Assembly (NCBI GenBank): GCA_019637195.1
Contig: JAHBWA010000006.1
Location: 1 to 64,000 of the forward strand
Length of the DNA stretch: 64,000 nucleotides
Direction of reading: 5' to 3'
Origin: Labilithrix sp.
GTDB lineage: Bacteria > Myxococcota_A > Polyangia > Polyangiales > Polyangiaceae
Shown: one piece after another, positions 1-64,000 of the stretch
How the letters are laid out: each line of letters begins with the position of its first letter
Numbering within the stretch: the stretch's first letter is position 1
Translations under genes and position numbers: made by a program
Notes under the pieces: model-generated
Seen by the model: only the letters and a program-made list of their open reading frames with translations
What the model was told of the DNA's origin: nothing
The model's database searches: none

Positions 1-2315
1 TCGTGCACTCCGTGATGATCCAGGAGCGCCGCGGGATGCTGAAGGTCTGGAACGTCTTCCTCATCTGCCTGACGTTCTTCATGACGATCTTCGGCACGTT
101 CCTCACGCGCTCCGGGGCGATCGCGAGCGTGCACTCGTTCGCGCAGTCGTCCATCGGCGAGTATTTCCTCTGGTTCCTCGCGCTCGTCGCCGCGTTCTCG
201 GCGACGCTCATCCTCTACCGCTGGCCGGAGCTCCGCTCGGTCGACCCGGCCGTCGCCAACAAGGACCGCCTCGCGTCGGCGAGAGGCGCCGTCGCGCTCG
301 GGCTCTCCGCGCTGGTCGCCCTCGGGACCGGCGGTCTGCTCTTCGTGATCGTGGTCGTGGGCTTCCAGAAGGAGCTCGGCGGCGCGATGAACGCCGTCGC
401 GGGGGGCCTCGGCCTCGTCGCCGCGGGCGCGGCGTTCACCGTCGTGCGGAGGCCGTTCGCCGCCTTCGCCGAGACACCGATCAACGTGCTCCGCGGCGCG
501 GCGATCGCCTCGGGCTGGGTGGTCCTCGCGGCGCTCGCGCCGGGCGCCTGGGTGCTCTCCGGAAAGATCGGGACGATGAGCGGCGCGGTGCGCGTCGCCG
601 TCTTCTCGGTGGTCGTGGGCGTCGCGGTCTACGCGGCGATCGAGCTCGTTTACCGGCGCATGACGCGCGGCCTCAAGATCGCCCAGAGCCGCCCGCGCAT
701 GGATTCGATCCTCTCGCGCGAGTTCACCTTCCTCCTGAACAACTACGGGCTGCTCGGGATCATGCTGTTCGTGCTCGTCGCGACGACGTTCCCGATGGTC
801 AGCGAGGCGCTCTGGGACGAGAAGGTCACGGTCGGACCGCCCTACTACAACGCGTGGATGCAGCCGCTCGGGCTGACGGTGTTCTTCCTGATGGGCGTCG
901 GCACGCTCTTCGGTTGGAAGAAGACGTCGCCGGAGGCGCTCCGCCGGGCGTTCGTCGCGCCGACGACCGCCGGGCTCCTCGCGGTCGCGCTGCACTTCGC
1001 GCTCGGCAAGAAGATCGGCTTCCCCGCCGTAGTGTGGAGCGAGGCGATCTACGGAGGGGCGCTCGGCGCGGTGCTCCGCGCGTTCAACGCGTACACGCCC
1101 GTCCTGGGATTTTCGCTCGGCATCTTCAACATCGCGGTCATCGTGCAGGAGTTCGTCCTCTTGTACCGCTCGCAGGCGCGCGCCGGCGAGGGCGCCAAGG
1201 GCTTCCTCTCGCAGCTCCCGAAGGGCTTCCGCGCCGTCGGCGCGTTCTTGCTCTTCCCCATCTGGATGGTCCTCTTGCCTCCGACGGGGCGCCGCCGCTA
1301 CGGCGGCTACATCGTGCACCTCGGGATCGCGCTGATGTTCCTCGGCTTCACCGGCAAGTCGTGGACGGTCGATCGCGAGACGGCGATGTCTCCCGGCCAG
1401 AGCTACCAGGTCGAGCGGCTCACCGTGCAGTACGTCGGCCCGCGCATGGAGGTCGACAACAACAAGCGAATGATCTTCGCCGACGTGCGCGTCCTCGAGG
1501 ACGGCAAGGAGGTAGGCAAGCTCAACCCCGCGAAGTTCATCTACAAAAAGATGCCCGACTCTCCGACCACGGAGGTGTCGATGCTCCACTCGATCCGCGA
1601 CGATCTCTACCTCGTCGTCGGGAGCATCAACCCGGACACCAAGGTCGCCTCGCTGCAGATCCACCTGAACCCACTCGTGGGGTGGATCTGGTTCGGAGCG
1701 ATCATCCTCATGTTCGGCAGCTTCATCTGCATGTGGCCCGAGCTCGATCCGGAAGAATCCCGAGCGTGGCGCTACGCTCGGGGGACGGCCGCGGTGGCGG
1801 CGAGCACGACGCTCGGCGTGATCCTCGCGCTGCTGCCGGTCCCGGCCTTCGCGCAGACCACCGCGACGCAGCACGCCGGCAGCGTGCAGGTCGACGACCC
1901 AAAAGAGAAGGCCGTGTTCGGAGCGCTCCGGTGCATGTGCGGTACGTGCCCGCGCGAGCTCCTCTCGACGTGCGCCTGCTCGACGGCCGACCAGACGCGC
2001 GAGCGCCTGCGCGCCCGGCTCGCGAAAGGCGAGAGCGCGCAGTCGATCATCGACGACTACACCGCCGAATACGGCACCGCCGCGCTCGCGATCCCGCCCG
2101 ACAAGGGCGCGATGAAGGCCATCTACGTCGCGCCGCTCTTCGCGATCGCCGGAGGCGGGATCGCCCTCGCGTTCGTGCTGCGGCGCTGGCGCGCGAACGA
2201 GAGCGCCGCGAGGAAGAAGACCTCGGCGAAGGCCGACGACGCACCCGGCGAGACGGATCGTGACGCGTACGACGACCGCATCGACTCGGCGCTCGAGGAC
2301 CTCGACCGTGAGTGA
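1..2315 (+). CDS. CcmF-CcmH fusion, cytochrome c maturation (5' partial)
   Basis: The reading frame is open from the first base, so the 5' end, including the tryptophan-rich heme motif expected of CcmF, lies outside the window. What remains is a polytopic membrane protein ending in the CcmF C-terminal periplasmic region and the last helix (LNPLVGWIWFGAIILMFGS, about residues 560-580 of the visible part). After a further hydrophobic/Ala-rich segment it continues without a stop into a CcmH/NrfF-like domain with a cysteine cluster LRCMCGTCPRELLSTC near nt 1924-1970, then a C-terminal membrane anchor. CcmF ligates heme to apocytochrome and CcmH reduces the apocytochrome CXXCH thiols at the periplasmic face. 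Fusion of the two is inferred from the uninterrupted frame. The stop overlaps the next gene by 8 bp, indicating an operon. Confidence 0.85.
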   Translation, partial: VHSVMIQERRGMLKVWNVFLICLTFFMTIFGTFLTRSGAIASVHSFAQSSIGEYFLWFLALVAAFSATLILYRWPELRSVDPAVANKDRLASARGAVALGLSALVALGTGGLLFVIVVVGFQKELGGAMNAVAGGLGLVAAGAAFTVVRRPFAAFAETPINVLRGAAIASGWVVLAALAPGAWVLSGKIGTMSGAVRVAVFSVVVGVAVYAAIELVYRRMTRGLKIAQSRPRMDSILSREFTFLLNNYGLLGIMLFVLVATTFPMVSEALWDEKVTVGPPYYNAWMQPLGLTVFFLMGVGTLFGWKKTSPEALRRAFVAPTTAGLLAVALHFALGKKIGFPAVVWSEAIYGGALGAVLRAFNAYTPVLGFSLGIFNIAVIVQEFVLLYRSQARAGEGAKGFLSQLPKGFRAVGAFLLFPIWMVLLPPTGRRRYGGYIVHLGIALMFLGFTGKSWTVDRETAMSPGQSYQVERLTVQYVGPRMEVDNNKRMIFADVRVLEDGKEVGKLNPAKFIYKKMPDSPTTEVSMLHSIRDDLYLVVGSINPDTKVASLQIHLNPLVGWIWFGAIILMFGSFICMWPELDPEESRAWRYARGTAAVAASTTLGVILALLPVPAFAQTTATQHAGSVQVDDPKEKAVFGALRCMCGTCPRELLSTCACSTADQTRERLRARLAKGESAQSIIDDYTAEYGTAALAIPPDKGAMKAIYVAPLFAIAGGGIALAFVLRRWRANESAARKKTSAKADDAPGETDRDAYDDRIDSALEDLDRE

Positions 2316-3078
2316 CGCCTCGCTCTCCTCCCGCGACGACGCTCCGTCGGACGAGCAGCGCATCGCTCGGGCCGTCGCGATCGGCCTCCCGCTCGTCACG
2401 CTCGCGGCCGCGTCGATCGTCGGCGTCGTAGTCGGCCCGGCGACGAGCATCCTCGTGCTCGCCGCCGGCCTCTTGCTCGGCGTGATCGCGCTCCTCTGGA
2501 GCAGCTTGCGCGTGCTCTCGGGAGACGCAGAGCTCTCCCCCGAGCTCGAGGCCCTCGACATGGCCGCGCAAGGCGTCGACGCGCTCGCGAGCCGGAAGAC
2601 GATGCTCCTCCGCGCCCTCAAGGACCTCGAGAACGAGCGAGCGATCGGCAAGCTCGAGGATGACGACTTCGAACAGCTCTCCTCGACCTACCGCGCGGAG
2701 CTCAAGACGGTCCTCCGGCGAATCGACGACTCGCTCGCGCCCCATCGGGCCAAGGCGGAGGACGCCGCACGAGAGCACCTCGTGCGAGCCGGCATCGTGG
2801 CCACCGGATATCGCGGCGCGCTCCCCGGCGCGACGGCGGAGCAGGCCGCCGGACATGACGCCGAGGCACGGCCCGCTGCGAAGGGCGCCGCTGCGAAGGG
2901 CGCCGCTGTGCGCGTGGCCTGCCCGAAGTGCGGAGAATCGAACGAGCCCGACGCCAAGTTCTGCAAGGAATGCGCGACGCGGCTCCCCCCTGCGTCGACG
3001 GCGAGCGCGCCCGCGGCGGTCGCGACGTCGAGCCACGACTCGGACGAGGACCACGATGAAGACCCCCATGACGCGTGA
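2308..3078 (+). CDS. CcmI-like two-TM zinc-ribbon protein
   Basis: A GTG start at 2308 lies inside the end of the ccmF-ccmH frame (8-bp overlap). Two adjacent hydrophobic helices cover about residues 25-70. They are followed by a helical segment with the pattern LRALKDLENERAIGKLEDDDFEQLSSTYRAELK, which I give here only as the motif L..L(D/E)xE...G.L...(D/E)(Y/F)...R.EL typical of the CcmI N-terminal region. The C-terminal part is low complexity and carries a zinc ribbon, CPKCG...CKEC. By position and motif it probably replaces CcmI, the apocytochrome chaperone linked to CcmF/H. The zinc ribbon is not part of classical CcmI, so the role is inferred. It overlaps the following gene by 23 bp. Confidence 0.7.
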   Translation: MSDASLSSRDDAPSDEQRIARAVAIGLPLVTLAAASIVGVVVGPATSILVLAAGLLLGVIALLWSSLRVLSGDAELSPELEALDMAAQGVDALASRKTMLLRALKDLENERAIGKLEDDDFEQLSSTYRAELKTVLRRIDDSLAPHRAKAEDAAREHLVRAGIVATGYRGALPGATAEQAAGHDAEARPAAKGAAAKGAAVRVACPKCGESNEPDAKFCKECATRLPPASTASAPAAVATSSHDSDEDHDEDPHDA

Positions 3079-4627
3079 GCGAGCGCGTTGGCCGCGGCCC
3101 ACGCCGAAGCGCCGCGCTTTCGCGGCGACGCTCGCGCTGACGGCGCTGCTCGCCGCGACGAGCAGCTTCGCCGCCGACGGTGACGCCCCCGGAACCGCCG
3201 CGACGCCGGCGGTGACCACGGCGGCGCCCGCCGCGACGACGCCCGCGGGACGTGCGCCGGCAGCCGCACCGAGCCCCGCCCGCGCGCCGGCGCCCAACGG
3301 AGCCGCCGATCCCCACGCCGGCGTGGTCCCCCGCGGGAGCGTCGATCCTCACGCGGGCGTCGATCCCCACGCGGGCGTCGATCCCCACGCGGGCGTCGAT
3401 CCCCACGCGGGCGTCGATCCCCACGCGGGCGTCGATCCCCACGCGGGCGTCGATCCCCACGCGGGCGCCGCCGGGCATGGCGCCGACAGCGGGATGTTCC
3501 AGGCCCCCGAAGACGGCGCCGTGGACGACCCGACGCTGCCGATCGGCACCCTCGAGCTCCACATCGTAGATCCCTCGGGCAAGCCGCTCCCCAACACCGG
3601 GGCGACGGTCGGGGTGCTCTACAACTCGGTCGCCAAGGGCGAGAGCCGCAAGCGGCTCTCGGTCACGACGAACGCCGCCGGGATCGCGCGGCTCGACCAG
3701 CTGGAGACGGGCAGCACGGTCGCCTACCGCCCGATGGTGCTCACCGACGGCGCGACCTTCTCCGTGATGCCGTTTCGCATGCCGGAGAAGACCGGAATGC
3801 GCGCGGTCCTCCATGTCTATCCCGTCGTGGAGTCGATCGAGCAGGCCCTCGTAGTGTCCCAGTCGGTCATCTACACCGAGGTGAAGGACGACCGCATCCA
3901 GGTGCAGCAGGCGTTCAAGATCTACAACTTTGGCAAGAGCGCGTGGGTCCCGCAGGACCTCGTCGTGCCGCTCCCCGAGACGTTCACCGCCTTCACCACG
4001 CAGCAAGGCATGAGCGACGTCGGCGTCGACGCCGTGCCGAAGAAGGGCGTCCGCATCCGCGGGACCTTCGGGCCCGGCCAGCACATGCTCGAGTTCCGCT
4101 GGCAGCTGCCCTACTCGGGGGAAGCGAAGGTCCGCTTCGACGTCGGGATGCCCCCGCGGATGGCCGCGTCGCGGGTGATCGCGCCCGCGTCCAAGGACAT
4201 GACGCTCGAGGTGCCCGAGTTCCCCCCGCCCCAGTCGACCAGCGACGGGATGGGCCAGCGCGCCCTCATCACCGAGAAGCAGCTTCGCAAGGAAGACGCC
4301 GCGCTCAAGTCCGTCACCGTCGTCATCCGCGGCCTGCCCACCGAGGGACCGGCGAAGATCATCGCGACGCTGCTCGCCGGCGGAGGGCTCCTCGTCGGGC
4401 TCGTCCTCGGGGCGCAGAAGCCGTCGCGTAGCCAACGCAAGCGCGAGCGCGAGCGGATCCTCGACGAGCTCGAGTCGCTCGAGCGCGCGCGTCTGGCCTC
4501 GGAGGTCGGCCCCAAGACCTACGAGAAGGCACGCCGCGAGCTCCTGGACGCACTCACACGCACGTTCGCCGACGACGCCACGGCTCAGCCCGCGCCGCGA
4601 GGCGGCTCGCGCCGGAGAGCCTCCTGA
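3056..4627 (+). CDS. Secreted/membrane protein with VDPHAG repeats
   Basis: The ATG at 3056 has GAGGA six bases upstream; an in-frame ATG at 3068 is an alternative. A twin-arginine-free signal peptide ends near ATSSFA. An Ala/Pro-rich linker follows, then seven exact VDPHAG hexapeptides (codons at 3341-3466). Next is a region resembling a carboxypeptidase-regulatory/beta-sandwich fold ([19 protein letters not shown]). A single membrane helix near residues 445-465 ([19 protein letters not shown]) precedes a short cytoplasmic tail. That tail has another CcmI-like pattern ([18 protein letters not shown]...[12 protein letters not shown]). The gene is translationally coupled to the zinc-ribbon gene and ends the cytochrome maturation operon. 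I do not recognise a family; a role in handling apocytochrome or metal is only suggested by context and by the regularly spaced His and Asp residues. Confidence 0.75.
3341..3466 (+). repeat. 18-bp tandem repeat x7, coding for VDPHAG
   Basis: Seven direct copies of the 18-bp unit GTCGATCCCCACGCGGGC lie head to tail; the first copy differs at one base (CCT for CCC). The near-identity at DNA level, including third positions, indicates recent expansion by slippage or unequal recombination, with the frame kept. Degenerate related units (ADPHAG and VVPRGS) lie just upstream. Confidence 0.95.
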
Positions 4628-5066
4628 GGCCAGAGACGAGCCTTCGGACGCGACCTCCGCAGCCGACCGCCCCCTCAGGCGCCGTTCCCCTGGAAACTAT
4701 CCCTTTCAGGACTGTGGGCAACCGGGCGGATGGGGGTGGGGAGAGCCGGCGGGTGCCCCTGCGGAGTCCACGTGGGACAAATGCGTCCACGACGAGACCG
4801 GAGCTTCTACCTCTCCGCGTCCCCACCCCGGAGCACCGTAGCCTCCTGAAATAGCTAGGGCTTTGGGATTCCCCCCAGAACCCACAGGGCCTATATCTAC
4901 GGTAAGTTAATTAATTACTTCTCCCTTCCATACCCGACAGGCAAGGCCGATCCCCGAGACGCGCAGGGATCCCGCGCGGTTCACAGGACCGTGGCCCCTT
5001 GACGTCGAAAGACACCCCAGGCAATTGGCATGAGCCGCTGAGAGACCTCAGCGCCGAGGACACGAG
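4628..5066. other. 439-bp intergenic region before dnaN with AT-rich island
   Basis: No gene is visible. Bases 4891-4920 are about three-quarters A/T, with TTAATTAATTA at the core, in otherwise very GC-rich DNA. A CACGTG-centred element (TCCACGTGGGA, 4767-4777) and one poor DnaA-box-like nonamer (TGTGGGCAA, about 4712) are nearby. The gap presumably holds the dnaN promoter and could be part of the replication origin, but no convincing DnaA-box cluster was found. Confidence 0.45.
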
Positions 5067-6233
5067 ATGGAGCTCACCGTCGCGAAGAAGGACCTGCTGA
5101 AGATCGTCACGCGGATGCAGGGGGTCGCCGAACGCAAGAGCACGATGCCCGTGCTCGCGAACGTGCTGCTCGCCGCGGACGGCAATAGCGCGCTCCGGCT
5201 CGCCGCGACCGATCTCTACCTCTCCCTGATGGGGCGAATCCCCGCGGAGATCGCGAAGCCGGGCAGCGTCGCCGTGTCCGCCAAGGACCTCTTCGAGCGC
5301 GTGAAGATGATGCCGGACGGACCGGTCGTCATCTCCTCGCAGGACAACGCGACGACGACGATCAAGGCGAGCGGAACCGCCCGTCGGTACACGCTTCGCG
5401 GCATGCCGGGCGACGACTTTCCCCCGCTCCCGCAGCCCGCCGAGGGCTCGCCTACCCTCGCGCTCGACGTCGACGTGCTGTCCGAGCTCATCGCCAAGAC
5501 ACACTTTTCGATCTCGACCGACGAGACCCGCGCACATTTGAACAGCGCGCTCTTCGAGTGGGACGGGGACGTAGTGCGGATGGTGACGACCGACGGTCAC
5601 CGTCTGTCGAAGGTCGACGTGAAGGTCTCCGGTCGTCAGGCGTCGGCGACGATGCTCATCCCGCTGAAGGCCATCCAGGAGCTCCGCCGGCTCTGCGACG
5701 AGATGCTCTCGGACGGCGGCGCGGTCGCCGGTGACGGTGAGCGGAAGAAGCCCGAGCTGCTCATCACGCAGAGCGGCGCGAGCGCGTTCTTCCAGGGCGC
5801 CGGCACGACGTTCAGCGTGAAGCTCGTCGACGCGCAGTTCCCGCCGTACTCGCAGGTCATCCCGCAGGGCAGCGAGCGCGTCGTTCGCGCCCCGCGCTCG
5901 GCCCTGGCCGACGCCCTCAAGGCCGTCTCGGTCGCCGCCAGCGAGCGCACCGGCGGGGTGAAGCTCTCGCTCTCGAAGGGCTCGATGCGCATCACCAGCG
6001 AGTCGCCCGAGAGCGGCGACGGCTTCGACGAGATCCCGGTCGAGTTCGCGGGGCCGAACATGAGCATCGGCTTCAACGCGAAGTACTTCCTCGACGTCCT
6101 CGCGGCGATCAGCGACGAAGAGGTCGCTATCGGCCTGTCCGGCGAGCTCGATCCGGCCGTGCTTCGTCCCGCGGGCGCGACCACGTCGTCCGATCGTCAG
6201 TTCCTGTCGGTCGTGATGCCGATGCGCATCTGA
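5067..6233 (+). CDS. dnaN: DNA polymerase III sliding clamp, beta subunit
   Basis: The 388-residue protein has the normal DnaN length and starts MELTVAKKDLLKIV. It carries the three clamp domains in order, with conserved segments LSELIAKTHFSISTDETR, MVTTDGHRLS and the C-terminal VVMPMRI. The ring-shaped dimer encircles DNA and tethers polymerase III and other replication and repair proteins. It is followed after 100 bp by recF and then gyrB, the usual replication gene order. dnaA, which commonly lies just upstream, is absent; the upstream neighbour is the cytochrome maturation operon. Confidence 0.97.
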   Translation: MELTVAKKDLLKIVTRMQGVAERKSTMPVLANVLLAADGNSALRLAATDLYLSLMGRIPAEIAKPGSVAVSAKDLFERVKMMPDGPVVISSQDNATTTIKASGTARRYTLRGMPGDDFPPLPQPAEGSPTLALDVDVLSELIAKTHFSISTDETRAHLNSALFEWDGDVVRMVTTDGHRLSKVDVKVSGRQASATMLIPLKAIQELRRLCDEMLSDGGAVAGDGERKKPELLITQSGASAFFQGAGTTFSVKLVDAQFPPYSQVIPQGSERVVRAPRSALADALKAVSVAASERTGGVKLSLSKGSMRITSESPESGDGFDEIPVEFAGPNMSIGFNAKYFLDVLAAISDEEVAIGLSGELDPAVLRPAGATTSSDRQFLSVVMPMRI

Positions 6234-6333
6234 GCCGGGGGCGAGCCTCGAAACGGGGAACGCTCCCCTCCCGAGCGCGCCCTACGAAGTCCGCGCCGGG
6301 CGCTCCTGCCGTTCGAGGGTCACGCGTCGAGCC

Positions 6334-7437
6334 ATGAGGCCGCTTCGTATCGAGCAAGTGCAGGTCCGGGCGTTCCGGAACCTCGAGCGCGTCGACGTCG
6401 ACCTCGGCGAGCGCTTCAATGTCGTCGCCGGCGACAACGGGCAAGGCAAGACGAACCTGCTCGAGGCGGTCTACGTGCTCGCCACGTCGAAGAGCTTCCG
6501 CACGGCCAAGCCGACCGACACGGTGGCGTTCGAGCGCGATCTCGCGAGCGTGCGCGGTCGGGTCGTCGAGGACGGTGACGCGCGCGTGCAATCGGTCGGG
6601 ATCCGCGCCGGCGCGCGCATGGTGAAGATCGACGACAAGCGCCCGCCGACGCTCGCGGCGTACGCGGTGCGAACGCCGATGGTCGTGTTCCACCCGGGAG
6701 AGATCTCGCTCTCGATGGGCGCGAGCTCGGAGCGAAGGCGCCTGCTCGACCGCACGGCGCTCTACCTCGCCCCCGCGGCGATGGACGAGCTCGAGTGCTT
6801 CACGAAGGCCCTGCGCGCCCGCCAGCGCGCGCTCGAGGCGCGGGGGGCTTCGGCGTCGGACCTCCCCGAGTGGGAGACCCTCTGCGTGCGCCACGGGCTC
6901 GCGCTGATGGCCTACCGCGCCCGCGCCGCCGCGCTCCTCGCCGAAGGCGCCCGGTCCGCCTTCGCGCGGATCGCCTCCCCCGAGCTGTCGCTCGCGGTCG
7001 AGTTCGCGCCAGGAGCGCCGCGCGACGAGGCCGCGTTCCGCGATGAGCTCGAGCGCCGGCGGCCCGTCGACCTCCGGCGAGGGAGCGCCGGCGTCGGACC
7101 GCACCGCGACGATCTCGCGCTGTCGATCTCGGGGCGCCCTGTCCGCGGAGTGGCCTCGCAGGGGCAGCATCGCGCGGTGACGTTGTCGCTCAAGGCTGCG
7201 GAGATCGACGTCATCGGCGCGGCGCGCGGCGTGCGGCCGGTGCTCCTCCTCGACGACGTCTCGAGCGAGCTCGATCGCGAGCGGACGGCGGCGCTGTTCT
7301 CGTTCCTGCGCGATCAGGAGGGACAGGTGATCCTCACCACGACGCGTCCGGAGCTCATCGACACGGGCGCCGCCGCGGCGCGGGCCGACTTCGTGGTCCG
7401 CGCCGGGAACCTCGAGCGAGTTTCTCGCGTTGATTGA
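6334..7437 (+). CDS. recF: DNA replication and repair protein RecF
   Basis: A 367-residue SMC-like ATPase with Walker A GDNGQGKTN at about residues 32-40 and the family start LRIEQVQVRAFRNLE. The signature/Walker B region near the C terminus reads VLLLDDVSSELDRER, with the switch TTTRPE. RecF works with RecO and RecR to load RecA at single-strand gaps and stalled forks. The ATG at 6334 gives the family's usual N terminus; no strong ribosome binding site is seen. It is co-oriented with dnaN (100-bp gap) and may be cotranscribed. gyrB has its own promoter downstream. Confidence 0.96.
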   Translation: MRPLRIEQVQVRAFRNLERVDVDLGERFNVVAGDNGQGKTNLLEAVYVLATSKSFRTAKPTDTVAFERDLASVRGRVVEDGDARVQSVGIRAGARMVKIDDKRPPTLAAYAVRTPMVVFHPGEISLSMGASSERRRLLDRTALYLAPAAMDELECFTKALRARQRALEARGASASDLPEWETLCVRHGLALMAYRARAAALLAEGARSAFARIASPELSLAVEFAPGAPRDEAAFRDELERRRPVDLRRGSAGVGPHRDDLALSISGRPVRGVASQGQHRAVTLSLKAAEIDVIGAARGVRPVLLLDDVSSELDRERTAALFSFLRDQEGQVILTTTRPELIDTGAAAARADFVVRAGNLERVSRVD

Positions 7438-7568
7438 CGGACCGAAGCCCGCGGCTATCCGGCCGCATCGGAGAGCGCCGAACCGACGGCGGCGAGGGGG
7501 TTCCGCGGCGCTCTCGCCAGCTCCCTCCGCGGGCGTGCGGAGCGGTCCTAACTAAGCGAAATGTGGCG

Positions 7569-7586
7569 GCAAACGCTCCCGTTTGC
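7569..7586. promoter_or_regulatory. Inverted repeat upstream of the gyrB promoter
   Basis: GCAAACG-CTCC-CGTTTGC is a perfect 7-bp inverted repeat with a 4-bp spacer. It ends two bases before the -35 hexamer of the gyrB promoter. A further CAAACG occurs inside the promoter spacer (7606-7611) and another at about 7704. The position suits an activator or repressor operator; the protein is unknown. Confidence 0.45.
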
Positions 7587-7588
7587 GC

Positions 7589-10300
<2,712 letters not shown>

Positions 10301-10460
10301 CGGGCGACCTGTCCGCGCGGCGGTCCCAGGGCCGCCCGCGCGCGTCGGGCCTGCGCGTCGGAGGTGCGCGCATCGGGGCGCGCGCGGACTCCGCGGGGGA
10401 CGCTGCGAAGGCTGCGAGAACATGTCCAACGCGCCGCGCGCACGCTACGATCTCCCCGGA

Positions 10461-11078
10461 ATGCGCCGCCCCGTCGCGCTGGTCGTCTCGCTCGCGCTCG
10501 GCCTCGCGGCCGCGTCGGCGCTGGTCACGGGGTGCACGTTCCTCATCTCGTTCGACGACGTCCCGGAAGACGCCGCGCTCGAGCCGGTCGAGGCGAGCAC
10601 CGGCGACGGCGACGCGCAGGTCGACGACGCTCCCGGCGTCGAGGACGCTGGCGCCGACGTGCCCCCCTCGTTCCCTCCGCCTTGCGATCCGACCTTCCCC
10701 CTCGACGCCGTCGACTGCACCGGCGTCCCGCGCGCGACCTGCGCGTCGAGCGCCGCGTTCGCCAGCTACCCGGCCGGGGGCGACCGCGCGAACGATCTCG
10801 TCGTCTGCAGCGGCGGGCGCGCGACCTGCGTGCAGCACTGTCCGTCCGGCTGCGCGGTCATGCCCGGGGGCTTCCCCGATCAGTGCAACGACTGTACGGG
10901 GCGCGACGACGGCTACTACTGCGGTCGCGATCTCCGAGGGTGGGCGCCCGAGACGTTCGACCTGGCGGTGCAGTGCCGTGAAGGCGGGACCGTTCGCGGT
11001 GCCATCTGCGGCGCGAACAAGTGCGCCTCGGCGTGTCCGCGGGCAGAAGGGCCGTTGCCCGCCTGCTGCGTGCCGTGA
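10461..11078 (+). CDS. Cys-rich putative lipoprotein
   Basis: The frame can begin at 10422, but the ATG at 10461 places a normal signal peptide at the N terminus (MRRPVALVVSLALGLAAASA) ending in the lipobox-like LVTGC. The mature part begins with an acidic D/E/A-rich linker. About 16 cysteines are then spaced through the C-terminal 130 residues, suggesting a disulfide-stabilised surface domain. No known family is recognised. A TACGAT hexamer nine bases before the ATG may serve as a -10 element. It is a monocistronic unit between gyrB and clpB. Confidence 0.65.
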   Translation: MRRPVALVVSLALGLAAASALVTGCTFLISFDDVPEDAALEPVEASTGDGDAQVDDAPGVEDAGADVPPSFPPPCDPTFPLDAVDCTGVPRATCASSAAFASYPAGGDRANDLVVCSGGRATCVQHCPSGCAVMPGGFPDQCNDCTGRDDGYYCGRDLRGWAPETFDLAVQCREGGTVRGAICGANKCASACPRAEGPLPACCVP

Positions 11079-11276
11079 CGCTCCGACGCGGCAAGCGTCG
11101 GTCGGCGGGCGACGTCTGGCGTACGCGTCGCGCTCGAGACCCGTTGCAGGGCACATGCCCGTGATTAATCTGCCCATGGCGACGCCGGAGGGCGTCGTGC
11201 TGGAGGTCCCCGAAGAGGGGCGGATGTCCTTGGACTTCGCGCAGGCGAGCCGAGCGACGAAGGGAGGAGTTTGCCG

Positions 11277-13889
<2,613 letters not shown>

Positions 13890-14029
13890 GCGCGGAGGTT
13901 GGCGGCGGTCGGACGACGTCGCGCGGGGCGTGACGCCTCGTGCTCGCGCCGGCCGAGCTCGTCCGGTCGCGCGCGGCGCGGGCTCGCCTCGCGGAACGCC
14001 TTAGTCTCGACGCCGCACCGCGGGCGAGC

Positions 14030-14521
14030 TCACTTCTCGAGGGCGACGTCGACCGGGGTCGCCTGCGAGACGCGGACGAGCTCGGCCGGCGCGAGCGCGA
14101 CGAGGAAGCCGCGGCGCCCACCGTTGATCCAGATGCGCTCGAGCGTGAGGACGCTCCGCTCGACGTAGATCGGCATCGCCTTCCGGAGTCCGAAGGGGCT
14201 CGTCCCGCCGACCAGATAGCCCGAGTGTCGCTGCGCGACCTCCGGGGCGCACGGCTCGACGCGCTTCTTGCCGAGCTGCCGCGCGAGGTTCTTGGTCGAG
14301 ACGTCCCGATCTCCGTGCATGAGGACGACGAGCGGCCGCCTGTCCTCGTCTTCCATCACGAGCGTCTTGACGACGGCGTGCTCGGGTACGCCGAGCCTCG
14401 AAGCCGAGACCCGCGTGCCGCCGCGCTCCTCGTACTCGTACGGGTGCTCGGTGAAGCTCACGCGGTGCTTCTTCAGGAACGCGGTCGCCGGCGTCTCGGA
14501 GACGTGACTGGACTTGGCCAT
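14030..14521 (-). CDS. ybaK: Cys-tRNA(Pro) deacylase, YbaK/EbsC type
   Basis: A 163-residue single-domain YbaK/ProX-like protein. It shows the family features TPATAFLKKHRVSFTEHPYEY at the start, VVKTLVMEDEDRRPLVVLMHGD in the middle, the lysine-bearing LARQLGKKRV, and GYLVGGTSPFGLRKAMPIYVER near the C terminus. These enzymes hydrolyse mischarged Cys-tRNA(Pro) in trans. The gene is convergent with clpB (140-bp gap with no clear terminator). A TAGCTT hexamer lies 14 bases upstream of the start. Confidence 0.9.
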   Translation of the reverse strand: MAKSSHVSETPATAFLKKHRVSFTEHPYEYEERGGTRVSASRLGVPEHAVVKTLVMEDEDRRPLVVLMHGDRDVSTKNLARQLGKKRVEPCAPEVAQRHSGYLVGGTSPFGLRKAMPIYVERSVLTLERIWINGGRRGFLVALAPAELVRVSQATPVDVALEK

Positions 14522-14572
14522 CGGGGACGAGCCGGAAGCTAGCGCACGACGCGGGCGTCGCCGCGCCTTTCG

Positions 14573-15073
14573 TCAGGTGGGCGGCTCGTCCGGCATCTCG
14601 CCGTCGAAGTAGTCGAGCCGGTCGGTGTCGCGGAGGATCGCGCGATCGAGCCCGCGGATGAGCACCTTGTTGGAGTCCGGGTAGACCGCGACCTCGTTGT
14701 CCGCGCTGTCGCCGATCATGAGATAGCGGAAGGGCGCGTCGCTCTCGTTGACGAGGCAGTGGCCGGCGCGCTGGCCGGCAGGGAAGCCCACGTAGTCGCC
14801 GGCGCGCAGCGTGTAGCGGGCGTCGCCCAGGCGAAGGGTGCACTCCCCTTCCAGCGCGACGATGTGCTCCTCCTCGACGAGGTGGAAGTGAAAAGGGACG
14901 CTCTGCTTTCCGGGTGGGAGCTCCTCGTAGCTGATCCCGATCTTGTTTCGTGTGGCGCCACGCGTGCTCGACAGGACGCGATAGCGATTTTCGAAGCGGA
15001 CGCCCTCCGAGAACTCCTCCCACGGGACGCTGTCGATCGTGATCGGGCGCTTGGGCACGTGCTGTTCACTCAT
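14573..15073 (-). CDS. Cupin-domain protein
   Basis: A 166-residue protein with one cupin fold. The metal-binding motif 1 is seen as PFHFHLVEEEHIVALEGECTL (His-x-His and Glu positions present) and motif 2 as GDYVGFPAGQRAGHCLVN. Such proteins bind a metal and act on, or sense, small molecules; the substrate cannot be deduced. It lies 51 bp upstream of the ybaK-like gene on the same strand and could be cotranscribed with it. Confidence 0.85.
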   Translation of the reverse strand: MSEQHVPKRPITIDSVPWEEFSEGVRFENRYRVLSSTRGATRNKIGISYEELPPGKQSVPFHFHLVEEEHIVALEGECTLRLGDARYTLRAGDYVGFPAGQRAGHCLVNESDAPFRYLMIGDSADNEVAVYPDSNKVLIRGLDRAILRDTDRLDYFDGEMPDEPPT

Positions 15074-15145
15074 GTGCGGAGGGTGGACCGATTCGCTGGC
15101 CCGAGCAACCGGCGGGGCCGCCTCGCCCTCGGCGAGCGCTCGCGA

Positions 15146-17329
15146 CTACGGCGCGCTGTCGATCGCGATCGGGACGGCGCGGTAAGCGCGGATCTCCTTC
15201 ACTCGCCGCTCGAAATCACGCTGCTCGGCCTCTTCGATCTGCACGCCGCCGAAGCGGGCCTCGAGGTAGCGGTTCGTGAGCGCGAGGATGTCGTCGGCGA
15301 GCGGGTGCTGGCGCCCGACGAGGTACTCGGCGTGACGAAGCGGCGGGAGCGACGGCGGGCGCGGGACACCCTGCGTGGCCAGCGCGAGCTCGAGGGTCCG
15401 GTAGAGCGACGCGGCGAGCTCGAGCTTCGGATCGATGCGCGCGCTCGGCGGCGCGTCGGGGGACGACGCCTTCGGGCTCCGTCGTCGCCGCCAGATCACG
15501 TAGCCGCCGAGCGCCGCGACGAGCAAGACTCCGGCGAGCACCGACGGGCGCGTCATCTTCTCGGCGACGCCGCGGTTCGCGCCGGTGTCCGCGCGCAGGC
15601 GCTCGTAGCGCTTGCTCAGGTCCTCGAAGATCCGCACCTGGGTCTTCAGGTCGTAGCCGATGACGTAGCGGTTCCAGCGCTGCGAGAGCGCCTCGAGCAG
15701 ATCGCGGACGTAGATCCACGCGCCGGTCGTGTCCTCGAGCGGCTGCGCGCCGGAGGTGGGGGTCGGGTCGAAGGTCACCCAGCCGTGGACCGGATCGTCG
15801 AGGTAGGCCTCCACCCACGAGTGCGCGTCTCCTTGCCGGACGGCGTAGTAGCGTCCGAAGCGGTTGTACGTCCCGCCCACGAAGCCGGTGACGTTGCGCG
15901 AGGGTATGCCGAGCTCGCGCAGCATGATCGCCATCGCCGTGGAGAAGAACTCGCAGTGCCCCTTCTTCGACTCGAAGAGGAAGTGATCGACCGGCTGGGG
16001 CTTGCCGCCCGACGGCGAGCCGAGCTGGTACTTGAAGTCGTGCTTGAGGTGCTCCTCGATGGCCTTCGCCTTCAAGTAGGCGGTGGGCTGCGCGTCGGCC
16101 CACTCGTGCGCGAGCTCGGCGATGCGCGTCGGGGTGTCGGGCGGGAGATCGAGGTACCGAGGACGGTCCGCGCTCGCCAGCGTCTCGACGATCGGCTCGC
16201 GATCCGTCGCGACGTAGGCGTCGTAGCGGAGCCCGTGCGCGCCTTCGCCCGAGTAGCGGACCTCGCCCTCCGGCCCCTTGGCGAGCTCGAGCGACTCGCC
16301 GACGATGGATTGCTGCTGCGTGCGAAGCTGGAGCGCGACCGTGCGGGGCGGGAGGAAGACGACGGTGGGCTCGATCGGCTCGAGCTCGATCGATACCTTG
16401 CGGTCGCGCGAGACGTCGGGCTGCCGCGCGATGGCGAGGGTGTCGGTGCTCTTCGTCCCGCCGATGTACGTCTTCGACTGCGTCCGCTCCCACCGGCGCC
16501 CGTCGTACTTGTCGAACGCGGTGCCGCGGAGGCGGAGCGTCAACTTCTGCGGCCGCGGCTCGGGGAGGTCCTCGACGTCGAAGCGGAGCGCCAGCGCCGG
16601 CACGTCGCGGATGGCTCCGACCTCGCCGAGGTCGACGCGATCCGAGAACCCGATCATCCGGTCGCCGCTGCGGTGGTTCAAGAGGAGCAGCGAGAGGCCG
16701 ACGCGGGGGAAGAGGATGAAGAGCGCCGCGGTGAAGAGGAAGATCGGGACCGAGAGGAGGCAGGTCGTCGCGAGAAAGCCGCGGCCGACGACGCGGCGGC
16801 TGCGAAGGATGCGCGGCACGTCGACCGGGAGCCCGGTGCGGTCGCGGGCGCCCTGGCGGTAGTTGCCCTCGACCTCGCGGCGGAGGTGGCTGAGGACCAG
16901 CGCTCCGGGCGCGACGATCAGGAAGCCGATGAAGCAGAGGCCGTAGGAAATGCCGCCGCCGAGCACCGTCCCCGCCACGAAGTGCAAGAGGGCGAGCACG
17001 ATGATCTGCTGGTCGTGCGCGGCGCCCCGCCTCGTCGCGAGGCGGATGATCTGCAGGATCGCCGCGAACTCGACCGCGACGTCGAGCGCCGGCCGCCCGG
17101 CCAGGAGCCGCACGCCCTGGACGGCGAACAGGGTCAGCGGTCCGATGGTCGCGAGGTGCCGAAGCGCCGGCCGCGGCTGCCAGGACTCGGGCACCGCGAG
17201 CGCCATCGCCAGGCCCGCGATGACGAGGCCGGTCGTCCACGGCGACATCGACGAGGTGTTGACGACGGCGAGGACCCCGAGCGCCGCGAGGGCGTCCGTC
17301 ATGATCCGGTGGACGAGGCCGAACCTCAT
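15146..17329 (-). CDS. TgpA-like DUF3488/transglutaminase membrane protein
   Basis: The ATG at 17329 overlaps the stop of the DUF58 gene (ATGA), which fixes the start and gives 727 residues. Five to six N-terminal membrane helices (DUF3488, about residues 1-210) are followed by a large extracytoplasmic transglutaminase-like domain. Its catalytic triad is visible: Cys in GHCEFFSTAMA (about residue 459), His in GDAHSWVEAY and Asp in VTFDPTP. A C-terminal helix near residue 600 (VLAGVLLVAALGGYVIWRRRR) leads to a cytoplasmic tail with a DUF4129-like segment. The MoxR-DUF58-TgpA set is a widespread envelope module; its substrate is not known from the sequence. Confidence 0.92.
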   Translation of the reverse strand: MRFGLVHRIMTDALAALGVLAVVNTSSMSPWTTGLVIAGLAMALAVPESWQPRPALRHLATIGPLTLFAVQGVRLLAGRPALDVAVEFAAILQIIRLATRRGAAHDQQIIVLALLHFVAGTVLGGGISYGLCFIGFLIVAPGALVLSHLRREVEGNYRQGARDRTGLPVDVPRILRSRRVVGRGFLATTCLLSVPIFLFTAALFILFPRVGLSLLLLNHRSGDRMIGFSDRVDLGEVGAIRDVPALALRFDVEDLPEPRPQKLTLRLRGTAFDKYDGRRWERTQSKTYIGGTKSTDTLAIARQPDVSRDRKVSIELEPIEPTVVFLPPRTVALQLRTQQQSIVGESLELAKGPEGEVRYSGEGAHGLRYDAYVATDREPIVETLASADRPRYLDLPPDTPTRIAELAHEWADAQPTAYLKAKAIEEHLKHDFKYQLGSPSGGKPQPVDHFLFESKKGHCEFFSTAMAIMLRELGIPSRNVTGFVGGTYNRFGRYYAVRQGDAHSWVEAYLDDPVHGWVTFDPTPTSGAQPLEDTTGAWIYVRDLLEALSQRWNRYVIGYDLKTQVRIFEDLSKRYERLRADTGANRGVAEKMTRPSVLAGVLLVAALGGYVIWRRRRSPKASSPDAPPSARIDPKLELAASLYRTLELALATQGVPRPPSLPPLRHAEYLVGRQHPLADDILALTNRYLEARFGGVQIEEAEQRDFERRVKEIRAYRAVPIAIDSAP

Positions 17330-18540
17330 TCGGCGGCTCCTCCCGCCGGGGGCCGCGCGTCGGGCGGGGGCTTCGGCGTCGCCGCCGGCGCTGAGCTCAC
17401 GGGCTTCGGCGCCGCCGCCTTCGCCGTGGCACCGGCGGGGGTCCCGCGCGCGGCGAGCTCGGAAGCCGTCAGCGACTCGACGAGCGCGAGGAAGCGCAGG
17501 AGCCGATCGGCGCCGGTGGTGCGATCGCCGCGGACGGTCTCGGAGGCCGTCGTCTTGATCGTCACCGCGTCGCCGCGCTTGATGTGCGCGACCGCGCGCG
17601 AGGCGAGGTCGCGGATGCGGCGCTCGAACGAGGTCCACCACTCGTCCTTCGCGTCGTCGCGCCGGACGACGTCGAGCGGCAGAACGACGTCGGGGCGCGC
17701 CTCGCGCGCGCGCTCGCGCATGACGAGCTGCCCGACCGCCGCGCTCTTCCGCCAGTGGATGTCGCGTCGATCGTCTCCGTCGCGGAGGAGCTTGAGCCCG
17801 AGGTAGTCGTCGCCGTGCCCGCGTCCGAACGAGGCTTCGCCCCCGGCGTGCCTGCCGTCCGTGAGCACCGGCAGCTCCAGCGGATCGACGGCCGGGTAGA
17901 TGATGAGCTCACCCTCGGCGGGGACCTCGCGCGACTTCTCGAAGAGGCCGAAGGGGAACCGCGTCGCGATGCGGAAGCCCACGTGCTTGTCGCGCCCACG
18001 CTTGGCGGGCGTTCGTCGATAGGCGGCGACCTGCGCGCTCTTCGGGCTGATCTTGAGGAAGAAGCAGCGCTTGTCAGCGGGCTGTCCCGCGCGCAGGTCC
18101 TCGACCTCGATGGCGTAGGAGGGGACGCGCCCCTTGTGGTTGAAGACCTCGATCTCCACGAGGTGCGGCCGGCCGACCTGGGCGCGCAGCGGGAGCCGGC
18201 GGACCACCGTGAGCTCACGCAGGCTCAGCTCGCTCATCAGGCCGCTCACGATGATGAGCGCGAGGAGCATCCCGAGCAGCAAGTAGAGGAGGTTGTTGCC
18301 GGTGTTGATCGCCGCGAAGCCGACGCCGAGCGTGATGCCGACGAAGAACTTCCCTTCCCGCGTGAACTTGAGCTTTCGCGGCGCGCGGAGCCGCTGCCAC
18401 GGCCAGCGGATGCGCATGCTCGGACCGCTCGCGGCGCCGGCCGACTTGCCCGCCGCGCCCCGGAGGCCGCGGCTCTCGGGCGCCCGGCGCGGGGCGGGTT
18501 CTCCAGTGAGCGCAGGATTGCTCGGCTCGGCCGTCTTCAT
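17326..18540 (-). CDS. DUF58 (vWA-like) protein
   Basis: A 404-residue protein with a variable, Arg/Ala-rich N terminus. Two close membrane helices follow (about residues 62-105, FFVGITLGVGFAAINTGNNLLYLLLGMLLALIIV, quoted as the region only). The DUF58 signature comes next, DDYLGLKLLRDGDDRRDIHWR at about residues 240-260, where the RDIHW core is characteristic. The C terminus is a Pro/Ala-rich tail. DUF58 proteins accompany MoxR ATPases and are thought to be remodelled or activated by them. It lies 34 bp after the MoxR gene and overlaps the transglutaminase gene, so the three form one operon. Confidence 0.92.
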   Translation of the reverse strand: MKTAEPSNPALTGEPAPRRAPESRGLRGAAGKSAGAASGPSMRIRWPWQRLRAPRKLKFTREGKFFVGITLGVGFAAINTGNNLLYLLLGMLLALIIVSGLMSELSLRELTVVRRLPLRAQVGRPHLVEIEVFNHKGRVPSYAIEVEDLRAGQPADKRCFFLKISPKSAQVAAYRRTPAKRGRDKHVGFRIATRFPFGLFEKSREVPAEGELIIYPAVDPLELPVLTDGRHAGGEASFGRGHGDDYLGLKLLRDGDDRRDIHWRKSAAVGQLVMRERAREARPDVVLPLDVVRRDDAKDEWWTSFERRIRDLASRAVAHIKRGDAVTIKTTASETVRGDRTTGADRLLRFLALVESLTASELAARGTPAGATAKAAAPKPVSSAPAATPKPPPDARPPAGGAAE

Positions 18541-18574
18541 GGGCGCCCACCTCCCATCCGTGGGATGGAAGGGG

Positions 18575-19537
18575 TTAGACCGGTACCGGCACGCGCGCGA
18601 CGATGTCGCGGACCGCGCTCTCGGCCTCGTCGCGCGACGGCACGAACCCGTCGGCGTGGGTCGAGAGGCGAACGCGGTGCGCGAGCACCGGCACGGCGAG
18701 GTCGTGGATGTCGTCGGCGATGCAGTAGCTGCGGCCGCGGACGAGCGCCCGAGCGCGCGCCGCCTTGCCGAGCGCCATCGCGCCGCGCGTCGACGTGCCG
18801 AGCGAGAGGACGGGCGCGGTGCGGGTCGCCTGGACGAGCGCCTGCAAGTAGCTGAGCAGCGAGTGCTCGATCGTGACGCGGTCGACCTGGCGCTGGAGCG
18901 CGACGAGGCGGGCGGGATCGAGGACGGCGGGGACGTCCCGCGCGGTGTCCGAGCTGCCCTCGACGAGGAGGCGCATCTCGACCTGCGGCGGCGGGTAGCC
19001 GATACGGAGCCGGAGGATGAAGCGGTCGAGCTGCGACTCCGGCAGCGGGAAGGTCCCGGCGAAGTCCTGCGGGTTCTGCGTCGCGATGACGAAGAACGGA
19101 TCGGGCAGCGGGTTGGTGACGCCGTCGATCGAGACCTGCTGCTCGTTCATCGCCTCGAGGAGCGCCGACTGGGTCCGTGGGCTCGCTCGGTTGATCTCGT
19201 CGGCGAGCAGGACGTTCGCGAAGATCGGCCCCTGCCGGAGGATGAAGTTGCTCGTGTGCTGGTCGAAGATGGAGACGCCGAGGACGTCGCTCGGGAGCAG
19301 ATCGCTCGTGAACTGGACGCGCCGGAGCTCGCCGCCGACGGACCGCGCGAGGGCCCGCGCGAGCGTGGTCTTGCCCACACCGGGGACGTCCTCGATCAGG
19401 AGGTGGCCTCGCGCGAGGAGCGCGACCAGGGCCAGCTCGACGGCTTCCTGCTTGCCCTCGAGCGCCCCCTCCACGGCCTGCCGCAACTTCTGGATCAGCG
19501 GGAGCTCTTCGCCGAGCAGAGCCGCAGCAGCAGTCAT
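18575..19537 (-). CDS. MoxR-family AAA+ ATPase
   Basis: A 320-residue AAA+ protein with Walker A EDVPGVGKTT at residues 49-58 and Walker B NVLLADEINRA near 108. The sensor ATQNPQDFAGTFPLPESQLDRF and the C-terminal lid complete the fold. MoxR ATPases act as chaperones that assemble or activate partner complexes, here presumably the DUF58 and transglutaminase proteins downstream. I chose the ATG at 19537 because it gives the usual family N terminus; the frame is open much further upstream without similarity. TATTCT sits seven bases before this ATG with no Shine-Dalgarno sequence, suggesting a leaderless transcript. Confidence 0.94.
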   Translation of the reverse strand: MTAAAALLGEELPLIQKLRQAVEGALEGKQEAVELALVALLARGHLLIEDVPGVGKTTLARALARSVGGELRRVQFTSDLLPSDVLGVSIFDQHTSNFILRQGPIFANVLLADEINRASPRTQSALLEAMNEQQVSIDGVTNPLPDPFFVIATQNPQDFAGTFPLPESQLDRFILRLRIGYPPPQVEMRLLVEGSSDTARDVPAVLDPARLVALQRQVDRVTIEHSLLSYLQALVQATRTAPVLSLGTSTRGAMALGKAARARALVRGRSYCIADDIHDLAVPVLAHRVRLSTHADGFVPSRDEAESAVRDIVARVPVPV

Positions 19538-19543
19538 GTGGCT

Positions 19544-19571
19544 CAGAATAGCACGGTCTTCCGGATACCAA
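19544..19571 (-). promoter_or_regulatory. Candidate promoter of the MoxR operon
   Basis: Read on the minus strand, TTGGTA is followed after 15 bp by TATTCT (plus-strand positions about 19545-19550), then seven bases to the MoxR ATG. The spacer is short for sigma70, so the -35 assignment is weak. The -10-to-start spacing would place transcription initiation at or next to the start codon. Confidence 0.4.
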
Positions 19572-19723
19572 GCGTTTCGCTGCGCGGCGGACCTTGGCCC
19601 TCGGGTCGTCCGGCATCGGCGGCTCGCCTGGCGACCGCGCGCGGCTCGGACGCCGGATCCGCGTGAATTCCACGGGTCGTGGGACAAGGTGTGCCGTGAG
19701 GCGAGGCCGAAGGGGAGCCACGC

Positions 19724-20500
19724 GTGACGAAGAACGGTCGCGGCGCGGTCGCGCGCGGGCCGGGACGGCAGCGGGAGGACAAGCAAGGCTTGCCTCCTCG
19801 TGGAGAAGCGCGGCACCCTCCGGGCGTGGTCGCTGCCGACGCCTCGCTCCGCGTGGAGCTCGCCTTCGTGACGAAGACGTTTCCGCCCGCCGTCCGCGCG
19901 CTTCGCGGCGTAAGCGCGCGCTTCGCCGGGGGGCAGGTGTCGGTGGTCGCGGGCGCAAACGGGTCGGGGAAGTCGACGCTGCTCGCCATCGTCGGGACGC
20001 TCGCCGCGGCAACCTCCGGCAAGGTGTCGCACGGGAGCCTCGGCAAGACACGGGAGGCGGTCCGCCGAGAGCTCGGATGGGTCGGGCACGATGCCCTCTC
20101 GTACGCGGACCTCACGGGACGGGAGAACATCGAGCTCGCCGCGCGCCTGCACGGCATGTCGGTGGACGCAGCCTTCGAAGCCGCGCGCGAGCGTTTCTCG
20201 CTCTCCGCCTTCGCCGAGCGTCCCTTTCGGACCTACTCGCGTGGGCAGCGGCAGCGCGTGGCGCTCGCCCGCGCGCTCGTGCACGCGCCGATGTTGGTGC
20301 TGCTCGACGAGCCGACCACCGGGCTCGACAAGGCAGGGGTCGCCGTCCTCGAGCGCGTCGTGCGCGAGGAAGCGGCGCGTGGCGCTGTGGTCATCGTCGT
20401 CACCCACGACGAGGCGTTCGCGAAGAGCGTCGCCGACGAGCGGCTCCTGCTCGAGCGTGGCGAGGTCAAGGAGGCCTCGCCGGGCGTCACGCGAAGCTGA
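19724..20500 (+). CDS. ABC transporter ATP-binding protein, CcmA-like
   Basis: A 258-residue nucleotide-binding subunit with Walker A GANGSGKST at about residues 79-87, signature YSRGQRQR and Walker B MLVLLDEPTTGLD. The H-loop histidine is seen in VVTHDEAF. The compact size and sequence style resemble CcmA, the ATPase of the heme exporter, but no permease gene is adjacent on either side. The GTG at 19724 is preceded by GGGGAG at good spacing, so the 45-residue N-terminal extension may be real; GTG 19826 is the alternative start. It is divergent from the MoxR operon. The link to the cytochrome maturation genes 17 kb away is only a suggestion. Confidence 0.85.
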   Translation: MTKNGRGAVARGPGRQREDKQGLPPRGEARHPPGVVAADASLRVELAFVTKTFPPAVRALRGVSARFAGGQVSVVAGANGSGKSTLLAIVGTLAAATSGKVSHGSLGKTREAVRRELGWVGHDALSYADLTGRENIELAARLHGMSVDAAFEAARERFSLSAFAERPFRTYSRGQRQRVALARALVHAPMLVLLDEPTTGLDKAGVAVLERVVREEAARGAVVIVVTHDEAFAKSVADERLLLERGEVKEASPGVTRS

Positions 20501-20861
20501 GCCGGAGGTCGTCGCCGCGCCGCTGCGTGGCGGGCGTTCGAGCTGCGCGTCGTGTTCGGACCGGGTGGCCGTCTGGTTAGTAGGGCCGCTGTTCCAGTGG
20601 CGCCGGCCGGGCCCGGAGCCGCGAGGCGCGCGGGCGCTGGACTCGTGCAAGCCGTGAGGTGCTCGCGGTCGCGCAAGCCGCAAGCCGCAAGCTGTGAGGC
20701 GGCCGCGCGAGCCGTGGGGCGGTCGCGGTCGCGCGAGCCGTGAAGCGCTCCGACCGTGGCCCGATGTCCGGCGATTGTTGGAGCGCGTCCGGCGAAAGCT
20801 TGGACCGTTCGCCGGTGACGCGCGCGCGTCGGGTGGCGGCGAGGACACGGCGCGGCGTTGC

Positions 20862-20890
20862 TTGACAGATAGTTCATGCAAATGAATCAT
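20862..20890 (+). promoter_or_regulatory. Sigma70 promoter upstream of marR
   Basis: A perfect TTGACA (20862-20867), a 17-bp spacer and AATCAT (20885-20890) lie in a local AT-rich patch of about 35 bp. The direction points toward marR, whose start is about 400 bp downstream. Confidence 0.6.
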
Positions 20891-20891
20891 T
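20873..20891. promoter_or_regulatory. Overlapping palindromes, candidate MarR operator
   Basis: TTCAT-GCAA-ATGAA (20873-20886) and AATGA-A-TCATT (20881-20891) are both perfect inverted repeats, overlap each other and cover the promoter spacer and -10. This is the expected place for a dimeric winged-helix repressor. The MarR protein encoded just downstream is the obvious candidate; this is inference. Confidence 0.5.
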
Positions 20892-21299
20892 CGTTGAAGT
20901 GAAGCATTGTGGCGAAGCGGCGGTCTTTGGTGGTGGGACGGTCGCGAGTCCTCCGGCGGCCATCGACGACGCGTCACGGAGGTCTCTCTTGACGCGACGC
21001 CGGCGCTGCAGCGCCGCGGCCGACCGTGCTTCGCTCCTTGCCGGGTCGGGTAGGACCAACCCGGAAGGCCTTGGTCGCGCCCGGGGCGGCTGTGACGTGG
21101 GCGGGCTCGGCGAGCGAGCTCGCCGACCCTGCGGGTGCAGACGCCGGAGGGGCCGAGGAAGTCGGCAGCTTCGAGGTGGCGGCACGCTCCGACGAGCGAG
21201 AGGCTCGCTGCTGGTTGGCGGCGCCCAGCGCACTCTCCTCACGGGTCGCGGTGGCGGCGGCGCGCGCGGAGCGAGCGTGTGCTCGGACGGTGAACCTCG

Positions 21300-21731
21300 A
21301 TGAGGACGGATGACCGGCTTGGCGCCCTCATCGACGCGCTGATGATCCGGATCTCGCGCCCGCGCGGCCGAGCCCTCGCCTTCCTCACGAGGTCCGCGGT
21401 CACGTCCGATCAGGCAATCCTGCTGAGCCTCGTGCTGAGCGAGCCGGGCCGCACGCCGACGACGCTCGCGGCGAAGCTGAGCCTCTCGATGCCGTCGGTG
21501 AGTCAGATGATCGAGCGGCTGGTCAAGGCGGGGCTGGTGCGCCGCGTCGAGCATCCGAGCGATCGTCGAAAGAAGACGATCGAGGTCACCTCGAAGGGCA
21601 GGACGTTCCTCGCGCGTCTGAGGTCGGTGCGGATCGAGGAGCTCGAATCGGCCGTCGCGAGCCTGCCGGCGAGCACGCGTGGGGAGCTCGCGTCGGCCAT
21701 CGCGGCCGTCTTGCGTGACCTCGGCGCATGA
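21300..21731 (+). CDS. MarR-family transcriptional regulator
   Basis: A 143-residue winged-helix protein. The recognition region reads TTLAAKLSLSMPSVSQMIERLVKAGLVRR (about residues 60-88). The wing follows with the family hallmark HPSDRRKKTIEVTSKG (Asp-Arg pair). Flanking N- and C-terminal helices would form the dimer interface. MarR dimers repress or activate promoters and respond to phenolic or oxidative ligands; the ligand here is unknown. It is likely autoregulated through the palindromes at 20873-20891. No obvious target gene is adjacent: downstream is a 1.3-kb gene-free region. Confidence 0.9.
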   Translation: MRTDDRLGALIDALMIRISRPRGRALAFLTRSAVTSDQAILLSLVLSEPGRTPTTLAAKLSLSMPSVSQMIERLVKAGLVRRVEHPSDRRKKTIEVTSKGRTFLARLRSVRIEELESAVASLPASTRGELASAIAAVLRDLGA

Positions 21732-23037
21732 TCCGTGTCCAGCTCACGCGGTCGCGCGTCCTCGGCCGCCGCGCGCCGCGCGAGGTCGGGCGGTGCGTGT
21801 CGAGGGTGCGCGTGTCGAGGGGGAGGCGAAGCGGAGGAACGCAGGCCGACGCCGCCGCGTGACCTCGGACGTGCCGCGAGGGTGGCCCTGCGCGCGTCCT
21901 GCGCGAGGTGGCGAGCGCAGAGCTTCGCCGCGGAAGGAGCGAAGTCGAGGTGATGATCTCGTGAGGAGCGCTGCGGGCGTCCAGCGTCGCGCGCGCGTGC
22001 CGCTGACGAAGTGACGGCGGACGACGCGTGCGACCGGTGAGGCCGAAGCGATCGACGGCGCGTGCGGTCTCGCGTGCAACCGGAGCCTTGAGGCGTTCGC
22101 GCTCGCCCCCGTCGCTAGCGATCGCCGCGCATGGCCGCGTGCAACGGGCGCCTTGGGGCGTCCGCGCTCGCCTCCGTCGCTAGCGATCGCCGCGCATGGC
22201 CGCGTGCAACGGGCGCCTTGGGGCGTTCGCGCTCGCCTCCGTCGCTAGCGATCGCCGCGCATGGCCGCGTGCAACGGGCGCCTTGGGGCGTCCGCGCTCG
22301 CCCCCGTCGCTAGCGCTCGCCGCGCATGGCCGCGTGCAACGGGCGCCTTGGGGCGTCCGCGCTCGCCCCCGTCGCTAGCGCTCGCCGCGCATGGCGGCGT
22401 GCAACGGGCGCCTTGGGGCGTCCGTGCTCGCCCCCGTCGCTAGCGCTCGCCGCGCATGGCCACGTCTTCGCGAGCCGCTCGGCGAGGACTCGGCGAGACG
22501 TGGACGGCGTCGTCGCGCTGCGATTGGGGGCGCAGATTGGTCCGTCGCTCCGCGGCGCCAGCTCCGCCTCCCTCGGATGAGTCGAGCGAGGTGGAGGCGA
22601 AAGCCGCGCGATGCGCGAGGCCATCGTCGGACCAACTCCTCGTTCCTTCTCGGTGGATGCGGCACCCGCTTGGATTAGGTGCTACGCGCCTCGGACAAGT
22701 GGAGCGCGAGCCCCCGAGCCTGACATCGGACAGCTCGCCCTCGCGTGGGCGTCGCGCGCGGGAGGGCGAGCGCGAGGCAGGACTCGCGGTGGCGGCGGGC
22801 TCTCGAGCGCGAGGTCACGGACGGGGTCCGCGCCGCCGGCACCACACGGCGGCGCCGCCTCGTCGGCCGCGCGGCACCGAGCGGGTTCGCAGCAGCGGCC
22901 CGTGTCCGTCGGAAGCGCGGACACGGCGTGTCCGCTCGCGCGCCGCGGCGACCGGAGCGGGGCTGTCGATCGGCCGGTTCGCGTCGCCGGCGTCGTCCGC
23001 CACGCTCGTGCCGTGCGACGCGCGACCCGCGGTCCCG
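21732..23037. other. 1.3-kb gene-free region with 65-bp repeat array
   Basis: No open frame here resembles a protein family. The central part is the 65-bp tandem array (22073-22459). The flanks are GC-rich sequence with short irregular CGCG-rich duplications. It separates marR from the 3' end of bioD, which runs toward it. Confidence 0.55.
22073..22459. repeat. 65-bp tandem repeat, about six copies
   Basis: Copies start at 22073, 22138, 22203, 22268, 22333 and 22398, beginning CGTGCAAC. Each carries GTCGCTAGCG followed by ATCGCC or CTCGCC and then GCGCATGGCC. The first three copies have the palindrome GCGATCGC; the last three have GCGCTCGC instead. The period is not a multiple of three, so short frames repeated every 65 bp are not genes. 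Confidence 0.95.
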
Positions 23038-23778
23038 TCAGGTCGGGACGAGGGCCGCGAGCGCGGCGTCGAAGTACAGTCCAAGCTCGTCGGCGCTCGC
23101 GCGGGGGAGCGAGGCGACGATCGGGAGGGCAGGGAGGACGCGCGCGAGCTCCGCGGCGTTCGTGCCGACCGAGGCGTCCGCCTCCACGGGAGCCGAGAGG
23201 ATGAGGCCGTCGAACGCGATCCCTGCTGCGCGTGCTGCGCGGGTGGTCGCGATCACGTCGTGGATCACGCCGAGGCGGTCCGGTGCGACGAGGACGACGC
23301 GGGACGGAGCGAGCGCCGTGAGGAGGTCCGCGTTCGTGAGGGTATCGGTCAGCGGGCTGAAGAGGCCGCCGGGCAGCTCCACGACCGTGGCGTCGGCCTG
23401 GGCGCGAATGGGAGCGAGCCAGTCGAGGATGACGTCGAGGTCGATGCTGCGTCCCGCGCGGCGCGCAGCGAGGTGGGGGGACACTGGGTCTGCGAGCAGG
23501 TAGGGCGGAGGGAAACGTGTCACGTGAAACGTGGACACCCGTCCAAGCTCGCGCACGTCTCCGCTGGGAGGCCCTGCCGGCTCGACCCCGGACTCGATCG
23601 GCTTCACCCCCGCGACGGCGGCGCCTCGCCTGCCCCAAGCCGCGACGAGGCCTGCGGCGACGACCGTCTTGCCGATCCCCGTCCCCGTCCCCGTCACCAG
23701 GAGGAGCGGCGCGGTCATCGGCGCACCCTGCGGCGCGTTCGGCCCGCCGTCGAGGTCGAGAGAGGACGGCGCGCTCAT
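23038..23778 (-). CDS. bioD: Dethiobiotin synthetase
   Basis: A 246-residue P-loop enzyme that closes the ureido ring of dethiobiotin from DAPA, CO2 and ATP. The N-terminal Walker A GTGTGIGKTVV and the following KPIESG are characteristic, and the VVELPGGLFSPL segment matches the family's VEGAGG region in a divergent form. The ATG at 23778 overlaps the bioF stop (ATGA), which fixes the start; an internal ATG at 23718 sits directly at the P-loop domain. The first ~20 residues are a non-conserved extension. It is the last gene of zapA-bioF-bioD and carries one parS-like element at about 23514-23529. Confidence 0.9.
   Translation of the reverse strand: MSAPSSLDLDGGPNAPQGAPMTAPLLLVTGTGTGIGKTVVAAGLVAAWGRRGAAVAGVKPIESGVEPAGPPSGDVRELGRVSTFHVTRFPPPYLLADPVSPHLAARRAGRSIDLDVILDWLAPIRAQADATVVELPGGLFSPLTDTLTNADLLTALAPSRVVLVAPDRLGVIHDVIATTRAARAAGIAFDGLILSAPVEADASVGTNAAELARVLPALPIVASLPRASADELGLYFDAALAALVPT
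23514..23529. promoter_or_regulatory. parS-like element inside bioD
   Basis: CGTGTCACGTGAAACG matches the general bacterial parS palindrome TGTTTCACGTGAAACA at 13 of 16 positions, including the whole central CACGTG and the right arm AAAC. It shares a 15-base core with the site near the bioF start. Confidence 0.4.
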
Positions 23779-24944
23779 GGATGGCGCTCGAAGGCGCGGC
23801 GACACGTGTCGAGCGCGCGCTCGATGTCGCGCGCATCGTGGCGTGCGGTCAGCGTGAAGCGCAGCCTGGCGGTGCCCTCCGGAACGGTCGGCGGACGGAT
23901 CGGGGGGACGACGAGACCCTCGGTCGCGAGCGCGTCCGAGAGCGCCGCGGCGCGGTCGCTCGAGCCGACGACGACGGGGACGATGTGTCCGAAGCCGAGC
24001 GGTCGACGCCCTCCTGCGGAGAGCCCTTCACGCATCCGAGCCGCGAGCGACTGGACCCTCTCGCGGCGCTGCGCCGAGCCCGCGACGTCGACGAGCGCGC
24101 TCGTGGCCGCGGCGGCGGCGGCGGGCGACAGGCCGGTCGAGAAGACGAACGAGCGAGCGCGGTTCCAGAGCCAGTCGCGCAGCGAGCGACTCCCGGCGAC
24201 GAACGCGCCCTGTCCGCCGAACGCCTTTCCGAGCGTGCCGACGAAGACGTCGGGAGCGACGCCGGCGGCCGCCGCGAGGCCGCGGCCGCGCGGGCCGAAC
24301 ATCCCGAGCGCGTGCGCTTCGTCGAGGTAGAGCGCGGCGTCGTGCTCGTCACAGACGTGGCGGAGCCGCGCGAGGTCCGGACCGTCGGCGTCCATGCTGT
24401 AGTAGCTCTCGACGACGACCCACGCGCGCGCCTCGGGACGGTCACGGAGCGCGGCGGCGATCGCGTCGACGTCGTTGTGAGGGGTGACGACGACCCGCGC
24501 TCGCGAGAGCCGGGCGCCGTCGATGAGCGAGGCGTGGTTGAGGGCATCGCTGACGATGAGGTCGCCCGGCGCCGCGAGCGCGGAGACTGCGCCGACGTTC
24601 GCGGCGTAGCCGGACGTGAAGACCAGGCAGGCTGGGAGCTCGAGCCACGTCGCGAGCGCCTCCTCGAGCGCCGCGTGCGCGCGGTGCTCTCCCGCGATCA
24701 GCCTCGACGCTCCTGATCCGATGGCGACGTCTGGCGGCGCGCCGCGGGCGGCGAGGCCGAGGTAGTCGTTCGAGCAGAAGGAGAGCGCCCCGTCCTCGAC
24801 CGGCCGCGGGGTGAAGCGGCGGAGGCCGCGCGCCTCGAGGTTCGAGAGGGCCTCGCGGAGGTGGGCGAGCGGTCCGGCTGGTTCGTCGGTGGGGTGTGTC
24901 ACGTGAAACGCTCCGTGGGGTGCGCCGCCAGTCGCAGCGCCCAT
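23775..24944 (-). CDS. bioF: 8-amino-7-oxononanoate synthase
   Basis: A 389-residue PLP-dependent alpha-oxoamine synthase condensing pimeloyl-ACP (or CoA) with L-alanine in biotin synthesis. It shows SFCSNDYLGLA, the GSGASRLIAGEHRAHAALEEALA glycine-rich region, YLDEAHALGMFGPRGRG with the cofactor Asp and His, and the Schiff-base lysine in GTLGKAFGGQG. The first ~24 residues extend beyond the usual start and contain a parS-like element. It begins 13 bp after zapA and overlaps bioD by 4 bp, so the three are cotranscribed. Confidence 0.93.
   Translation of the reverse strand: MGAATGGAPHGAFHVTHPTDEPAGPLAHLREALSNLEARGLRRFTPRPVEDGALSFCSNDYLGLAARGAPPDVAIGSGASRLIAGEHRAHAALEEALATWLELPACLVFTSGYAANVGAVSALAAPGDLIVSDALNHASLIDGARLSRARVVVTPHNDVDAIAAALRDRPEARAWVVVESYYSMDADGPDLARLRHVCDEHDAALYLDEAHALGMFGPRGRGLAAAAGVAPDVFVGTLGKAFGGQGAFVAGSRSLRDWLWNRARSFVFSTGLSPAAAAAATSALVDVAGSAQRRERVQSLAARMREGLSAGGRRPLGFGHIVPVVVGSSDRAAALSDALATEGLVVPPIRPPTVPEGTARLRFTLTARHDARDIERALDTCRRAFERHP
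24894..24909. promoter_or_regulatory. parS-like element near bioF start
   Basis: TGTGTCACGTGAAACG matches the parS consensus TGTTTCACGTGAAACA at 14 of 16 positions. It lies in codons for the non-conserved N-terminal extension of BioF, so the protein is unlikely to constrain it. Confidence 0.45.
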
Positions 24945-24957
24945 GGGGAGCGTGCGT

Positions 24958-25254
24958 TCACTGGTCTGACGCGCAGTCCAGTGCGTCGTCGATGCGGCCG
25001 AGGACGCGGCGAAGCATCTCCTTAGCGCGACGCTCGACGTTGAGTCGACGGGCGCGTTCTTCCTCGAGCTCGTGCGCGAGGGCGATCGCGGCGAGGATGA
25101 CGGCCTGGGGAGCGGCGGTCCGTCCGAGCGGCGTGAGCTCCTCGACCTTGGCCGTGACGGTGTCGGCGAGCCGCTGGAGCTCTTCCTCGCTGGCGCTGCT
25201 GACGACCTTGTAGCTCTGCCCGGCGATGCGGAGGCTCACGGCGCGTCCATCCAT
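24958..25254 (-). CDS. zapA: Cell division protein ZapA
   Basis: A 98-residue ZapA. The N-terminal beta-strand domain (VSLRIAGQSYKVVSSASEEELQRLADTVTAKVEEL) is followed by a long C-terminal helix (about residues 45-95) that forms the tetramer. ZapA crosslinks FtsZ filaments and stabilises the Z ring. The ATG has TAGCTT six bases upstream and no Shine-Dalgarno sequence, a possible leaderless start. It is the first gene of the zapA-bioF-bioD unit, a pairing with no evident functional logic. Confidence 0.9.
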   Translation of the reverse strand: MDGRAVSLRIAGQSYKVVSSASEEELQRLADTVTAKVEELTPLGRTAAPQAVILAAIALAHELEEERARRLNVERRAKEMLRRVLGRIDDALDCASDQ

Positions 25255-25347
25255 CGCGCGAAGCTAACACAGCTTCTGGTGACGAGCCCGGCCGTGGCCG
25301 AGATCGCCAGCTCGCGCTCGTCGCCGACGGCAGAGCCCGCGCCGGCG

Positions 25348-25905
25348 TCAGCGCGCGATCGCTTCGTACGCAAAGAGGAAAGGGAGCGCGAGGTATTGCA
25401 GATCGATCTGCACCCCGAGGATGGCGTCCGCCTGGCGACCCGCGCCCGAGAGCCCGTACCGCCCCTGAAGGAAGAGGCCGAGGCCAAGGGAGTAGGTCGA
25501 GTGGTAGTTGAAGCTCCGCGAGCCCCAGAACACCGTCCCGGTGGCGCCCGGCTCCCAGCCGAAGCGGCTCGTCCGCGCGAACGCTCCAGCCGACAGGATG
25601 AGCGCCGCGTCGCCCGTCGGGACGAGCCACTCGAGTCCGCCGCCGGTCTCGAACGTGTCGAAGGCCGCGGTCGCGACGTCGACGTACGGACCGAGCGCCA
25701 TGGCCCCGGCGCGGTTACGGAGGAGCAGCATGTCGAAGCGCCCCCCGAGGTGATACGCGAGCCGCGGCCCGTTGCTCGCGCGCAGGTCCGTCATCGCGGC
25801 GCCCGTCGTCAGTCCCGCGCTCACTTGCGGCTCGGCGCTCGCGGGAGCCGCGAGCAGCGTCACGAGCGCGGTCACGCCGACGGCGATACGGGTCGCGCGA
25901 ACCAT
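25348..25905 (-). CDS. Secreted outer-membrane-barrel-like protein
   Basis: A 185-residue protein with a clear signal peptide (MVRATRIAVGVTALVTLLAAPASA). The rest alternates hydrophobic and polar residues in short Gly/Tyr/Phe-containing strands (GPYVDVATAAFDTFETGGGLEWLV, LGLGLFLQGRYGLSG), as in small outer-membrane beta-barrels. No specific family is recognised. It lies 93 bp upstream of zapA on the same strand but may be a separate unit, since zapA has its own promoter-like hexamer. Confidence 0.7.
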   Translation of the reverse strand: MVRATRIAVGVTALVTLLAAPASAEPQVSAGLTTGAAMTDLRASNGPRLAYHLGGRFDMLLLRNRAGAMALGPYVDVATAAFDTFETGGGLEWLVPTGDAALILSAGAFARTSRFGWEPGATGTVFWGSRSFNYHSTYSLGLGLFLQGRYGLSGAGRQADAILGVQIDLQYLALPFLFAYEAIAR

Positions 25906-26631
25906 CGGTTCCGTTCTCGCACGGATCGCGCGGTGCCGTCACGACCGCGCAGCATCGCCCCCGCCCAGCGGGTGCTCGCGAGGCAAGACGGCACGTCGTG
26001 CCGCTCGCCGCGGTGCCCGCTGGAGCGGGGCGCTCACTCCCGTAGGGATGGTGCCCGTCTCGGGCGTCCCTGAGCGCAGCTCAGGTGGGGGCCGCCTGGG
26101 GCCGCCGTCCGTCGCGGATGGGGCCGGCGCCTGCGCCTGGCGGTCGGGCCTCGCGCACCCGTGGGAGGCCTCCGAGCGTCGTGCGGGCGGGACGCGGAGG
26201 AGCGCGTTACCGAGCTTCGCGCGGTGCGCGCAGCGCCTCGCGAGTGGCGCCCCTCGCGGTCGCGCGTGACGCACTGGCGGGAGCAACTCCGCGCGCAGCC
26301 GCGATGTACGGAGCTTCGCGTCCGCCGAGCCTCGCGGCTGCGCGTGACGCACTGGCGGGGAGCAACTCCGCGCGCAGCCGCGACGTGCGGAGCTTCGCGT
26401 CCGCCGAGCCTCGCGTCCGCGCGTGACGCATGGGTGGGGAACTCCGGACGAGAGGAGGCGGTGGACGACGAGCTCCATTGGGAACGGACGAACCCATGTG
26501 CGCGCGTTGTGCCCACGATCGATCGGCAAGCCGCGCCGTCCGCATCGCTCGGGCTCCCGAACCCCAAATGGCGCAGCGGCACCGCTCGTGACGAGGGGTG
26601 CCGCTGAATCGCCAGGTCGTGAGAATGTCGC
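25906..26631. other. 726-bp gene-free region with 78-bp repeats
   Basis: No frame here looks like a real protein. The region holds the promoter of the barrel-like gene at its left end and the 78-79-bp direct repeats at 26263-26436 in the middle. The right end is the 3' flank of the gene at 26632. Confidence 0.5.
26263..26436. repeat. 78/79-bp direct repeats, two copies plus partial third
   Basis: Units beginning CGCGTGACGCACTGGCGG start at 26263 and 26341, and a shortened third (CGCGTGACGCATGGG) starts at 26420. The first two are nearly identical over about 77 bp, including GAGCAACTCCGCGCGCAGCC. There are no unique spacers, so this is a tandem duplication and not a CRISPR array. Confidence 0.9.
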
Positions 26632-27354
26632 TCAGCCGCCGCAGACGGGGCGGCCGCGGCAGAGCTGGCAGGGGGTCGGCTCGTCCTGTCCGATGGAGCA
26701 CGGCCCCTGGGAGTTGTCATCGAGGGGGAGCGCGCACGTGGCGTCGCCATCCGCGAAGCTGACGAGGCAGCCGTTGCAGACGCGGATCGGGTACTGGAAC
26801 TCGCCGCTCTCGATATCGACGCCGCCGAGGGTCTGCCCGAAGACCTTGATGTTCGCGACGAGGAGCCGGGTCTGTCCCACCGGCACCTGCTCGGCGACGC
26901 GCTGGACGCTCGCGGGGTCGATCACGGTGACGAAGAGGGGGCTGTACGACGGCAGGTTGTTGAGCGCCGGATCGACGAAGGCGCTCCCGAGGGCCGTGAA
27001 CTCGCTCAGCGTCGCGCCGGTCGGATCGCTCACGCGCACCACCGCGCCGTCCAGGCGCGCGCGATTCGACTCCGCGCGCACGCCCTGAGTGGTCCCGCGT
27101 GCGATGAGCTGGTTGCCGACGAGGAGCGACGCCACGTAGCTGTCGGTGATCCCGATGTCGAGCACGCCCTGCGAGAGCATCAGCTGGGTGACGTCCGACG
27201 TGTACGCGCACACGCCGTTCTGCCGGTTCAGCGACGGCGCGAGCACGCTCCGGACGAAGATCGATTGATCGTTCTCGGCGCACGCCGGAGTGAGCGCCGC
27301 CGCCAACACCCCAAACGCAGTGACCGCAACAGCCTGACCAATGAGCCGATTCAT
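26632..27354 (-). CDS. Secreted protein with C-terminal Cys cluster
   Basis: The start at 27354 gives a signal peptide MNRLIGQAVAVTAFGVLAAA ending LTPACAEND, which could be a divergent lipobox. The 240-residue protein has a long central domain without cysteines. It ends in a dense cysteine cluster (VCNGC, TCALP, PCSIGQDEPTPCQLCRGRPVCGG), suggesting disulfides or metal binding. It resembles uncharacterised myxobacterial envelope proteins in style; I recognise no family. It is divergent from the GNAT gene, with a repeat-rich 618-bp region between them. Confidence 0.75.
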   Translation of the reverse strand: MNRLIGQAVAVTAFGVLAAALTPACAENDQSIFVRSVLAPSLNRQNGVCAYTSDVTQLMLSQGVLDIGITDSYVASLLVGNQLIARGTTQGVRAESNRARLDGAVVRVSDPTGATLSEFTALGSAFVDPALNNLPSYSPLFVTVIDPASVQRVAEQVPVGQTRLLVANIKVFGQTLGGVDIESGEFQYPIRVCNGCLVSFADGDATCALPLDDNSQGPCSIGQDEPTPCQLCRGRPVCGG

Positions 27355-27972
27355 GGACCTTCCTCCGCGATGATGCGGACGAGGCGGGCGCTCGTCGATG
27401 AGCGCAGGCACCGTCGTAGAGAAGCGTAACGAACGGCGCCGCGCGGCGCCAAGTTCCTGCCAGGCCTCTGCGCTCTCTCGCCGTCGCCCGGCCGGCGGGG
27501 ACCGTCGCGCAGACCCCGCGACCCGACGCACGCCGTGCCGCCGCCGTATCTGGCAAGGCGTTTCCGCGGACGTGCTCCGCGGCCACCCCCCGCGGAGCCG
27601 CCGACCACGGAGCGCTGATCGAGACCCCCGCCGCGGATCGCCGGCTGTGACAGACGCCGCCCACGGAGCACGGAGCCGGCAGCACGGACGGCGAAATGCA
27701 GGACCGCGGAACCTCGGCTGCGGAGCGCGGAGCCGGCCGCGGACCACGGAGCGCGGAGCAGGACAACGGAGCCCCGGCTGCGGAGCGCAGATCGCGGGGC
27801 CGGCCGCGGGCCGCCGGACGTGGCAGACGCCGCCCGCGGAGCACGAAGCGCGGACCCCGGACCCCCGGCTGCGCGTCGGGCACATGCATGTAGCCACATG
27901 CATCACGCCGGCGCGAAGGACGGCGCGGTCGTCGAGTTGACGCGCGGGGGGTCGAATGCGACAAGCCCTCCC
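27355..27972. other. 618-bp divergent intergenic region with degenerate repeats
   Basis: From about 27595 to 27860 the sequence is a run of imperfect CGGAGCGCGGAG / CCGCGGACCACGGAGC units with no fixed period and no convincing frame. A clean inverted repeat lies at 27884-27903, close to the downstream gene. Promoters for both flanking genes must be here, but I could not identify them. Confidence 0.5.
27884..27903. promoter_or_regulatory. Perfect inverted repeat ATGCATGT-AGCC-ACATGCAT
   Basis: The 8-bp arms are separated by 4 bp and each contains the self-complementary ATGCAT. It lies 70 bp upstream of the GNAT gene start and stands out from the surrounding GC-rich repeats by being half A/T. 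It is a candidate operator for a dimeric regulator or a small hairpin. Confidence 0.5.
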
Positions 27973-29103
27973 ATGCTCGAGATTCGCCAGACCCCGATGG
28001 GGGGAGATCTCCGCGACTTCCTCGACGTCGTCGACGTCATCTACAGGGACGACGCGCGCTATATCCGTCCGCTCGACATGGACCTGAAGGATCGGCTGAA
28101 CCCGAAGAAGAACCCGTTCTTCGAGCACGCGGACGGCGTCGTCTTCACGGCTCACCGCGACGGCAAGTGTGTCGGTCGCGTGACCGCCCAGATCGATCGC
28201 GAGCACCTCGCACGCTACAAGGACGACACCGGCTTCTTCGGCTTCCTCGACACCGTCGACGACGCGGAGGTGGCGAGCGAGCTCCTGCGTCGCGCCGAAG
28301 GTTGGCTGAAGGGCAGGGGGATCAAGACCGTGCGCGGTCCGATCTCGCTGAGCATCAACGAGGAGATCGGCTGTCTGGTGGAGGGCTTCGACGCGCCGCC
28401 CGTCCTCTTGAATCCCCACCACCGGGCCTACCAGGGCGATCTCATCGAGAAGGCCGGCTACGCGAAGGCGAAGGACGTCTTCGGCTGGCGCTACGAGGTC
28501 GGCGACCTGAACGCGCGCGTGAAGAAAGCGCAGGCGGACATTCGCGCGATGCCGGAGGTGACGATCCGGCGCCTCTCGAAGAAGGACATCGATCGCGACA
28601 TCAAGATGACGCTCGACATCTTCAACGACGCGTGGGGCGACAACTGGGGCTTCGTGCCGGCGACCAAGCGCGAAGCGGACAAGATGGTCGCCGACATGAA
28701 GCTCTTCCTCGTCCCGGACGTCACCGCGCTCGTCCTCATCGACGGCGAGCCGGCGGCCGTGGCGATCGCGCTGCCCAACGTGAACGAGCTCATCACGGAC
28801 ATGCGCGGCAAGCTGTTCCCGCTCGGCCTGCCGAAGCTCCTCTACCGGCTGAAGGTCGAGGGCGCCAAGAGCGCGCGCCTCCTCATCCTCGGCATCAAGA
28901 AGAAGTTCCGCCTGCAGCGAAAGTACGCGGCCCTCTCCCTCTTCCTCTACGCCGAGATGAACGACGGCGCGAAGCGCGCGGGGATGACCTGGGGCGAGCT
29001 CGGGTGGACGCTCGAGGACAACGCGGCCGTCAACGCCGGCATCCGAATGATGGGCGCGAAGAAGTACAAGGTCTATCGCGTCTACGAGAAGTCGCTCTCC
29101 TGA
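27973..29103 (+). CDS. GNAT-like N-acetyltransferase, YghO-type
   Basis: A 376-residue protein of the long GNAT-related family whose members begin with a segment like YIRPLDMDLKDRLNPKKNPFFEHA. The motif GRVTAQIDREH...TGFFGFLDTVDDAEVA and the later acetyl-CoA-fold region (LLRRAEGWLKGRGIKTVRGP) are typical of this group. The second half contains an additional globular domain ending MGAKKYKVYRVYEK. The substrate is unknown. The ATG at 27973 gives the family start; an in-frame extension upstream has no similarity. The next gene follows after 214 bp on the same strand. Confidence 0.8.
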   Translation: MLEIRQTPMGGDLRDFLDVVDVIYRDDARYIRPLDMDLKDRLNPKKNPFFEHADGVVFTAHRDGKCVGRVTAQIDREHLARYKDDTGFFGFLDTVDDAEVASELLRRAEGWLKGRGIKTVRGPISLSINEEIGCLVEGFDAPPVLLNPHHRAYQGDLIEKAGYAKAKDVFGWRYEVGDLNARVKKAQADIRAMPEVTIRRLSKKDIDRDIKMTLDIFNDAWGDNWGFVPATKREADKMVADMKLFLVPDVTALVLIDGEPAAVAIALPNVNELITDMRGKLFPLGLPKLLYRLKVEGAKSARLLILGIKKKFRLQRKYAALSLFLYAEMNDGAKRAGMTWGELGWTLEDNAAVNAGIRMMGAKKYKVYRVYEKSLS

Positions 29104-29317
29104 GCGCGTTCGCGCGCTGGCCGGAGCGCCTTCGCGTCGCCGGTTCGTCGACGACACCCGCGCGCCGCACCGCCGCGTCTTCGCCTCCGCCGGCTCGTCG
29201 CGCCCTGGCGTCGTCGAGGGAGTCGCCGACCGACGCGGGGCGGAGACGGCGCGCTGCGGTGCGGCGCTCCTCGACGCGACGCTTGATCTCTCCGGCCCAT
29301 CTGGCATGGAAGCGGCG

Positions 29318-30301
29318 ATGAAGGTCCTCGTCACGGGCGGCTCCGGGTTCCTCGGGAGTCATGTCGCCGAGCAGCTGTCGACCGCCGGCCACCGCGTGGT
29401 GGCGCTCGTTCGCAAGAGCTCGAACCGAAAGTTCCTCTCGACGCTCGAGAACGTCGAGCTCGCGGAGGGGAGCGTGGAAGATCGCGCCTCCGTCGACCGC
29501 GCGATGAAGGACGTCGACGCGGTCGTCCACTCCGCCGGACTCGTCAAGGCGCGGAGCGAGGCGGACTTCTTCGAGTGCAACACGCAGGGCACGGTGAACC
29601 TCCTCGAGTCCGCGATCGCGCACGCGCCGAGCTTGAAGCGGTTCGTCCACGTGTCGAGCCTCGAGGCGTGCGGACCGTCGCTCGACGGTCGACCCGTGCC
29701 GCCCGATCAAGAGAAGCCCGTCACCGCCTACGGCCGCTCGAAGCTGGCCGCCGAGAAGGAGGTCGTCCGTCGCCGCGAGAAGCTCCCCGTCGTCGTCCTC
29801 CGGCCGGCGGCGATCTACGGCCCACGCGACGTCGAGATCCTCGAGGCGTTCCGCGCGGCGCGCAAGCGGCAGTACCCGGTCATCGGCGACGGCACGATGC
29901 TCGGTTGCTACACGTACGGGCCGGACTGCGCGCGCGCTTGCGTGCAGGCGATCGACGCCGACATTCCGAGCGGCGGCATCTACTTCGTCGACGACGGCGA
30001 GCCGCTGCCGATGGCGAGGGCGATGGGCGAGCTCCTGCACGAGGCCCTCGGCACCGCGCCGCTCTTGCGGTTCGGCGTTCCGTTTCCCGTCTTGCGGCTC
30101 GCGTCGCTCGGCGTCGAAGCCTACGGCAAGGTCCGCGGCAAGGCGGTGATGCTCACGCGCGAGAAGGTGAAGATGCTGAGCCACCACTGGGTGTGCGAGA
30201 GCACGAAGACGCGCAGCGATCTGAACTGGACGCCCGAGGTCTCGTTCACCGAAGGGGTGCGCCGCACCGCGCGCTGGTACCAGGACAACGGCTGGCTCTG
30301 A
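29318..30301 (+). CDS. NAD-dependent epimerase/dehydratase (extended SDR)
   Basis: A 327-residue Rossmann enzyme with the nucleotide motif VTGGSGFLGSH at the N terminus. The catalytic Ser/Tyr/Lys set is HVSSLEACG and AYGRSKLAAEKE (YxxxK), and the extended-SDR segment LRPAAIYGPRD follows. It belongs with sugar-nucleotide epimerases and 3-beta-hydroxysteroid-dehydrogenase-like enzymes; the substrate cannot be told. I prefer ATG 29318, which has GGAAG at good spacing, over ATG 29306, which would add four residues. It may be transcribed with the preceding GNAT gene. Confidence 0.9.
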   Translation: MKVLVTGGSGFLGSHVAEQLSTAGHRVVALVRKSSNRKFLSTLENVELAEGSVEDRASVDRAMKDVDAVVHSAGLVKARSEADFFECNTQGTVNLLESAIAHAPSLKRFVHVSSLEACGPSLDGRPVPPDQEKPVTAYGRSKLAAEKEVVRRREKLPVVVLRPAAIYGPRDVEILEAFRAARKRQYPVIGDGTMLGCYTYGPDCARACVQAIDADIPSGGIYFVDDGEPLPMARAMGELLHEALGTAPLLRFGVPFPVLRLASLGVEAYGKVRGKAVMLTREKVKMLSHHWVCESTKTRSDLNWTPEVSFTEGVRRTARWYQDNGWL

Positions 30302-30640
30302 CGTTCGCCGAGCGCTCGGGCCGCGCGGCTCGGCAGCTGGGAAGACTCGGCAGCTCGGAAGAGACGAGCGTCCGCTTCCGGGTGACGCACGCGAGCGCCC
30401 TCTCGCCGCGGCGCTGGAATTCTGCACGAGGGCGCGTGCCCACGCCTGCGGCGTTCGCCCCTCGGTTCCCGCGCAGACCACCGTGCCGCGCTGAGGGGCG
30501 AGTGGGGCATGCGCCCGAACCGTGTGAGGTGTCGCGCCCTCATGGAGAAGACATCGCTCTGGCGCGCTCACCGGCATTTCACACGCGCGCCCCGCGGGCA
30601 CGTCGCGTGCTTCACGCTCGTGCGAGCGGAGGAGCGATCG
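30302..30640. other. 339-bp intergenic region
   Basis: Nothing recognisable apart from two short CTCGGCAGCT duplications near 30328-30352. It holds the 3' flank of the epimerase gene and the promoter region of the small membrane protein. Confidence 0.4.
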
Positions 30641-31132
30641 ATGTCCTGGTCTGGAGCCGTTCCCGTCGAGTCGGATCCGAGCGATTCGCGGATCCTGATC
30701 GACGCGTGCCTCGCGCGCGTTCGCGAGCACGCGCAGCTCGATGCGGAGCCCGTGCTCCCTCCGCTCGATGTCCTGCTCGGCGAGCCCGCGTCGCGAGCGC
30801 CGGCGCCGGCGACGCGTCTCGTCGTCAGTCCCTCGGCGCGGCAGCTCCCGAGCGCCGAGGAGATCGTGAAGGCGACAGCCGTAGGGCGGAGAGCGTCGGC
30901 GAGCGTTCGCGCGGCCGCCCTCGGAGCGTCGTCCGCGCGGCGCGGCGCTCGGTGGAGCTGGCCGGTGGTCGTCTGCGGTTGCGTCGGCGCCCTCTTCGCT
31001 GGCATGGCCGTGATGAGGAGCCCCGTCGGTCAGGAGCCCGTCGTGAGACGGGTGATGACGACGGCCGAGCATCGCGTCGAAGACGGCTACTCCGCCGCGA
31101 TGGCGGCGACGACGCGCCTCGTGAACCGCTGA
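30641..31132 (+). CDS. Single-TM hypothetical protein
   Basis: A 163-residue protein starting MSWSGAVPVESDPSD at an ATG with GGAGG nine bases upstream. The N-terminal ~105 residues are soluble and rich in Ala, Arg and Pro. One membrane helix (WPVVVCGCVGALFAGMAVM, about residues 106-125) is followed by a short, presumably extracytoplasmic, tail. The layout resembles anti-sigma factors or TPR-type partners, but no zinc-binding motif or neighbouring sigma gene is seen, so I assign no function. Third-position G/C content supports real coding. Confidence 0.6.
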   Translation: MSWSGAVPVESDPSDSRILIDACLARVREHAQLDAEPVLPPLDVLLGEPASRAPAPATRLVVSPSARQLPSAEEIVKATAVGRRASASVRAAALGASSARRGARWSWPVVVCGCVGALFAGMAVMRSPVGQEPVVRRVMTTAEHRVEDGYSAAMAATTRLVNR

Positions 31133-31878
31133 CCTTCCGCCCACGGACGCCGGCGGCCCGAGCGGTCCCCGCTTCGAGGCGAGGCCGACGCCCGGGCGTC
31201 CGCGAGACCACAGGCACCCTCGCCTTGCGAGGACCGCGGGTACCCGAACGTCGCGCGGGTACCCGAACGTCGCGAAGAGTCGCCGGCGCCTCGAAACGTC
31301 GCGAAGAGTCGCCGGCGCCTCGAAACGTCGCGAGGAGTCGCCGGCGGCCCCGAACGTCTCGAGGGCCCGCCGCGTCCGCACGTCGCGCGGCCCGCAAGCC
31401 GCGGGAGAGCAGACGAATACCCAGTTATTACAGCGCATTGTCCGCACGCATGGCCCCCCGCCCGAGCGTTCGTAAGCGGCTCGCGCTGGCCACGCGGAGC
31501 GGCGGGCGATCGGCAGAGACCCCAAGGAATTCGAGCTCCTCCGCTGCCGGAACGGCCGGTGAGTGGGCCCGGCGGTCGTCTCGGGCGCACCGCGGTCGGG
31601 AGCCGCCGACCGGGCCTCGAATCGAGCTGTGCTAGCCTCGCCCGCTCGCGGGTCCCCCGCCGACCGTCCTCGCGCGCGAGCGGCGGTCGGCGGAATGGAC
31701 GCCTCGGCGGCAGGGTTTGCGCTCGCGCCGCAGGATTACTAGCTTCGCCACTCGCGTCTCGCTCTCGATCCGGGCCTCCCCGGGACTCTCGACACCCGCT
31801 CCGCCCACCGGAGCTCGCGCTTCCACCATTGCAGATCAGGGCCTCCGGCCCGCGCTGAATTCGAGGTTTGTCGCCGTC
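31133..31878. other. 746-bp region before secA with tandem repeats
   Basis: It contains the ~29-bp array at 31238-31351 and then a modestly AT-richer stretch (31418-31440, CCCAGTTATTACAGCGCATT). The remainder is GC-rich with no recognisable gene. Sequence similar to a weak promoter (TTGCGC, 17 bp, TAGCTT, about 31715-31745) lies about 135 bp before secA. I do not rely on it. Confidence 0.45.
31238..31351. repeat. Tandem repeats: 19-bp x2 then ~29-bp x3
   Basis: GGGTACCCGAACGTCGCG occurs twice (31238, 31257). It runs into three units of GAACGTCGCGAAGAGTCGCC plus CGCGCCTC-like ends at 31265, 31293 and 31322. The units share AACGTCGCG, so the array grew in two steps from one core. Confidence 0.9.
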
Positions 31879-34953
<3,075 letters not shown>

Positions 34954-35149
34954 TCGGCCCACGCACCTGACGAAGTGACGCGGGCCGAGGCCCAATTACG
35001 ATCACGACGCCACGCCGGGCCGCGCGCCCCGCGTGGTGTCGTCGTCTCCGGGGGCCGTTCGAGCTCGGACCCGACGACGCGCGGCCGCGCACCTGCGCGC
35101 CGATCGACGCCGGCGGGCGGCGGCCACGCCGCGTAGCCGCGCGGTGGGC

Positions 35150-35935
35150 TCAGGGCCCTGCGTCGGCCGGCGGCTCCTCGACTGGCGCGCTCGGCTCCGC
35201 CGGTCGCTGCGGCGCTTGCGGCGGGATCGGATCCTCGGGCGTCGGGAACATGCCGTCCGCGGTCCCCGCGGCCTGTCCGGCCCTCACAGCTTCGGCGCGC
35301 TCGAGCCGTCGGGCGATCTCGGTGCGGATGGTGGTGAGCTCGCGCTTGAAGTCTTCGTCCTCTTCCATCACCGGCGCGAGCTGGGAGTCGATCGCCCGCG
35401 TGAGCGCGTTCGCCGCGTCGATCCGCCGGTTGACGAAGACGCTGTTGAACATCGCCGGGAAGATGTTCGACAGGTGGCTGATCGACGCCTGGCTCTCGAA
35501 CTTCATCCGGTCGGTCATCCCGGAGCGCGACGGCGTCACGTCCTTCGCCGCCATCAGGCCCCTGAGCCGCCCGCGCGAGCCCTTCACGTCCTGGATGAGG
35601 TCGCCCGTGTACGCCTTGATCGGCGGCCCGTTGCCGTGCGTCTTGCCGAACTCGGCCTCCTTGACCTCCAGGTCGTAGGACGTGATGAGCACCTGGACGG
35701 CTTGCGCCATCGTCGTGATCTCCTTCGGCATCTGGATGTCCGGCCTGTCCACGTCGAAGCTGCCGCCCTCCGGGATGACGGCCTCGGCGTCCGGGTCCCC
35801 GCCGTCCTTCGGCTGGTAGTAGCGGCCGGTGCCGGGCTTCACCGGGGCGTCGTCGGCGGCGCTGCACGACGCCGCGATCGCGAAGGCGGAGAAGACGAGA
35901 GGGCTCAGCAAGATGGCGAGGTGAAAGCGGTTCAT
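35150..35935 (-). CDS. DUF4142-like putative lipoprotein
   Basis: A 261-residue protein starting MNRFHLAILLSPLVFSAFAIAASCSAADD; the cysteine at the end of the signal region suggests lipid anchoring. The central ~150 residues are helical and arranged like the DUF4142 four-helix fold (AVQVLITSYDLEVKEAEFGKTHGNGPPIKAY...), with paired acidic and histidine positions less clear than in ferritins. A Pro/Ala/Glu-rich tail follows. The match to DUF4142 is by general pattern only. It is convergent with secA and has a possible upstream in-frame extension that I reject because it bypasses the signal peptide. Confidence 0.65.
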   Translation of the reverse strand: MNRFHLAILLSPLVFSAFAIAASCSAADDAPVKPGTGRYYQPKDGGDPDAEAVIPEGGSFDVDRPDIQMPKEITTMAQAVQVLITSYDLEVKEAEFGKTHGNGPPIKAYTGDLIQDVKGSRGRLRGLMAAKDVTPSRSGMTDRMKFESQASISHLSNIFPAMFNSVFVNRRIDAANALTRAIDSQLAPVMEEDEDFKRELTTIRTEIARRLERAEAVRAGQAAGTADGMFPTPEDPIPPQAPQRPAEPSAPVEEPPADAGP

Positions 35936-36337
35936 GACCTGTCTCCAGCGAAGCGGCCGCGCGGCGTCGCGCTCGGCCTGGCGTCTTGGAGCATGGTCTC
36001 CGGCGGAGGCGGCGTGTCCGCACCGAGCGGCACGTGCGCCGAGGTCCGGGTGAGCGCGGCGAGCGTCCTCACGCGGCGCTCGAGGATGTGACGCGGATGG
36101 CAACGCATGACCAGGGCTCCGACGGAAGCAGGGCTCGCATCGGAGGTGCCATCTCGACGGGACGCTCGGACGCGAGCGCGAGTGCCTCGAGGATCGACGC
36201 GTCGTGTTCGGGCGTTCACGCGGCGCGAGGTGAGCGTGTCTCCCGCGCGAGAGCGCGAGCGAGTCAGCCCGCCTCGTGCGCCGCGCTCGCGTTTGCGGCG
36301 CACGGCAAACGCGAGCGCGAGACGGACGGGAGTCGCC

Positions 36338-36685
36338 TCAGCCGTGCTCGGCCTGGTCCGAGCCCATGACCTTGACGATCTTGTTGTAGACGCCGAAAAG
36401 GAGCAGCGACGGCACCCACATGCCGATGAAGCTCGCGAGCGGCGCGGACTCTCTCGACTCCATGTACCGTCCGAGGACCCGGTGTCGCCGCGCGCGAGCT
36501 CGGCCCATCACCTCGAAGGCGAGCGAGGCCACGACCGCCGCGCCGGCTGCGAAGAGGAAGAGGTCCGAGGGCAGCTTGGCCGTGCGCCGCTCGATGCGCC
36601 GCGCGATCGGGCCTTCGCGGTAGGCGGGAGCGGACGCCGAGGCTGCGGTCGGGGTCTGGTTCGCGAAGTCGCTGTACGTGCTCAT
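36338..36685 (-). CDS. Small two-TM protein
   Basis: A 115-residue protein with a soluble, Ala/Thr-rich N terminus and two membrane helices ([19 protein letters not shown], about residues 43-61; [17 protein letters not shown], about 90-106). A basic loop RARARRHRV lies between them. It is similar in layout to small conserved membrane proteins in myxobacteria; function unknown. It lies alone between the lipoprotein gene and a tandem repeat array. Confidence 0.7.
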
Positions 36686-36993
36686 GGTTCACCTTGGACG
36701 CGGGCGAGGGTGCCGCGCGTCTCGCGGCGTCGTGCAACTCGCACACCGCGTCGACGCTCGCGCGGGCTGGGGCCGGCGGGCACGCTCGCGCGGGCTGGAG
36801 CCGGCGGTCACGCGCGCCCGAGCTGGGGCCGGCGGTCACGCGCGCTCGAGCTGGGGCCGGCGGTCAGGCGGGTCCGCGCGCCGGGCGCGTCGCGCGCCGA
36901 GCTCAGTGGCGTGCGGGTCGGTCATGTCCCCGAGCACGAAATACGTTCGATTTGACCCGTCCGTGCGGTGGGTGTCACATTTTCGGACACTCC
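36686..36993. other. 308-bp divergent region: repeat array and promoter
   Basis: It contains the 28-bp array (36753-36864). Near the right end TTGACC (36955-36960) is followed after 17 bp by TCACAT, a weak -10. GTGTC-N9-GACAC (36972-36990) overlaps that -10, just before the sigma54 activator gene, and would suit autoregulation. Confidence 0.45.
36753..36864. repeat. 28-bp tandem repeat, four copies
   Basis: Four copies of a 28-bp unit (ending GCTGGGGCCGGCGG) run exactly head to tail at 36753, 36781, 36809 and 36837, with a few substitutions between copies. It lies between divergent genes and is not part of a credible frame. Confidence 0.93.
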
Positions 36994-39318
36994 ATGGCCC
37001 ACTCCCGGCAAGCGCTCGAAGAGGCGCTCGAGGCGCTCGACGCCGGCGACTTTCCGCGCGCTCGCGTGCTCGCCGAAGGTGCGCTCCGCGCGGCGGAGAC
37101 GTCGCGCGCGAAGTCCGATCCGGAGGGCCCGTCGCGCGCCGCCGAGTCGGCGCGCGCGTCGGCGAGGCGCGTCCTCGCGCTCGCGATGCTCTACGACGAC
37201 CGGATCGACGAGGCCGAGCGCCTCGCGCACGAGGCGATCCGCGTCGCGCGCGCCGCTGGCTCGCGCCGCGAGACGGCCCTCGCCGAGCTGGCCCTCGCCG
37301 AGATCGAGCGGACCCGCGGCGACTACGTCGCGGGGCTTCGCCACGCGTCGCGCGCGCGGCACCTCGCCGAGCGCGCCGCAGATCCGCGCACGCAAGCCAC
37401 GGTGCTGTCGGACTACGCGCTCCTCCTCTCGCGCGTCGGCGACGACGAGCGCGCGCGAGAGACGTTCGACATGCTCGTGTCCCCCGCGCATCCGGGCGTC
37501 CCGGCGCCCGTCGAGTCCCTTCCCCGCGCGCGCGCCATGCGTGTGTACTACAACGCCGCGATGGCGCACCGCGCGGCCGGTCGTTACGACGCCGCGCTGG
37601 CGCTCCTCGAGCGCGCCGCGAAGCTGCCGCGGTCGACGCCGGCGCTCTCTGCCGAGTGGTCGTTGACCTCGGCGCGGCTGCTCACGCTCGTGGATCTCGG
37701 CGCGTACGACGAGGCGCGCGCCGTGCTCGAGCGCACGGACGAGGGCGAGCTCAAGGCCGGGTGGCAGCGCGCGCAGCTGCTCGCTCTCCGCGCGTCGATC
37801 GCGCTCGCCACCGGCGTCCGGACCGAGCGTGTGCTCGCGCTCGTCGACGAGGGCCTCGCGATCGAGGGGCTGGGTCCGCCGCTCCGGTTCGCGCTCGAGC
37901 GCGTCCGCGCCCTCGGCTATCTCGCGCGCGGGCGTCACGGTGAGGCCGAGCGGATCGCGATCGGGATGACCTCGATCGCCGCGCGCGGCGGGACGCGTGC
38001 GCACGCGGCGCAGGCGCTGGCGATCGCGGCGCGCGCGGGCGCGCCCGAGTCTTGGCTCCTGCGCTGGCTCGGCGCCGCGGCCTGCGCGATGGGCGGCGCC
38101 GCGGCGCGCCTCGAGCACGAGGCGTTCGCGGGCTTGGTCACCGAGCCCGAGCCGATCGGGCAGCTCGCTCGCAACGCGCTCGTGACCCTGCGCGCGCGCC
38201 TGGTCGATCGCGCGCCGGCGGCGCACAAGAAGACGCTGCTCCGGACGCTCCGGCAGGTCGAGCAGCGCACCGCCGCGCTCCGCCAGACGAAGCGCGCCGA
38301 GGTCGAGCTCGCCGTCGGCGACGAGGTGCTGCGCGCGAAGGACGAGATCGGCATCGCCGGCACCTCGACCGGGCTGATGCGCGCGCTCGTCACGGTCGCG
38401 CGGGCCGCGCGCTCGAACGCGAGCTTGGTGCTCACGGGCGAGACCGGGTCGGGCAAGGAGCTCTTCGCGCGGTTCGTTCACCGGCTGTCGCCGCGGCGCG
38501 AGGCGCCGCTCCTCGCCGTCAACTGCGGGGCGATCCCGCACCCGCTCCTCGAGGCGGAGCTCTTCGGGCACGAGCGCGGCGCGTTCACGGGCGCCGAGCG
38601 CTCGCGCCCCGGCCTCTTCGCGGAGTGCGAAGGCGGCACGCTCTTCCTCGACGAGGTCGGCGAGATGAGCCCGGCGATGCAGACGAAGCTGCTGCGCGTC
38701 CTCGAGGACGGGCAGATCCGCGCCGTCGGCGGGACGCGCACGCGCCGCGTCGACGTGCGCGTCCTCGCGGCGACGCACCGCGACCTCGCCGAGATGGTCG
38801 CCGCGGGGACGTTCCGCGAGGACCTCTTCTACCGCCTCGCCGCGATCACCGTCCGGATCCCGGCCCTCCGCGAGCGGCCGGAGGACCTCCCGGCGATCGC
38901 GCGGGCGCTCCTCGCGCGCGATCCGGCGACGAAGGAGCATCGTCTCGACATCCCGGCGCTCACGATGCTGACGGAGCACCCGTGGCCGGGCAACGTTCGC
39001 GAGCTCGCCAACGTCCTGCGCGTGGCGGCGGCGATGGTCGAGGGGCTCGTCATCGGCCGCGAAGAGCTCGCGTCCGCCATCGACTCGAGCCGCCTCGCGC
39101 GCGCCGGCGCGCATCGCGTGAGGCGCCACGACGACGGCGAGCCTGCGCTTCGCGAGACCACGCTCGCCGAGCTCCGGGCTCGCCACAAGGCCGAGCTCCG
39201 CGCGCTCGTCGGACGCGCCCTGGCGCGCGCCGACGGCAACAAGCTGCGCGCCGCGCGCAGCCTCGGCGTGAGCCGGCAGGGGCTGTATCGCGTGCTCGAA
39301 GCGGACGACGTCGGATGA
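36994..39318 (+). CDS. Sigma54-dependent Fis-type activator with TPR-like N domain
   Basis: A 774-residue regulator. About 450 N-terminal residues form Ala/Arg/Leu-rich helical repeats that read like TPRs ([25 protein letters not shown] and further units). The sigma54 AAA+ domain has Walker A GETGSGKE at about residue 482, the sigma54-contacting GAFTGA at about 530, Walker [13 protein letters not shown] and WPGNVREL. The C-terminal Fis-type HTH includes [23 protein letters not shown]. The intact GAFTGA predicts true activation of -12/-24 promoters. There is no FHA, GAF or receiver domain, so signals are probably received through protein contacts of the repeats. The ATG at 36994 is the first start giving the repeat region. 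Confidence 0.93.
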
Positions 39319-39435
39319 GGTGGGCTGGGGGCGCCAAGGCGCGTTCGCGCCCGGTCCAGAGTCGTGGGCGGGCGCGATCGTCGCTGCCGTGACGAGACGC
39401 GTCGCGAGCCGCGCGCGGCTCGGGTAGTCTCGAGG

Positions 39436-40365
39436 ATGGAGGAGATGCGGATGCGCACTCACGGAGCGGAGTCGACCGGAGGCCGGCGTCGGACGAGCCT
39501 CGCCGGAGCGCTGGGCGGCGCGTGCGCTCGCGCGGCGCGCGGCGTCGTCGGTCTCGCGGTGCTCGGCGCGATCGCGAGCGCTTGCGCCGGCGAGGACGAG
39601 CGCGAGGTGCTTCCGCCGGTCGTCCTCGGCATGCTCGAGACGACGTCGCCGACCTACGACGACGGGCAGGAGCAGATCTACCAGGTCAGCCGCGAGGTGC
39701 GCCTGCCCTACCGGCGTCCACGCGATGAGGAGCGGCCGAGCGGGCAGCAGGACCCGTATCCACGGCCTCCGTTCCACGTCACCGCCGACACGCGCGTGAC
39801 CATCCGCTACACGCTCTCGAACCTCGAAGACCGTCAGCACGTCGTCGAGCTGCTCGTCGATCCGTGGAACGAGTTCGTCCGCTACGTGCCCGGCTTCACC
39901 ACGGTGCGCGAGGACGAGGTCATGCCGAACTTCTCCGGCATCGACCGGTTCGTGGTGCTCCCGCCGCTGGGGCGCGTCGAGGGGATCATCACGCCCGACG
40001 ACATGACCGAGCTCGCCGTCGACCTCACGATCGCGATGGCCCTCGCCCAGCGCCCGCCCGACGAGACCGGCGCCTTCGGCGGCGCAGCGCTCTACAACCG
40101 GACATTCAACATCCAGAACCGCTCGAGCGAGCCCGATCCCGTCCTCGAGCCGTGGATCCCGAGCTCGCGGACGAACGTGGCCGCCGTGATCGGCTTCGAC
40201 CTGGGCCTCCGCACCTACGCGCAAGCGAAGCTCGCCGTCGAGCTCGTCATCGACATCGAGGACCTGAACGGCCGGCGCGTCGTCATGGACGGCGAAGAGG
40301 ACCGCCAGGTCGGTCGCCCGGGCAACGCCCTCTCGCCTCCCGCCGGCGGCGCCGCGCCGATGTAA
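39436..40365 (+). CDS. Putative secreted lipoprotein, unknown family
   Basis: Three in-frame ATGs (39436, 39445, 39451) precede an unusually long Arg-rich n-region. A hydrophobic stretch then ends GLAVLGAIASACAGED, consistent with a lipobox-like cysteine. If translation uses a ribosome binding site, GGAGGAG favours 39451; TAGTCT five bases before 39436 would favour a leaderless start there. The ~260-residue mature domain is mixed beta/alpha, with one cysteine and many acidic residues. It includes RVTIRYTLSNLEDRQHVVEL, which looks like a beta-sandwich. No family recognised. It follows the sigma54 activator after 117 bp and may be its target. Confidence 0.65.
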   Translation: MEEMRMRTHGAESTGGRRRTSLAGALGGACARAARGVVGLAVLGAIASACAGEDEREVLPPVVLGMLETTSPTYDDGQEQIYQVSREVRLPYRRPRDEERPSGQQDPYPRPPFHVTADTRVTIRYTLSNLEDRQHVVELLVDPWNEFVRYVPGFTTVREDEVMPNFSGIDRFVVLPPLGRVEGIITPDDMTELAVDLTIAMALAQRPPDETGAFGGAALYNRTFNIQNRSSEPDPVLEPWIPSSRTNVAAVIGFDLGLRTYAQAKLAVELVIDIEDLNGRRVVMDGEEDRQVGRPGNALSPPAGGAAPM

Positions 40366-40740
40366 CCCGTCGCCGGTGCGCCGCGTCGCGCCGCGCCCGG
40401 CCTGCGCTGGAGACGCGGACGGGCGGCGACGCGACCGGCGGTGTCGCGGCGCGACGTGATGGGTGGCGCGGCGATGTGGCCGTTGTGGGGATGCGGCCTG
40501 CTGTGAGGCATGTGCCTGCTGCCTGGGACGTGGCCGCTTGCGTGGGGATGCGCCCGCTGCCTGGGATGTGGCCGCTTGCGTGGGGATGCGCCCGCTGCCT
40601 GGGACGTGGCCGCTGCATGGGGATGCGGCGGTCGGTCAGGGCCGCGCGTGCCGCGTCTCCCGCACGAAAACATCGCGAACCGAAAGCTCGCGCTTTCCCC
40701 GGGCTTGACATCGCCTGCCCGATGAAGGAGCGTGGCGAGT
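40366..40740. other. 375-bp region upstream of tRNA-Ser with 38-bp repeats
   Basis: It holds the 38-bp array (40523-40628) and the promoter region of the tRNA gene. CGGGCTTGACATCGCCTGCC near 40694-40713 contains TTGACA at the right distance to be the tRNA -35, with a poor -10. Confidence 0.4.
40523..40628. repeat. 38-bp tandem repeat, about 2.8 copies
   Basis: Units beginning CTGGGACGTGGCCGCTTGCG start at 40523, 40561 and 40599; the third is truncated and altered after GGCCGC. A decayed further copy precedes the array from about 40472. It is a simple tandem duplication without unique spacers. Confidence 0.9.
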
Positions 40741-40830
40741 GGAGAGCTGACCGAGTGGCCGAAGGTGCCTGATTCGAAATCAGGTGTGCCCGCAAGGGTA
40801 CCAAGGGTTCGAATCCCTTGCTCTCCGCCA
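40741..40830 (+). tRNA. tRNA-Ser (anticodon CGA)
   Basis: The 90-nt cloverleaf folds fully. The acceptor stem pairs GGAGAGC (40741-40747) with GCTCTCC (40820-40826), discriminator G, and an encoded CCA. The anticodon stem CTGAT/ATCAG encloses loop TTCGAAA, giving anticodon CGA for serine UCG. There is a long class II variable arm (TGCCCGCAAGGGTA), and the T arm AAGGG-TTCGAAT-CCCTT is perfect. UCG is a frequent codon in this GC-rich genome. Confidence 0.97.
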
Positions 40831-40966
40831 GTCGTTCGATTCCGAGGCTTCCGCCAGGACGTCGAACGGCTTCTTGAATCGAGTCGATGCCCGTCGTTCG
40901 GACGGACGCGCGACACGACGACCCTGAGCGACGCCCCGCTCTTCTCGCTCGGGGCCTGTCTTGTGT

Positions 40967-41530
40967 TCAGGCGCACGCGTTTGGGAGCCGCACGGGGTAG
41001 CTCCGCAAGGAGCTGGAGCCGGAAGCTCTGCGCTTCACGAGCTTTGCCTTCAGGTCGAAGTTCTCCGTGACGGCGTTGGTGAGGCCCGTATCGAAGCAGG
41101 TCGGGATCTCGGCGCGCCACTTGCGTCGGAGGGTCTCGAGCTCGGAGGCGCTCGAGGCGCGTGTCGAAGGCGTGCGTCGCGCGATCGATGCCACGGGGCC
41201 GGTAGAAGCGATGGAGGCTCGTGCGCCAGGTCGGCGTGGCGTCGCGCGGGGCGCGGCGAGGGAGCCCTGCAGGTCGAGCTTCTCTTGGAAGCCGTGCGCG
41301 TGGCCGCCACGGAGGAGGAGCCGACGAATCGCCATCGTCTCCGGTCACCTCGACGCGTTGCCGCGTGAGCGCGTGTTCTGCAGACGCAGCGCGTGGAGCT
41401 TGTAGGCAACGAGGCGCGCGTCGGGGAGCGTTCGCCTCGCGAAGCCCTTGTACGCGTCGCTCATGTCGAGCGCGACGAGGAGGACGTCCTCGGCGCGCAG
41501 GCATTGCAGGCGGGGTTCCCGTCGGCGCAT
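40967..41530 (-). pseudogene. Decayed ISL3-family transposase
   Basis: Pieces typical of ISL3 DDE transposases appear in three different minus-strand frames in the correct order. These are VLLVALDMSDAYKGFARRTL...LVAYKLHALRL (about 41410-41500), a LHRFYRPRGIDRATHAF segment (about 41160-41215), and TGLTNAVTENFDLKAKLVKRRA with a following LRLPNACA (about 40980-41075). At least two frameshifts and a stop after QNTRSRGNASR break it. The N-terminal zinc-finger/HTH part is not seen. No terminal inverted repeats could be assigned. It is a dead insertion sequence next to tRNA-Ser. Confidence 0.7.
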
Positions 41531-41670
41531 CGTCGTCGACCTCGGCGTTGTCGCAGTGAGGCTTCGATGCCGCCCCGTCGCAGGGGCGCATTTGACGGTT
41601 TGATCGATTTAGTTGTTTGGAAGATCGGGGTATGGCAATCTTCGGCTTGGGGCTCGGGGGGGCTCGGAGA

Positions 41671-41709
41671 CGTCTGCGTACCGCATCGCCCGGATGCGGT
41701 ACGCAGACG
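41671..41709. repeat. Perfect 17-bp hairpin, 5-nt loop
   Basis: CGTCTGCGTACCGCATC (41671-41687) is exactly repeated in inverse at 41693-41709 with GCCCG between. There is no following T-run, so a simple intrinsic terminator is unlikely. It could be a transposon end, a structured recombination or regulatory site, or a small repeated palindromic element. Confidence 0.9.
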
Positions 41710-42083
41710 GGCTTCTGCCGTTGTTGCCTTCGAACGTCGATCGGGCCGTCTGCGCGCGGCGAGGAGCTCCGCGGCGGAGGCCGGTCCAGGAGCGCGGCAG
41801 GCGCGAGGACGCGTGCCCGTGCAGCCTTCAGGCGAAGGCCGCGCCGGGCCAACGATCATGCTCGCCGATCGGATCGACGTCGTCGAACGTCGTCCTCCGC
41901 GCTTGCGCGCCCACGCGTGGCCGCGCCTCGGCGGAGCCGTCGACCTCGTGTCGCTGCGACGACGACCGCGTCGCTCGAGCTGGCTCGGTCGTCTCCTCGG
42001 ACGGTAGGGACGGTCATCCGTCCGAGCCTCCATGGCGCGGGGAGTGCTTCCCCGTGGTCCGCTCGCTCGAAGAGGCCACGACG

Positions 42084-43232
42084 GTGAAGACGCGGACGAC
42101 CTCCTCCGTTCAGCTCTCGGACGACGGTCGCGTCCAATCACACGCGGCCAAGGTCGAGGAGGTCGAGGCCTCCACCTATGTCGTCCCGACCGACCGTCGC
42201 GAGTCCGACGGTACGTTCGCCTGGGACCGAACGACGGTCGTGGTCGTCCGCGTCCTCGGCGGCGGGATGGAGGGTCTCGGCTGGACGTTCGCCGACGCTT
42301 CGGCTGCGTCGCTCGCGACCGGCCCGCTCGCGCGCGCGGTCGTCGGGCTCGACGCCGCCGCGACGTCTGCTGCCTGGTCGGCGATGAACCGCGCCGTGCG
42401 GAACATCGGGCGCCCCGGCCTCGCCTGGGAGGCGATCTCGGCCGTCGACATCGCGCTCTGGGACCTCCGCGCGAAGCTCCTCGGCTTACCGCTCGCTCGG
42501 TTGCTCGGGCTCGAGCGTGACTCCGTCCGCGCATACGGGAGCGGCGGCTTTACGTCCTACGACGACGCTGCCCTCGCCGCGCAGCTCTCCGCCTGGAGAG
42601 CTGCCGGGTTCTCGGCGGTCAAGATGAAGGTCGGGTGCTCTACCGTCGACGACCTCCGTCGCGTCCGCGTCGCGCGCGAAGCGATCGGCCCGGACGTGGA
42701 GCTGTTCGTCGACGCGAACGGCGCCTGGTCGAGAAAGCAGGCGCTCTACCAGATCGAGCGCTTCGCGGACTTCGGTGTCACGTGGGTCGAGGAGCCGGTG
42801 TCGTCCGAGGACCTCGAGGGCTTGCGCCTCCTCCGCGACCGCGCTCCCGCTGGCGTAGAGATCGCGGCCGGAGAATATGGGTACGTGCTCGACGATTTTC
42901 GCCGCATGCTCGTCGCGAACTGCGTCGACGTCGTTCAGGCCGATATCACTCGCTGCGGTGGCGTGACGGGGATCCTGGCGGTGGCCGCGCTCTGTGAGGC
43001 GTTTCAGATGCCGCTGTCGGCCCACTGCGCGCCCCACCTCCACGCGCATGTCGGCTGTGCTCTGCGGCCGCTCCGTCACCTCGAGTATTTCCACGACCAT
43101 GCGCGCATCGAACACTTGCTCTTCACGGGCGCGCTCGAGCCTCGTGGAGGGAGGCTGAGTCCCGAGCCGGGCCTTGCAGGGATCGGCGTGACCATCGCGG
43201 CGAGCGCCGGCCGCTACCTCGCGGACGGGTAG
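42084..43232 (+). CDS. Enolase-superfamily (mandelate racemase/sugar-acid dehydratase type) enzyme
   Basis: A 382-residue protein with an N-terminal capping domain and a C-terminal modified TIM barrel. The catalytic set of the mandelate-racemase subgroup is present: KMK (Lys-x-Lys, about residue 180), metal ligands in FVDANGAW (about 208), WVEEP (about 236) and AAGEYG (about 262), the Asp of QADITRCGG, and the His of SAHCAPHLHAH (about 312). Members abstract an alpha proton from a carboxylate, commonly dehydrating sugar acids to 2-keto-3-deoxy acids. The substrate is not determined. GTG 42084 follows GAAGAGG; GTG 42054 is an alternative. It is first in a three-gene operon. Confidence 0.88.
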   Translation: MKTRTTSSVQLSDDGRVQSHAAKVEEVEASTYVVPTDRRESDGTFAWDRTTVVVVRVLGGGMEGLGWTFADASAASLATGPLARAVVGLDAAATSAAWSAMNRAVRNIGRPGLAWEAISAVDIALWDLRAKLLGLPLARLLGLERDSVRAYGSGGFTSYDDAALAAQLSAWRAAGFSAVKMKVGCSTVDDLRRVRVAREAIGPDVELFVDANGAWSRKQALYQIERFADFGVTWVEEPVSSEDLEGLRLLRDRAPAGVEIAAGEYGYVLDDFRRMLVANCVDVVQADITRCGGVTGILAVAALCEAFQMPLSAHCAPHLHAHVGCALRPLRHLEYFHDHARIEHLLFTGALEPRGGRLSPEPGLAGIGVTIAASAGRYLADG

Positions 43233-43324
43233 AGCGCTGCTCGAGGCCGGCGCAGCGGGCGCGCGCCCGTGATCGTCGCCGGGTCTCTCGTTTGCACACG
43301 GCGACGACATCCCAGGAGGCGTCG

Positions 43325-45121
43325 ATGGCGACCAAGGTGAGCGACTACGTATTCCAGCGCCTCGCGGAATGGGGCGTTCGCCGTGTCTACGGTTACCCGG
43401 GGGATGGCATCAACGGCCTCCTCGGCGCGCTCAACCGCATCAGCCGCGACGGAAAGTACATCGAGCTGATCCAACCCCGTCACGAAGAGATGGCCGCGTT
43501 CATGGCGTGCGCTCACGCCAAGTTCAGCGGGACGCTCGGCGTGTGTCTCGCGACGAGCGGCCCCGGAGCGATCCACCTCCTGAATGGTCTCTACGACGCG
43601 AAGATGGACCACGCCCCCGTCCTCGCGATCGTCGGCCAGGCGGCGCGTACGGCGATCGGCGGCGACTACCAGCAAGAGGTCGACCTGCAGAGCCTCTTCA
43701 AGGACGTCGCGCACGAATACGTGCACACCGCGATGAGCCCACGGCAACTACGCCACCTCATCGACCGGGCCGTGCGTATCGCGCTCTCGGAGCGTACCCC
43801 TACGTGCCTGATCCTCCCGAAGGACCTTCAGGAGCTCGACTACGCGAGCCCGCCCCACGAGCACGACACCGTGCACACGAGCGTCGGGTACGTGGCGCCC
43901 GTGGTCGTCCCGCCCGAAGGTGAGATCGCGCGCGCGGCCAAGATCATCGACGCGGGGACCAGGATCGCGATCCTCGTCGGAGCTGGGGCGGCGAACGCCG
44001 CCGCGGAGGTCGTCGAGCTCGCGCAGGCCACGGGCGGAGGCATCGCGAAGGCCCTGCTCGGCCGCGCCGTCGTCGCCGACGACCTCCCGTTCGTCACGGG
44101 CGCGATCGGTCTCCTCGGAACGAAGCCGAGCTGGGACATGATGATGAGCTGCGACACGCTCGTCGTGATCGGCTCGAGCTTCCCGTACTCCGAGTTCCTC
44201 CCCAAGGAGGGACAGGCGAGGGGCGTGCAGATCGACATCGACGCTCGGCTGGTCGGGATGCGCTACCCGATGGAGTCCAACCTCGTCGGCGACGCACGAG
44301 CGACGCTGCGCGCCCTCTTGCCACGCATCACTCGCAAGTCGGGCGGTGCTTGGCGCGAGAGAATCGAGGACGGGGTGCGCGACTGGTGGCGCCTCACCGA
44401 AGAGCGCGCCCACGTCCCGGCGAAGCCGATCAATCCGCAGCTCCTCTTCTGGGAGCTCTCGTCGCGGCTCCCGGACCGCTGCATCGTCTCTTCCGACTCC
44501 GGCTCGTCGGCCAACTGGTGGGCGCGCGACCTGAAGCTCCGCCCGGGCATGATGGCCTCCGTCTCGGGGAGCCTCGCGACGATGGGGTGCGGCGTGCCCT
44601 ACGCCGTCGCGGCGAAGTTCACCCATCCCGACCGCGTGGCCATCGCGCTCGTGGGCGACGGAGCGATGCAGATGAACGGGATGGCGGAGCTGCTCACGAT
44701 CAAGCGCTACTGGAAGCAGTGGAGCGATCCGCGGCTCGTCATCCTCGTTCTGAACAATCGCGACTTGAACCAGGTGACTTGGGAGATGCGCGCGATGGAA
44801 GGCGACTCTCGCTACGACGCGTCGCAGGACCTGCCCGACATGAACTACGCGGCGTTCGCCGATCTCCTCGGGCTCCGCGGGATCCGGGTCGAGAAGCCCT
44901 CCGAAGTCGCCGCCGCCTGGGAGGCGGCCCTCTCGGCGGACCGGCCGGTGGTCATCGACGCGGTGGTCGATCCGGATGTTCCGCCCCTTCCGCCGCACAT
45001 CACGCTCGAGCAGAGCAAGGCCTTCCTGATGAGCATCCTGAAGACCACCGGCTCGGAGCGCGGCGGGATCATCCGTCAGGCGATCGAGCACGTGTTCCCG
45101 TCCATCGCGTCGAAACCCTGA
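43325..45121 (+). CDS. Thiamine-diphosphate-dependent enzyme, pyruvate oxidase/acetolactate synthase-like
   Basis: A 598-residue ThDP enzyme with the three domains in order. The N-terminal PYR domain has the catalytic Glu in QPRHEEMAAFMA (about residue 52), the middle domain is NAD/FAD-type, and the PP domain carries the cofactor motif GDGAMQMNG...NN at about residues 444-475. It resembles PoxB-type proteins that decarboxylate a 2-oxo acid. Whether it uses FAD or transfers to oxygen, quinone or water cannot be told. ATG 43325 follows CCAGGAGG. It lies 92 bp after the enolase-type gene and 11 bp before the FAD/Fe-S dehydrogenase. Confidence 0.88.
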   Translation: MATKVSDYVFQRLAEWGVRRVYGYPGDGINGLLGALNRISRDGKYIELIQPRHEEMAAFMACAHAKFSGTLGVCLATSGPGAIHLLNGLYDAKMDHAPVLAIVGQAARTAIGGDYQQEVDLQSLFKDVAHEYVHTAMSPRQLRHLIDRAVRIALSERTPTCLILPKDLQELDYASPPHEHDTVHTSVGYVAPVVVPPEGEIARAAKIIDAGTRIAILVGAGAANAAAEVVELAQATGGGIAKALLGRAVVADDLPFVTGAIGLLGTKPSWDMMMSCDTLVVIGSSFPYSEFLPKEGQARGVQIDIDARLVGMRYPMESNLVGDARATLRALLPRITRKSGGAWRERIEDGVRDWWRLTEERAHVPAKPINPQLLFWELSSRLPDRCIVSSDSGSSANWWARDLKLRPGMMASVSGSLATMGCGVPYAVAAKFTHPDRVAIALVGDGAMQMNGMAELLTIKRYWKQWSDPRLVILVLNNRDLNQVTWEMRAMEGDSRYDASQDLPDMNYAAFADLLGLRGIRVEKPSEVAAAWEAALSADRPVVIDAVVDPDVPPLPPHITLEQSKAFLMSILKTTGSERGGIIRQAIEHVFPSIASKP

Positions 45122-45132
45122 CGGAGGTTGAG

Positions 45133-48100
45133 ATGAGCGCGTCGGTCACGGCTCGAACGCAAGGGAACCTCGTCCCCGCCGGACGCCTTCGTGCCGCGCT
45201 CGAGGAGCGACGCGCGAAGGCGCTCGACGTAGGCGCGCTCGCGCACGATCTCCGCGCCGCCGTCCGGGGCGAAATCCGCTTCGAAGCGGCCAGCCGCGGC
45301 CTCTATGCGCAGGACGCGTCGAACTACCGGCGAATTCCGCTCGGCGTCGTGGTCCCCTCGTCCACGGACGACGTCGTCGCGGCGGTCGGCGTCTGCCGCG
45401 AGCACGGCGCGCCGATCGTAGCCCGCGGCGGCGGGACAGCGCTCGCGGGGCAGACGGTGAACGAAGCGGTCGTGATCGACTTCTCGAAGCGAGTGAACCG
45501 GATCACGTCGCTCGACCCGCAGGCCCGGCTCGCTACCGTCGAGCCGGGCGTGATCTGCGACGAGCTCGTCGAGGCCGCCAAGCCGTACGGGCTCACATGG
45601 GGACCTTGCCCGTCCACCCACGATCACTGCTGCTTCGGCGGAATGCTCGCCAACAATTGCGGAGGCATGCGAGCGCAGATGAACGGCATCGCCGTTCACA
45701 ACGTCGAAGCGCTCGACGTCCTCCTCTACGACGGAACGCGGATGCGTGTCGGCTGGATGCGCGAGGAGGATCTCTCCGCCGCGATCCGCCGTGGAGGTCC
45801 CGGAGGCGCCCTGCTCGCACGCCTCCGCGCGCTTCGAGACCGCTGGGGGTCGCAGATCCGCGCTCGCTATCCCGCGCTGCCGCGGCGAGTCTCCGGCTAC
45901 AACCTCGACGAGCTGCTCCCGGGCCCAGACGGACGCTTCAACCTCGCGCGGCTCCTCGTCGGCAGCGAGGGCACGCTGGTCACGATGCTCGAGGCGACCG
46001 TCGATTTGATCCCCAGCCCGCCCTGTCGGGGCGCCGTCGTCCTCGGCTATCGCGACATCTACGAGGCCGGCGACGCCGCGGGGACGTTCGCCGATCTTCG
46101 GCCGCTCGGCGTCGAAGGCATGGACGAGCTCCTCCGCGACCACATGGCGAGCCAAGGCACCGAGCACTCGAAGGCCCTCTCTCTCCTGCCCGACGGCAAG
46201 GGCTGGCTCCTCATCGAGGTCGGCGGAGAGACCGCGGACGAAGTCGAAGAGAGAGCCGAAGAAGTCGTGCGGCGCGCGGGGCGCGCCGTCGTCGCCCAAC
46301 GCACGGTCCTCGAGCACGAGGCGCAAATGAAGCTCTGGGAGGCTCGCGAAGGCGGCCTGGGCGCGACGGCGTTCGTCCGTGGTCAGCCCGACGCTTGGCC
46401 CGGCTGGGAGGACTCGGCGGTCCCGCCCGAGCGCCTCGGCTCGTACCTTCGCGACCTGCGACGACTCTACGACGCCTACGACTATCACCCGTCGCTCTAC
46501 GGCCACTTCGGCATGGGCCTCGTTCACTGTCGCGTGCCCTTCGACCTCTATACCGAGGACGGTATCCGCGCGTTTCGTCGCTTCATGAACGACGCCGCCG
46601 ACCTCGTCGTCTCCTACGGCGGGTCGCTCTCTGGCGAGCACGGCGATGGGCAAGCACGAGCCGAGCTCCTCGAGAGAATGTTCGGCGCCGATCTCATGGA
46701 GGCGATGCGCGAGCTCAAGGCGATCTTCGACCCGTACGATCGGATGAACCCGGGCAAGGTGGTGCGGCCGTCGACGATGGAGGATCACCTCCGGCTGGGG
46801 CCGAGCTACCAGCCGCTCCGCCCCTCTACGCACTTCCACTTCGCGGACGACGACGGCAGCTTCGCGCGCGCCGCGCTCCGCTGCGTGGGCGTCGGTCGGT
46901 GCCGGCGGAAGAGCGCCGAGGGGGAGCACGACGTGATGTGTCCGAGCTACATGGTGACGCACGAGGAGCGGCACGCGACGCGCGGCCGCGCTCACCTGCT
47001 CTGGGAGATGTTGCGCGGGGACGGGCCGATCACCGGCGGCTGGAAGGACGAGGGAGTGAAGAGCTCGCTCGACCTCTGCCTCGCCTGCAAGGGTTGCAAG
47101 AGCGACTGCCCCGTCAAGGTCGACCTCGCCACGTACAAGGCGGAGTTCCTCTCGCACTACTACGAGGGGCGCCTCCGGCCGAGGCACGCCTACGCCTTCG
47201 GCTACATCGACAAGTGGGCGCGTCTCGGCTCCGCCGTCCCGGGTCTCGCGAACCTCGCCACGCAGCTCCCAGGCGTGCGCGCGCTGGCGAAGCTCGCGGC
47301 GGGCATCTCTCCAGCCGCGAAGATCCCGCCGTTCGCACCGGAGACGTTCCGCAAGCAGCTCGCTCGGCGCGGGCTGCGCGTGAAGAGCGGGCGTCGGGTC
47401 GTGCTCTGGACCGACACGTTCAACGAGCACTTCTTCCCCGATACGCTGCTCGCTGCGGTCGACGTCCTCGAGGCGGCGAGCTGCGAGGTCGTCTTGCCGC
47501 CGACGGGCCTGTGCTGCGGACGGCCGCTCTACGACTTCGGCCTCCTCGAGGACGCAAAGTCCTATCTTCACGAGGTGCTCGAAGGGGTGGGACCGCTCCT
47601 CGACGAAGGCCTCCCCGTCGTCGTGCTGGAGCCGAGCTGCGCCTCTACGTTCAAGGACGAGCTCGTCGACCTGCTGCCCGACCACCGCCACGCGCGTGTC
47701 CTTCGTGACCGCACGCGACTGCTCTCCGAGCTCCTGACCGACGAGCAGTCCGCTTGGGCTCCGCCCAAGCTGGATCGCCGCGCCATCGTTCAAGGCCACT
47801 GCCACCAGAAGGCCGTCTTCGAGCCCGGCCTCGACTCGGACAAGAAGGTGCTCGCGGCGATGGGCGTCGACCACGAGGTGCTCTCCTCGGGCTGCTGCGG
47901 AATGGCGGGTTCGTTCGGCTTCGCGAAGGAGACGCATCAGGTCGGCCTCGCCTGCGGTGAACGCTCCCTGCTCCCGAAGGTGCGCGGAGCGTCTGCTGAG
48001 ACGGTCGTGATCGCGAATGGGTTCTCGTGCCGCGAGCAGATTCGAGCTGGCACGAAGCGAGGTGGATTGCACCTCGCGGAGGTCGTGAAGCTGGCGATGG

Positions 48101-48261
48101 ACCGCGACCCGGGCGGCCCGGCGGGACCTCACCCCGAGAGCGCGGTGCTCGAGCGGCGACGCAGGGGAGTGCACGCGTCGATGTTGCGGGCGCTCGTGGG
48201 AATCGGGCTGGGCTTCGCGGTGCTCGCTCTCGCCTCGGCGGCCCGGCGGAAGAGGTGGTGA
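45133..48261 (+). CDS. FAD-linked oxidase/Fe-S/CCG fusion dehydrogenase (D-lactate/2-hydroxyacid type)
   Basis: A 1042-residue fusion. The N-terminal VAO/PCMH FAD domain (ARGGGTALAGQTVN, CFGGMLANNCGGMRA, GSEGTLV; about residues 60-540) is followed by a ferredoxin-like region with C...CRRKS...MCPSY (about 582-605) and CLACKGCKSDCP (about 648). Two CCG domains follow, with GLCCGRPLYDFG (about 793) and SGCCGMAGSFGF (about 918). The last ~25 residues form a membrane helix (ALVGIGLGFAVLALASAA) with a basic end, unusual for this family. Such proteins oxidise D-2-hydroxy acids and pass electrons to the respiratory chain. A GGAGG lies eight bases before the ATG; it closes the operon. Confidence 0.92.
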   Translation: MSASVTARTQGNLVPAGRLRAALEERRAKALDVGALAHDLRAAVRGEIRFEAASRGLYAQDASNYRRIPLGVVVPSSTDDVVAAVGVCREHGAPIVARGGGTALAGQTVNEAVVIDFSKRVNRITSLDPQARLATVEPGVICDELVEAAKPYGLTWGPCPSTHDHCCFGGMLANNCGGMRAQMNGIAVHNVEALDVLLYDGTRMRVGWMREEDLSAAIRRGGPGGALLARLRALRDRWGSQIRARYPALPRRVSGYNLDELLPGPDGRFNLARLLVGSEGTLVTMLEATVDLIPSPPCRGAVVLGYRDIYEAGDAAGTFADLRPLGVEGMDELLRDHMASQGTEHSKALSLLPDGKGWLLIEVGGETADEVEERAEEVVRRAGRAVVAQRTVLEHEAQMKLWEAREGGLGATAFVRGQPDAWPGWEDSAVPPERLGSYLRDLRRLYDAYDYHPSLYGHFGMGLVHCRVPFDLYTEDGIRAFRRFMNDAADLVVSYGGSLSGEHGDGQARAELLERMFGADLMEAMRELKAIFDPYDRMNPGKVVRPSTMEDHLRLGPSYQPLRPSTHFHFADDDGSFARAALRCVGVGRCRRKSAEGEHDVMCPSYMVTHEERHATRGRAHLLWEMLRGDGPITGGWKDEGVKSSLDLCLACKGCKSDCPVKVDLATYKAEFLSHYYEGRLRPRHAYAFGYIDKWARLGSAVPGLANLATQLPGVRALAKLAAGISPAAKIPPFAPETFRKQLARRGLRVKSGRRVVLWTDTFNEHFFPDTLLAAVDVLEAASCEVVLPPTGLCCGRPLYDFGLLEDAKSYLHEVLEGVGPLLDEGLPVVVLEPSCASTFKDELVDLLPDHRHARVLRDRTRLLSELLTDEQSAWAPPKLDRRAIVQGHCHQKAVFEPGLDSDKKVLAAMGVDHEVLSSGCCGMAGSFGFAKETHQVGLACGERSLLPKVRGASAETVVIANGFSCREQIRAGTKRGGLHLAEVVKLAMDRDPGGPAGPHPESAVLERRRRGVHASMLRALVGIGLGFAVLALASAARRKRW

Positions 48262-48394
48262 CCGTCAGCAGCGCCGACAGTCGCCTTCGTCTCGCGACCG
48301 GAGCCGGGACGCACGGTCCGTCAGGTGTGCTTCGGCGCGGAAGCCGCGCGCTCCTGGGGTCGAGGAGGCCCGCCCCGTCGACGGCGCCGAGACG

Positions 48395-48569
48395 TGGAGC
48401 GAGCGCCTGGAGCGATTACCGATGGTGCCCGTGTTCAGGCCTTCCAGGAGCCAGCAAAGCATGCTCCCGAGCCCACCCGCGGGAGGCAGAGCCAATCGAG
48501 CGACCCGACGCGCCCGACGATCGCGATGGAGTGCGTGTCTTCGACGACGGCGTAGCCCTCGAGCACCAC
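48395..48569 (-). pseudogene. Remnant of a GH15 glucoamylase/trehalase-like gene start
   Basis: Beginning with GTG at 48569, two bases after the SDR stop, the frame reads LEGYAVVEDTHSIAIVGR and GSLDWLCLPRVGSGACFAG, the standard N terminus of GH15 glycosidases (GxxDWLCxPRxxSxxCFA). It stops after 44 residues. The expected continuation appears in the other two frames (LLEG, then PEHGHHR followed by a stop). Two single-base shifts and a stop therefore broke it, and nothing downstream resembles the catalytic barrel. It was evidently the last gene of the ferritin/ferritin/SDR operon. Confidence 0.75.
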
Positions 48570-48571
48570 GA

Positions 48572-49585
48572 TCAGGCCTCGGCCAGCGCGCGCCTGCACC
48601 GCGCCGCGAAGAGGAGCCCGGCGGCGGACAGCAGGCTCCCGACGACGAGCCGCCGATGTTTGGCAAACCACCACGCGACGCTGCGCTTCTTCGCGGTCGC
48701 GTCGAACCTCCCGTGAGCGCCATGATCGCCCGGGACCGGCGCGTAGAGGTTGTCCTGCCGGTCGGACGTGAGCGGCTGGCGCGTCTGCTGGGCTTCGTAG
48801 CCATGCTCTGCGAGCCACCGGTCGGCGACTCCAGGCGCGATCCTCTCCCCGAGGATGGCCTTGACCGCGGGCCACGCGACCCAGACTTCGCGCCGCTCGC
48901 GGCTCGCCGCGAAGAGGATGGCGTCGGCGATGACCTCCGGTTGGAATACTGGCGGTACGGGGCGCGGCGCTCGGGGCAGCTTGGCGCGCGACCACGCGAA
49001 CTGAGGCGTGTTGACCGCCGGCAGGTGGACCTGCGTGACACGGACGCCGCAACGGTCATGCAGCAGCTCGGTGCGAAGCGACTCCGAGAAGCCCTTCACC
49101 GCGTGCTTCGCCGCGCAGTACGCCGCCTGGAGTGGAATGGATCGGTACGCGAGCGCGGAGCCGACCTGGACGATGGTTCCGCGATCGCGCGGCCGCATTC
49201 GCTTCAGCGCAGCCAGCGTGCCGTGAACGTAGCCGAGGTACGTCACCTCGGTGACGCGCTTGAACTCCGCGGGGGTCGTCTCGCCGATCGGCGCGAACAC
49301 CGAGACCATCGCGTCGTTGATCCAGACGTCGATCGGTCCAAGCTCACGCTCGACGCGCTCGGCAGCGTCGTCGACGGCGTCGGCGTCAGCGACGTCGAGG
49401 GCGAGCGTGATCGCGCGGCCGCCCATCGCCTCGACCTCTGCGCGAGCCGCCGCCAGGCCGTCCGTACCGCGCGCGATGAGTCCCACGTTCGCCCCACGCC
49501 TCGCGAGCTCCCTGACCACCGCTCTGCCGACGCCTGCCGACGCGCCGGTGACGACGACGACCTTATCGCGCCAGTCTCCGCCCAC
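48572..49585 (-). CDS. Short-chain dehydrogenase with C-terminal membrane tail
   Basis: A 337-residue SDR with VVTGASAGVGRAV at the N terminus, a DVADADA second motif, WINDAMVSVFAP, the catalytic Ser in VQVGSALAYRS and YCAAK. After the Rossmann domain (~250 residues) comes an extension that ends in a helix (VVGSLLSAAGLLFAARC), so the enzyme may be membrane-tethered. The start is GTG 49585, six bases after GGAGGAG. It lies 61 bp downstream of the second ferritin-like gene on the same strand and just before a decayed GH15 gene. The substrate is unknown. Confidence 0.9.
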   Translation of the reverse strand: MGGDWRDKVVVVTGASAGVGRAVVRELARRGANVGLIARGTDGLAAARAEVEAMGGRAITLALDVADADAVDDAAERVERELGPIDVWINDAMVSVFAPIGETTPAEFKRVTEVTYLGYVHGTLAALKRMRPRDRGTIVQVGSALAYRSIPLQAAYCAAKHAVKGFSESLRTELLHDRCGVRVTQVHLPAVNTPQFAWSRAKLPRAPRPVPPVFQPEVIADAILFAASRERREVWVAWPAVKAILGERIAPGVADRWLAEHGYEAQQTRQPLTSDRQDNLYAPVPGDHGAHGRFDATAKKRSVAWWFAKHRRLVVGSLLSAAGLLFAARCRRALAEA

Positions 49586-49646
49586 GGTTCACTCCTCCGA
49601 GAGCCCGACCATCGCATGAGGCCTGGCGAGCTCGTGCGGGAGCTGC

Positions 49647-50408
49647 CTATTGGACGTCATCGGGGAGCTCTCCTTCCGCTCCCGCGGCCGCGCGCGCCTC
49701 GAACAAGGTCGCCTCGACGACCCATCCGCGTACCTTGACGAGGTGATCGACCTCCTCGGTTCGCGCTACGTCGAAGCGAGCCGCGAGCTCGGCGTTGCCG
49801 ACGCCGTTGGCGAGGTCGACGAGCAACGTCCAACCGTCGTGGTCGACGAGCTCCGCGATCAGCATCGCTTCGAGCGACTGCTTCAGGTTCATCCTGGGAT
49901 CGCACACCACCTGGAGCAGGCCCGCGCCGCTCACCGCTGCGACGTCGGCGGACGGCGTTATCGCGGTCGGGTCGGCGCCGAGCGACAGCATGGCCTCGTG
50001 CAGGAGCTCGGCGTGAGCGAGCTCCTGCGTCCGGATGACCTCGAGCTCGTCCCGCGTGGGACCACCGGGGAGCGGCTCGGAGGCGTCGAGCTTGTCGACG
50101 AGGGCGGTGTAGAGGCGGTAGCCGGTGCGCTCGAAGGCGAGCCGCTCACCGATCTTGTCGACGAACACGGGGACGTCTGCCCCCTCGGCGGCGCATGAGA
50201 CCGCGCCGGCGGTCTCCGCCGCGCTGGGCGCCAGGCTCCCGATCGAGGCGTCTTCGACGAGATACTCCGTTCGGACGCCGTCGATGGCCGTCTCGTCGCC
50301 GGGCGCGCTCGGGACGTTGCCGAACCCTTCGAGGAGGACGTCCTCCGCGACGGTCGACGTGGCGATCCCCGTGCGGTTCGGGCCCGTCTGGATCCCATTG
50401 CGAATCAT
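49647..50408 (-). CDS. Ferritin-like di-iron domain protein (253 aa)
   Basis: The ATG at 50408 follows GGAGGTGT and overlaps the previous stop by 4 bp. After ~85 variable residues, four helices carry a ferritin-like ligand pattern: ERLAFERTGYRLY, TQELAHAELLHEAM (ExxH), MLIAELVDHDGW and ARTEEVDHLVKV (ExxH). That is the arrangement expected for a di-iron four-helix bundle (Glu, ExxH, Glu, ExxH). It may store iron, detoxify peroxide or oxidise a substrate; the sequence alone does not decide. It is coupled to another ferritin-like gene upstream. Confidence 0.8.
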   Translation of the reverse strand: MIRNGIQTGPNRTGIATSTVAEDVLLEGFGNVPSAPGDETAIDGVRTEYLVEDASIGSLAPSAAETAGAVSCAAEGADVPVFVDKIGERLAFERTGYRLYTALVDKLDASEPLPGGPTRDELEVIRTQELAHAELLHEAMLSLGADPTAITPSADVAAVSGAGLLQVVCDPRMNLKQSLEAMLIAELVDHDGWTLLVDLANGVGNAELAARFDVARTEEVDHLVKVRGWVVEATLFEARAAAGAEGELPDDVQ

Positions 50409-51601
50409 GCCGACACCTCCTTCGACCGCGAAACCTCCGCACGACCGTCGGGAGCGAGCTCCGTTCCCGGACGCCACTTGTACCCGGCCGCGACGCGTTC
50501 GGACGGGGAGCCCTTCGCGTTCAAGCGGTCGCGGTAGGCGACCGACGCCGCCGAGTCCTCGTCGAGGGTGACGATCTCCTTCCCTCTCGCCCTGAGGTCG
50601 ACCTGCGTCCGGAGCGTCTCGCGGACGTACTTGCGCTGGCTCGACAGATCGATCGGCTCGGGCAGCGTCGCCGGCAGGACTTCGGCCGGGTCGCGCCGCT
50701 CGATGTCGCGGAAGAGGTCCATCACGACGTGCAGGTGGCCGAGCTCGTAGTCGACGAATCGCTCCCAGATCTTCTTCACGCGGGGGTTCGGCTCCTGGCT
50801 CGCGCACGACGCATAGGTGTAGACCTCCATCAGCTCGAGCATCATCCACTTCTCGAGCCACGTCTCCGTCGGGTCGGACAGCGACTCGTACTGGGTGACG
50901 TGCTGTTCCTCGATCGAGGCGATCTCGGCGTAGAGCTGGCGCGCCATCGGGTCCGCGAACGTCGGACCGACGACCATGTAGTAGTCATGGGTCATCGTCT
51001 CGGCGGCGGTGAGGATGACCGCGTTCAGCTTCGAGATCGGCGACGCCGTCTCCTTGTCGTAGTGGGCGCGGACATCGTCCTCGGGCGCGCGATGCTCCAC
51101 GCTCGTCGGCCGCCCCGGGAGGATGTCCGTGTAGCACTGCAAGAGGGTGTTGGCGTCGCGCCCCTCGACCCGATCCATCAGCGCCGCGTAGCGGTACATG
51201 TGATCGAAGTCTTCGAGGAGCCCGAAGTCCATCACCTGCTTCAGGTACGGATCGGGCTCGTTCTGCGCCAAGATCGCGGTGAGCTCGATCGCGACCTGTT
51301 CGAACCCGATCGTCGTCTCGAGCGCGCTCTGGTCGGGTGGGTTGAGCCAGTTCACCATCGTCTGTTGGTGGTGCTCGACCCGCCGAACGCGAGCGAGCGG
51401 GATTTGGAGCTCCTCGTTGAAGCGCGCGCACAGGTGCTTGAACCGGAGCGCTTCGGCTTCGACTCCGTTCATCAGGATCACGCGCACGCGCGTGAACGCG
51501 TCGTCGTCGAGCTTCGAGTACGGCGTCGGGACGAGCTCTCTCCAATCGAACTCCTGCTTCTCGAGCGGAGCTCCTCGCTCCTTGAAGATGTCGAGTGCCA
51601 T
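50405..51601 (-). CDS. Ferritin-like/unknown helical protein (398 aa)
   Basis: The ATG at 51601 has AGGAGGAG upstream. The 398-residue protein is almost wholly helical in its central 250 residues. Acid/His patterns in order are AEALRFKHLC, DFDHMYRYAALMDR, MTHDYYMVVG, IEEQHVTQYESL and FVDYELGHLHVVMDLF, resembling a long ferritin-like or heme-oxygenase-like bundle. I recognise it as a conserved uncharacterised type and not a named enzyme. The C-terminal ~90 residues are less conserved in look and basic. It overlaps the second ferritin-like gene (ATGA), so the two products are probably made together and may interact. Confidence 0.7.
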   Translation of the reverse strand: MALDIFKERGAPLEKQEFDWRELVPTPYSKLDDDAFTRVRVILMNGVEAEALRFKHLCARFNEELQIPLARVRRVEHHQQTMVNWLNPPDQSALETTIGFEQVAIELTAILAQNEPDPYLKQVMDFGLLEDFDHMYRYAALMDRVEGRDANTLLQCYTDILPGRPTSVEHRAPEDDVRAHYDKETASPISKLNAVILTAAETMTHDYYMVVGPTFADPMARQLYAEIASIEEQHVTQYESLSDPTETWLEKWMMLELMEVYTYASCASQEPNPRVKKIWERFVDYELGHLHVVMDLFRDIERRDPAEVLPATLPEPIDLSSQRKYVRETLRTQVDLRARGKEIVTLDEDSAASVAYRDRLNAKGSPSERVAAGYKWRPGTELAPDGRAEVSRSKEVSA

Positions 51602-51929
51602 GGGCGACGCTCCTCCTGCTAGGCGCGTCGATGCATGCCGCATACCGCGCGCGGGAGGGGCGGCTCGTCCTCTCGTGCCTCGTGCTGTAAGCGGGAGAGC
51701 GCGCGCGACGCTCGAGGCGGGCTCGAAGCGGGACCCGTACCTCATCGACGTCCCCGGGCGCCGGTTCGCCGGTCACTCCGAGCAGCGCGCGATCCCCGCG
51801 TGGCCTGCGGCCGCCGAGCTGCCCCCGGGCCGGCCCCCTCCTGCCCTCTCGCCGTCGAAGCCGTAGCGGTCGAGTAGACGCCCGCGGAGCCAGCTCGCAG
51901 CTCGCCCCCGCGGAAGACCGGGCCGGGCG
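51602..51929. other. 328-bp intergenic region
   Basis: Nothing recognisable. It should hold the promoter of the ferritin-like operon and the 3' end of the LuxR transcript. Confidence 0.35.
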
Positions 51930-52952
51930 TCAGCGCTCCGGCGCTCCCTCGACGCGCTCCTTCGTGAGCGCGTCGAAGCGAGCGAGCGCCTCTCGCCGCG
52001 TCGGCGCTCCGAGCTTCCTCGTCGCTCGATGGAGCAGCACGCGCACCGTCGACGTCGAGAGCCCGAGCTCGTAGGCGATGACCTTGTCCGTGTGACCGAG
52101 GTGCGCTTGCGTCATGACCTGGTGCTCCCGCTCGCTGAGATCCTTGCGCGGCGGTCGCGTCGGTGGCGCATTCTCGATGGCGACGATGAAGCGTCGGCCG
52201 TCCGTGTCGAACTCGTCGAGGAGCGACCAGCGCGAGCCGACCAGCGGTCGCCAGCGCCTCGTCGCGAGCTCGACGTCAGCGCGCATCTTCTTCGTCCGCG
52301 CCTGGTCGAACGCGACGGTCGCCCGGCGGAGCTCCTCGCGCGCCCCGACGACGCCTTCTCCTCCGTCCGCGTCGAGGAGCGCGCCGCTCGGGGAGAGGAC
52401 GGCCGCGGGTTGGGGCCTCGAGGTCCCCGCGCTCCTGCGGAGCCGCATCGCGGACGTGAGGTGCGCTGCGAACCTCGTGAAGAGCGTGACGCGCGCGGCC
52501 GAGATCTTCGCCGTCGACCGCAAAGGGGCTCCGAGCCAGAGGCCTTGCCCGCTCGCGTCGAGCGCGTTCACGGCGAAGGTGTCGCGCGATCCGCCGAGGT
52601 GAGCGAAGAGCGGGATGAAGCGCCGCATCTTCGCGATGGCGCTGGCCTGGCCGCACGGCAGGTGCTGCCACGCCCGAAATCCGGTCGGGTACGGCGGGCC
52701 GTCGTGGCCGGCGGCCACCACCGCCGCGTAGTACGGTGGGAGCCAGCGCGGATCGAAGCGCTTCGAGGTGGCGAAGTGATCGATGGCGGGGCGCTCTCGG
52801 TCGCGCGCGTCGTACGTGTACGCGATGACGCCGAGCCCCCGGTCGAGCGCCGGCGCCGCTTGCTCGACGACGTGACGAACGTACTCCGCTCCGTCGAGGT
52901 CGAGCCGATAGCAAGCCGCGAGACAATCGAGGATCGCTCCTTCCGCTGCCAT
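51930..52952 (-). CDS. LuxR-family transcriptional regulator
   Basis: A 340-residue regulator. About 265 residues of N-terminal sensory region, of no recognised type, are followed by a C-terminal LuxR/GerE HTH: LSEREHQVMTQAHLGHTDKVIAYELGLSTSTVRVLLHRATRKLG (cited as the region around residues 275-320; key residues are E in SERE, the DKVIAYELG turn and STVR). The ATG at 52952 follows GGAGGAG at ideal spacing and is preferred to an upstream in-frame ATG. It is upstream of, and co-oriented with, the ferritin-like operon, so it may regulate it. Confidence 0.88.
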   Translation of the reverse strand: MAAEGAILDCLAACYRLDLDGAEYVRHVVEQAAPALDRGLGVIAYTYDARDRERPAIDHFATSKRFDPRWLPPYYAAVVAAGHDGPPYPTGFRAWQHLPCGQASAIAKMRRFIPLFAHLGGSRDTFAVNALDASGQGLWLGAPLRSTAKISAARVTLFTRFAAHLTSAMRLRRSAGTSRPQPAAVLSPSGALLDADGGEGVVGAREELRRATVAFDQARTKKMRADVELATRRWRPLVGSRWSLLDEFDTDGRRFIVAIENAPPTRPPRKDLSEREHQVMTQAHLGHTDKVIAYELGLSTSTVRVLLHRATRKLGAPTRREALARFDALTKERVEGAPER

Positions 52953-53039
52953 GGGATCTCCTCCAGAGGAGCACACGAGCGCCCGGCGTTACAGCGCTGT
53001 CAACGATCGCCCGTATCCGTAGGAAATTCGCGCGTGGCG

Positions 53040-53575
53040 AGGTCGCGACTCGCGCCGGGACCGAGCCATGTCGAATTCTCGATCGAACCGACGTCGCGTT
53101 TCGGGTAGGGCGCCTCCAGGCGTCCAACCTCGTCGCCCAGAAGGTGGGGGTCGCGCGGCGCAAGATCGTCGGGTCGCCGGACCACCTCGCCCGGAGGGGA
53201 GTGCCGAAGTCGCCTGCGGATCTGCGCCACCACAACTGCCTCGGCTTCAACTTCCAGCGGGCGGCGCCGGTCTGGCCGCTCTCGGAGAAGGGGCGGATCG
53301 TCGAGCGCACGCTCGGCGGCTCGCTGATGGCGAACAACGGGGAGACGGTGGGGCGGATGGCCCTCGCCGGCGTCGGGCTCGGACGGCTCGGCGACTATCA
53401 TGTCCGCGAGTACATCGAGCGTGGCCAGCTGGTCGAAGTGCTCGCCGACAGCGCGATCGCCGACTCCGAAGACGTCCACGCCGTCTACCCTCGCGCGCTC
53501 CACATGCCGCGGCGCGTGCGCGTCTTCCTCGACTTCGTGGTGCCCCGCTTGCGGCGGTACCTGAGGCCGCGCTGA
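53040..53575 (+). pseudogene. LysR-family regulator fragment, frameshifted
   Basis: The piece 53144-53575 encodes the C-terminal half of a LysR effector domain (IVGSPDHLARRGVPKSPADLRHHNCLGF...DFVVPRLRRYL). The same frame extended back reads TDVAFRVGRLQASNLVAQKVGVARR. Still further back, the preceding segment HVEFSIEPTSR is in another frame, so a frameshift or small deletion separates them. The N-terminal HTH is missing altogether. Such regulators are normally ~300 residues. It meets the truncated aldo/keto reductase tail to tail near 53580. Confidence 0.75.
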
Positions 53576-53589
53576 TCTCGGGCCGCTCC

Positions 53590-53756
53590 GCCATCCCGGC
53601 TCCGTAGAACGGCGCGTTGTCGTAGTAGCGAATCCCGTCGGCCCACGCGGCTTCGACGGTCGCGATGGCCTCGCGCTCCGGGATGCTGCGGAACATGTTG
53701 CCGAGCGGAGCGCCGCCGAAGCCGAGCTCGCTCGGGAGGATGTCTTGGAGGGGCAT
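53590..53756 (-). pseudogene. Aldo/keto reductase N-terminal fragment
   Basis: From ATG 53756 (GGAAAGACGACC upstream) the protein reads MPLQDILPSELGFGGAPLGN, then AIATVEAAWADGIRYYDNAPFYG. This is the start of an aldo/keto reductase of the D-threo-aldose/L-fucose dehydrogenase type, with the catalytic Asp and Tyr regions. After about 55 residues the similarity ends where the frame enters the LysR fragment on the opposite strand. The barrel and catalytic Lys/His are lost, so it is non-functional. Confidence 0.8.
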
Positions 53757-53869
53757 GGTCGTCTTCCTTTCGCTCGCGGGCGCCCCGTGGGGCCTGTCGT
53801 TCCGCGGTGGTCCTCCTGACGTACGCTCGCGGGAGGCCTGCTTGTAGTCACAGGGCGTTCGAAGCACTC

Positions 53870-53884
53870 GTGAACTGAGTTCAC
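53870..53884. promoter_or_regulatory. Palindrome GTGAACT-G-AGTTCAC, LysR-type operator
   Basis: A perfect 7-bp inverted repeat around one central base contains T-N11-A (TGAACTGAGTTCA), the LysR-family box. It lies 114 bp upstream of the truncated aldo/keto reductase start and is likely its old operator. It could also serve the divergent COG0523 gene. Confidence 0.5.
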
Positions 53885-54013
53885 GGATGCGCCTTCCCTC
53901 CGAGGCACGCGCGCCGTCGCCGTGGTGCCGCAGGGGGTCGTGCCACACCTCATCGGCTCGCCTTCGGGGGCACCGGAGAGCCGGGCCATCTCAGGCATCT
54001 TGTCCGCCAGGGC

Positions 54014-54019
54014 TATACT
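54014..54019 (+). promoter_or_regulatory. -10 element TATACT of the COG0523 gene
   Basis: TATACT ends seven bases before the ATG at 54027, with no Shine-Dalgarno sequence in between. Transcription would begin at the start codon, giving a leaderless mRNA. No good -35 is seen. Confidence 0.5.
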
Positions 54020-54026
54020 CGGCCCG

Positions 54027-54968
54027 ATGCTCGAAAGTGCGCCGGTGCCCGTCACGGTCGTCACGGGCTTCCTGGGCGCCGGGAAGACGACGCTCGTGAA
54101 TCGCTGGCTCGCGGGCGCGCCGCGTGGCGACGTGGCGGTCATCGTGAACGAGCACGGCAACATCGGCGTCGACGGCGCCCTGCTCGCGGCGCGCGTGCGT
54201 ATGCTGGTGGAGATCGCCGGTGGCTGCGTGTGCTGCGCGACGCAGGCCGAGCTCGTTCGCGCGCTCGAGGAGATCGCCTCGTCTGCTCCTCCGCCGCGAC
54301 GCATCCTCGTCGAGACGTCCGGCGCGGCGTCGCCGGCCGGCGTGCTGCGCGCGGTCGCGGGGCGTCCGGACCGCTACGTGCTCGATGGAGTCGTCACGGT
54401 CGTCGACGCGACCCGCATGGATACCCTCGTCGAGCACGATCTCGCGATCGAGCAGGTCGGCTTCGCGGACGTCGTGATCCTCTCGCGAGCGGATCGATGC
54501 GCGGCCGAGCAGCTCGCGCGTGCCAAGGACGAGATCGCCGCGTACAACGGGACCGCGCTGCTCGCGACCGCCGCGTCGGGGGCGCTCGACGGCCCCGTCA
54601 CGACTCTCGATGGGCTCTTGGACCGCCGGCGCGCGGACTTCGGCGCGCCGGCGCCGAGCTCGCCGTCGACCGGCCACGTCTACGAGTCGGTCTCGCTCGC
54701 CGTCGACGGCGACGTCGACGGCGAGCGCTTCGCCGACTTCATGGAAGCGGAGCTCGCGCGCTTCGCGGGGCGCCTCTTGCGCACCAAAGGGATCCTCGCC
54801 GTCGACGGCGTGGCCGAGCGCATGATCGTGCAGGGGGTCGCCGATCTCGTCGAGGTGACCTTCGGCACGCCGTGGGGAGACGCGCGCCGAACGAGCCGCC
54901 TCGTCGTGGTCGGCTTCGGTCTCGACCGGGACGCGCTCTCGCGCGCCTTCGCCGCGTGTGCGGCGTGA
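54027..54968 (+). CDS. COG0523 (CobW/ZNG-type) GTPase, metal chaperone
   Basis: A 313-residue P-loop GTPase. It shows Walker A GFLGAGKTT at about residues 14-22, NEHGNIGVDG, and the metal-binding CxCC motif in IAGGCVCCATQAEL. Then come ETSGAASPAGVL, SRADRC (guanine-specificity position) and a C-terminal CobW-C-like domain. These proteins deliver zinc, cobalt or iron to client enzymes, often under metal limitation; the client is unknown. It is divergent from the aldo/keto reductase fragment. The start is inferred from the family N terminus and from the adjoining -10 element. Confidence 0.92.
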   Translation: MLESAPVPVTVVTGFLGAGKTTLVNRWLAGAPRGDVAVIVNEHGNIGVDGALLAARVRMLVEIAGGCVCCATQAELVRALEEIASSAPPPRRILVETSGAASPAGVLRAVAGRPDRYVLDGVVTVVDATRMDTLVEHDLAIEQVGFADVVILSRADRCAAEQLARAKDEIAAYNGTALLATAASGALDGPVTTLDGLLDRRRADFGAPAPSSPSTGHVYESVSLAVDGDVDGERFADFMEAELARFAGRLLRTKGILAVDGVAERMIVQGVADLVEVTFGTPWGDARRTSRLVVVGFGLDRDALSRAFAACAA

Positions 54969-54986
54969 GTCGCGGCGCGCGCTCTC

Positions 54987-55283
54987 TCAGGCGGCTCGGA
55001 TCTGCCGAGCGCGCTTGACTACGCGCGGCGCGCGTAGCGGGCGCTCCCGCATCGTCGCGGCGAGCGCGAACCCCGTCATCGTGAGCTTCATCCGCGCGGC
55101 GTCGACGTGGCCTTCGGCGTGCAGACTCGCCACCACCCGGCGGACGTCGCCGCGCCGCACGCCGACCGCGCAAGCGAGCTCGTCGAGACGAACGAGACGC
55201 CCGAGCGCCTGCTCGTGGGCGAGGTGGCGAAGGACGTGAGCGGCGACGGCCTTGGAGTCGATGATGGGAGAGGATGTGCTCAA
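54987..55283 (-). CDS. Small putative winged-helix DNA-binding protein
   Basis: A 98-residue protein starting at TTG 55283 behind AGGAG. The sequence VRLDELACAVGVRRGDVRRVVASLHAEGHVDAARMKLTMTGFALA (about residues 30-75) has the HTH-then-wing pattern of small regulators. Helices flank it, and the C terminus is basic (APRVVKRARQ). It is convergent with the COG0523 gene. Upstream, GACTGCA occurs twice, 15 bp apart (about 55325-55346), in an AT-richer patch that probably holds its promoter. No target is evident. Confidence 0.65.
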   Translation of the reverse strand: MSTSSPIIDSKAVAAHVLRHLAHEQALGRLVRLDELACAVGVRRGDVRRVVASLHAEGHVDAARMKLTMTGFALAATMRERPLRAPRVVKRARQIRAA

Positions 55284-55684
55284 GCGTGGTCTCCTTGTCG
55301 TGGCGCAGGAGGTAGGATGCGTGATGACTGCAATAATGTAGACTGCATTTCACCGGGTCGCCAGGCTGGTCTCGAAGTTTTTTGGTTTTTCGACAAATTC
55401 GATTCCGTTGCTCACATCCCCCCACGCGTCGAGGCTGCTCTCGCGGAGCGAGCGGCGCCGATGTGCGGACAAGCCCGCGGCGATGCTCTACGCTGGCGGC
55501 CCGAGAGCGGCTCGACCTGCGGTCGTACTCGAAGGCGCGACCTTCAATGCGCTACGCCGCCGCGATCGAGCGTGCGCCGATCGGCGCGCGGTGCCCCTTC
55601 GCCGTCCTCGCGTGCGTAGCGCCGGACCGCCGGTGCGTCGTCGTTCGGCGCTCCGCCGGCCGGCCGCCGCGTTAGTCTGCCCGG
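55284..55684. other. 401-bp divergent region
   Basis: It contains the AT-richer patch with GACTGCA direct repeats (about 55325-55346) and a T-rich stretch (55376-55396). The right-hand part is featureless and ends in TAGTCT (55673-55678), six bases before the GTG of the next gene. Confidence 0.45.
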
Positions 55685-56683
55685 GTGCGGTGGGCGCGCG
55701 CGGCAGCGGTGGGCGGCATCGTCACGAGCGCGACGACCGCCGCGCGAGCGCACGAGCCGCCTGCGCTCCCTCTCGAGCTCGCGTGGGAGGCGCCGGCGGG
55801 GTGCCCCGACGCGGCGTTCGTCGCCGCGCGGGTCGAGGCGATCCTCCGCGGCCCGCCGGAGGCGCCGGTGGCGGTCGTGGCGCGCGGCACCGTGGAGCGC
55901 GCGGGCGCCGCGTACCACCTCGCGCTCACGCTTCGCACCGGAGACCTCGAGGAGACCCGCGCGATCGACGCCGCGTCCTGCGCCGCGCTCGCCGAGGCCG
56001 CCGCGGTCGTCGTCGCCCTCGCGATCGATCCTTCGAGGGACGAGGCTTCGACCGCGCCCGCGCCCGCGCCCACGCCTGCTCCCGCTCCAGTGGCCGCGCC
56101 TCCGCCACGCACGGCTCGTCCGAAGCCCAAGCGATCGCCGTCCTCGCCGCGCACGCCGTCGCCCGTCTCCCGCGTGGCGCTAGGCGTCGGCGGAGCGCTC
56201 GGCCTCGGCTCCCTCCCGGAGGCGAGCGGCGCCGTCCTCGTCTCCGGCACGCTCCGGCACGATCGCGTCCGCGTCGGGCTGCTGGGCTCCGTGACGATGC
56301 CCGTGAGCGCTACCTTCGATCGGACGGCGGGCGCGACGTTCCATCAGCTCGAGGTTGGCGCGTTCGGGAGCTATCTCGTTCCGATCGGCGCGAGGGTCTC
56401 GGTCGGCCCGGCCGCGAACCTTGAGCTCAGCCACGTGCGCGTGCGGGGCTTCGGCATTCGGGCGCCGAAGCTCACCACGACCTTCTGGCCCACCGCGGTC
56501 GTCGGCGCGCGGCTCGAGGTCAGGATCGCTTCTCGACTCGGCCTCTTCTCCCGCGCGGAGGGCCTCTTTCCATTCGCCGCGCCCGCGTTCTCCCTCGCGA
56601 CCGCCGAGGGCGGCGTTCGCCTTCACGAGCCGGCCCTCCCGTCGCTAAGGCTGAGCCTCGGGCTCGAAATCGTCCTGCCGTGA
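55685..56683 (+). CDS. Secreted protein with Pro-linker and barrel-like C domain
   Basis: A 332-residue protein with a signal peptide (RWARAAAVGGIVTSATTAARA) and an N-terminal domain of about 90 residues containing two cysteines. A Pro/Ala/Arg linker covers about residues 120-155. A C-terminal region of alternating short beta strands follows (VALGVGGALGLGS, RVRVGLLGSVTMP, HQLEVGAFGSYLVPIG), as in outer-membrane or surface barrels. This layout recurs next to ECF sigma genes in myxobacteria as far as I recall, but I cannot name the family. GTG 55685 has TAGTCT six bases upstream, so it may be leaderless. It is the first gene of the surface-protein cluster. Confidence 0.75.
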   Translation: MRWARAAAVGGIVTSATTAARAHEPPALPLELAWEAPAGCPDAAFVAARVEAILRGPPEAPVAVVARGTVERAGAAYHLALTLRTGDLEETRAIDAASCAALAEAAAVVVALAIDPSRDEASTAPAPAPTPAPAPVAAPPPRTARPKPKRSPSSPRTPSPVSRVALGVGGALGLGSLPEASGAVLVSGTLRHDRVRVGLLGSVTMPVSATFDRTAGATFHQLEVGAFGSYLVPIGARVSVGPAANLELSHVRVRGFGIRAPKLTTTFWPTAVVGARLEVRIASRLGLFSRAEGLFPFAAPAFSLATAEGGVRLHEPALPSLRLSLGLEIVLP

Positions 56684-56833
56684 TCACTTTTCGTGACGAC
56701 CGGAGGCCGCGCCGGAAGTGTGTGGGCCATGGTCCTTCGCTTCGGCGCCGCCCCCGACGGTCCGCGCCCGGCATCGGGCCTGGCGCTCTCGGGGGTAACC
56801 TGTCCGCCTCCCCCGGCATCAGGCATACAGACC

Positions 56834-57403
56834 GTGGCCCTCCTCGAAGAGACGGTGCTCGTACCCCGACCGGCGACCAAGGACTTCGCCGAGCTCTACC
56901 GCGAGCACTTCGCCTACGTGTGGAGGAGCGCGCGCCGTCTCGGAGTGCCTCAGGCCGAGGCCGACGACGTGGTTCAGGAGACGTTCCTCACGGTGCACCG
57001 CCTGCTCGCCACTTACGCGGCGCATGGCGGGGAGCGATCGTGGCTCTTCGCCATCTTGTTCCGCGTCGTCCAGCGACACCATCGCACGACGCGGCGCCGC
57101 TCGGGCCTGACGGACGGCGGGGCGGATCTCGACGCGCTGCCCGGGTCGGCGACGAACGCGCCGGATCGAACCGCGGAGGCCAACGAGTCCGTTCGCGTCC
57201 TCGAGGCGATCATGGACGCGCTCGATCCGGAGAAGCGCGCGGTGCTCGTCCTCGCGGAGCTCGAGGAGAAGCCCCTCGCCGAGATCGCCGAGATCCTGGA
57301 GATCAACGTCAACACAGCGGCGAGCCGTCTCCGGCTCGCGCGCGAGCACGTCGAGGCGGCCATGGCAAGGCATCGCGCGCGCGACGGTTGGAGGTCTCCG
57401 TGA
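56834..57403 (+). CDS. ECF-type RNA polymerase sigma factor
   Basis: A 189-residue sigma70-family protein. Region 2 reads FAELYREHFAYVWRSARRLG...ADDVVQETFLTVHRLL. Region 4 reads LDPEKRAVLVLAELEEKPLAEIAEILEINVNTAASRL. There is no region 3. The start is uncertain: GTG 56834 is chosen because family similarity begins at once, but ATG 56729 and GTG 56693 are open in frame and would add a Pro-rich extension. The gene overlaps the next (GTGA). It probably directs transcription of this cluster and is controlled by its membrane partner; both points are inference from context. Confidence 0.85.
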   Translation: MALLEETVLVPRPATKDFAELYREHFAYVWRSARRLGVPQAEADDVVQETFLTVHRLLATYAAHGGERSWLFAILFRVVQRHHRTTRRRSGLTDGGADLDALPGSATNAPDRTAEANESVRVLEAIMDALDPEKRAVLVLAELEEKPLAEIAEILEINVNTAASRLRLAREHVEAAMARHRARDGWRSP

Positions 57404-58179
57404 GCATCGGATCGAAGAAAGGCTCGTCGCTCTTGGGCCCGCTCGCGGACGCGTACGAGCCGACCGCTGCCGACGCCGACCGCGTCTTCGCGCGACTCCA
57501 AGCTTCGCTCGGTCAGCCGAGCGCGGCGCCCTCGGTCGACGAACCTGCGCCCGCGAAGCCGTCCGTGTCGCCCCGCGCGCCGCGGAGCGCGCGCCCGTCG
57601 GGAGCCGCCGGCGCCGGGAAGAAGGCGATCTTCGTCGGCCTGTCGTGCGCCGCGCTCGTGCTGGTCGGCGCGTTCGCGATGACCCGGAGCCCCGAGGCGG
57701 CGGACGGCCTGGCGGCGCCGCCCGCGTCGACCTCCGCGTTCGTACCGGCGGCGCGCGGACCCTCGCTGGAGCCGAGCAGTGAGGGTGAAGGCGCGCCCGC
57801 GGTCCCGTCGGTCTCGGTCGACTCACTGCCGAGCGCGCCCGTGCGGACGAGCGGACCCGCGAAGCCGACGCTGGCGCCCGCGGCCACCGCGTCCGACACC
57901 CTCGAGCGCGAGGCGCGGCTCCTCGCCGACGCGCGGCAAGCGCGGCAGGCCGGCGATGAGACCCGCGCGCTCGCGTTCCTCGACGAGCACGCGCGCACGT
58001 TCCCGAACGGATGGCTCGCGGGCGACCGCGCGGCCGAGCGCGTCGTGGTCCTGTGCGGGCTGGGGCGCCGCGAGGAGGCGCTCCGCGAGGCCACCGTGTT
58101 CCTCGACGGGCGGCCGAAGGGGCCGCTCACGCGACGCGTCGAGACGAGCTGCGCGGGCTCGAACGCCGGCGGACGGTAG
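57400..58179 (+). CDS. Single-TM partner of the ECF sigma factor
   Basis: GTG 57400 overlaps the sigma stop by 4 bp and follows GGAGG. The 259-residue protein has a cytoplasmic N terminus of ~70 residues, with a short motif GPLADAYEPTAADADRVFARLQ. One membrane helix (AIFVGLSCAALVLVGAFAM, about residues 76-94) leads to a Ser/Pro/Ala linker and a C-terminal pair of TPR-like helices (LADARQARQAGDETRALAFLDEHARTF...). It lacks the zinc-binding HxxxCxxC of common anti-sigma factors. Position and topology make it the likely sigma regulator. Confidence 0.75.
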   Translation: MSIGSKKGSSLLGPLADAYEPTAADADRVFARLQASLGQPSAAPSVDEPAPAKPSVSPRAPRSARPSGAAGAGKKAIFVGLSCAALVLVGAFAMTRSPEAADGLAAPPASTSAFVPAARGPSLEPSSEGEGAPAVPSVSVDSLPSAPVRTSGPAKPTLAPAATASDTLEREARLLADARQARQAGDETRALAFLDEHARTFPNGWLAGDRAAERVVVLCGLGRREEALREATVFLDGRPKGPLTRRVETSCAGSNAGGR

Positions 58180-58195
58180 CGAGGTGAAGTCGACC

Positions 58196-59422
58196 ATGAT
58201 CAAGGCATCGTCGCCGCGTCTCGCGTGGCTCTTCGTCCTCGCGCCTGTCACCTGCGTCGTCGCCGCCTGCGTGAGCCGGACCGACGTCTCGATCGGGAGC
58301 GACTGCCAGTCGGGATTCTGCGAGGAGCCGCCGGCGTTCACGCCCACGGGAGACGGCGGCGAAGACGGCGGAGAGGGCGGGGCGTCCCAGCCGGAGCCGC
58401 CGGTGCTCGCGTGCATCGGGACGGAGTGTCCTCCGCCGTACACGACCTGCGCGGAGACTCCTTCGTTCCGCTGCGGGACGAACCTGATGAACGATCCGGC
58501 GAACTGCGGCGCGTGCGGAGTGAGCTGCCTGGGGTTCGAGGGCTTGAACCTCGGCGCCCGATGCGTCGAGGGCGCCTGCGCGTTCGAGTGCCTCATCCGG
58601 AGCGGTCCGATGGGGGAGTCCTACGAGTTTCGCAACTGCAATGGTCTGCTCGACGACGGCTGCGAGGTCAACATCACCGCCGATCCAGCGAACTGCGGCG
58701 CCTGCGGGAACGCGTGCGCGAAGGGCGAGCGCTGCATCAAAGGAAAGTGCGGCTGCACGGCGGGCAAGATCGACTGCAGCGGCCGCTGCGTCGACCCGCG
58801 CTTCGACGACTCGAACTGCAGCGCTTGCGGCAATCAGTGCGAGTGGATGCCCGACGACGCGTGCGATCCGGCGATCCCGAACGTGTACTACGGCTGCGTG
58901 CTCGGGCAGTGCGGGAAGCTCAAGTGCTCCGGCGGCTTCGCGGACTGCAACGGTGATCTCGCCCAGGGCTGCGCCTCCGACGGCTGCGAGACCGACATCT
59001 CGACGGACCCGAACCACTGCGGCGCGTGCGGGGTCCAGTGCGGTCCAGGCCAGGAGTGCCGCAACGACGGCAACGGTCCGCAGTGCCTCGACACGTGCGA
59101 GAAGGCAGGCCTCACGCAGTGCGCCTTCGGTTGCAGCGATCTCGTCGGCGACCGCTTCAACTGCGGGGCATGCGGGCACTCGTGCCCGAACCCGCGCGCG
59201 AACGAGCAGGTGTCCTGCAAGAAGGGCCTGTGCGCGACGGAGTGCCTGCCCGACTTCGCCGACTGCAACGGCGATCCGTCGGACGGCTGCGAGGTCGATC
59301 TCCGTGTCCACCCCGCCCACTGCGGCGCGTGCGGAAACCGGTGCAACTACGGCGCGGGGCAACCCTGCATCGAGGGCAAATGCCTGATGGTCGAGTGCGA
59401 CGCGGGAGTGGTGACCAAGTGA
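58196..59422 (+). CDS. Cys-repeat lipoprotein
   Basis: A 408-residue lipoprotein: signal peptide LAWLFVLAPVTCVVAAC with a good lipobox (VAAC), then an acidic Gly-rich linker. At least five repeats of the type D-P-x-N-C-G-A-C-G-x-x-C follow (NCGACGVSC, NCGACGNAC, NCSACGNQC, HCGACGVQC, NCGACGHSC, HCGACGNRC), alternating with DCNGDxxxGCE segments. The ~50 cysteines suggest a rod of disulfide-knotted modules displayed at the surface. Such repeats are common in myxobacteria and of unknown function. It is the first of a run of lipoproteins, and its stop overlaps the next GTG (GTGA). Confidence 0.85.
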   Translation: MIKASSPRLAWLFVLAPVTCVVAACVSRTDVSIGSDCQSGFCEEPPAFTPTGDGGEDGGEGGASQPEPPVLACIGTECPPPYTTCAETPSFRCGTNLMNDPANCGACGVSCLGFEGLNLGARCVEGACAFECLIRSGPMGESYEFRNCNGLLDDGCEVNITADPANCGACGNACAKGERCIKGKCGCTAGKIDCSGRCVDPRFDDSNCSACGNQCEWMPDDACDPAIPNVYYGCVLGQCGKLKCSGGFADCNGDLAQGCASDGCETDISTDPNHCGACGVQCGPGQECRNDGNGPQCLDTCEKAGLTQCAFGCSDLVGDRFNCGACGHSCPNPRANEQVSCKKGLCATECLPDFADCNGDPSDGCEVDLRVHPAHCGACGNRCNYGAGQPCIEGKCLMVECDAGVVTK

Positions 59423-60684
59423 CGTGCGCGAAGCAAGAGCGGCGTCGCACGCCGGGGGGCGCGGTTACGATCCGGCGCGTGGGCGTTGCCGGCGTCCTCG
59501 CCGCGGGCGTCGTCGCTTCGTTCGCGAGCTGCGCGTCGAACGAAGAGGCGGGGCCGCCGCTCCCTGCGGACCCGATCACGTTGCCCGAGGCCGCGCCGCC
59601 CGCGGACGTCGAAGCGGGCCCGAGCGACGCCGGCTGCGACGCGGGCGATCCCGACTGCGTGACCGAGATCGCGTCGTGCGACTCCGTCGAGTGGTGCTCG
59701 GTGCCGTACGACGTCAGCCCGTTCTTCACGCTGACGAAGGTGTGGGGCACCAGCAAGACGGACGTCTGGGCGGTCGGCTCGGGCGGGACGATCCTCCACT
59801 TCGACGGGACGAAGTGGCTCCGGACGCCGACCGGCGTCCAGAACACCTTCTACGACGTCTGGGGCAGTGGTCCGAACGACGTCTGGGCGGTGAGCAGCAG
59901 CACCGTGCTCTTGCATACTGCAGGTTTCAAGGACGGCGCCGCCGTCTGGGAGAACCTGCCGACGGCGGAGTCCGAGTTCAACTCGGTCTTCATCCGCGCG
60001 ATCTGGGGCTCATCGGCCACCGACGTGCGCATCGGCGGCCGCGCGTTCGACCTCGCGGAGTCCCCCTCGGGGATCGGCGACCAGTTCGTGCTCACGCCCT
60101 CCGCGGACGGTGGCGTCGCGTGGAGGCCGCTCCCCGGGACCCACACGGTGACGGACATCTGGGGGAGCTCCGCGGGAGACGTGTGGATGACGGCGGACAA
60201 CAGCGTCTACGTCGGCTTCCAGCGCGGGATGACGCTCCACGGGACGCCGTCGGCCGCCGGCGCGGACGCCGGCGGCGTCGAAGACTCGCTCACGTGGACG
60301 GAGGTCGACAGCCAGTCGAACCTGACCCTCGAGTCCGTCTGGGGGAGCTCGGCGAGCGACGTGTGGGCGGTCGGGCCGGCCGGCACGATCCGCCACATCA
60401 CGCCGGCCGACGCTCGCTGGCAGAAGGTCGACGCCAAGACGACCAGCGATCTCCACGCTGTCTGGGGCTCCGGCCCGAACGACGTCTGGGCAGTCGGAGA
60501 GGCGGGCACCATCCTCCACTACGACGGCGCGTCCTTCGAGCCCGCGAGCGCACAGCTTCCCCTCGGGAAGAAGCCGGACCTCTACGGCATCTGGGGCAGC
60601 GGCTCCGACGACGTGTGGATCGTCGGCGACGGCCTCATCCTGCACTACACCGGACCGAAGAGCGGCAGCGGAGGTGCGAAGTGA
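59419..60684 (+). CDS. Lipoprotein with seven WGSG-DVWAVG propeller repeats (I)
   Basis: A 421-residue protein starting at GTG 59419 inside the previous stop. The signal peptide GVAGVLAAGVVASFASC precedes a DAG/DxD-rich acidic linker. Seven repeats of about 45-60 residues then share the core (V/I)WG(S/T)(G/S)xxDVW(A/I)VGxxGTIxHxDG: VWGTSKTDVWAVG, VWGSGPNDVWAV, IWGSSATDVRIG, IWGSSAGDVWMTA, VWGSSASDVWAVG, VWGSGPNDVWAVG and IWGSGSDDVWIVG. Seven units predict a single seven-bladed beta-propeller. Ligand unknown. Its stop overlaps the next gene (GTGA). Confidence 0.85.
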   Translation: MTCAKQERRRTPGGAVTIRRVGVAGVLAAGVVASFASCASNEEAGPPLPADPITLPEAAPPADVEAGPSDAGCDAGDPDCVTEIASCDSVEWCSVPYDVSPFFTLTKVWGTSKTDVWAVGSGGTILHFDGTKWLRTPTGVQNTFYDVWGSGPNDVWAVSSSTVLLHTAGFKDGAAVWENLPTAESEFNSVFIRAIWGSSATDVRIGGRAFDLAESPSGIGDQFVLTPSADGGVAWRPLPGTHTVTDIWGSSAGDVWMTADNSVYVGFQRGMTLHGTPSAAGADAGGVEDSLTWTEVDSQSNLTLESVWGSSASDVWAVGPAGTIRHITPADARWQKVDAKTTSDLHAVWGSGPNDVWAVGEAGTILHYDGASFEPASAQLPLGKKPDLYGIWGSGSDDVWIVGDGLILHYTGPKSGSGGAK

Positions 60685-61907
60685 TCGCGTGGTCCTCACG
60701 TTCGAGCGCGGTCGCGCTCGCCGCGGCCGCCTTCGTCTTCGCCGTCGGCGCGTGCTCGGACTCTGGCGACGACGTGGCCGCGGGGCCCGACCAGGACGGC
60801 GGCGCCGTCCTCCCCTCGCACGACGCGGCCCTCGAGCCCGAGGCCGCGCTGTCGGACGCGGGCGCCGAGGCGGCGACGAAGATCTGCTCCGATCAGGGCT
60901 TCTGTCACTCCGAGCTCCCGCCGCGCCAGAACCTCCGCGGCGTGTGGGGCGACGGACAGGGCGTCGTGTGGGCCGTGAGCCTCGAAGGAAATATCCTTCG
61001 ATGGGACGGCGCCGAATGGAAGGTGCATGCCCGGCGCGTCGTCGAGGACGAGGGCATGTTCGCGGTGTGGGGCACCGGGCCGACCGACGTGTGGGTCGCC
61101 TCGAGCGCGGGCTTGCTTCACGGGACGGGCGCGACCTCTGCGGCCCTCGTCTTCGCGCCGGTCGATCTCCCGGGCGACGCGTCGATCCCGATCAAGTCGG
61201 TGTGGGGCACCGGGCCGAGCGACATCTGGGCCGCCGGGGGGATCGAGTCGTTCGCCGAGTGGCCGCCGATCTTCACCGGTAGGCTCGTGCACTTCACCGG
61301 CGCGGTCGACGCCGGCGGCGCCGGCTGGACGCTCGACGACGCGTCGAACGAGGGCGTCGCGTTCCGCGCGGTCTTCGGCAGCGCGACCAGCGGCGTCTGG
61401 GTCCACGGGACCGTGGCGGGCGAGTTTGGCGACGTCTCGGCGCGAGTGCTCCGCCGCGCGCCCGGGAGCTCGACGTGGACCGAGCTCACCGTGCCCGCCG
61501 ATCCCGGCGGTGGATGGCGACCGGAGCCCCAGGAGATCACGGCCGCGGCGCTGAGCTCCGACGCGTCGCTCTGGCTCAGCGGCCACACCGGGAACTTCGA
61601 CCTCGCGCGTTGGCACGGCAAGGCCGCGGCCGGCGGCGCGAGCTTCGACTGGACGTTCACGAGGCAGTTCTTCTGGGATCGCCCGGCGTACGCCTTCTGG
61701 GGGCTGTCGCCGAACGAGACGTGGGCGGTCGGCGAGTCGGGTCTCGTCGCTCGCTGGGACGGAGCGGCGTGGTCTCAGGCCGTGATCCGCGTCTCGGAGG
61801 TGCCGGTCGGACAGTCGTTCTGGGCGATCTGGGGGACGAGCCACGACGACTTCTGGATCGTGGGCGACGAGGTCGCGCTCCACAAGACCAAGCAGGGCAG
61901 GCCATGA
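60681..61907 (+). CDS. Lipoprotein with seven WG..DVW propeller repeats (II)
   Basis: A 408-residue paralog of the preceding protein. GTG 60681 overlaps the upstream stop. The signal peptide ends FAVGAC with SDSGDD after the cysteine, followed by an Ala/Asp linker. Seven repeats can be counted: VWGDGQGVVWAV, VWGTGPTDVWVA, VWGTGPSDIWAAG, VFGSATSGVWVHG, a degenerate SSDASLWLSG, FWGLSPNETWAVG and IWGTSHDDFWIVG. The repeats are more divergent than in the neighbour. The pair probably arose by tandem duplication; equal copy number suggests the propeller fold is conserved. The stop overlaps the next ATG (ATGA). Confidence 0.85.
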   Translation: MIAWSSRSSAVALAAAAFVFAVGACSDSGDDVAAGPDQDGGAVLPSHDAALEPEAALSDAGAEAATKICSDQGFCHSELPPRQNLRGVWGDGQGVVWAVSLEGNILRWDGAEWKVHARRVVEDEGMFAVWGTGPTDVWVASSAGLLHGTGATSAALVFAPVDLPGDASIPIKSVWGTGPSDIWAAGGIESFAEWPPIFTGRLVHFTGAVDAGGAGWTLDDASNEGVAFRAVFGSATSGVWVHGTVAGEFGDVSARVLRRAPGSSTWTELTVPADPGGGWRPEPQEITAAALSSDASLWLSGHTGNFDLARWHGKAAAGGASFDWTFTRQFFWDRPAYAFWGLSPNETWAVGESGLVARWDGAAWSQAVIRVSEVPVGQSFWAIWGTSHDDFWIVGDEVALHKTKQGRP

Positions 61908-63322
61908 GGTCGCGGATGAATCACTCGCGCAGGCGACTCGCGATCCTCATCGCCGGAGCGGTATGCGCGTCCGCCGCCGTGGTCGCGTGCAGCTCCGACG
62001 ACACGCGTCCGAGCTTCGACGCTCCGGACGGCGGCGGCGCGAACCTGCCCGACGCGGGCCCGGGACAGGACGCGAACGCGCCGGGGGACGCGGGCCCTAC
62101 CAAGCCACCGTTCGATCCGGCGGACGAGCCGATCGTATGTGCGGGGACGCCGTGCGCGGTGGAGCTCGTCGCCGGCGAGCACCACTTCTGCGCACGCATG
62201 AGCGACGGCAGCGTTCGCTGCTGGGGTGACAACGCGTACGGATCGCTCGGGGTCGAGGAGGCGCCGGCGAGCGAGGGATCCGACGGTGGCGTGCTCGCGG
62301 CGCGCGTGACCGACCTCGCGGGTGCGACGCAGCTCAGCGCCGGCGGCGCGACGACCTGCGCGCTCACCGGCGACGCCGGGATCGTGTGCTGGGGTGGGAA
62401 CGAGCATGGCCAGCTCGGGCTCACGGTGTCGCCACCGACGGTCGACGGCGACCCGCACGCGACGCCGGCGCCGGTGGCGCTCGCCGCGAGCGCGCTGCGC
62501 GTCGATGTCGGGCAGCGGACCGCCTGCGCGACGCTCACCTCGGGCGACGCACACTGCTGGGGCGACAACGCGCAGAAGCAGCTCGCGCGGACGACCGAGG
62601 ACGACGTCGGCGGTCCAGCGAAGGCCGAGCTCGGGGAGCTCGCCGTCCGGCGCACCGCCGCCGGCACGGGCTCGAGCTTCGCGATCACCGACGCGGGCCT
62701 GGTCTCGTGGGGTGCGCTCGGCGGACCGGAGGGGGTCGTCGCCGCACGCGTGGCGTCCGTGAGCCCCGATCCGCACCCGCTCGCGGTCCTCCAGGGCCCC
62801 GTCTCGAGCCTCTCCGTCGGCTCGACGCGGCTCTACAGTCCGCCCGGAGGTGGCTTCCCGCGGCCACCCCCGCAGGGGATCGCGCACGCCTGCGCGATCG
62901 TCTCCGGGGAGGTGTTTTGCTGGGGCGCCAGCCTGATGGGCGCGCTCGGCACTGGGTTGCCCGAGCCGTCGTCGACGCCGCTCGTCGCGCTCGTCGCGAG
63001 CGAGGAGGCGTGGCCGCAACAGGTCGCGTGCGCCGGAGACGTCTCGTGCGTCCGCTTGACGGACGGGAGCGTGCAGTGCGCCGGCGACAACACGACGGGC
63101 GTGCTCGGCAAGGAGCCCGAGACCGATCCCTTCTCGATGTTCTTCGCGCCGGTCCCTTCGTTCACCGGTCACGCCGCGCGGATCGCGACGTCCGTGGCGA
63201 CCGCGTGCGCCCTCGTGCAGGGCGGGACCGTCGTGTGCTGGGGGAGCAACGAGCGTGGCGAGCTCGGGCAGGGGACGGCCGACGCGGACCCGCACACGAA
63301 GCCGATCTCGATTCGCTTCTAG
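61904..63322 (+). CDS. RCC1-repeat lipoprotein, seven repeats
   Basis: A 472-residue protein. ATG 61904 overlaps the upstream stop. The signal peptide ends SAAVVAC, then a DAG/DAN linker. Seven RCC1-type repeats follow, with the core GxVxCWGxNxxGQLG: SVRCWGDNAYGSLG, GIVCWGGNEHGQLG, DAHCWGDNAQKQL, LVSWGALGGPEG, EVFCWGASLMGALG, SVQCAGDNTTGVLG and TVVCWGSNERGELG. Seven RCC1 units close into one seven-bladed propeller, as in eukaryotic RCC1. Bacterial versions are mostly extracellular and uncharacterised. It is the third propeller protein in a row. Confidence 0.88.
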   Translation: MRSRMNHSRRRLAILIAGAVCASAAVVACSSDDTRPSFDAPDGGGANLPDAGPGQDANAPGDAGPTKPPFDPADEPIVCAGTPCAVELVAGEHHFCARMSDGSVRCWGDNAYGSLGVEEAPASEGSDGGVLAARVTDLAGATQLSAGGATTCALTGDAGIVCWGGNEHGQLGLTVSPPTVDGDPHATPAPVALAASALRVDVGQRTACATLTSGDAHCWGDNAQKQLARTTEDDVGGPAKAELGELAVRRTAAGTGSSFAITDAGLVSWGALGGPEGVVAARVASVSPDPHPLAVLQGPVSSLSVGSTRLYSPPGGGFPRPPPQGIAHACAIVSGEVFCWGASLMGALGTGLPEPSSTPLVALVASEEAWPQQVACAGDVSCVRLTDGSVQCAGDNTTGVLGKEPETDPFSMFFAPVPSFTGHAARIATSVATACALVQGGTVVCWGSNERGELGQGTADADPHTKPISIRF

Positions 63323-63336
63323 AAAGGTGAGAGACG

Positions 63337-64000
63337 ATGAATCGCTCGGATCGCTCGGTCTCCGTCGCTGCCTCGATCGTCTGCGCCGGCGCGGCCGTCG
63401 TGGTCGTGCTCGCGGCGTGCTCCGATCGCCAGCCCTTCGCCGACACGACGACCCCCGCCTTCGATCCACTCGACGCGACCGCGCCGGAGTCTCCGCCGGC
63501 GACCTGCGGGGTCCACTGCTCGCGCGACCTGAAGGAGGTGCTCGACGGGTGCGAGGGCGCGGAGACGCTGATCCAGCGATGCAACGCCGACCAGGGCTGC
63601 GGTGACGGCAAGTGCGTCGACGCGTGCACGGCGGCCGTCCTGACGAAGGGCTCGGCCGGCTGTGACTTCTGGACCGTGCCCCCGGACAGCCCCTTCGAGG
63701 GCCGCGGCGGCTGCTTCGCCGCGATGATCGCGAACACGTGGGACCGCGGGGTGACGATCTCGGCCGAGCTCGGCGCGGCCAACCTCGACATCTCGAAGGC
63801 GACGTACACCGTCGATCGCTCCGGGCAGGAGCCGATCTACACGCGCCTCGACGGTCCGCTCGCGCCGGGGCAGGTGGCGATCGTCTTCTTCGCCCACGAC
63901 GACACGAACCACGAAGAAGGCGCCGCGCGCTGTCCGCCGACGGTTACGCCGGCGATGCTCGTGGACGCCGCCAAGCACGGCACCGGGATCGCGAAGGCCT
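63337..64000 (+). CDS. IgGFc-binding-like lipoprotein (3' partial)
   Basis: Starting at ATG 63337 behind AAAGGTGAGAG, the frame stays open to the end of the window (221 residues seen). The signal peptide ends VVVVLAAC, a lipobox. A short Cys module (CGVHCSRDLKEVLDGC...CGDGKCVDAC) precedes the domain GCDFWTVPPDSPFEGRGGCFAAMIANTW, then APGQVAIVFFAHDD, CPPTVTPAMLVDAAKHGTG. This has the pattern of the myxobacterial IgGFc-binding-protein-like family. The remainder lies outside. It follows the RCC1 gene after 14 bp and is part of the same operon. Confidence 0.8.
   Translation, partial: MNRSDRSVSVAASIVCAGAAVVVVLAACSDRQPFADTTTPAFDPLDATAPESPPATCGVHCSRDLKEVLDGCEGAETLIQRCNADQGCGDGKCVDACTAAVLTKGSAGCDFWTVPPDSPFEGRGGCFAAMIANTWDRGVTISAELGAANLDISKATYTVDRSGQEPIYTRLDGPLAPGQVAIVFFAHDDTNHEEGAARCPPTVTPAMLVDAAKHGTGIAKA

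Follow-up and report, generated by a model that had tools for sequence, protein, structure and literature searches.

Candidate ECF-sigma switches beside lipoprotein cassettes, present in dozens of diverged copies in a Labilithrix genome

The FecA-FecR-FecI system consists of a TonB-dependent transducer, a one-span sigma regulator, and an ECF sigma factor, and the Bacteroides SusCD loci form many paralogues, each with an ECF sigma factor and a one-span regulator beside surface lipoproteins. Here, we describe a gene block that resembles both. Like FecA-FecR-FecI, it combines a barrel with a periplasmic N-terminal domain, a partner that spans the membrane once and has its C-terminal part in the periplasm, an ECF sigma factor, and adjacent surface output genes; however, its barrel is 8-stranded and of the OmpA class rather than a 22-stranded TonB-dependent receptor, its partner ends in a TPR-like domain, and its output consists of lipoproteins. 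Like the ECF-sigma-linked SusCD loci, it occurs in many copies, each with its own ECF sigma factor and one-span regulator and with lipoproteins adjacent, but it lacks glycan enzymes and any homologue of SusC or SusD, and its barrel and lipoprotein families differ. The block also recalls RcsF/OmpA, in that its small OmpA-class barrel is accompanied by a lipoprotein whose N-terminal segment recurs, although it has no Rcs genes and coupling between its barrel and lipoprotein is putative. We found no description of the module in the mostly open-access literature searched.

The stretch of DNA that we analyzed (the window) is 64,000 nucleotides from a Labilithrix sp. (contig JAHBWA010000006.1). An original prediction, made from this sequence, had placed eight co-oriented genes in its last 8.3 kb (55685-64000), and we found all eight there, on the + strand and at the same positions. 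The first (55685-56683) encodes an outer-membrane barrel protein with a signal peptide, an N-terminal periplasmic domain with two invariant cysteines, a Pro-rich linker, and an 8-stranded OmpA-class barrel. Its AlphaFold2 model (pLDDT 80) matched OmpA in Foldseek (E = 3e-7), and residues 159-332 of the model gave Z scores of 17-18 to OmpA and OmpW. Judged by this model, the window barrel is an OmpA-class 8-stranded barrel; it is not a FecIRA-type TonB-dependent receptor barrel, the model being OmpA-class and without a Pfam match. Neither the barrel nor the partner matched any Pfam or NCBIfam family. The second gene (56729-57403) encodes a sigma factor with regions 2 and 4 only (Pfam Sigma70_r2, PF04542, and Sigma70_r4_2, PF08281, both above cut-off; TIGR02937 at 79.9 bits against a cut-off of 42.9), which makes it an ECF (group IV) sigma factor. 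The partner gene follows (57400-58179); the model of its product has a short cytosolic helix, in a part that is itself short and of low model confidence, one transmembrane helix (residues 76-94), a periplasmic linker, and a TPR-like domain (residues 164-257), for which a fold search returned weak TPR matches (best E = 0.027). We consider the barrel a probable sensor and the partner a probable anti-sigma factor.

Five lipoprotein genes lie downstream. The first (58196-59422) encodes a Cys-repeat, STIG1-like lipoprotein (PF04885, E = 1e-7; lipobox VAAC) that scored 99.9 bits against NCBIfam NF041328 (MXAN_6577-like), just below the curated cut-off of 100; NF041328 itself gives no function. Two WGSG..DVW propeller lipoproteins (59419-60684 and 60681-61907) were identified with our own profile HMM and by lipobox analysis, and the first has no sequence relative in the PDB at E = 0.01. 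These are followed by an RCC1 propeller lipoprotein with a lipobox (61904-63322; PF25390 at E = 3e-45, PF13540, and PF00415) and by an IgGFc-binding-domain lipoprotein, which begins at 63337 and continues past the window end at 64000 to 65139. The last belongs to PF17517 (256 bits against a cut-off of 25.6; E = 6e-76); in the locus that extends beyond the window (L009), its gene occupies 8338-10140, and the next gene called is on the opposite strand. Across the copies described below, a lipobox was detected in 53-81% of the products, depending on which of the five downstream genes is considered, and no barrel or partner had one.

The original prediction also held that four junctions are 4-bp start/stop overlaps, and these lie exactly where predicted: GTGA at 57400/57403, 59419/59422, and 60681/60684, and ATGA at 61904/61907. 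Across copies, such an overlap is possible at 47 of 54 sigma-partner, 44 of 48 Cys-lipoprotein-propeller, and 34 of 34 propeller-propeller junctions, but at only 8 of 60 barrel-sigma junctions. The 4-bp overlaps of the block exceed chance.

To ask how widespread the block is, we searched the genome of the same organism (10.1 Mb in 381 contigs) for copies. A DNA search with the window gave 77 matches, the partner gave 35, and the sigma factor 66; 60 regions were taken and annotated with profile HMMs built for each gene. The barrel-sigma-partner triad is present at ∼43 loci, 34 Cys-lipoprotein genes pass the length filter, and 21 loci read from the HMM annotation carry all eight genes in order, the others being rearranged or cut off at the end of a contig. 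On average, two copies share 23% identity in the barrel, 37% in the sigma factor, and 43% in the Cys-lipoprotein. Judged from these sequences, the copies are old paralogues, because the identities are low and only one pair of sigma factors is more than 80% identical. We considered and rejected an assembly artefact as the source of the copy number, given that sigma identity averages 37% and that at least 18 cassettes are also present in G098, a second genome of ∼50 contigs. Contigs C290, C360, C101, and C319 each carry several modules, two of those on C290 in tandem and in the same direction. Two near-identical cassette halves stop at the edges of C325 and C361 (loci L011 and L012), as do several other copies; the assembly may be broken at such edges by a recent duplication or by a mixture of strains (estimated contamination, 5.5%). 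One copy (L120, C101:53962-69435) looks decayed, because its IgGFc-binding gene lies in fragments in different frames (10003-10825), and three loci (L101, L108, and L126) have an additional RCC1-like gene after the IgGFc-binding gene.

The barrel is present in 85 of 98 genomes of the family and in 17 of 113 genomes sampled over the phylum. In other genera, it usually adjoins a sigma factor and a partner (32 of 40 further loci), without the propeller cassette. Of 61 loci from other genera, 38 have a lipoprotein gene immediately following the partner gene, compared with 6.3% of background windows, and at ∼38% of other-genus triads no adjacent lipoprotein was detected. The cassette Cys-lipoprotein is confined to the genus (8 of 12 genomes, against 0 of 96 others); among the matches listed, there are at least 18 copies in the genome of the window, at least 18 in G098, 12 in G096, and 1-4 in five more. 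The triad is family-wide with interchangeable lipoprotein outputs, and the propeller cassette is genus-specific. Gene order is the same in Myxococcales bacterium 68-20 and Labilithrix sp. ACE_MYX7, so that the conserved synteny of sigma and lipoprotein genes proposed as a check of the original prediction was borne out in these two and in the genome of the window. Relatives did not show the sigma gene and the propellers unlinked: the cassettes that we examined were linked to a sigma gene, except for one (L173), which has no sigma gene nearby yet carries a strong promoter-like site.

Motif discovery on the regions upstream of the sigma genes returned a bipartite element, a T-tract and TGATC followed 18 bp on by CATTA. 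Motif likelihoods also exceeded those of shuffles for regions upstream of the barrel and of the Cys-lipoprotein and for the coding DNA of sigma, so the likelihood comparison alone is not specific, and the evidence that we rely on is the held-out tests. The best site scored 13.4 on average in other genera, compared with 3.0 in shuffles; with a matrix rebuilt from all sites, 84 of 94 sigma genes had a site. At 40 loci taken afterward, 29 of 34 sigma genes (85%) had a site, compared with 11% in shuffles. In the window, the promoter-like element (56686-56721) begins three bases past the barrel stop and ends seven ahead of the sigma ATG, with the -35 sequence TGACG at 56694-56698 and a -10-like GAAGTGT near 56715-56721. 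Because of this position, the sigma gene probably starts at ATG 56729 rather than at 56693 or 56837, the starts first called. Upstream of the barrel, partner, second propeller, RCC1, and IgGFc-binding genes, the element was found at or near chance. A promoter shared with the barrel was rejected, since 13% of barrels had a site at a low threshold, which is about chance; for the first propeller the figures were 22% at the low threshold and 3% at a stricter one. A promoter ahead of the Cys-lipoprotein was mostly absent from canonical loci, and strong sites occur there in rearranged ones. The predicted single transcriptional programme is thus upheld in part. Synteny, the promoter, covariation, and moved cassettes join the sigma gene to the lipoprotein genes, but the promoter-like element sits between barrel and sigma, so that the unit driven by sigma probably does not include the barrel.

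We then compared the sigma factors with their sites. Among 87 non-redundant sigma factors, the strongest covariation (0.57; mean of the permuted maxima, 0.21) linked a -35 base to residue 144 in the aligned portion, which lies where the region-4.2 recognition helix begins. The residue goes with the -35 dinucleotide: Gly with TC in 49 cases, Gln with TA in 19, and Asn with CG in 15. The window sigma has Asn in its recognition helix (codon 57311-57313), and its site is TGACG. On the sigma tree, 8 of 14 changes of the residue fell on branches with a change of the -35 dinucleotide (1.3 expected; p = 2.5e-6, an optimistic value because the test ignores branch lengths). Residue 144 ranked first of 157 columns in this dinucleotide test, whereas the tree test lacked specificity for it when run on -35 position 12 by itself.

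Natural rearrangements gave a further view of the pairing. At L114, the sites of a divergent Cys-lipoprotein gene and of a propeller gene are both of the variant that the local sigma has, at L115 an unusual site variant is common to the barrel and a divergent Cys-lipoprotein, and L098, L215, and L231 also have extra sites. In six comparisons of relocated cassette genes, the site of their own sigma was first among 86 in five cases and second in the other (Fisher p = 6e-7; for L115, the site on the sigma side was picked by eye, and L225, an orthologue of L098, the second site of L172, and L093, with ranks of 8, 60, and 54, were omitted from this value). The L225 site ranked only 8 of 86, and the second site of L172 and that of L093 did not match that of their own sigma. 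Moved cassettes usually carry a promoter that matches their own sigma. At the level of sequence, the idea that the sigma factor would recognize its own promoter and drive the cassette is well supported. We also observed that L098 (C77) and L225 (G096:C24) have an extra RCC1 gene between the partner and a Cys-lipoprotein with its own promoter-like site, and that in L172 (from 68-20) the sigma and partner genes run opposite to the barrel and cassette, and the divergent promoter region there is overlapping and palindromic.

We reasoned that the best explanation, and one that we hold to be reasonably likely, is an ECF module akin to cell-surface signaling that drives surface lipoproteins. The one-span TPR partner would hold the sigma factor, and the OmpA-class barrel, through its periplasmic domain and perhaps a docked lipoprotein, would report the state of the surface to the periplasmic TPR domain of the partner. 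Released sigma would then transcribe from its own promoter between barrel and sigma, a step to which the promoter element, covariation, and synteny point, and such self-transcription would raise the amounts of sigma and partner and produce the lipoproteins encoded downstream. Suggestively, a segment that the first lipoprotein often carries after its Cys, described below, may couple it to the barrel. The output for this genus would be the five-lipoprotein cassette (Cys-rich, two propellers, RCC1, and IgGFc-binding), which exists in dozens of duplicates whose sigma-promoter pairs have diverged; a cell may therefore have many separately switchable surface complexes. The co-divergence of barrel, sigma, and partner, the frequent lipoprotein after the partner in other genera, and the structure models also favor this reading, whereas the short cytosolic part of the partner, its lack of a match to known anti-sigma domains, and the other-genus triads with no adjacent lipoprotein weigh against it. 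Surface adhesion, prey or kin recognition, and envelope sensing, as suggested in the original prediction, are candidate roles.

The same arrangement could serve homeostatic control of assembly, in which the sigma factor responds when its own lipoproteins are exported incompletely or not at all, as an envelope-stress circuit for one surface complex and with no outside ligand. Sensor and output are encoded together, and the first lipoprotein often has a hydrophobic-x-hydrophobic-Gly segment after its Cys. In our first set, this segment was found in 9 of 17 lipoproteins directly after the partner at other-genus loci and in 5 of 26 in the comparison group (p = 0.04); since the motif was defined after inspection of that set, the sole independent test is that on fresh loci, at 9 of 21 and 1 of 18 (p = 0.009). 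The N-terminal 40 residues of the Cys-lipoprotein also follow the triad a little more closely than the rest of the protein (correlation with the partner of 0.18 and 0.04-0.07, respectively). However, the diverged copies with their distinct promoter pairs number in the dozens, a large set of circuits for a single housekeeping function, and we regard assembly control as unlikely.

We place at a similarly low level a reading compatible with the signaling module, in which self-activating sigma loops would be bistable and each cell would display one or a few coats, as antigenic or kin diversity. It would fit a copy number ranging from 0 to more than 30 within the genus, promoter variants that differ between modules, and cassettes and triads that have been recombined. 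Co-divergence points to the last: it is appreciable among barrel, sigma, and partner (r = 0.50-0.65; 0.50 for sigma and partner) and among Cys-lipoprotein, propeller, RCC1, and IgGFc-binding proteins (r = 0.68-0.93) but weak between triad and cassette (about 0-0.38). Because each block co-diverges internally and only weakly with the other, this suggests that triads and cassettes have recombined with each other.

The partner might instead be a scaffold or co-activator of the sigma factor rather than an inhibitor. As the original prediction had noted, it has no zinc anti-sigma motif; there is no Cys ahead of its transmembrane span and so no HxxxCxxC of the zinc-binding (ZAS) class, and none of the known anti-sigma domains in Pfam or NCBIfam matched it. 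Its position, translational coupling, single transmembrane helix, and co-divergence with the sigma factor nevertheless fit the usual one-span anti-sigma arrangement, and we find a scaffold or co-activator rather improbable. Finally, that unrelated surface genes merely neighbor an ECF sigma gene by chance, as the triads without a cassette in other genera might hint, is contradicted by dozens of copies in a fixed order, conserved overlaps, a conserved promoter, and the same order in 68-20 and ACE_MYX7, and can be set aside.

Returning to the signaling module, we tentatively propose a broader picture, which we think plausible but somewhat short of even: more than 30 lipoprotein complexes would each have their own sigma-promoter pair and barrel-TPR switch, with cassettes swapped between switches, and the triad would be an undescribed class of trans-envelope signaling, present family-wide and elsewhere in the phylum, that controls surface lipoproteins. 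If so, an OmpA-class barrel and a TPR-tailed partner would take the place of the TonB-dependent receptor and FecR, roughly 3% of the genome length, by our estimate, would be spent on paralogous surface modules, and many natural ECF sigma/promoter pairs with a simple, readable specificity code would be at hand. The ways in which these myxobacteria vary their surface in adhesion, predation, or recognition would then become open to experiment.
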